DNA of 24,189 bases. Origin: a virus. Shown piece after piece: positions 1 through 24,189 of this stretch (the stretch's first letter is position 1; each line of letters starts with the position of its first letter). The notes under the pieces are model-generated. The model had not been told where the DNA came from, did not search any database, and saw nothing but the letters and a program-made list of their open reading frames with translations. Location of the stretch: positions 1 to 24,189 of the IMG/VR virus record IMGVR_UViG_3300031857_001357. One strand, written 5' to 3'. The position numbers and the translations under genes are program-made.

Positions 1-41
1 GTTTGAACTTACCCACATGCAAGGAACAAAAAGGGACCCAA

Positions 42-812
42 TCACCGCGAGCCGAACACCAACCGTTCAAAGATCGACGGAAATTTTTCACCAAATTTTT
101 TCGCCAAGATATCTTGCACTGGGAACTGGGGCTCATACCGGGGCTGACGCGTGATATGAAAAATCGTGTGAAAGCCCCTCGGTGGGCCGCCTCTGGCTGA
201 TCTTGCGCCAACGCGTGCGTAGATACCACGGGGCAAGCCCCCAGGCGTGCCAACAAAGAAATCAGATTGATTGCGCTTGCGTTGTGACCGACGTGAGCCT
301 GAGACATTTTGCGTTGCGCCTTGCTCGCGCAGGCCGCCGATACGGCTGAGGATGCGCACCATGGTGGGCCCTGGCACGTTGCCGTATTGGTTCAGCTTTA
401 AGGGGTATACGCCACCATTCGGCCGCGATTCGGCGGGAACGATATATTCCCCTGCCCTTAGGACGCCCTTGGCTTGCATTGCGGCTTCACTGCGCTTCTC
501 GCTTCGACGACCACCGCCGACCATTGGCTGCAGATACTTTGCAGCAGCGGTGCCCTTGACTGCGGTGTCTTTGAAGCCAAAGCGAGCCGATAGGTCGCCG
601 GGCTTTGCCTTCTCAACAAACATAGAGTTCGTAGTCCACTTGGTCGGCTTATCGATGTATCGCGGCGTGACGTTCTTCAAATAATCGCGTGCATCGTATG
701 CCGCAAGTGTCATGGCCTTGGCCAAGTCGTTATTAAGGTTGCCACGTACAGCTGAAGTAAAACGAGCCAACTGATCTAGCTGGCTCGTATCAATACTGAA
801 GCTGAGGTTCAC
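42..812 (-). CDS. Putative phage tail/neck morphogenesis protein
   Basis: A 256-residue protein, probably a minor virion or tail-completion protein. The N-terminal half contains a helical segment followed by NVTPRYIDKPTKWTTNSMFV (about residues 47-66). That pattern, a Pro-Arg, Asp-Lys-Pro-Thr and a Thr-x-Asn turn, I associate with phage morphogenesis proteins of the minor-tail-Z/HK97-gp10-like type; the assignment is from remembered family patterns only. The middle is rich in Gly/Arg/Lys (GGGRRSEKRS), and the C-terminal third is basic. The start is GTG at 812, overlapping the clamp stop (GTGA), so it is translationally coupled to the clamp. A virion protein directly behind a replication clamp is unusual and suggests the boundary between replication and structural modules. 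No signal peptide or membrane segment is seen. Confidence 0.55.
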   Translation of the reverse strand: MNLSFSIDTSQLDQLARFTSAVRGNLNNDLAKAMTLAAYDARDYLKNVTPRYIDKPTKWTTNSMFVEKAKPGDLSARFGFKDTAVKGTAAAKYLQPMVGGGRRSEKRSEAAMQAKGVLRAGEYIVPAESRPNGGVYPLKLNQYGNVPGPTMVRILSRIGGLREQGATQNVSGSRRSQRKRNQSDFFVGTPGGLPRGIYARVGARSARGGPPRGFHTIFHITRQPRYEPQFPVQDILAKKFGEKFPSIFERLVFGSR

Positions 813-1846
813 TCGCGCACCTGAACCGGCATGACCAGATAAGTCTGACCGATGACAACAGGCGATGTGGAGGTACTGGACTGAATGGTGATCCCAGTAT
901 CCGTGAAGCCCTTGAGGCCATCCACCAAGTAGTGGACGTTGACGGCCAGCTGCGGCAGCTTGCCATCACATGCGACGGACTCAGTGCCGCTGCTGGATTC
1001 AGATTCGGCGGTCACCTCAATGGCACCGGCCTTGACGGTCAATCGCACGATGTCATTAGGTGAGACGCACGCGATCCGCTCCAATGCTGCCAGTAAGGCC
1101 TCGCGGTTACAGGTGGCCTTGGACTTGAAGGTGGCGGGTATGAGCTGCTGCACTGCGGGATAGGCGCCATCCAATGTGCGCGTGATCATGCGCGTGGTGC
1201 TGTCCAGCTGGATTGCAACCTGCCCGCCATCAATGGCAAACGATGCAGGGTGCCGCACTTGCGCCATGGCCCGGGATGGGATGACAACATCCATCTTTGG
1301 CGCGTCGCAGGCCAGTGTGCGTGATGCAAGGCGATGGCCATCAGTGGCTTCGATGCGCAGCTCGCTGCCATCGCTAACCAGATGAATGCCCGTGAGCACT
1401 TGCTTCGATTCATCGGTGCTGGCTGCCACCATCACAGCGGCCAAGGGCGCCGCCAGATCGATCGCTGCAGCGCCTGCAGCGTCCACGGCGGGCAGCCCGG
1501 GGAAATCATCAGCAGATGCCGCAGAGAGGCTGTAGGAGCCGCCTGCGGTCGCCAGTGCGACGCGATCGCCGTCAACGGTCAACGAGACCACGCTGCCGCC
1601 CTCGAGTCGGCCTGTGATGTCCGCCAGCAGGCGGTATGGCACGACGGTGGCACCAGCGGTGTCAACCATGGCATCGATGGTGGACTGAATGCCGATCTGC
1701 AGGTCGTAGGCGGTCAGCTGCAGCTTGCCGGCGTCGGCGGTCAGCAGGACGCCAGAGAGGATCGGATGGGTCTTGCCATTGCCGACAGCGCGCGCCACAG
1801 CGCGCAGCGCACGGCTGAGGTCGGATTGGGTGCAGGTGATTTTCAT
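809..1846 (-). CDS. dnaN: DNA polymerase III beta subunit-like sliding clamp
   Basis: A 345-residue beta clamp, the ring that tethers replicative polymerase to DNA. The N terminus (MKITCTQSDLSRALRAVARAV...THPILSGVLLTA) is the classic first clamp domain. EATDGHRLA near residue 170 marks the second domain, and the protein ends YLVMPVQVRE, the conserved clamp C terminus. It is slightly shorter than most bacterial DnaN (about 365-390 residues) and acidic segments are reduced. ATG at 1846 overlaps the stop of the upstream small ORF (ATGA), and its own stop overlaps the next GTG. No DNA polymerase gene is in the window, so the clamp probably recruits either the host Pol III or a phage polymerase encoded elsewhere. 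It could be a captured host gene that has diverged; family assignment is strong, partner assignment is inference. Confidence 0.92.
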   Translation of the reverse strand: MKITCTQSDLSRALRAVARAVGNGKTHPILSGVLLTADAGKLQLTAYDLQIGIQSTIDAMVDTAGATVVPYRLLADITGRLEGGSVVSLTVDGDRVALATAGGSYSLSAASADDFPGLPAVDAAGAAAIDLAAPLAAVMVAASTDESKQVLTGIHLVSDGSELRIEATDGHRLASRTLACDAPKMDVVIPSRAMAQVRHPASFAIDGGQVAIQLDSTTRMITRTLDGAYPAVQQLIPATFKSKATCNREALLAALERIACVSPNDIVRLTVKAGAIEVTAESESSSGTESVACDGKLPQLAVNVHYLVDGLKGFTDTGITIQSSTSTSPVVIGQTYLVMPVQVRE

Positions 1847-2046
1847 TGAGCAGCAGCTTCGGATAGGGCTTTGATGATGAGGTCGCAGTCAGCTTGAAAC
1901 GATGCCACCAGCTCCAGTGGGATGGAGCGGGCATCGTCCTGTGCGTTGTCGCGGATGGCATCGGCATAGGCGCGTGCCATCACCAGGGTGTCGTGCAGCC
2001 GGTTGATCACCGGCGATTGCTTGGCGGAAATGTCAATGGGGTTCAT
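1843..2046 (-). CDS. Small hypothetical protein between primase and clamp
   Basis: A 67-residue, largely helical protein (MNPIDISAKQSPVINRLHDT... ending IIKALSEAAAQ) that I do not recognise. ATG at 2046 is preferred because residues upstream in the same frame come from the CCTCAC-repeat region. An upstream TTG at 2097 would add 17 residues (MQDGSRRSRVALATRLH) and does have a GTGAGG about 6 bases before it, but that hexamer is part of the repeat cluster rather than a convincing ribosome site. The stop overlaps the clamp start (ATGA). Position first in the clamp transcript suggests a replication accessory role, but nothing in the sequence shows a function. Confidence 0.6.
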   Translation of the reverse strand: MNPIDISAKQSPVINRLHDTLVMARAYADAIRDNAQDDARSIPLELVASFQADCDLIIKALSEAAAQ

Positions 2047-2100
2047 GTGCAGCCGTGTGGCCAATGCAACCCTACTGCGCCGTGATCCATCCTGCAACAG

Positions 2101-2357
2101 TGCCTCACGCGCCTCACGCTTGCCTCACGCCTTTTGTGAGGCAAAAATCCCAGTCCAGGACTGGGTTCTGCCCCTCTCCTCACAACCTCACAAAAAAAAG
2201 GATATATAGATAGATGGGAAACCTTATCCCCCTCTATGGGGGTATGGGTCTTTCTATAAGGGGGGATCTCTCGGTAAACCGTGAGGACCGTGAGGACCGT
2301 GAGGATTGAGTGGTGGACTGGGTTCTCAGCCTCACAACTGCCTCACAAGCCTCACAA
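2101..2357. repeat. CCTCAC/GTGAGG repeat cluster, candidate replication origin
   Basis: The noncoding stretch between the primase-helicase stop and the clamp module carries eight CCTCAC hexamers (2103, 2112, 2123, 2178, 2186, 2330, 2341, 2350) and four inverted copies GTGAGG (2136, 2281, 2290, 2299). The last three are an exact 9-base tandem (GTGAGGACC). A 12-base direct repeat GGACTGGGTTCT (2158-2169 and 2315-2326) precedes a CCTCAC group each time. The centre (2191-2216) is A-rich/A+T-rich (A8, then GATATATAGATAGAT). CCCCC/GGGGG (2228-2242) and CCTTAT/ATAAGG (2222-2227/2256-2261) can form nested hairpins. Iteron-like repeats plus an A+T-rich tract beside a primase-helicase are typical of phage or plasmid origins. 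Regulatory operators for the divergent-side RHH protein are an alternative. Confidence 0.6.
2143..2165 (-). terminator. Intrinsic terminator candidate after primase-helicase
   Basis: A perfect 17-base palindrome CCCAGTCC-A-GGACTGGG (2149-2165) is followed, reading on the minus strand, by A then TTTTT (2147-2143). A 6-7 bp usable stem and a U-run make it terminator-like for the leftward primase transcript. It sits within the repeat cluster, so it could instead be a protein-binding palindrome. If it terminates, the clamp gene needs readthrough or its own promoter, which I cannot clearly place. Confidence 0.45.
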
Positions 2358-4820
2358 CTAGACCTTGATCTGCACCGCGCGGCTGGTTCCACCGCTGCCT
2401 TTGAACCAGATCGAGCCTGTCTTCTTGGCGTCAGGCAAACGCGCCAGCACGGTGGGCCAGCAGTTGCCCCATGCCGTATCCGCGAGCATTGAGGCGATGG
2501 CATTGGCGGTGCTGCTGACGATCACGCAGCCGTCCTCAGCCTTGATGCCATGGCGCCCGAGCACGTTCTGGGCCTCGGTGGCGGTGACATGCGGATCGCC
2601 GCCGCGATGGAGGGCAAGATCAACCAGCTCGGATACGGTGCGTGTCACGGTGCGATCGCCCTCAACGCGCAGCTGGTGCTGCAGGATCCGCTGCAGGCAT
2701 CGACGCTCGTCTGAGACTTCAACGGCCTGGCTGTAGCTGGTCCAGTCGTTCTGTTCAATCAATGCCCATGCCTGATCGCGGGTTACCACCTCACGCGACT
2801 GCAGCGCCCATGCACCGGCCAGCAGGGTGCCGTATTGGTCGCCAAGGCGCTGTGAGTCGAATGCCTCGGCCGCGGCCTTGACGAACACTTTGACGGATTC
2901 GCGGATGACAGGGATCAGCTCAACGGTGCGGGCGATCAGGCGTTGGCCGATGCGGTCGCTGATGTAGCGATCCAGATCGCGGTCCAATGCCTCCCAGTGC
3001 GCGGCGCGTTCCGACTTGGGCAGCTCGGCTGGGTTGCGGAGCGTGAGCTGCGCAAAGCGGGACTTGTCGGCGCCCTGCTTCAAAGCAGTGGCGATGCTGC
3101 TCATCAGGAACATGGAGCGGATGGTGTACCGCTGCGTGTCACCTTCTGGCGAGCCCTTGAGGGTATGCGCGCGGCTCTCACTGCTGGCGACCCGGGCGAG
3201 GCCGAGCACTGCTTGCATCCGCTGCTGATCATTGCGCTCATTGCTTTCGGCTTCGTCGAAGACCACCGGCAGCGCATCAGCGCGCAGGGCCTGCCGGATG
3301 CCGGGCTCGGTGGTGTTGCCTGCCACGATGAGACCCATGTCACCGAGGAGTGGGGTGACATAGCGGCCGAGCACCTCGGACTTGCCGGAGCCGGATCCTG
3401 CAGTCAGCCAGGCATGTGGCCGCCAGTCAAGCGCGCCGCAGATGGGCGCCAGAGTGACCCAACCAGCCAGCAGCATCCCGGAGGCTGGCACCTCCCACAG
3501 GAAGCGCTCAGCAATGTCAAGCACCTGGAAGGCCGCGGCGTCATCCAATGGCTGCACGCCTGATGGCCCCTGCAGGCGGCTGAGGCGCTGGTAGACGTAA
3601 CTGCTGCCGGTGATGCCATCGCATACGGTGCGGCTGGCGCCATCAACGATCAGCTGATCACCGAGGTGTAGGACTGATCGACCGCCATCCCACCATGCAC
3701 CACGTCCGCGGATGCGATCGGGAGAGTAGACACCAGCCGCGGCCTGCTGGGTAAACATGCTGCTGGCGGCTGCCGTCCAGTTGACGCCTGTCTTGGATGG
3801 ATAGAGCGTCTCCCAGTACGACAACGGCGCCAGCGCGCAGAGGTTGGTGCCGGTGTGGCTGCTGCGCGATAGGCGGCAGACTTGCCCGGTGCTGATCGGC
3901 TGGTAGTAGTAGCCATCACCATCGAAGCCAAGGCAGGCGAAGTGCTCGCCAGCGGCTGGCAGTGGCTCGGGATCTGGCTGCGCTATCGGCTCCGGCGGCT
4001 CCGGCGCCGCGCTGGGCGCCTCGATTGGCGGTGATCGGTTGGCCTTGAGGTAGGCGGCAGCTTCTGCTGGCGTCCATGTGGCATCAGCAAGATCCCACCC
4101 ATCGGCAACGCCATCTGGTGTGGTGACGATCCGCACCTGCGCCACGCCGATCGACAGCAGGCGCCCGGCCAGCTTGACCATCGCCTGGCGGCCGACATCA
4201 TCAGCATCGGGCCATAGCGTGCAGCGCCGCCCGGCTAGGGCTGTCCAATCGGCCTTGTCGATCGCTTTGCAGCCCGATGGCCAGGTGGCGACCGCAGCTG
4301 ATGGGAACAGGCGCGCGGCAGCGTCGGCGGTCTTCTCGCCTTCAACGATGAGCACCGGCGCATCGGCGCCCCGCCGCGCCCAGTACAGCGGCCTTGGTGC
4401 TGGCGGCGCCTTCCATCGCCAGCCGGTGCCGTCGTACCAGAGCGGTCTGATCTTCTTGCCGGGGAAGCGGCAGACGATGAAGGTGCTGCTGTAATGCCAG
4501 ACCTGCTCAGCGCCGGCAGTCGGTGGATCCGGCACTACCGACAGGTGCTGCTCAATGCGCTGGCACGCTTCGGCATACGGCCAGCCGGTGATGCGCGTCA
4601 GCAGGTCCATGCCGTTGCCGCCGCCGCCACCGCCATCCTTCCCGCCGCATTGGTTGCAGAACCACGAGCCACCGCCATCCTTGTCGTCGAAGCGGTAGCG
4701 ATCACTGCCGCCGCAGCAGGGACAGGGCTGATGCTTGTCGGTGAGCTGGTCAGCCGTGAGCCCGCCCAGTGCCGCCAGCAGGTCCGGCCACCTGCCGCGG
4801 GTGAGGTCTTGGATGGTCAT
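2358..4820 (-). CDS. Primase-helicase (zinc finger, TOPRIM, P-loop ATPase)
   Basis: An 820-residue replication protein combining primase and helicase parts. Residues 33-58 form a CHC2/P4-type zinc finger (CPCCGG ... FCNQCGG). Residues 155-210 hold a TOPRIM fold with VLIVEGEKTADAA (157-168) and LWPDADDVGRQA (202-213) carrying the acidic metal ligands. A Pro/Glu-rich linker spans about 264-291. The C-terminal half is an ATPase with Walker A AGSGSGKS (474-481) and Walker B LPVVFDEAE (517-525), resembling DUF927/D5-type phage helicases. It would unwind the origin and lay down primers. ATG at 4820 overlaps the stop of the small RHH gene (ATGA). The stop abuts the CCTCAC repeat cluster, the likely site of action. 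Family assignment is strong, activity is inferred. Confidence 0.88.
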   Translation of the reverse strand: MTIQDLTRGRWPDLLAALGGLTADQLTDKHQPCPCCGGSDRYRFDDKDGGGSWFCNQCGGKDGGGGGGNGMDLLTRITGWPYAEACQRIEQHLSVVPDPPTAGAEQVWHYSSTFIVCRFPGKKIRPLWYDGTGWRWKAPPAPRPLYWARRGADAPVLIVEGEKTADAAARLFPSAAVATWPSGCKAIDKADWTALAGRRCTLWPDADDVGRQAMVKLAGRLLSIGVAQVRIVTTPDGVADGWDLADATWTPAEAAAYLKANRSPPIEAPSAAPEPPEPIAQPDPEPLPAAGEHFACLGFDGDGYYYQPISTGQVCRLSRSSHTGTNLCALAPLSYWETLYPSKTGVNWTAAASSMFTQQAAAGVYSPDRIRGRGAWWDGGRSVLHLGDQLIVDGASRTVCDGITGSSYVYQRLSRLQGPSGVQPLDDAAAFQVLDIAERFLWEVPASGMLLAGWVTLAPICGALDWRPHAWLTAGSGSGKSEVLGRYVTPLLGDMGLIVAGNTTEPGIRQALRADALPVVFDEAESNERNDQQRMQAVLGLARVASSESRAHTLKGSPEGDTQRYTIRSMFLMSSIATALKQGADKSRFAQLTLRNPAELPKSERAAHWEALDRDLDRYISDRIGQRLIARTVELIPVIRESVKVFVKAAAEAFDSQRLGDQYGTLLAGAWALQSREVVTRDQAWALIEQNDWTSYSQAVEVSDERRCLQRILQHQLRVEGDRTVTRTVSELVDLALHRGGDPHVTATEAQNVLGRHGIKAEDGCVIVSSTANAIASMLADTAWGNCWPTVLARLPDAKKTGSIWFKGSGGTSRAVQIKV

Positions 4821-4948
4821 TGCTTAAGCGCCCGCTCCAGTAGCACGCGGATCGCCGTTGCCCGCGACATGGCATCACCACGCCACGCATCCAGCCGCCG
4901 CAACAGCTCAGGCGTCAGGCGCACGGGTGTGGGATGGGCAAGACGCAT
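4817..4948 (-). CDS. Small ribbon-helix-helix (CopG/Arc-like) DNA-binding protein
   Basis: A 43-residue ORF read directly from the minus strand. It begins MRLAHPTPVRLTPELLRRLD, continues AWRGDAMSRATAIRVLLE and ends RALKQ. The short beta strand (PVRLT), helix A (PELLRRLDAWR), turn and helix B (MSRATAIRVLLERAL) match the ribbon-helix-helix pattern, in which dimers bind DNA through the strand. TGA overlaps the primase ATG, so the two are co-transcribed and coupled. It is divergent from the plus-strand gene at 5041 and close to a 15-base palindrome at 5001-5015, so it may autoregulate the divergent region, or bind the short CCTCAC repeats. No Shine-Dalgarno is obvious before ATG 4948. Fold call is moderate, role is inference. 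Confidence 0.7.
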   Translation of the reverse strand: MRLAHPTPVRLTPELLRRLDAWRGDAMSRATAIRVLLERALKQ

Positions 4949-5000
4949 CAGCTGGCGGTGGGGGCTTGCGGACTGTAGCCGCCGCTGCTACGGTCGGCCA

Positions 5001-5015
5001 GTCAGCTCAGCTGAC
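5001..5015. promoter_or_regulatory. Palindromic operator candidate in divergent region
   Basis: GTCAGCT-C-AGCTGAC is a perfect odd-centred palindrome in the 92-base gap between the divergent RHH gene (start 4948) and the plus-strand gene (start 5041). It is followed at once by three tandem ACACC pentamers (5014-5028). The symmetry and position suit an operator for a dimeric repressor such as the adjacent RHH protein. No clear -10/-35 pair is visible on either strand here. Confidence 0.4.
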
Positions 5016-5040
5016 ACCACACCACACCACAAGACCAGAA

Positions 5041-5664
5041 ATGGCAACCGCAACGACTGCAGTGGCGATCACGTCGCCTGACTTCCGGCGCTTGAGCCTG
5101 AACATCCGCGGCACGACGCCGCTGGTGATCAATCGCTTCAGCGCCAAGGCAATGGAGATCATGCGCCAGACGCAGGAGGCTGGCAGCACAGCCAAATCAA
5201 GAAAGACACGCGAGGCAAAGGACTTCGACGCGTTGTACGAAGGCGCAAAGCACGTGGCGGGAGATGGATGGGAGGGCATTCATGCCGCTGCATTTCGGAA
5301 TGCCGCCATCAGCGCCTGCCGCGCATGTGGCTTCAAGATGACGCACGCCAAGTTGGCCTTCATGGTTGAGCATGATGGCTTCGACCGCGTTGACGGCGCG
5401 CCATTGGTCAGGCTGACCAGTGGCGAGGCTGAGCCATGGGTGGCGCCTACGCGCAATGCGACGGGCGTAGTTGACCTGCGCTGCCGGCCGATGTATCGGG
5501 ATTGGGGCGCAACGCTAAGGATCCGGTACGACGCCGGGATGCTTACGGCCGAGGATGTCGTCAATCTGATGGCCCGCGTTGGGCTGCAGGTCGGCATTGG
5601 CGAAGGCCGACCTGATTCCAAGATGAGCGCCGGGCTTGGCTTCGGCCTGTTCGAGATCCTCTAA
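5041..5664 (+). CDS. Conserved phage protein of unknown function
   Basis: A 207-residue soluble protein, first gene of the rightward operon. Features include NIRGTTPLVINRFSAKA near the N terminus, an AGSTAKSRKTREAKDFDALYEGA segment, an internal HAAAFRNAAISACRACGFKMT, and a C-terminal glycine-rich GIGEGRPDSKMSAGLGFGLF. I associate this arrangement with an uncharacterised family seen in phages of several proteobacteria and cyanobacteria; no activity is known to me. ATG at 5041 is chosen because the frame upstream reads through the antisense of the RHH gene and the ACACC repeats. No Shine-Dalgarno is visible. It immediately precedes the pentamer array, and in my recollection the next gene downstream is also a recurrent phage neighbour, but that is memory, not a search. 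Confidence 0.75.
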   Translation: MATATTAVAITSPDFRRLSLNIRGTTPLVINRFSAKAMEIMRQTQEAGSTAKSRKTREAKDFDALYEGAKHVAGDGWEGIHAAAFRNAAISACRACGFKMTHAKLAFMVEHDGFDRVDGAPLVRLTSGEAEPWVAPTRNATGVVDLRCRPMYRDWGATLRIRYDAGMLTAEDVVNLMARVGLQVGIGEGRPDSKMSAGLGFGLFEIL

Positions 5665-5695
5665 GCAATGCACCTCACGGCATCACATCGCATTG

Positions 5696-6028
5696 CGGGC
5701 GAGGCCTGGCTTGGCGGGGCCTGGCGCGGCCGGGCGGGGCATGGCACCGCAGGCCTGGCTAGGCGCGGCTGGGCGCGGCGCGGCTCGGTCAGGCACCGCA
5801 GGCATGGCGTGGCGAGGCTCGGCGAGGCACGGCCGGGCACGGCGCGGCCAGGCACCGCAGGCGTGGCGCGGCAAGGCCTGGCGAGGCCGGGCGTGGCAGG
5901 GCACCGCAGGCAAGGCTCGGCGCGGCGCGGCCTGGCTGGGCTCGGCACCGCAGGCCTGGCCTGGCCCGGCTTGGCACGGCCGGGCACGGCGCGGCCAGGC
6001 ACCGCAGGCGTGCCGTGGCTGGGCTGGC
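5696..6028 (+). repeat. NNGGC pentanucleotide array with six identical 9-base separators
   Basis: About 330 bases built almost wholly of NNGGC pentamers with variable NN. Blocks of 10, 8, 10, 8, 7 and 9 pentamers are each closed by the same separator ACCGCAGGC, at 5746, 5795, 5854, 5903, 5947 and 6001; a degenerate tail of about three units follows. Distances between separators are 49, 59, 49, 44 and 54, all equal to 4 modulo 5, so each separator shifts the pentamer register by one base. One 40-base stretch is exactly duplicated (5826-5865 and 5973-6012). Five of six frames are open only because NNGGC repeats can make just one stop (TAG), so coding is not implied. No gene is called here; a structured or repeat RNA, packaging/replication site or recombination site are possibilities. 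Confidence 0.9.
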
Positions 6029-6046
6029 AGCGCTAGCAACGGTTCG

Positions 6047-6072
6047 GCGTGGTCGGCAACGGCCACGCTTTT
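6047..6072 (+). terminator. Intrinsic terminator or attenuator after the pentamer array
   Basis: GCGTGGTC (6047-6054) can pair with GGCCACGC (6061-6068), an 8-bp stem with one G-U pair and the 6-base loop GGCAAC, followed at once by TTTT (6069-6072). It lies between the end of the array and the ATG at 6092. It could end a transcript covering the array, or attenuate entry into the downstream genes. The U-run is short, so termination may be partial. Confidence 0.5.
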
Positions 6073-6091
6073 ACTCACTCACTTTTTAACC

Positions 6092-6580
6092 ATGGATCAG
6101 TACAAGTTCCGCAATGGCTGGCGTGTTGCTGGCGTTGATGCTCAGACGGTTGGCGATGAATTGCGCCGCATCTATGACGGCAATGGCGAATTGACCGCAC
6201 CATTGGTGGTTGATGAGGCCAGGCCTGATGATGCTCCATTGCATCCGGCCTTTGAATGGAATGATGAGATCGCGGCCGAATTGCACCGCGAACATCAGGC
6301 GCGAACGATGATCCGTTCGGTTGAGATCATCCGCAATGATGAAACGCATCCGAGCTTCGTGCATGTCAGCAGCGTTGGGAGTTACATCCCAGGTGAGATA
6401 ATCGCCCAGGATGTTGATCTGTATGAAACTGCATGGCGTGATGCCGCTGATCGACTTGGACAGGCTCATCACGCCTTGTTGAAATTGCAGCAGCTGGCAG
6501 CCACTAGAAAGCCAGCCGCATCGACCAAGATCAAGCGCGCATTGTCTCACGTGCAGAAAGCCAAAGAGGCCGTGGCATGA
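6092..6580 (+). CDS. Conserved phage protein of unknown function
   Basis: A 162-residue protein starting MDQYKFRNGWRVAGVDAQTV. It has an acidic middle (VVDEARPDDAPLHPAFEWND) and a coiled-coil-like C terminus (DAADRLGQAHHALLKLQQLA ... HVQKAKEAVA). I recall similar phage proteins with a DESRPEDAPLHPVFEW-like core, none with a known function. The frame is open upstream through the whole pentamer array to 5636. I choose ATG 6092 because the sequence before it is repeat-derived Ala/Arg/Gly text and because the terminator-like hairpin lies just upstream. The leader TTTTACTCACTCACTTTTTAACC has no Shine-Dalgarno. The stop overlaps the next ATG (ATGA). Confidence 0.78.
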   Translation: MDQYKFRNGWRVAGVDAQTVGDELRRIYDGNGELTAPLVVDEARPDDAPLHPAFEWNDEIAAELHREHQARTMIRSVEIIRNDETHPSFVHVSSVGSYIPGEIIAQDVDLYETAWRDAADRLGQAHHALLKLQQLAATRKPAASTKIKRALSHVQKAKEAVA

Positions 6581-6840
6581 GCGATTACCAGGCATTTCTA
6601 GGTTCCAAATCCACCGCCTGCCCGCTATCCGGTTTTGACCCGCAGCATGCCATGTCACTTCAATTACCTCACCGCATTTACAAAATCACGTACCAACGCC
6701 CGTGGGGCGTTTGCACAATCAACACCGCACAGTTTAAAACAGAAGACGAATTGCGCGTTGGCTTCGCAAAATCGTATCCGGGCTGTGAGCTTTTATCTGT
6801 TGAAGATGTAACTACTTATTTCTTCCCGGCCAACAAATGA
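6577..6840 (+). CDS. Hypothetical protein, first gene of the IbrA/IbrB cassette
   Basis: An 87-residue protein that I do not recognise. It has an N-terminal SDYQAFLGSKSTACPLSGFD, a central ITYQRPWGVCTINTAQFKTE and a C-terminal YPGCELLSVEDVTTYFFPANK, suggesting a small alpha/beta domain with three cysteines. There is no signal peptide or membrane segment. Both ends overlap neighbours by ATGA, so it is coupled to the IbrA-like gene. From here through the IbrA-like gene the DNA is visibly richer in A and T (more TTT, ATT, AAA codons) than the flanking operon, which suggests a shared foreign origin. Confidence 0.65.
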   Translation: MSDYQAFLGSKSTACPLSGFDPQHAMSLQLPHRIYKITYQRPWGVCTINTAQFKTEDELRVGFAKSYPGCELLSVEDVTTYFFPANK

Positions 6841-8153
6841 GAACCTATTTAGACACCAGCGTCTATGATGCCTCCATTGAACGTCTGGACTTTATCTTTG
6901 CCAACTTTGAGCGTATTTACGTTTCTTTTTCAGGCGGCAAAGACTCAGGTGTTCTTTTGAATCTTGTTATCGACTATGTTCGCGCCCGTGGTATTGAGCG
7001 CAAAATTGGCGTTCAAATCATGGATAACGAAGCGAACTACACGCATAGCGAGGAGTTCATGCACCGCATTCTTCAAGCCAATCGGGACATTCTTGAAATC
7101 TACTGGTGCTGCCTGCCCATCACTCTTCCTTGTACCGTATCTTCTTACGAAATTGATTGGCAGTGCTGGGGCGAACAGGATCAACATCGTTGGATTCGCC
7201 CTATGCCAAAGGATGATTACATTGTTAACTTTCGGAATCATCCATTCGGTGACTTGTTCATTGAAAACATGGACTACGCCACCTTTTGGGACATGTTCGC
7301 CGAGTGGTACAGCCAAGGCCAGTCATGCGCCAACCTAATCGGAATCCGCACCGTTGAATCGCTTAATCGTTTTCGCGCCATTCTGAATCAAGACAAAGAG
7401 ACAATGCTTGGTCGAATGTGGACCAAGAAAAACACGGCGCACACCTACAACTGCTATCCGATCTACGATTGGCGCACCGAGGATATTTGGACCGCAAACG
7501 CCAAATTTGGCTGGGATTACAACAATCTCTACGACGTGTTCTACATGGCTGGCATTCCCATTAAAAAGATGCGAGTTGCCTCGCCATTTATGTCAGAGTC
7601 AAAGTCAAGCCTAGCAATGTACCGAGTAATTGACCCTCAGGTATGGGCCCGGCTTTGCGCGCGCGTTGGCGGAGCTAACTTCATGGCCACCTATGGCAAA
7701 CAGCTTGATTACAAATCCTTCAAGCTGCCAGCCGGTCACACTTGGAAATCCTTTGTGAAATTTCTGTTGGCCACTTTGCCTGATCAGTCCAGTGCAAATT
7801 TTAAGCAGCGCTTCATTCAGTCAATCCGTTACTGGGGGCGAGTGGGGCGCGGCCTGCCTGATTACATCATTGATGCCCTGCAACATATCGGCACTCGCTT
7901 TTATATCAACGGCACAACGCGCCACGGTGGCAATAACCTACGACGCGTTGTGATCAAAGTGCCACCTGATCATCTTGATGATCTGCCATGCCATAACAGC
8001 ATGGTCACGTCGTGGAAGCGCTTTGCTATTACCGTTCTTAAAAACGACCACACCTGCAAATACCTTGGCCTGGCCCCAACGCAAGAACAACAACGTCGGC
8101 AAAGGTCAATTCAGCGCAAGTACAGCCAAGTCCTTAACCGTTCTGTCAAATGA
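6837..8153 (+). CDS. IbrA-like PP-loop (PAPS reductase-family, DUF3440) protein
   Basis: A 438-residue N-type ATP-pyrophosphatase relative. The PP-loop is FSGGKDSGVLLNL (31-43), preceded by the strand RIYVS. TYNCYPIYDWRTEDIW is the typical downstream motif of the phosphoadenosine-phosphosulphate reductase/IbrA group, and GIRTVESLNRF is another family signature. The C terminus (SWKRFAITVLKNDHTCKYLG) resembles that of DUF3440 proteins. IbrA and IbrB are paired genes first described in E. coli as regulators of immunoglobulin-binding protein expression; the chemistry is unsettled. Here the partner follows with ATGA overlap. The family would adenylate a substrate using ATP; whether that is sulphur transfer or nucleic-acid modification is not shown by the sequence. 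Confidence 0.85.
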   Translation: MRTYLDTSVYDASIERLDFIFANFERIYVSFSGGKDSGVLLNLVIDYVRARGIERKIGVQIMDNEANYTHSEEFMHRILQANRDILEIYWCCLPITLPCTVSSYEIDWQCWGEQDQHRWIRPMPKDDYIVNFRNHPFGDLFIENMDYATFWDMFAEWYSQGQSCANLIGIRTVESLNRFRAILNQDKETMLGRMWTKKNTAHTYNCYPIYDWRTEDIWTANAKFGWDYNNLYDVFYMAGIPIKKMRVASPFMSESKSSLAMYRVIDPQVWARLCARVGGANFMATYGKQLDYKSFKLPAGHTWKSFVKFLLATLPDQSSANFKQRFIQSIRYWGRVGRGLPDYIIDALQHIGTRFYINGTTRHGGNNLRRVVIKVPPDHLDDLPCHNSMVTSWKRFAITVLKNDHTCKYLGLAPTQEQQRRQRSIQRKYSQVLNRSVK

Positions 8154-9091
8154 AAATCCTTAACGCCGCTCAGCTGCCTGCCGACCGCGTTGTGCAATGC
8201 CCTCGCGGCGGATTCACTAGCCATCGCCTTGTTGTTGAAACGGATGGCATGGGATACAGCATGACCAAGACAATCGTGCATCCAGGCAAGCCGCACCGTT
8301 GGCACTATCAGCACCACCTTGAAACCTGCTATTGCGTCAGCGGCAAAGGTCTGTTAATCAATGAAGCCACGAAAGAGTATTACGCTGTTGCATCCGATGT
8401 GACCTACGTGCTCGACAAGCATGATGCTCACACTTTTGAAGCACTTGAGCCCACCGTCTTGATTTGCGTTTTCAATCCGCCCCTTAAAGGAAACGAACTT
8501 CACGATGAGAACGATTCATACCCTTGGCGATCCCCGGTTTACTCCGTACGCAGTATTCCTATTGAAAAAGTTACCGCCAACGATTACAACCCGAACTCTG
8601 TGGCGCCGCCTGAAATGGCGCTACTGGAAACGTCAATCTGGGAAGACGGTTACACGCAGCCTGTCGTTGTCGTGCATGATGCCGAGCGTGACTTATATGT
8701 GGTCGTTGACGGTTTTCACCGTTATCTCACGCTGAAGAACAGTCAGCGCATCCGTGAACGCGAAGGCGGCCGCTTGCCAGTGGTAGTGCTGCGCAAAGAG
8801 CTGCACGACCGCATGGCTTCAACGATCCGCCACAACCGAGCCCGTGGCTCGCACAATATTGAGCTGATGAGCGTGATCGTTGCCGAGCTAATTGAGATGG
8901 GCAAGGGCGATGCATGGATCTGTAAGCACATTGGCATGAGCCCAGATGAACTGCTGCGCCTTAAGCAAGTGACAGGGTTGGCGTCCTTGTTCCTGGGCAA
9001 AGACTTCAGCAAGGCGTGGGATGTTGAACAGATTGACAACGTGACGGAGGATCTTGAGCGTGAAGCTGAAGAGGATTTGGCTGCCGATTGA
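8150..9091 (+). CDS. Ectoine-synthase-like cupin fused to IbrB/ParB-like domain
   Basis: A 313-residue two-domain protein. Residues 1-122 match ectoine synthase (EctC): DGMGYSMTKT (32-41), HHLETCYCVSGKG (55-67), YVLDKHDAH (86-94) and VFNPPLKGNELHDE (107-120). The three iron ligands known from Paenibacillus lautus EctC (Glu57, Tyr85, His93, from memory) map to Glu58, Tyr86 and His94. Residues 133-290 are IbrB/ParB-like: IPIEKVTANDYNPN (136-149), LETSIWEDGYTQP (159-171), VVDGFHRY (185-192), RMASTIRHNRARGSHNIELM (221-240), ending FSKAW. The C terminus is acidic. ParB-fold domains bind or cut DNA and some use CTP. No ectA or ectB is present, so ectoine synthesis is unlikely; the cupin may sense or modify a small ligand. 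It is one uninterrupted frame, coupled to the IbrA-like gene. Confidence 0.85.
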   Translation: MKILNAAQLPADRVVQCPRGGFTSHRLVVETDGMGYSMTKTIVHPGKPHRWHYQHHLETCYCVSGKGLLINEATKEYYAVASDVTYVLDKHDAHTFEALEPTVLICVFNPPLKGNELHDENDSYPWRSPVYSVRSIPIEKVTANDYNPNSVAPPEMALLETSIWEDGYTQPVVVVHDAERDLYVVVDGFHRYLTLKNSQRIREREGGRLPVVVLRKELHDRMASTIRHNRARGSHNIELMSVIVAELIEMGKGDAWICKHIGMSPDELLRLKQVTGLASLFLGKDFSKAWDVEQIDNVTEDLEREAEEDLAAD

Positions 9092-9485
9092 CACTTGGGA
9101 AGAGATCGGTTTCAACATGTGGGGCGAGGTGGCTAATCGCCGCCTCTTCCTGCAAAGGGCCGAGATCTTTACCGGCAATCACCGCCTTTACGGGCGCTAC
9201 ATGCAACGGGTCACGGTGGAGTGGCCCAACAGCTGCATCAATGCACTGACTGACTACAACCTCAACCGCAAGGCATGGATCGGGCACGCAGCTTGCGCAC
9301 TGGCCCTTCAATGCCCTGAAGACATCACCAGACAAGCATGGGGACTTTTAACCAATGAGCAACGGACATTGGCGAACCGACAAGCGGATCGAGCCATTCG
9401 CGCCTGGGAAATGCGCTACCGCCAGAGTCTCGGAATACGTGCGGACGTGGAAAACCCGCTGTTATTCGCACGAGATTCCCGATGA
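9060..9485 (+). CDS. Conserved phage protein linked to IbrA/IbrB genes
   Basis: A 141-residue protein with IDTWEEIGFNMWGEVANRRL, a central VTVEWPNSCINALTDYNLNR, KAWIGHAACALALQCPEDIT and TNEQRTLANRQADRAIRAWE. I associate this pattern with uncharacterised phage proteins that sit next to ParB/PAPS-reductase-like genes; function unknown. It looks helical and soluble. GTG at 9060 is chosen since GGAGG (9046-9050) lies 9 bases before it; TTG at 9054 in the same frame is the alternative. It overlaps the previous gene by about 30 bases and the next by 131. Confidence 0.7.
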   Translation: MKLKRIWLPIDTWEEIGFNMWGEVANRRLFLQRAEIFTGNHRLYGRYMQRVTVEWPNSCINALTDYNLNRKAWIGHAACALALQCPEDITRQAWGLLTNEQRTLANRQADRAIRAWEMRYRQSLGIRADVENPLLFARDSR

Positions 9486-9687
9486 GGTGCCTGCAAAGGT
9501 TGCAGCGTCAGGCCGTGCGCCATCATGGCGGGCCGTTGCAATAGCGTTATTGCAGAACGACCTGCACCTATACCAACTGGGTTATGCGCGCCCTGCATAC
9601 GACCGCCAGCGCCGCGCCGTAACCATGGCTCAGATAGCTCTGCATGGCGCCCCCGCGGATGGCACACAGTTGGAGTTGCCGCTATGA
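9355..9687 (+). CDS. Small phage protein overlapping its upstream neighbour
   Basis: A 110-residue ORF in a different frame from the gene ending at 9485. The convincing part is YVRTWKTRCYSHEIPDEVPA (about 48-63 onward) through SGRAPSWRAVAIALLQNDLH and LYQLGYARPAYDRQRRAVTM, which resembles a recurrent small phage family with a GIPDEVP ... APSYKAICIAILKNDL pattern and also echoes the C-terminal tail of the IbrA-like protein (SWKRFAITVLKNDH). Residues before YVRTW are dual-coding with the upstream gene and look unstructured. ATG 9355 gives the longest version; GTG at the YV position would give a start close to the conserved part. Its stop overlaps the helicase start (ATGA). Function unknown. Confidence 0.6.
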   Translation: MSNGHWRTDKRIEPFAPGKCATARVSEYVRTWKTRCYSHEIPDEVPAKVAASGRAPSWRAVAIALLQNDLHLYQLGYARPAYDRQRRAVTMAQIALHGAPADGTQLELPL

Positions 9688-11027
9688 CCCTCCGCCCCTA
9701 CCAGCAGCAGCTGGTGACTGACATCCGGTTGCAGTACCAGCTGGGCAAGCGCAGCGTGCTGGCAGTGCTGCCTACCGGCGGTGGCAAGACCGTCTGCTTT
9801 GCCTACATCGCTGATGCCGCCAGCCGCAAAGGCAACCGCGTGCTGATCTTGGTGCATCGCGCGGAGCTGCTGGATCAGGCCAGCCGCAGCCTGCCGATGC
9901 ACCATGGCATCATCGCCGCCAATCGCGCCATGGACCTGAGCCATGCGGTGCAGGTGGCCAGCGTGCAAACCGTGGCGCGGCGGCTGCACCGGCTGCCGCG
10001 GGACATGTTTCAGCTGATCGTGGTGGACGAGGCCCACCACACCACAGCTGGCACATGGGCGGCAGTGGTGGAGCACTTCAACACCGCCAAGCTGCTAGGG
10101 GTGACAGCAACGCCGATCCGCGGTGATGGCCGCGGCCTTGGCGAGCATTACCAGGCCATGGTCGAAGGCCCGAGCGCGCAGTGGCTGACCGACAACGGCT
10201 ACCTGGCGGCTGCCCGGGTGCTGGCACCGCCAGGGTTCAGCGCTGCCGGGATGCGCAAGCGGATGGGTGACTTCGATCAACGCGATGCGGAGCAGCAGGT
10301 GCGGGCGATCCATGGCGACTGCGTTAGCCACTACCGGCAGCACCTGGCAGGCCAGACCGCCATCGCGTTCTGCTGCAGCGTTGCTCATGCTGAGGCAGTG
10401 GCGGCATTGTTCCTGCAGGCTGGAATCCCAGCCGCCAGCATCGACGGCAGCATGGATGCCACCACGCGCCGCCAACTGCTGAGTGACCTCGGCACTGGAC
10501 GGATCAAGGTGCTGACCAGCTGCGCGCTGATTGGTGAGGGCGTGGACGTGCCTAGCGTCGGCGGCTGCATCCTGCTGCGCCCCACGGCCAGTGTGGCGCT
10601 CCACCTGCAGATGATCGGCCGATGCCTGCGGCCATCCGGCAGCAAGGTGGCTGTAGTGCTCGACCATGTAGGCAATTGCCTGCGGCTGGGTCACCACCTC
10701 GAGCCGCGCGAGTGGACGCTAGAGGGGCTCAAGAAGCAAGACCGCGAGAAGGCGCCATCGGTGAAGGTCTGCCCCAAGTGCTACGCCGCAATGGCTAGCC
10801 AGGCGCGGGTCTGCGGCGAGTGCGGCCATACATTCGCCGCTGAGGTGCGCGAGCTGGAGCAGGTGGATGGTGAGCTGGTGGAGATGGCGGCCCGCCAACG
10901 CAAACGCCAACAAGGCACCGCGCAGTCCCTCGACGACCTGCGCCAGCTAGCGCAGCAACGCGGCTACCGTCGCGGCTGGGCTGAGAGGGTGTACCAGGCT
11001 AGGTTGCTTAAAAGGCATGGCGGATGA
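9684..11027 (+). CDS. DEAD/DEAH-box SF2 DNA helicase with zinc ribbon
   Basis: A 447-residue superfamily 2 helicase of the SSL2/UvrB-like group common in phages. Motif I PTGGGKT (30-36), motif Ia region LILVHRAELLDQA, motif II DEAHH (115-119), motif III TATP (141-144), a second RecA domain with IDGSMDATTRRQLL (253-266), GEGVDVP (284-290), and motif VI QMIGRCLRP (309-317). A C-terminal zinc ribbon has Cys363, Cys366, Cys377 and Cys380. It would remodel DNA using ATP, probably in recombination or replication restart beside the exonuclease-Bet-SSB genes. ATG 9684 is chosen because it overlaps the previous stop by ATGA and starts right at MTLRPYQQQ, the family's usual N terminus; a longer in-frame extension to 9525 is only the overlap region. 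Confidence 0.9.
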   Translation: MTLRPYQQQLVTDIRLQYQLGKRSVLAVLPTGGGKTVCFAYIADAASRKGNRVLILVHRAELLDQASRSLPMHHGIIAANRAMDLSHAVQVASVQTVARRLHRLPRDMFQLIVVDEAHHTTAGTWAAVVEHFNTAKLLGVTATPIRGDGRGLGEHYQAMVEGPSAQWLTDNGYLAAARVLAPPGFSAAGMRKRMGDFDQRDAEQQVRAIHGDCVSHYRQHLAGQTAIAFCCSVAHAEAVAALFLQAGIPAASIDGSMDATTRRQLLSDLGTGRIKVLTSCALIGEGVDVPSVGGCILLRPTASVALHLQMIGRCLRPSGSKVAVVLDHVGNCLRLGHHLEPREWTLEGLKKQDREKAPSVKVCPKCYAAMASQARVCGECGHTFAAEVRELEQVDGELVEMAARQRKRQQGTAQSLDDLRQLAQQRGYRRGWAERVYQARLLKRHGG

Positions 11028-11815
11028 CGGCACACATCTTCTCCTGCGGTGGCGGCGTTCAGTCCACGGCCTGCCTGGTGCTCGCCGCTCAAGGCGCCAT
11101 CCCCTACCGCACCTTCGTGTTCGCCAATGTTGGCGACCAGTCCGAAGACCCCCGCACCATCCGCTACATCGCCGAGGTGCTGAAGCCTTATGCCGCAGAG
11201 CACGGCATCGCGTGGGTTGATCTGCAGCGTCAGCGCCGCGATGGCACGCCGGTAGATCTCTACGAGGAGCTGCTGCGCCCCATCCGCTCCATCGACATCC
11301 CCGTGCGCATGTCCAACGGTGCCCCCGGCAATCGGAACTGCACCGTTCACTTCAAGATCAAGCCGATCGCCAAGTGGATCCGCAAGCACGCGCCTGGCGG
11401 CACCCTTGGCAAAGGCATCAGCACCGATGAGCCGCACCGGGCCACGCCATCGCGCGAAGACGACGGCTACGCCTCCGCCTATCCCCTCATCGAGCTCGGT
11501 CTCAGCCGCAGCGATTGCCTGCGCGTGGTGCGCGAAGCCGGCCTGCCGCAGCCGCCGAAGTCGTCGTGCTGGTTTTGCCCATACAAGACCACCGACCAAT
11601 GGATCACGATGAGGCAAGAACGGCCGGATCTATTTGAGCGTGTGATTCGGCTTGAAGAAATGCTGAACGCCAAGCGCGCAACCATTGGCAAGGATCACGT
11701 TTTCATAAGCGGGCGATGCAAGCCACTGTCTGTTGCTATTCCAGATCAACTTGGATTGTTCTCCGAATGGATTGACGAGCAGGATGGATGCGAGTCTGGC
11801 TATTGCATGACGTGA
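11024..11815 (+). CDS. Second PP-loop PAPS reductase-like phage protein
   Basis: A 263-residue protein with N-terminal PP-loop-like SCGGGVQSTACLVL (7-20). The loop has Gly-Gly-Gly-Val-Gln-Ser where SGGKDS stands in the IbrA-like protein, a variant I associate with phage adenosine phosphosulphate reductase-like proteins. Other family marks are NVGDQSEDPRT (35-44), NGAPGNRNCTVHFKIKPI (98-115), and SSCWFCPYK (180-188). Cysteines 106, 182, 185, 256 and 261 could bind a metal or Fe-S cluster. It is coupled to the helicase (ATGA) and to the nuclease gene (GTGA). Substrate is unknown. The last 70 or so codons look less G+C-rich than the rest. Confidence 0.8.
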   Translation: MTAHIFSCGGGVQSTACLVLAAQGAIPYRTFVFANVGDQSEDPRTIRYIAEVLKPYAAEHGIAWVDLQRQRRDGTPVDLYEELLRPIRSIDIPVRMSNGAPGNRNCTVHFKIKPIAKWIRKHAPGGTLGKGISTDEPHRATPSREDDGYASAYPLIELGLSRSDCLRVVREAGLPQPPKSSCWFCPYKTTDQWITMRQERPDLFERVIRLEEMLNAKRATIGKDHVFISGRCKPLSVAIPDQLGLFSEWIDEQDGCESGYCMT

Positions 11816-12165
11816 CCGAGCAACAGATCCAGCAGCACATCCGCCTTGCCCTCAGCCGCGGCCCGGTACGCCTGTATCGCAACAACACCGGCACGCTGCG
11901 GGACCAGCATGGCCGCCCGGTGACGTTTGGCCTGGCGGTTGGCAGCGCTGACCTGATCGGGTGGACCACGCGCACGATCACGCCGGACATGGTGGGTCAG
12001 CGGGTGGCGGTGTTCACCAGCATCGAGGTGAAGAGCGCCAGCGGCCGCCTGCGCCCGGAGCAGCGGCAATGGATGGAGGCCGTGCAGTCAGCAGGCGGCA
12101 TCGCTGGCGTCGCGCGCAGCATTGAGGATGCGGCACGGTTGACAGGGGATGCGCAGGGTGTATGA
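11812..12165 (+). CDS. VRR-NUC domain nuclease
   Basis: A 117-residue protein of the VRR-NUC (PD-(D/E)XK-type) family: N-terminal TEQQIQQHIRLALSRGPVRL, then YRNNTGTLRD, GLAVGSADLIGW (conserved G-x-D-L-I), FTSIEVKSASGRL (the E-x-K motif) and EQRQWMEAVQSAGG. Such stand-alone nucleases resolve or process branched DNA in phages. GTG at 11812 is preferred as it overlaps the previous stop (GTGA) and puts TEQQIQ at the N terminus, as in the family; ATG 11788 in the same frame adds eight residues. The stop overlaps the ATG at 12162, and a consensus promoter lies inside the last 30 bases. Confidence 0.88.
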   Translation: MTEQQIQQHIRLALSRGPVRLYRNNTGTLRDQHGRPVTFGLAVGSADLIGWTTRTITPDMVGQRVAVFTSIEVKSASGRLRPEQRQWMEAVQSAGGIAGVARSIEDAARLTGDAQGV

Positions 12166-12166
12166 T
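12139..12166 (+). promoter_or_regulatory. Consensus sigma-70 promoter inside the early operon
   Basis: TTGACA (12139-12144), a 16-base spacer, and TATGAT (12161-12166). The -35 is perfect and the -10 matches five of six. It is the best promoter I can see in the window. Transcription would begin near 12173, giving a leader of about 37 bases before ATG 12210, so the downstream small genes, exonuclease, Bet and SSB may be expressed independently of the upstream genes. Confidence 0.7.
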
Positions 12167-12173
12167 GGTTGCA

Positions 12174-12205
12174 CGGGGCGAGAGTCCCGCCTTCATTGCG
12201 ACCCC
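12174..12205 (+). promoter_or_regulatory. G+C-rich leader with possible alternative hairpins
   Basis: Downstream of the promoter the leader reads CGGG (12174-12177) eight bases before CCCG (12186-12189), while GGGG (12175-12178) could instead pair with CCCC (12202-12205). The second pairing approaches the start at 12210, so the two folds could alter translation. I do not match it to a named riboswitch class. Confidence 0.35.
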
Positions 12206-12209
12206 AACC

Positions 12210-12386
12210 ATGGAACCAATCTTTTACCTGCTGCTGCCTCTGCTGCTGGTGGTGGCTGTCATCCTCTGGCTCACCGAGAGCCGTGAGCAGCGCATCCGCC
12301 GCTGGTACAAGCAAGGCATGAGCCAGCGGTGTATTGCTGATCGGCTGTGCTGCAGCCGCTACACCGTCCGCAAGGTGCTGGCATGA
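12210..12386 (+). CDS. Tiny membrane-anchored helix-turn-helix protein
   Basis: A 58-residue protein. Residues 3-21 (PIFYLLLPLLLVVAVILWL) are a membrane helix; residues 22-36 are basic (ESREQRIRRWYKQ); residues 37-58 (MSQRCIADRLCCSRYTVRKV) read as a homeodomain-like helix-turn-helix similar to those of transposases and Hin-type recombinases. ATG 12210 is chosen because the promoter at 12139-12166 places the start of transcription after the earlier in-frame ATGs at 12162 and 12165. Those upstream ATGs have AGGG just before them and could be used on operon transcripts, adding 16 residues. The stop overlaps the next ATG (ATGA). Function is unknown; a membrane-tethered regulator or DNA anchor is an inference. 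Confidence 0.65.
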   Translation: MEPIFYLLLPLLLVVAVILWLTESREQRIRRWYKQGMSQRCIADRLCCSRYTVRKVLA

Positions 12387-12499
12387 GCAACGCCATCTGC
12401 TTCCTGATCGCCGCGGCCACTGCTGCATTCATTGGCATTCACGCCGCCGACATTCCACCTGCCACTCATTCCGGCACGCAGTCCTACATCCGCAAATGA
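12383..12499 (+). CDS. Very small membrane or exported peptide
   Basis: A 38-residue ORF beginning MSNAICFLIAAATAAFIGIH and ending AADIPPATHSGTQSYIRK. The first 22 residues are a hydrophobic helix, possibly an uncleaved or cleaved signal (AAFIGIHAAD). It is kept because both ends overlap neighbours with ATGA, as in the rest of the operon, and no other frame codes here. No family recognised. Confidence 0.55.
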   Translation: MSNAICFLIAAATAAFIGIHAADIPPATHSGTQSYIRK

Positions 12500-12690
12500 C
12501 CTCCTCCGATTCCTACTGGACGCTGCAGGCTGCCATCGCATACGGCGGTGGCTTCATGCGGCGCCTTGCTGATGCTGGGCTTCACGCTGACCCCAGCAAC
12601 CGCCAGCGCCTGCTGCTGGCATTCCCGGAGCTGCAGCAGTGCTACGGCCCGCAGACGTTCCTCCACCGCCAAGCACGAGGTAACGCATGA
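12496..12690 (+). CDS. Small phage protein of unknown function
   Basis: A 64-residue protein: MTSSDSYWTLQAAIAYGGGF, MRRLADAGLHADPSNRQRLL, then AFPELQQCYGPQTFLHRQAR. The WTLQAAI-GGGF ... ADPSNRQRL-AFPEL pattern is one I associate with small phage ORFs next to recombination genes; function is unknown. ATG 12496 overlaps the previous stop (ATGA) and its stop overlaps the exonuclease ATG. Confidence 0.68.
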   Translation: MTSSDSYWTLQAAIAYGGGFMRRLADAGLHADPSNRQRLLLAFPELQQCYGPQTFLHRQARGNA

Positions 12691-13469
12691 CCAGCAACGC
12701 CGACTACCATGCCGACCCTGCGATCAGCGCCAGCCACCTGCACGCGGTTGCCGCCAGCCCGTATCACTACTGGAAGCGCTTCATTGATCCGAACCGTCCG
12801 GTGGTACCGCCCACTGCAGCCATGCGGCTCGGCAGCCTTGTTCATTGCGCAGTGCTTGAGCCTGATGAACTGAGCGTGCGCTACGGCATTGCGCCCGATC
12901 GCCGCACCAAGGAAGGCAAGGCCGTTGCTGCTGAGATGGAGGCCGCTGGCATCGAGCCTGTGTCAGCCGCCGACATGGAGCAGGCCATGGCCATGAGCGC
13001 CAGCGTGCGCAGTCATCCTGATGCTGCGGCCCTGCTCAAGACAGGCAAGGCTGAGCAGTCCTTCTGGTGGGATGACGCGATCAGCGGCCTGCGCTGCAAG
13101 TGCCGCCCGGACTGGATGACGAATGACACGCTGGTAGATCTCAAAACCACCACGGATGCCAGCCCTGCCGGCTTTGCTAGGTCGGTGGCGCACTGGCGAT
13201 ATCACGTGCAAGCCGATCACTACCAGGCCGGCACCTTCGCGCGGCGGTTTGTGTTCATCGCAGTCGAGAAGACCTATCCGTTCGCGGTCGGCGTCTACGA
13301 GCTGGACAACGACGCCATGGATCATGCCATCGTGCTGCGGCGGCAGAACCTAGACACCATCGCCGACTGCCGCGCGATTAGCGAATGGCCCGGCTACAGC
13401 ACGCAGACCATCAGCCTGCCGCGGTGGGCACTGCAGACCTCTAACACCATCACCTCCGATGACTTCTAG
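12687..13469 (+). CDS. RecE-like PD-(D/E)XK exonuclease
   Basis: A 260-residue exonuclease of the RecE C-terminal/DUF3799 type. ISASHLHAVAASPYHYW at the N terminus, GSLVHCAVLEP (49-59) with His53, AEQSFWW (122-128) with Glu123, CKCRPDWM (137-144) with Asp142, VDLKTT (150-155) with Asp151 and Lys153, then VQADHYQAG (174-182) form the complete active-site order of this nuclease fold. It would resect duplex ends 5' to 3' for annealing by the Bet protein encoded next, whose start lies 11 bases inside this gene. The pair is a lambda Red/RecET-like system. ATG 12687 overlaps the previous stop. Confidence 0.87.
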   Translation: MTSNADYHADPAISASHLHAVAASPYHYWKRFIDPNRPVVPPTAAMRLGSLVHCAVLEPDELSVRYGIAPDRRTKEGKAVAAEMEAAGIEPVSAADMEQAMAMSASVRSHPDAAALLKTGKAEQSFWWDDAISGLRCKCRPDWMTNDTLVDLKTTTDASPAGFARSVAHWRYHVQADHYQAGTFARRFVFIAVEKTYPFAVGVYELDNDAMDHAIVLRRQNLDTIADCRAISEWPGYSTQTISLPRWALQTSNTITSDDF

Positions 13470-14214
13470 TTCCCTTGCGCTCTGGACACCAGAGCAGACG
13501 CAGCTGATCGCTACCACCATCGCGCCCGGGTGCAGCAGCGATGAGCTGCGCCTCTTCGCCTATGCCTGCCAGCGGACTGGCTTGGACCCGTTCTCGAAAC
13601 AGATCTACGCCATCAAGCGCGGCGGCAAGATGACCATTCAGGCCGGCATTGACGGCTTGCGCGCCATTGCTGAGCGCACCGGCGAGCTGGACGGCAGCCA
13701 TACGGAATGGTGCGGTGATGATGGCCAGTGGTCTGATGTATGGATCAGCGCCAAGCCGCCGGCTGCAGCGAAGACCACGATCTGGCGCAAGGGCTCATCG
13801 CATCCTTTCACTGGCGTGGCGCGGTTCGCGGACTACAACGCCGGCCAGGGCCTGTGGAGCAAGATGCCAGCCGCGATGATCGCCAAGTGCTCGGAGGCAT
13901 TGGCACTGCGGAAGGCATTCCCCGCCAACCTCAGCGGCGTCTACAGCACCGATGAGATGGAGCAGCAGGCGATCGAGCCGGTGACAGTGGCGGCAGTGCC
14001 GGCGCCTGCCGGTGATGCCAAGCTGTTTACGGCTGGCAAGGCTGCCATTGCCAAGGCCAAGACCATCGACGATCTAGCCAAGGTGACCACACGCATGGAG
14101 GCCCGCAAGGGTGAGCTGAGCGATGAGCAGAATGAGCAACTGATGCAGCTGGCACTCAGCCGCGAGGCTGAGCTGACTGCGCCAGCCGAGGAAGATCCCT
14201 TTGATGATGACTGA
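13459..14214 (+). CDS. bet: Bet/RecT-family single-strand annealing protein
   Basis: A 251-residue recombinase of the Bet family. Core motifs in order: LRLFAYACQRTGLDPFSKQI, YAIKRGGKMTIQAGIDGLR, AIAERTGELDGS, WCGDDGQWSDVWI, then WSKMPAAMIAKCSEALALRK and AFPANLSGVYSTDEM. About the last 70 residues are variable and acidic at the very end (EEDPFDDD), which could contact SSB or other partners. It anneals complementary single strands made by the upstream exonuclease, with SSB encoded 200 bases later. Start ATG 13459 overlaps the exonuclease by 11 bases. Confidence 0.92.
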   Translation: MTSSSLALWTPEQTQLIATTIAPGCSSDELRLFAYACQRTGLDPFSKQIYAIKRGGKMTIQAGIDGLRAIAERTGELDGSHTEWCGDDGQWSDVWISAKPPAAAKTTIWRKGSSHPFTGVARFADYNAGQGLWSKMPAAMIAKCSEALALRKAFPANLSGVYSTDEMEQQAIEPVTVAAVPAPAGDAKLFTAGKAAIAKAKTIDDLAKVTTRMEARKGELSDEQNEQLMQLALSREAELTAPAEEDPFDDD

Positions 14215-14419
14215 GCCGTACCTGACCACTGAGCAGCTAGCCGCCCGCTGGGGCGTCAAGCCAAGCACGATCAAAGGCCAGCGCGCGCGGGGTTCAGGGC
14301 CACGCTATGTGACCCTGCCGCGCCTCGCTACGCCAGCCGGCACGCCACGGGTGCAGTATCCGCTGGCTGATGTGCTGGCATTTGAAGAATCCAACTCCAT
14401 CACGCCAATCAACCCATGA
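14207..14419 (+). CDS. Excisionase-like helix-turn-helix protein
   Basis: A 70-residue protein with an HTH_17-type domain: PYLTTEQLAARWGVKPSTIK, then QRARGSGPRYVTL and VQYPLADVLAFEE. The helix-turn-helix plus short winged strand is the pattern of excisionases and small phage DNA-binding adaptors. ATG 14207 is used; ATG 14204 and TTG 14201 in the same frame are alternatives. Since no integrase is in view, excisionase activity is not supported beyond the fold; a transcriptional role is equally possible. Its stop overlaps the SSB start (ATGA). Confidence 0.75.
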   Translation: MTEPYLTTEQLAARWGVKPSTIKGQRARGSGPRYVTLPRLATPAGTPRVQYPLADVLAFEESNSITPINP

Positions 14420-14757
14420 GTCTCTACGCATCCGGCATCGTCCGCATCATCAGCGAGCCACAGCTCAAAGCATTTGAAAGCGGCACTATGGTCTGCAACT
14501 TCGGCGGCGGCATTCAGGAAGGCAAGGACAAGAATGGCGAATACATCAACAATGCGATTGATGTTGAAGCATGGGGCAAGACCGCTGAGATCATCGTGGA
14601 CAAGCTGAAGAAAGGTGATTCAATCTTTGTATCTGGCAACCTGCGGATGCAGGAATGGCAGGACAGGGACAGCGGCACCAAGCGTCGCAAGCACGTGCTG
14701 AGCGTGCAACGGTTTGAGTTCCTGCCGCGCGTCAAGGTCGAAGAGGACGTGTTCTGA
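14416..14757 (+). CDS. ssb: Single-stranded DNA-binding protein
   Basis: A 113-residue SSB with an OB fold: GIVRIISEPQLKAFESGTMV, NNAIDVEAWGKTAEIIVDKL (the conserved xxVxxWGKxAE motif), KKGDSIFVSGNLRMQEWQD and KHVLSVQRFEFLPR. It is short, without the long disordered linker of host SSBs, but it ends in the acidic tip VEEDVF, which may act as a reduced partner-binding tail. It would coat single strands during replication and Bet-mediated annealing. Start overlaps the HTH gene stop; the stop shares one base with the next ATG. Confidence 0.93.
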   Translation: MSLYASGIVRIISEPQLKAFESGTMVCNFGGGIQEGKDKNGEYINNAIDVEAWGKTAEIIVDKLKKGDSIFVSGNLRMQEWQDRDSGTKRRKHVLSVQRFEFLPRVKVEEDVF

Positions 14758-14876
14758 TGTACTACCTGATCTGGCTGCTAATGGTCGCCACGGCCTGTCT
14801 GGCGATCGGCAATCATCCCTGGTTGGCGCTGATGACCATGGTCATGGCCTTTGTCGTGAGGTGCTGCTGTGATTGA
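14757..14876 (+). CDS. Small membrane protein
   Basis: A 39-residue ORF, MYYLIWLLMVATACLAIGNH then PWLALMTMVMAFVVRCCCD. Two hydrophobic segments (3-17 and 22-34) are separated by a short polar turn, and the tail has three cysteines. It starts on the last base of the SSB stop (TGATG) and overlaps the next gene's GTG. No family recognised; a small inner-membrane protein is likely. Confidence 0.55.
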   Translation: MYYLIWLLMVATACLAIGNHPWLALMTMVMAFVVRCCCD

Positions 14877-15129
14877 CCTCTCCCCCGCCGCCCAGGCGGT
14901 GATGGATGCGTATAAGAACGCTCCAGATTTGATGCTTGACGGTGATCCTGACGAAGTGGAACAGCGCCTTGGCCTTGCCGCCGCCCTCCGCGCTGCTGCG
15001 GATCAGGTGGTGCCGGAAGAGCCGCTCCATTATGGAGATCAGCGCTGGATGTTTGAGCGCGATGCCCGCCAGGCTTGCCGCAAGAAGTTCCTCGCCATCG
15101 CCGCCGAGCTGGAGGGTGGCAATGGCTGA
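14869..15129 (+). CDS. Small ORFan family protein (cyanobacterial phage type)
   Basis: An 86-residue acidic helical protein starting GTG at 14869: IDLSPAAQAVMDAYKNAPDL, RLGLAAALRAAADQVVPEEP, and a C-terminal CRKKFLAIAAELEGGNG. I associate the LSPAAQAV ... AAALRA-ADQVVPE ... ILAIAAELE pattern with a multi-copy small family in freshwater Synechococcus/Cyanobium genomes and their phages, function unknown. It overlaps the previous gene by 8 bases and the next by 8 (ATGGCTGA). Confidence 0.7.
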   Translation: MIDLSPAAQAVMDAYKNAPDLMLDGDPDEVEQRLGLAAALRAAADQVVPEEPLHYGDQRWMFERDARQACRKKFLAIAAELEGGNG

Positions 15130-15337
15130 CATCACCCTCTACAAGCTTGACGCTGCCTTTGCACCACTGAGCAAGTTCGATCATCTCGCCAAGCCTGATG
15201 ATTTCATCGAGGTCTCGCTATGGCGCAATGGCGAAGGCTTTGATGCTCACCTGAGCAGCCATGCCGAGCAAACCATCAGGCTCTCGTGGGGCGAGTACAA
15301 GGCTTTGAAGAAACTCATCAAGGAGCTGGATCAATGA
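15122..15337 (+). CDS. Small hypothetical protein
   Basis: A 71-residue protein, MADITLYKLDAAFAPLSKFD, then PDDFIEVSLWRNGEGFDAHL, ending EYKALKKLIKELDQ. The pattern suggests a small beta sheet followed by a C-terminal amphipathic helix. It is not recognised beyond resemblance to single-domain phage accessory proteins. It starts inside the previous gene's last codons and its stop overlaps the next ATG (ATGA). Confidence 0.68.
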   Translation: MADITLYKLDAAFAPLSKFDHLAKPDDFIEVSLWRNGEGFDAHLSSHAEQTIRLSWGEYKALKKLIKELDQ

Positions 15338-15747
15338 CTGACTTTCGTGCGCTGTGCGCTGAGCTGGTAGAGCTGTTGGAGGATGAATGGTATGGCGTTA
15401 CCCGCGAACCTAGCGCTCTTGTGAATGCCCGCGCTGCGCTTGCCCAGCCCGAGCCGCAGGGGCCGAGTGAACTGGAACTAGAGGCCATTGAGCTGAAGCT
15501 ATGGGACAAGCACCGAACCAAGGGATACATGGGAGAAGAGTTTATGTATGACAACGACTTCAGCGCTGCCTTGGATGAATACCGCGACTTACTGGCCCGG
15601 CCCGAGCCGCAGGGTCCGACGGATGCGGAGTTAGATGCGCTGTTCACCGAAGTTGACCAAGGCGGAGAGTGCCAGTCCTGGCGTGCTTTCGCCCGCGCCG
15701 TCCTCGCCCGCTGGGGCACACCCGCCACTACCGGAGAACAACAATGA
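15334..15747 (+). CDS. MTDFRALC-family protein, copy 1
   Basis: A 137-residue acidic protein: MTDFRALCAELVELLEDEWY, ARAALAQPEPQGPSELELEA, DLLARPEPQGPTDAELDALF, ending ARAVLARWGTPATTGEQQ. It carries two PEPQGP modules and an ARxVLARWGxP tail, and is a paralogue of the next gene, with which it shares the first 24 coding bases exactly. I associate the family with freshwater picocyanobacterial prophages, where copies differ by loss or gain of modules; no function is known. The modular repeats suggest that copies arise by recombination at the repeated DNA. Confidence 0.72.
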   Translation: MTDFRALCAELVELLEDEWYGVTREPSALVNARAALAQPEPQGPSELELEAIELKLWDKHRTKGYMGEEFMYDNDFSAALDEYRDLLARPEPQGPTDAELDALFTEVDQGGECQSWRAFARAVLARWGTPATTGEQQ

Positions 15748-15885
15748 CTGACTTTCGTGCGCTGTGCCAAGAGCTGATGGATGAAGCGATCTATCTGGGA
15801 TCGCTTCCCTATGAGCAAGATCCAGATTCCGATCTGATTGCCCGCGCCAGCACCGCCCTAGCCCAGCCCGAGCCGCAGGGGCCGA
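15442..15885 (+). repeat. Three copies of a 25-base PEPQGP-coding direct repeat
   Basis: Near-identical 25-base units beginning GCCCAGCCCGAGCCGCAGGG lie at 15442-15466, 15595-15619 (two changes) and 15861-15885. All encode A(Q/R)PEPQGP in frame within the two MTDFRALC paralogues. A 15-base tandem (15886-15900, 15901-15915) follows the third and encodes TDEEP twice. Such units are natural sites for unequal recombination by the neighbouring Bet system. Confidence 0.8.
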
Positions 15886-16085
15886 CGGATGAGGAGCCAA
15901 CGGATGAGGAGCCAACGGATCAAGAGATAGAAGAATGGGCAGACGCTGCTGCGGAAGTCCCCTTAGAGGAAATGGACCCAGAAGTGCATGGGTGGCGACG
16001 TTGTTTCAAGTCAGACGAATTCAGCGAAACGATCCGCGCCGCCTTAGCCCGCTGGGGCCGCCCCGCCATCGAGCCGGTGCCTTGA
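15744..16085 (+). CDS. MTDFRALC-family protein, copy 2
   Basis: A 113-residue paralogue of the gene before it: MTDFRALCQELMDEAIYLGS, then ARASTALAQPEPQGPTDEEP with a TDEEPTDEEPTDQE tandem, and the tail TIRAALARWGRPAIEPVP. It is very acidic. It has one PEPQGP module where copy 1 has two. Start ATG overlaps copy 1's stop; the stop overlaps the TTG of the next gene. Function unknown. Confidence 0.72.
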   Translation: MTDFRALCQELMDEAIYLGSLPYEQDPDSDLIARASTALAQPEPQGPTDEEPTDEEPTDQEIEEWADAAAEVPLEEMDPEVHGWRRCFKSDEFSETIRAALARWGRPAIEPVP

Positions 16086-16261
16086 AGCCGCTCCAGCTGT
16101 ACCGCGTGGCATTCGGCCACGCCACACCGCTCCACCTAATGGCCCGTGACCTTGCACACGCCATCACCAGCGCCAAGGAACTGTGCCCCGATACCCAGTT
16201 CCTGAGCGCCACGCTGGTGCCTGAATGGGACAACATTGATGACCTGAACCATGAGCGCTGA
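16082..16261 (+). CDS. Small hypothetical protein before sigma factor
   Basis: A 59-residue protein starting TTG: KPLQLYRVAFGHATPLHLMA, RDLAHAITSAKELCPDTQFL, ATLVPEWDNIDDLNHER. The alternating strand-helix-strand looks like a compact domain. It is coupled to the MTDFRALC gene (TTGA) and overlaps the sigma gene by 11 bases. No family is recognised; a role near sigma cannot be read from the sequence. Confidence 0.6.
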   Translation: MKPLQLYRVAFGHATPLHLMARDLAHAITSAKELCPDTQFLSATLVPEWDNIDDLNHER

Positions 16262-17117
16262 TTCAATGAAGGATTACCTAGCCGAGATCGGCAGGTTCCC
16301 GCTATTGACTGGTGAGCAGGAGATCCAGTTATCCCGCCAGGTGCGGCGGATGATTGAACTGCAAGCCATGGAAGGCGAGCGCACGAAAGCTGAACTGCGC
16401 GAGATCAAGCGCGGACAGCGCGCACGCGACACGATCATGAATTGCAACCTACGGCTAGTTGTTCACATTGCCAAGCGGTACGCAACTCGGCTCAAGTGCA
16501 ATGGCCTTGAGATGATGGACATCATCCAAGAAGGCGCCATCGGGCTGCATCGTGCAGCCGAGCTATTTGATGGCAGCAAAGGCTACAAGTTCAGCACCTA
16601 TGCCTACTGGTGGATTCGTCAGTCAATTACTCGCGCGATTGATACCAAGGAACGAATCATTCGAGTGCCTCAGCACCTGCTGGATAAGATCTACCGCGCA
16701 ACCAAGCTGCAGCGCGAATACCTCCAAGAGCATGGCCGACCGATTTCAATGGTGGCGCTGGCAGAAGAGATGGAAATGACTGTAGATGAACTGCAGATGA
16801 TCCTGCAGCGCAATACGCCGCATAGCAGCCTTGATCAAATGGTCGGTGATAATGGTTCGCCGTTGATTGATTTGATCGCATCAGAAGATCCCGAAATTGG
16901 CGATGAACTATCGCCAATGTATGCGGAGCAGCTGAAGCTAGCTTTTTTTCGTCTAGGAGAACGGGATAGGTATGTTGTATCTGCCTACCATGGATTGAAC
17001 GGCCCGCAGCAATCGCAGCGGGAGATTGGCGAGACGCTTGGCATTTCGCGCAGTGCCGTTGGCCAGCGCCGAGAAAATGCCGTGCGCCGCTTGCGGCTGA
17101 TGATGCGAGCCAGTTAG
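16251..17117 (+). CDS. Sigma-70 family RNA polymerase sigma factor
   Basis: A 288-residue sigma factor with regions 1.2 to 4. Region 1.2: DYLAEIGRFPLLTGEQEIQL (8-27). Region 2: NLRLVVHIAKRYATR, GLEMMDIIQEGAIGLHRAAE (85-104), GYKFSTYAYWWIRQSITRAI (111-130), the -10-binding helix. Region 3: RVPQHLLDKIYRATKL (138-153). Region 4: GISRSAVGQRRENAVRRLRL (264-283) recognises -35 elements. This resembles cyanobacterial group-2 RpoD-like sigmas, lacking the long region 1.1, and would direct host polymerase to phage promoters, plausibly the late genes transcribed on the minus strand. As last gene of the plus operon it could act as the early-to-late switch. It could also be a host gene picked up by the phage. 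Confidence 0.9.
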   Translation: MSADSMKDYLAEIGRFPLLTGEQEIQLSRQVRRMIELQAMEGERTKAELREIKRGQRARDTIMNCNLRLVVHIAKRYATRLKCNGLEMMDIIQEGAIGLHRAAELFDGSKGYKFSTYAYWWIRQSITRAIDTKERIIRVPQHLLDKIYRATKLQREYLQEHGRPISMVALAEEMEMTVDELQMILQRNTPHSSLDQMVGDNGSPLIDLIASEDPEIGDELSPMYAEQLKLAFFRLGERDRYVVSAYHGLNGPQQSQREIGETLGISRSAVGQRRENAVRRLRLMMRAS

Positions 17118-17303
17118 GAATTGCTCCATCTCGATCTTGGCAATATGCCCTACAGCTTGCTGCATCAGCTTGTTCTGGTAGGCATATTGCCTGATCAATG
17201 ATGAGCACAACTGCCGCACTTCGTCAGCGCTGTGATGGTTTAACGCGCTGCGAGATTGCGCTTCAATTTGAAGCTCCTCCTCAAGCGTCCATTCAACGAT
17301 CAT
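16953..17303 (-). CDS. Small hypothetical protein convergent with sigma factor
   Basis: An ORF of 116 codons. The plausible part is residues 1-62: MIVEWTLEEELQIEAQSRSA, HSADEVRQLCSSLIRQYAYQ, KLMQQAVGHIAKIEMEQFLT, a helical pattern I associate with a small cyanobacterial phage protein (WTLEEExxIEA ... LCxxLIRQ). The remaining codons lie antisense over the 3' end of the sigma gene and look like fortuitous text, so the natural end may once have been near 17118. GAGCTAGGGCGATTGG precedes the ATG, a weak ribosome site. Function unknown. Confidence 0.5.
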   Translation of the reverse strand: MIVEWTLEEELQIEAQSRSALNHHSADEVRQLCSSLIRQYAYQNKLMQQAVGHIAKIEMEQFLTGSHHQPQAAHGIFSALANGTARNAKRLANLPLRLLRAVQSMVGRYNIPIPFS

Positions 17304-17345
17304 CCAATCGCCCTAGCTCATGGCGCTGACATCTGCTGATCAATG

Positions 17346-17645
17346 CTAATCAGCCAGCCAGTCATCAATTCGCGCCTGGCGTTTGGCGCAGTGGAACCGC
17401 TGAGCCTCGAACCACTGCCGCCAGTCTTCGCTGCCCTTGCTGCGGTTGCATTCGCGGCAGGCTGGCACGAGGTTGCTGGCGACGGTGTTGCCGCCTTTGT
17501 GGCGCGGCTTGACGTGATCCAGCGTGTCGGCGGCAGCGTCGCAGTAGGCGCAGCAGTGTTGCCATGCCTCAAAGATCTGCTGCCTGAATCGTTGCTTTGC
17601 GGAGCGCTTAGGGACGAGGGATGTGCCATCAATCTGATGATCCAC
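17346..17645 (-). CDS. HNH endonuclease
   Basis: A 99-residue HNH endonuclease: VPKRSAKQRFRQQIFEAWQH, CAYCDAAADTLDHVKPRHKG (first CxxC and the DHVxP His), NLVPACRECNRSKGSEDW (second CxxC and Asn/Lys of the HNH fold). The zinc-bound beta-beta-alpha metal fold nicks DNA; in phages it can be a free-standing homing or packaging-associated nuclease. GTG at 17645 is chosen since CCCGGAGTTGC precedes it closely and gives DHQIDGTSLVPKRS at the N terminus; ATG 17684 in the same frame adds 13 residues but overlaps the upstream gene more. It lies after the endolysin, away from the terminase, so a mobile role is possible. Confidence 0.85.
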   Translation of the reverse strand: MDHQIDGTSLVPKRSAKQRFRQQIFEAWQHCCAYCDAAADTLDHVKPRHKGGNTVASNLVPACRECNRSKGSEDWRQWFEAQRFHCAKRQARIDDWLAD

Positions 17646-17811
17646 GCAACTCCGGGATGGGTAGAACGTTGACCGAAAGGCCAAGGATGTGATCGTTGGA
17701 TGGCGCCAACTCAGTGAGCCGCGCCACGAAGTTGTCGCTCACGTTTTCGGGATCGTCGTCTTCGCTTTCAACGACGATCGTGTACTCAACCTCTAGGACG
17801 TACTGTCTCAC
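17629..17811 (-). CDS. Small hypothetical protein between endolysin and HNH
   Basis: A 60-residue acidic protein starting GTG: RQYVLEVEYTIVVESEDDDP, NVSDNFVARLTELAPSNDHI, LSVNVLPIPELRGSSD. A beta strand, acidic loop, helix and strand layout is visible; no family recognised. GTGA overlap with the endolysin stop indicates coupling. Confidence 0.6.
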   Translation of the reverse strand: MRQYVLEVEYTIVVESEDDDPENVSDNFVARLTELAPSNDHILGLSVNVLPIPELRGSSD

Positions 17812-18980
17812 GCCGCGTGACTTACCAGCATCGCCCAGCCGGTGCCGGGGCCATCAACCTCCCAGCGGCGCAGCCAGTTCTTGCGGCTGTAGGCGATTCC
17901 AGCGCCTTTGGTGTGGTTGACGTAGCCGCCGTTCACCATGTCCGCCTCGCCGTTGGGGTCGTTGTGGACGTAGGCGCCGCTGGTTGCCCCGATGATCACG
18001 CTCCAGTGGCCGCCTCCGGTTGGTGCGCCGACAGGCCCCTTATGCAGCCAGCCGACCATCACGGGGCGCCCTGCCTCTAATTCGGTGTCAATTACGGCGG
18101 GATTGCAGTTAGTGCGAAGCCGTGCTGTTAGCGCCAAGGATTGCAGCGCCTTGATCTGCGCTTGCGCGTCGGTGGTGTCGCCATACTTGGCGCGGATCTT
18201 GTTGTAGGCATCGTCGCTGGTGATCTTGCCGTAGAAGCGGGCCACCATGGCAGCGCTACTGCTGAAACATTCGCGGTAGCCGGTGCCGCTGGCATTATCG
18301 TTCTGCGCCTCATACGGCACACGCAGCAGGATGCCCTGCTGTTGCAGTTGCGGTGCGCCCTTCTGCCACAGTGCGCCTTCGGCCTTCCGCCGCCGCAGTA
18401 GGCCAGCTTCGACGTTTGTGCCAGGGTTGCAGTAGAGCAGCAACGCAGCTGGCACCGATGGCCAGTCCTTGTCACGCAGCGCTGCGCTGATGGTGTCAAA
18501 CCCAGCGCTGCCGTAGAACCCAGTGCCGAGGTTGTAGGCGAAACTTACAAGTGCGCAGCGCTGCGGATCGCCCATGCTTGCCCAGTGCGGGGTTGTGCGC
18601 AGTCGGTCTGCGATGCGGTCCACCTCTAATCGGAGCAGCATGTCGGCTTCGATGACGTTAATCTTGTCGCCGCGCTGTACGGAGCTGCCATCCGGGAATC
18701 GCGTGGTGCCATAACCAATCGTCCACGGATCGCCGCCGCTCAGCGGATCAGGGTAGGCGCTGAGGTGGCAGCCCTCAAACTCCTTGATGATCTGGATCGC
18801 ATCAGCCAGGTCGGTTTGCTTGCCGGGGACGCTCCAGGTCTTGAACCATGGCTGGTCGCGGTTCAGCAGTTGCGGGGCGCGCTTGTTGATGGCGGACTCG
18901 AGCTCGCTGATCGAAGCCAGCTGATGCGGCAGGCCCTTGAAGTACCGAAACAGGTCAATCAGCCGCAGTGGTTGCGTCAT
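17808..18980 (-). CDS. Two-domain endolysin: GH24 lysozyme plus C39-like peptidase
   Basis: A 390-residue lysis enzyme. Residues 60-205 are a phage T4/P22-type lysozyme (GH24): IIKEFEGCHLSAYPDP (64-79) with catalytic Glu69 and Asp78, WTIGYGTT (86-93), and FAYNLGTGFYGSAGF (147-161). Residues 215-388 resemble C39-like cysteine peptidases: ILLRVPYEAQNDNASGTGYR, ECFSSSAAMVARFYG with Cys238, GGGHWSVIIGA with His325, and YVHNDPNGE with Asn340/Asp341. The enzyme would cut glycan strands and possibly peptide stems of host peptidoglycan. The N-terminal 60 residues are unassigned; no signal peptide is evident, so release needs a holin. It follows two small membrane-type genes, as expected for a lysis cassette. 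Confidence 0.88.
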   Translation of the reverse strand: MTQPLRLIDLFRYFKGLPHQLASISELESAINKRAPQLLNRDQPWFKTWSVPGKQTDLADAIQIIKEFEGCHLSAYPDPLSGGDPWTIGYGTTRFPDGSSVQRGDKINVIEADMLLRLEVDRIADRLRTTPHWASMGDPQRCALVSFAYNLGTGFYGSAGFDTISAALRDKDWPSVPAALLLYCNPGTNVEAGLLRRRKAEGALWQKGAPQLQQQGILLRVPYEAQNDNASGTGYRECFSSSAAMVARFYGKITSDDAYNKIRAKYGDTTDAQAQIKALQSLALTARLRTNCNPAVIDTELEAGRPVMVGWLHKGPVGAPTGGGHWSVIIGATSGAYVHNDPNGEADMVNGGYVNHTKGAGIAYSRKNWLRRWEVDGPGTGWAMLVSHAA

Positions 18981-19237
18981 GGCCGTTGGATTTGCTGCGG
19001 CATGGACTGCCGGTAGCTGAAGGCGCCCTTGATCTCGGACCAGATAACAGGGCTCAGCATGGCGGCGACGACGGCCAGGATGACCACCTGCGCCATGCGC
19101 GTCTCCAATCGGCCAACGCGGACGCCCAATCCGCTCCGCTCGGTCTTGTCGGAGATGGCGGCATCCAGCAGCTGCTTCAGCTGGCCTTCCAGCACGCCGA
19201 TGGCGCGAAGGATCTCGCCGTGCGTTGGCTCAGTCAC
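18977..19237 (-). CDS. Single-pass membrane protein, holin-accessory candidate
   Basis: An 86-residue protein starting GTG: TEPTHGEILRAIGVLEGQLK (helical, coiled-coil-like), SGLGVRVGRLETRMA, then a membrane helix AQVVILAVVAAMLSPVIW (49-66) and a short polar tail. The layout, cytoplasmic coiled coil plus C-terminal anchor, resembles XhlA-type holin partners. Overlap with the endolysin start places it in the lysis cassette. The holin role is inference from layout. Confidence 0.6.
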   Translation of the reverse strand: MTEPTHGEILRAIGVLEGQLKQLLDAAISDKTERSGLGVRVGRLETRMAQVVILAVVAAMLSPVIWSEIKGAFSYRQSMPQQIQRP

Positions 19238-19383
19238 CGCTTACGCGAAGCAATGCCACGCAATGCGCCAAGGATCAGCTGAACCCAGCCGTTGGCCTTG
19301 ACGCCAGGCAGGAGACTGAGGATTTCGGAGCCCGCCAGCAGCGTTATGGCAACGCTGGTGATCCCCTCGGGAGTAGGTGCCAT
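19234..19383 (-). CDS. Very small hydrophobic protein of lysis region
   Basis: A 49-residue ORF read from the sequence: MAPTPEGITSVAITLLAGSE, ILSLLPGVKANGWVQLILGA, LRGIASRKR. It has two moderately hydrophobic helices and a basic tail, and ends by overlap with the GTG of the membrane protein gene. I associate the pattern with short ORFs in cyanobacterial prophage lysis regions. It might be a holin-type or assembly peptide; nothing else supports that. Confidence 0.6.
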   Translation of the reverse strand: MAPTPEGITSVAITLLAGSEILSLLPGVKANGWVQLILGALRGIASRKR

Positions 19384-19408
19384 AGCTGGCGTGAATCGCT
19401 ATCTCAGG

Positions 19409-19858
19409 TTAGCTGCCCGATGCAGCACCACCAGCCAGCGTGCAGGTGACTGTGGAGGCTAGGCCGGAAGATGCTGCAGCAACCACAGCTGGCACGCTGA
19501 TCAGGCTGATCGAGACGTTCACATAGCCGGCGGATAGGTGGTCTTCCTGCGGCTGTGCGGCGTAGCGCCAGTGCGTGGAGGTTGGCACCAGATCGGTGAA
19601 ACTGGTGTGCCCGGCCCAGGCTTCAGTGCTGAGCGGGAATGCGATGTAGCCGCCCTGCTGCTCGCGGTAGTGATCGCGCAGCAGCTTGGCCTCTGCCTGC
19701 GTCAGCGCAGCGAAACTCAGTTCGAGGTTGTGGCTGTAGGCGGTGGTGCCATGCCGGAAACGGATGCTGCCACCACCGAAGCCCTTCTCCTCGGTGACGG
19801 GGAAGGTGCCCATGCTGTAGCGGCGTGTTGTCGGCTCCAGTGCCGGGAAGGTGGCCAT
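19409..19858 (-). CDS. Tail protein, paralogue 2
   Basis: A 149-residue tail protein. It shares with the gene at 21849-22421 an N terminus MATFPALEPTTRRYSMGTFP (MATFPSLTPATRAFTPGEYP there), a middle LSFAALTQAEAKLLRDHYRE with QGGYIAFPL, and HWRYAAQPQEDHLSAGYVNV. The pattern is that of a small tail-tube/tip protein duplicated within the tail cluster. The C terminus is Ala/Ser-rich. Precise role is unknown; position between structural and lysis genes supports a virion role. Confidence 0.7.
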   Translation of the reverse strand: MATFPALEPTTRRYSMGTFPVTEEKGFGGGSIRFRHGTTAYSHNLELSFAALTQAEAKLLRDHYREQQGGYIAFPLSTEAWAGHTSFTDLVPTSTHWRYAAQPQEDHLSAGYVNVSISLISVPAVVAAASSGLASTVTCTLAGGAASGS

Positions 19859-20274
19859 CAGTTCTGCAGCGTGATGACGCTGGAGCCCAGACTAAAAGTT
19901 GCAGAGCTGCTGCTGACATCGGCGCCGAAGTCCGCATAGCAGACCAGCTCATCAGCGCTGCTGGCACCGCCGCGCGACTTGTAGATCACAGCAGCTCTGG
20001 CGGTGATGGTGCTGCTGGCCCAGTTCACAGCAGCAAAGCTGAGGGTGACGCGATCGTTAGCGGTGCTCTTGGTGACTGTGCAGGCGCTGGTGACGCCACC
20101 GGCGGTATAGCCGGTGCCACTCACTTCATTCGTGACGGCAGAGCGCTTGAGATCAGTGTCTTTGTTCGGACTGTAGGCCGATGTGACCAGCATCACCTTA
20201 AAGGTGTCGGTGTCGAAGTCGATGGCACCACGGGCCATGTCATCAACGGCTGAGTTGTAGATCAGGCTGGCCAT
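19858..20274 (-). CDS. Putative virion structural protein
   Basis: A 138-residue beta-rich protein: MASLIYNSAVDDMARGAIDF, TFKVMLVTSAYSPNKDTDLK, GTGYTAGGVTSACTV, and RAAVIYKSRGGASSADELVC. I recall the motif FKVMLxTSxYxP ... AAVIYKxRGGxxxADELV from widespread small phage virion proteins of unknown place in the particle. It is coupled to the paralogous tail gene (ATGA). Threonine/serine/glycine richness suits an exposed surface protein. Confidence 0.68.
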   Translation of the reverse strand: MASLIYNSAVDDMARGAIDFDTDTFKVMLVTSAYSPNKDTDLKRSAVTNEVSGTGYTAGGVTSACTVTKSTANDRVTLSFAAVNWASSTITARAAVIYKSRGGASSADELVCYADFGADVSSSSATFSLGSSVITLQN

Positions 20275-20293
20275 AGTTGATGCTCAGATGGAT

Positions 20294-20722
20294 TCATTCT
20301 GCCGAGATGGCAGGCGGCTGCGGCCAGGTGATGTCAAACGGGTTGGCAGCATCGGCCAGGTCGCGCAGGGCCTGGCGGTAGGCGGCCCAGGCTTCACGAT
20401 CAGCGCCGAGGTCGTAGTCAACGATTTGCGTCCAGTCGCTGGCCTTGAGCAGCTCGATGCGCCGTTCGCGGACCTTGGCGTGCTGTTTTTGCAGCTCATC
20501 GAAGTTGTAGGGGCGCACGACGTACTCAAGCGCCTCACCGTCCCAGTCCACCTTCTCGGTCCTGTAATCGCACTTGGGGCGCTCGTAAGGGCCGCTGTAA
20601 CCGGCACGTTCCAGCTCGTCAGGCGTGAAGGTGCTGGCGTCGGTGCGGGTGCTGCCGTCCGCAAAGCGGATGCGATGCGGCAGGGGTGCTGGGTTGGCTT
20701 GGCGGTGGGAGTACAGCATCAT
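20294..20722 (-). CDS. Tail assembly chaperone-like protein
   Basis: A 142-residue protein. The C-terminal half has RRIELLKASDWTQIVDYDLG, EAWAAYRQALRDLADAANPF and WPQPP, a layout matching the phage tail assembly chaperone (Phage_tail_APC) and tail-fibre assembly families with their R-xx-LL-xx-DWTQ ... W-x-YRQALRD signature. The N-terminal half (YSHRQANPAPLPHRIRFADG) is less clear. It would help fold or trimerise the tail protein encoded next upstream (20719-21477). ATG 20722 overlaps that gene's stop; a second ATG at 20719 is possible. Confidence 0.78.
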   Translation of the reverse strand: MMLYSHRQANPAPLPHRIRFADGSTRTDASTFTPDELERAGYSGPYERPKCDYRTEKVDWDGEALEYVVRPYNFDELQKQHAKVRERRIELLKASDWTQIVDYDLGADREAWAAYRQALRDLADAANPFDITWPQPPAISAE

Positions 20723-21477
20723 GCGTTAGGGAACGGCGCAGCAGGTGGGGTGAAGCTAGCGGTGTAGCGGGCGACGCCTTTTGTGATCCTTAAATCATCC
20801 ATATAGCCATTAAAAAGTACACTACCACTGCCCATGACAGTGGTGGGGGTCAATGTGCTGCTATGAGTTGCAGTCGCGTATAGGGTTCCACCTCCGAATA
20901 GGCGCAAGGTAGAGCCGGATCTTGTCAGGGCCAAGTGATGCCAGCTACTGTTCGACAATCCTACGGCAAGGTTGTCAAATATCTCAACACCTTGATTGTA
21001 CAAGTAAAACTTGTAGGGATTGGATCCGTTCTGGTCTATTTCTATTCTTGAATTAGCGGCGGCCAGGTTGAATAATCTGCCGCTACTTGCCAAAGCATAT
21101 AGCCAAAACTCAATAGTGAAATCACCTGTCAGTTGCAGCAGGCTCGTTGAAGGCAGCGCCAGTTGATCATTGGTGGCACTGGTTGACCGATATGCGCCGG
21201 TGCCATACTTGACAACATCTGTGCTTATCTTGGCGTTATTGCTAGGAGTTACCGTTAGAGCGTTTGCGCTGCTGTCGGTGAAAGTAGTGCTGTTATTCGC
21301 CCCATCCATGTGAAGCAGTAGCGACACACTGGCAAAGTCAGGATCCATGGTTTGAACAATGGGCCAAATTTCAGCCCGCTTTGCCACGCTCTGCTCATTC
21401 TGAAACCACAGCCCCGATGCGGCGCTGCCTGTCGGCGTGCGCCTGACGCCCATCAAGCCACCGTTAAAGCCAAGCAT
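20719..21477 (-). CDS. LamG/concanavalin-like tail fibre or receptor-binding protein
   Basis: A 252-residue protein. Residues 1-40 (MLGFNGGLMGVRRTPTGSAA, then GLWFQNEQSVAKRAEIWP) resemble the virion-attachment head of many phage tail-fibre-type proteins with a GxWxxNEQxxxxRAxxWP pattern. The remainder is a LamG-like jelly roll: VSLLLHMDGANNSTTFTDSS, TGDFTIEFWLYALASSG, SNSSWHHLALTRSGSTLRLF and GYMDDLRITKGVARYTASF. The domain binds glycans or surface polymers, making it the best receptor-binding candidate. The tail assembly chaperone-like gene follows directly, as usual for fibres. DNA in this gene is more A+T-rich than in neighbouring tail genes, which could mark frequent exchange. Confidence 0.8.
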   Translation of the reverse strand: MLGFNGGLMGVRRTPTGSAASGLWFQNEQSVAKRAEIWPIVQTMDPDFASVSLLLHMDGANNSTTFTDSSANALTVTPSNNAKISTDVVKYGTGAYRSTSATNDQLALPSTSLLQLTGDFTIEFWLYALASSGRLFNLAAANSRIEIDQNGSNPYKFYLYNQGVEIFDNLAVGLSNSSWHHLALTRSGSTLRLFGGGTLYATATHSSTLTPTTVMGSGSVLFNGYMDDLRITKGVARYTASFTPPAAPFPNA

Positions 21478-21845
21478 CAGCTGATGTCCTCATAGGAGAT
21501 GACCAGCTCCAGGTCGCCAGCAGCGCTGGCCTGTGCGCGGAGGCTGTGGCCTTCCTCCAGGTAGATGTACGCCTCGCGGGTTACGAGGACTTGAGTGGCG
21601 TCGGCTGGCACGGTGATCGTCTTGCCGATAGCGAAGCCGGTGGTGCCGTTGTAGTGCTCCAAACTGATGTCAGCTGCTGCGGTGCCGTCCACGTTGGCGC
21701 AGTAGACACTGTTGATCTTCAGCACCTTGCCGCTGCTGGCGCCATTGCTCAGCGCTGCCGCCATCGAGGTGGTCACTGCGTAGCCCACGGTTTTGCCGGT
21801 GACCGTCGTGACCGAGCTGCCTGATTTGATGTTGGGAGCTGCCAT
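21477..21845 (-). CDS. Small virion-associated protein
   Basis: A 122-residue beta-rich protein: MAAPNIKSGSSVTTVTGKTV, LSNGASSGKVLKINSVYCAN, ISLEHYNGTTGFAIGKTITV, REAYIYLEEGHSLRAQASAA. The sandwich-like pattern with a final LVISYEDIS strand looks like a small structural protein, and I associate it with cyanophage tail regions, without a known role. It starts ATG 21845 and overlaps the LamG gene start. Confidence 0.65.
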   Translation of the reverse strand: MAAPNIKSGSSVTTVTGKTVGYAVTTSMAAALSNGASSGKVLKINSVYCANVDGTAAADISLEHYNGTTGFAIGKTITVPADATQVLVTREAYIYLEEGHSLRAQASAAGDLELVISYEDIS

Positions 21846-21848
21846 GAA

Positions 21849-22421
21849 TCAGTCCCAGACGGTGTAGGGGTCTTCATCCCAGTATAGGAATGAAGAGAAG
21901 TCGTAACCGCCACCATCAGCAACCACAGAAGCCGAGCCGCCTGCCAATGTGATCGCGATGCTCTGCTGTAGGCCGTTGGTGGTGACAACAGTTCCAGGTG
22001 CCAGCGTGATGATTACTGCCAGCTCAGTGCCACTGGCAAATGCACCTTCAGGCGGCACCGTTTCCAGTGCCAGTTCGACGTTGTAGCGCCCGCAGTAAAC
22101 GTCATCCACGGATGGCGGATCCGTGTATCGCCAGCGGTAATCCGTCAGCTGGTAGTCGCTAATGGTGGTGACGCCGCTCCAGATGCTGGACGGCAGCGTG
22201 AAGCTCTCGAAGCTGCCGAACTGGCCTTGGTAGTGGCTGAGGATGCTGAGCATGTCAGCTTCAGCCAGGGCGATGAAGCTCAGCCGGACTGAGCTGCTGA
22301 GCATCACATTGCTATGGCGCACGCGATTCTGCAGGCTGTTGTAAGTCGTGAACGGCGTGTGCGGATACTCGCCTGGCGTGAAGGCGCGTGTGGCTGGCGT
22401 CAGAGAAGGAAAGGTAGCCAT
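21849..22421 (-). CDS. Tail protein, paralogue 1
   Basis: A 190-residue tail protein whose first 120 residues match the product of 19409-19858: MATFPSLTPATRAFTPGEYP, LSFIALAEADMLSILSHYQG with QFGSFESFTL, then YRWRYTDPPSVDDVYCGRYN and VELALETVP. The extra C-terminal part contains repeated IITLAPG/IAITLAGG strands and ends aromatic-acidic (FLYWDEDPYTVWD). Position after the large tail protein suggests a distal tail role; duplication suggests the two copies form different rings or are interchangeable. Confidence 0.7.
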   Translation of the reverse strand: MATFPSLTPATRAFTPGEYPHTPFTTYNSLQNRVRHSNVMLSSSVRLSFIALAEADMLSILSHYQGQFGSFESFTLPSSIWSGVTTISDYQLTDYRWRYTDPPSVDDVYCGRYNVELALETVPPEGAFASGTELAVIITLAPGTVVTTNGLQQSIAITLAGGSASVVADGGGYDFSSFLYWDEDPYTVWD

Positions 22422-24189
22422 TACGGAGCGTACGGCGGCGCGTTTGGATCGCTGTCATAGATAAGCGTCTGCACTCCGCCAATCATTTCAAAGATTCGCC
22501 ATGTTCTGATTTGCGGTGGAGACACTCGACCATTCGGGGCAAGTGAGCCATTGCTGGCTACATTGCCAGCTTCATCTAGCCTGTACATGTTGCCGTCTAC
22601 CGTGCTCCACGAAGGTGAGCCATAGCTAAGAGCAAGCATCGTTGACCAAACCAGCACACCTGGTGACGCTGGCCCAAGTATGGTTAGCTCTTGATCTTGA
22701 TAGATGTACTGATTGGCGGCGGTTGATCTGCCGCCTGTTGTAGAGCTTTCGTATGTAGAACCGTTAAAGCATTTTGTGATTGATGTATAAACTCCAGTCT
22801 GAGTGCTACCGATCGCCAGGATTCCAGGTGTCGTGCTGTTGAGCCACGTCGGCATTGCCTGCCCAGGTTCATTCACTACGCTGATGGGATTGCCCGAAGT
22901 GTTAAACGTAACTGTTGCGAGCTTTGTGCCGTCCTTGAACCACGTAATTGATTCGGTTTGATTGACGCCGCACGGGCCGTAAGGGCCAGTGAATGGGGCC
23001 AAGGTGCTGCCGACACCAGCCGTAATGTCTGCTGGGAATAGGGGGTTTGGAGGGAAAGACGTTGAAGCATCCAACCCATCATCAGCGTTGCCGGTGTCGC
23101 CAGTCGGCGCTGAATCGTTGAAGCCCAGCCCGCCGCCGCTTGGTGATAGCTCCAGCGGGTCAGCACCATCCGCATCCGTAAACGTCTCAGCGGGGATGGT
23201 GTTGTCGCTGCTGGAGTTCACATCACAGCTCACGCCGGTGCGGCCGCTTGGCAGGATGATGCCGGTGCCGACAGCAGCGGCCACATCTAATGCGATCAGG
23301 CTGCGGCCTTGGTCGTCGATCGGGAAGTGCGTGGCCTCATAGCTCACATCACCCGCCAGCGTCTTGGTGATCCGCTCCACCTGGTAGAGGTAGTCATGCA
23401 CCGAGTTGGCGTAGGTGGTGTTGTCACGGGCCAGCTGCACGCGGATGATGTCGCCAGCGCTGATCAGCGTGTTGTGCTCCTGCGGCCGTGCTGCAAATCG
23501 AATGGTGTGCGTGGTGTAGAGCCGCTTGGCCAGGATGTAGGCGCCAACCTTGACGGCGTGATCCTCGCTGGTGCAGAACGTCGAGAGATCATGCGACTCA
23601 TACGGCCCGGTTTCGGCGGTGCCGCTGTAACGCACCTCAGCGGTGCGGATGATGCCGATGTCGCTCTCCAGCTGCTGGCGCCAGATCACCTGCGCCACGA
23701 ACGGCTGCCGGTCCGCCAGTGACAGATAGTTGATCTCCAGCGTGCCGGGCAGCACGGTGTTTTCTGTGAAGGTGTACTCAGCCGTGATTGCCGTGGTCTT
23801 GATGGCGCCAGCGCCAGTCACCGGCAGCAGTGGCCGCAGCCCGCGCTTACCGCCTGCGCTGCTCTCGGCCAGCAGAAAGTAAGGCGCCAGCCTGGCGGCG
23901 AGGTCGGAGTAGTTGGTGCTCTCGCGGATCTCGATGTTGCAGGTAAACCCGTTCACCTCAAGGAACGTGGCTGCTGCCAGCAGTGCGGTGTTGTCGATCA
24001 TCGCCGCTGGCACCCTGCTGGTATTGACCAGCAGCCAGTTCACCAGGTCCGCGAAGTTGTCACTGGGGCCAGTCACGCTGTCGTAGATCCGGGTGACGGC
24101 CATGCCACCACGGATGAACAGATGCACCTGGCGGTTGTACTGATCGAAGCCGTCCGGGATGGTGACGTTGAAGCTGAGCGTGCTGATGC
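22421..24189 (-). CDS. Large tail protein, 5' end outside the window
   Basis: The frame is open to the right edge: 24188-24128 read ISTLSFNVTIPDGFDQYNRQ before the GTG at 24127, so the true start lies beyond 24189. At least 588 residues are present. The N-terminal 320 residues form one recognisable block (FIRGGMAVTRIYDSVTGPSD, FADLVNWLLVNTSRVPAAMI, AGGKRGLRPLLPVTGAGAIK, VIWRQQLESDIGIIRTAEVR, HDYLYQVERITKTLAGDVSY), a layout I recall from tail-tip proteins of picocyanobacterial prophages. The rest is Gly/Ser/Thr/Pro-rich with an ESITWFKDGTKLATVTFN strand region, likely exposed. It is probably a baseplate/tail-tip component; the exact family name is not certain. Confidence 0.75.
   Translation of the reverse strand, partial: ISTLSFNVTIPDGFDQYNRQVHLFIRGGMAVTRIYDSVTGPSDNFADLVNWLLVNTSRVPAAMIDNTALLAAATFLEVNGFTCNIEIRESTNYSDLAARLAPYFLLAESSAGGKRGLRPLLPVTGAGAIKTTAITAEYTFTENTVLPGTLEINYLSLADRQPFVAQVIWRQQLESDIGIIRTAEVRYSGTAETGPYESHDLSTFCTSEDHAVKVGAYILAKRLYTTHTIRFAARPQEHNTLISAGDIIRVQLARDNTTYANSVHDYLYQVERITKTLAGDVSYEATHFPIDDQGRSLIALDVAAAVGTGIILPSGRTGVSCDVNSSSDNTIPAETFTDADGADPLELSPSGGGLGFNDSAPTGDTGNADDGLDASTSFPPNPLFPADITAGVGSTLAPFTGPYGPCGVNQTESITWFKDGTKLATVTFNTSGNPISVVNEPGQAMPTWLNSTTPGILAIGSTQTGVYTSITKCFNGSTYESSTTGGRSTAANQYIYQDQELTILGPASPGVLVWSTMLALSYGSPSWSTVDGNMYRLDEAGNVASNGSLAPNGRVSPPQIRTWRIFEMIGGVQTLIYDSDPNAPPYAP

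What the first reader, a model, noticed from the sequence alone, without database searches (positions are those of the whole stretch)
5696..6028. Pentamer array with six identical separators that each shift the register
The sequence shows about 60 NNGGC units in blocks of 10, 8, 10, 8, 7 and 9, each ended by an identical ACCGCAGGC. All separator distances equal 4 modulo 5. Conservation of the separator and of GGC while NN drifts implies selection on structure, protein recognition or a templated expansion, not on protein coding, since frames remain open trivially. A 40-base exact duplication (5826-5865, 5973-6012) shows that it grows by segment copying. It lies between two conserved phage genes of unknown function and ends at a terminator-like hairpin, so it may be an RNA.
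Basis: partly seen in the sequence, partly recalled or inferred. Interest (0 to 1): 0.78.

Follow-up and report, generated by a model that had tools for sequence, protein, structure and literature searches.

The report
Phage guide-RNA array with RAMP protein
The odd pentamer array is almost certainly a set of six back-to-back guide RNAs of a VIPR system, a CRISPR-like, phage-carried DNA-recognition system first described in a 2026 preprint, with the gene just upstream encoding its RNA-binding Vipr protein.

Summary
The array belongs to a VIPR locus (Viral Interference Programmable Repeat; PMC13142463, 2026). The gene before it (5041-5664) is a Vipr RAMP protein: its family profile matches the solved SUSP1 Vipr chain (PDB 36pp) at E=1e-41 and its predicted fold matches Csm3/Cas7 subunits. 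Of 119 viral loci chosen by array pattern alone, 84 carry this gene (median gap 20 bp, 82 of 84 same strand).

GGY bases are scaffold, NN pairs are guide letters, separators punctuate the guides. Two independent tests support the published 1-nt-skip code. A guide of mycobacteriophages Florinda and Quico matches 18/18 letters in the tape-measure gene of four phages (0 of 1200 shuffles reach 17). NN pairs of 399 guides behave like codon positions read coherently per guide (z=5.4).

No target is proven for the window's own guides; guide 3 has one weak candidate, a phage DnaC-like gene. Phages whose Vipr is 100% identical carry almost wholly different guides. New member of a very recently described kind.

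The parts
5041..5664 (+). vipr gene (gene A, phrog_4652): RAMP protein, 207 aa
   Evidence: profile hit to PDB 36pp_D SUSP1 Vipr E=1.1e-41, Csm3/Cas7 fold
5692..5700 (+). leading separator, mutated (ATTGCGGGC)
   Evidence: ATTGCAGGC at the same place in L007 and L008
5701..5745 (+). guide 1, 9 units: GA CT TT GG CT GC CG GG AT
5746..5754 (+). separator ACCGCAGGC
5755..5794 (+). guide 2, 8 units: CT TA GC TG GC GC TC CA
5795..5803 (+). separator ACCGCAGGC
5804..5853 (+). guide 3, 10 units: AT GT GA TC GA AC CG AC GC CA
5854..5862 (+). separator ACCGCAGGC
5863..5902 (+). guide 4, 8 units: GT GC AA CT GA CG GT AG (recurs in L007 with one more unit in front)
5903..5911 (+). separator ACCGCAGGC
5912..5946 (+). 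guide 5, 7 units: AA TC GC GC CT TG TC
5947..5955 (+). separator ACCGCAGGC
5956..6000 (+). guide 6, 9 units: CT CT CC TT AC CG AC GC CA (3' half shared with guide 3)
6001..6009 (+). separator ACCGCAGGC
6010..6076 (+). conserved trailer of the array with a 9-bp hairpin at 6047-6068 followed by TTTT (terminator-like)
   Evidence: fold; same trailer in L007 and L008; the strict terminator scan did not list it because its T run is short
6092..6580 (+). gene B (phrog_15946): conserved neighbour, candidate accessory (vap) gene
   Evidence: homologue in 57 loci; predicted fold without a PDB match

Best explanation
This is a VIPR locus. The gene at 5041-5664 makes Vipr, a small RAMP protein. The array at 5692-6009 is transcribed on the same strand and ends at the hairpin at 6047-6068. 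It carries six tandem guides (vrRNAs) of 7-10 NNGGY units. Each Vipr subunit covers one 5-nt unit; GGY is the protein-held scaffold and the two N letters face the target. Consecutive NN pairs specify target DNA with one unread base between them (NNxNNxNN), so a 9-unit guide reads 18 letters across 26 bp, usually with the unread base at codon wobble positions. The ACCGCAGGC separator contains a 4-nt unit (AGGC) that breaks the 5-nt register; I propose it ends one guide, starts the next, and stops a Vipr filament from running across two guides. By analogy with the published system the likely effect is repression of genes of competing phages. Shown here: the protein's homology and fold, the array-gene linkage, the guide/separator anatomy, and support for the 1-nt-skip code in relatives. 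Inferred: transcription, processing, the role of the separator, gene B as the accessory (vap) gene, and the window's own targets.
For: Protein: E=1.1e-41 to the SUSP1 Vipr chain, PDB 36pp (window protein alone E=0.003); Csm3/Cas7 fold matches, probability about 1, TM 0.4-0.5; invariant W155, R190, G202 and near-invariant G185, G187. Linkage: 84 of 119 loci found only by eight GGC pentamers carry the gene, median gap 20 bp, 82/84 same strand. Arrays with varied NN abound in viral contigs, while hits in cellular genomes are mostly simple repeats. RNA: GGY constant and NN variable as in vrRNAs (PMC13142463). Code: the Florinda/Quico guide matches 18/18 by the 1-nt skip in Che8, Squirty, Wachhund and Minnie tape-measure genes; the four targets differ within the site only at skipped bases; skips 0/2/3 reach 13/17/14; 1200 shuffles reach at most 16. 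The match covers exactly the 9 units between separators and fails in the constant units on both sides. Guides are coherent as coding or template strand in codon phase, z=5.4, 0 of 300 random relabellings as high, while generic composition contrasts are not inflated.
Against: No proven target for the window's own six guides: five guides were scanned in viral contigs, in full or in part, and hits were at about chance level. Only one of 27 guides from cultured relatives found a target. The broad test of 505 guides on 5.7 million letters (both strands) showed only a small skip-1 surplus, part of it from loci fetched by those very patterns. Blocks hold 7-10 units against 9-16 in the published vrRNAs, and no structured tail follows each block. 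There are no expression data. The supplement with staggered arrays (fig. S18) could not be read.
Confidence: 0.92

Rival explanations
1. It is a VIPR guide array, but the guides of this phage control genes of the host or of the phage itself rather than competing phages.
For: No competitor target was proven for the window's guides; the host is unknown, so host targets could not be searched.
Against: The one clear target in relatives is a structural gene of rival phages of the same host; the preprint finds mostly phage, satellite and prophage targets; the fast turnover of guides fits changing enemies better than fixed own or host genes.
Confidence: 0.15
2. A DNA site: repeated binding sites for a replication, partition or packaging protein (iteron- or centromere-like). 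The phage has a ParB-like gene at 8150-9091.
For: Tandem short units in an intergenic region; ParB-like gene nearby.
Against: Linked to a Vipr RAMP gene, not to ParB, in unrelated phages; the GGY strand is nearly always the vipr strand; NN are coherent in codon phase and one guide has an 18/18 skip-coded target, which a binding site would not need.
Confidence: 0.03
3. A CRISPR array with 9-nt repeats and a Cas7-like protein.
For: Predicted RAMP fold matches Csm3/Cas7.
Against: No cas gene among the scanned window genes; the variable parts are GGY pentamers, not free spacers; sequence homology goes to Vipr.
Confidence: 0.01
4. A neutral minisatellite or a coding repeat.
For: 40-bp duplication; open frames cross the array on both strands.
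Against: GGY and separator kept while NN vary across many phages; register breaks and frames that do not agree between relatives.
Confidence: 0.01

Closest known systems
VIPR systems (Viral Interference Programmable Repeat), type II example Escherichia phage SUSP1; PMC13142463
   Same: Vipr RAMP protein, GGY/NN pentamer RNA beside the gene, phage-borne, conserved neighbour gene, 1-nt-skip reading supported in relatives
   Different: Blocks of 7-10 units joined head to tail by a 9-nt register-shifting separator, with one trailer and terminator-like hairpin at the end of the array, instead of ~100-nt RNAs each with its own structured tail; gene B has no recognised relative of known function
[quoted passage not shown] S18 of the same preprint, seen only as a mention in the text)
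   Same: Probably this very architecture: neighbouring guides would share the separator
Class 1 CRISPR-Cas effectors (Csm3/Cas7 backbones)
   Same: RAMP fold; guide RNA held in fixed-length steps (established knowledge of Class 1 effectors)
   Different: No cas genes found here, no CRISPR-type repeats, noncontiguous guide code with 5-nt instead of 6-nt steps

Membership tests
VIPR system | Vipr protein: RAMP homologous to SUSP1 Vipr | tested here: met
VIPR system | Noncoding array of alternating GGY / NN next to vipr | tested here: met
VIPR system | 9-16 YNNGG units per vrRNA | tested here: inconclusive
   7-10 units per block in the window; how the published count maps onto staggered arrays is unknown
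VIPR system | Conserved structured 3' tail on each vrRNA (type II) | tested here: not met
   Blocks are joined by ACCGCAGGC only; one trailer and hairpin end the whole array. This argues against type II, not against VIPR, since the preprint describes other array architectures
VIPR system | Adjacent vap accessory gene | tested here: inconclusive
   Gene B is a conserved neighbour but could not be assigned to vap1-6
VIPR system | 1-nt-skip DNA recognition code, in relatives of this family | tested here: met
   18/18 natural target; codon-phase coherence of 399 guides
VIPR system | 1-nt-skip targets of the window's own guides | tested here: inconclusive
   Hits at about chance level; one candidate, L444
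VIPR system | vrRNA expressed and bound to Vipr | not testable with these tools
   needs RNA sequencing and pull-down
VIPR system | Mostly carried by phages | tested here: met
   Window is an IMG/VR virus record; arrays common in viral contigs, diverse ones rare in cellular genomes
CRISPR-Cas | cas genes and direct-repeat/unique-spacer array | tested here: not met
   No Cas protein among the scanned window genes; no Rfam match; variable blocks are GGY pentamers
Protein-coding repeat | One conserved reading frame through the repeat | tested here: not met
   ORFs crossing the array lie in several frames and on both strands; register breaks and block lengths not multiples of 3

The most novel reading that the evidence does not exclude
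The 9-nt separator is a punctuation mark: by inserting one 4-nt unit it breaks the 5-nt filament register, so one transcript carries many guides without a tail for each. Because all blocks share the GGY scaffold and separator, recombination inside the array swaps half-guides and whole guides (block 6 looks like a chimera of another 5' part and the 3' half of block 3). Such phages would rewrite their guide sets rapidly without any dedicated spacer-acquisition machinery.
Probability: 0.5. Interest if true: 0.75.

Novelty: new member of a known kind. Interest (0 to 1): 0.6.

Why it matters
VIPR is known from one 2026 preprint. This locus and its relatives give an independent check, made without the preprint's guides, that the pentamer letters are guide information read with a 1-nt skip. 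They also give a natural guide-target pair in easily grown Mycobacterium smegmatis phages (Florinda/Quico against Che8/Squirty/Wachhund/Minnie) on which the system could be tested, and they show how fast guide sets turn over between phages with identical Vipr proteins. They assign a likely function to PHROG 4652 and to 'hypothetical' genes of many sequenced actinobacteriophages.

Tried and rejected
Rfam: no family matches in the window, three relatives or eight other array loci. Pfam: no domain in gene A or B. Skip-rule test on 1.4 Mb of array loci: no signal, target set too small and unrelated. Broader test on 505 guides: only a small surplus for skip 1, some of it circular because loci fetched by pattern were included, and one shuffled guide and one skip-0 guide also reached a run of 9; not used as evidence. 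Scans of window guides in viral contigs: guide 4 (8 units) 5 hits in 3 independent loci; guide 1 (9 units) 1 hit, L347, not in wobble phase of a believable gene; guide 2 (8 units) 1 hit; guide 6 (9 units) none; guide 3 without its first unit, none; guide 3 first 8 units, 7 hits, one of which (L444, DnaC-like helicase loader, phrog_50) extends to 9 units = 18/18 on the coding strand in wobble phase. From the 16-nt hit rates I estimate 0.2-0.6 such 18-nt hits by chance, so it is only a candidate. A promoter scan found nothing. Several mycobacteriophage accessions from memory were not in the collection.

Full report
Observation. The array is as described. Between the stop of the gene at 5041-5664 and the start of the gene at 6092 lie 52 NNGG(C/T) pentamers in blocks of 10, 8, 10, 8, 7 and 9, each closed by ACCGCAGGC; separator spacings are 49, 59, 49, 44 and 54 nt, all 4 mod 5. 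The motif GGCACCGCAGGC is found 6 times against 0.02 expected. The 40-bp repeat 5826/5973 is exact. Compared with relatives, the leading CGGGC is the tail of a mutated separator, so the guide parts have 9, 8, 10, 8, 7 and 9 units.

Relatives at the same locus. Gene A found 40 related loci in viral contigs. Almost all whose contig continues have a pentamer array directly after gene A, and most then have gene B. Of 160 short spacings between GCAGGY motifs in 26 loci (window included), 140 are 4 mod 5, most often 44 or 49 nt. The window's gene A differs from those of L007 and L008 by 11 and 10 of 624 bases with no amino-acid change, yet no block is identical; only the 8 units of block 4 recur in L007, with one more unit in front. 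Array content therefore turns over much faster than its neighbours.

Arrays outside this locus. In viral contigs nearly all matches have varied NN; in cellular genomes most are simple repeats of one or two units. Of the 119 viral loci, 84 hold a gene A homologue, median gap 20 bp, 82 of 84 on the same strand; among the cellular loci only L191 and L203, both with varied NN in metagenome bins, do. The array pattern alone thus finds the gene.

What gene A is. Its homologues belong to PHROG 4652, function unknown. A profile of 79 homologues hits PDB chain 36pp_D, deposited as 'SUSP1 Vipr protein', with E=1.1e-41 along nearly its whole length; the window protein alone hits it with E=0.003. AlphaFold2 gives mean pLDDT 91.6, and Foldseek's best PDB matches are Csm3/Cas7-type backbone subunits of type III and type VII CRISPR complexes, probability about 1, TM-score 0.4-0.5. 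The invariant residues W155, R190 and G202 and the near-invariant G181, G185 and G187 lie in the C-terminal part, the last ones in a glycine-rich stretch as expected of a RAMP glycine loop (inference).

The known system. PMC13142463 describes VIPR: a phage-carried RAMP, Vipr, with RNAs of YNNGG repeats whose NN letters recognise double-stranded DNA with one skipped base between pairs, used to repress competing mobile elements. [quoted passage not shown] S18). The supplement could not be read here, so whether the window's architecture is exactly that form is likely but unproven.

Testing the code in this family. Cultured relatives of genes A and B exist: Cyanophage Cy-LDV1, Cheoctovirus phages of Mycobacterium smegmatis, and Gordonia phages; those checked carry pentamer arrays with GGCAGGC separators. 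Twenty-seven guides from these phages were compared with 1.5 Mb of their genomes and those of other M. smegmatis phages under skips of 0-3. One guide, shared by Florinda and Quico (AA TT AT TT TT AT GC CC TC), matches 18 of 18 letters with skip 1 and at most 13, 17 and 14 with skips 0, 2 and 3. The site lies in the tape-measure gene of Che8, Squirty, Wachhund and Minnie, on the strand opposite to coding, with the skipped base at the wobble position; the four sites differ from each other only at skipped bases. None of 600 unit shuffles or 600 letter shuffles exceeds 16. The match covers exactly the units between the constant CA and AT units of the separators, which do not match the site.

A test that needs no target. 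If guides copy coding DNA with a step of three, the NN pairs of one guide should look like codon positions 1-2 throughout, or like their reverse complements throughout. In 399 guides that share no run of four units, the between-guide variance of the coding/template contrast exceeds that of units permuted among guides of the same locus (z=5.4); 300 random relabellings of the contrast reach at most 3.3, and contrasts of G+C, purine or keto content are not inflated. A mixture fit gives all weight to codon positions 1-2, about 63% coding and 37% template; the permuted data choose the same phase because the pooled letters do, so the coherence lies in the likelihood, not in the weights. The positions 2-3 contrast is about equally coherent (z=4.7 against 4.9). 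The test shows a step that keeps codon phase; it does not alone prove a skip of exactly one.

Targets of the window's guides. Not proven. Guide 3 without its terminal CA (which also closes blocks 2 and 6) matches 18/18, coding strand and wobble phase, a DnaC-like helicase loader in L444; I estimate 0.2-0.6 such hits by chance, so it is a candidate only. Guide 1 has one 18/18 hit in L347 without sensible phase.

Separator. ACCGCAGGC reads as a unit with a broken GG (ACCGC) plus a 4-nt unit (AGGC). In relatives the first part varies (ATGGC, ACGGC, GCGGC and others) and the GCAGGC core is constant (the core was the search motif), so the register break itself looks like the conserved feature. A RAMP filament with a 5-nt footprint could not pass it in register; I infer that it delimits the guides, and the Florinda match agrees.

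Gene B. It is a neighbour of Vipr in many phages (57 loci), helical with a small sheet, pLDDT 93.9, with no match in PDB folds and only uncharacterised viral matches. It is the natural candidate for an accessory (vap) gene.

Verdict. A VIPR locus with a tandem, separator-punctuated guide array: a new member of a very recently described kind. The most open part is the separator mechanism and the rapid rewriting of guides by recombination.

Noticed in passing
window 8150-9091: Gene with an N-terminal ectoine-synthase-like cupin domain (PF06339, E=1e-36) followed by a ParB-like domain; an unusual fusion for a phage.
   Followed up: no
window 6837-8153 and 11024-11815: Two PAPS-reductase-like genes (one with DUF3440) around the ParB-like gene and a helicase; could be a DNA-modification or sulfur-transfer cassette.
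   Followed up: no
window 2278-2305 and 15877-15920: Two short tandem repeats, ACCGTGAGG x3.1 and AGGAGCCAACGGATG x2.9.
   Followed up: no
window 16251-17117: Phage-encoded sigma-70 factor with regions 1.2 to 4.
   Followed up: no
window 17808-18980: Endolysin that joins a phage lysozyme domain to a C39-like cysteine peptidase domain.
   Followed up: no
L292 2501-2887 (Mycobacterium phage Donkeykong gene 48): An annotated 'hypothetical protein' gene lies over the guide array and is probably not a gene; Zizzle 53, LastJedi 43 and BobaPhett 51 look alike by position.
   Followed up: partly
L108, L134, L160, L053, L117: Other array architectures: L108 (158-kb phage) has a recurring GGGAGCAGCAGCATCCGGCG(C/T)AAAGGGATGGAC between sub-arrays; L134 has separators with TACCTCA (shift 1); L160 has AAGGAACG separators (shift 2); L053 and L117 have long unbroken pentamer runs. 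No Rfam match.
   Followed up: partly
35 of the 119 loci L047-L165: Loci found by the array pattern without a recognised Vipr homologue; several have clear arrays (e.g. L068, L112, L137), so the gene may lie outside the stretch, be more diverged, or be absent.
   Followed up: no
L191 and L203: Varied pentamer arrays with Vipr homologues in contigs of metagenome bins named Fibrobacteres and Patescibacteria; may be prophages or phage contigs.
   Followed up: no
L029, L030, L035, L036: Stretches after gene A in which GGC has decayed to GG with freer neighbours although the Vipr gene is kept; either decayed guides or a different scaffold motif.
   Followed up: no
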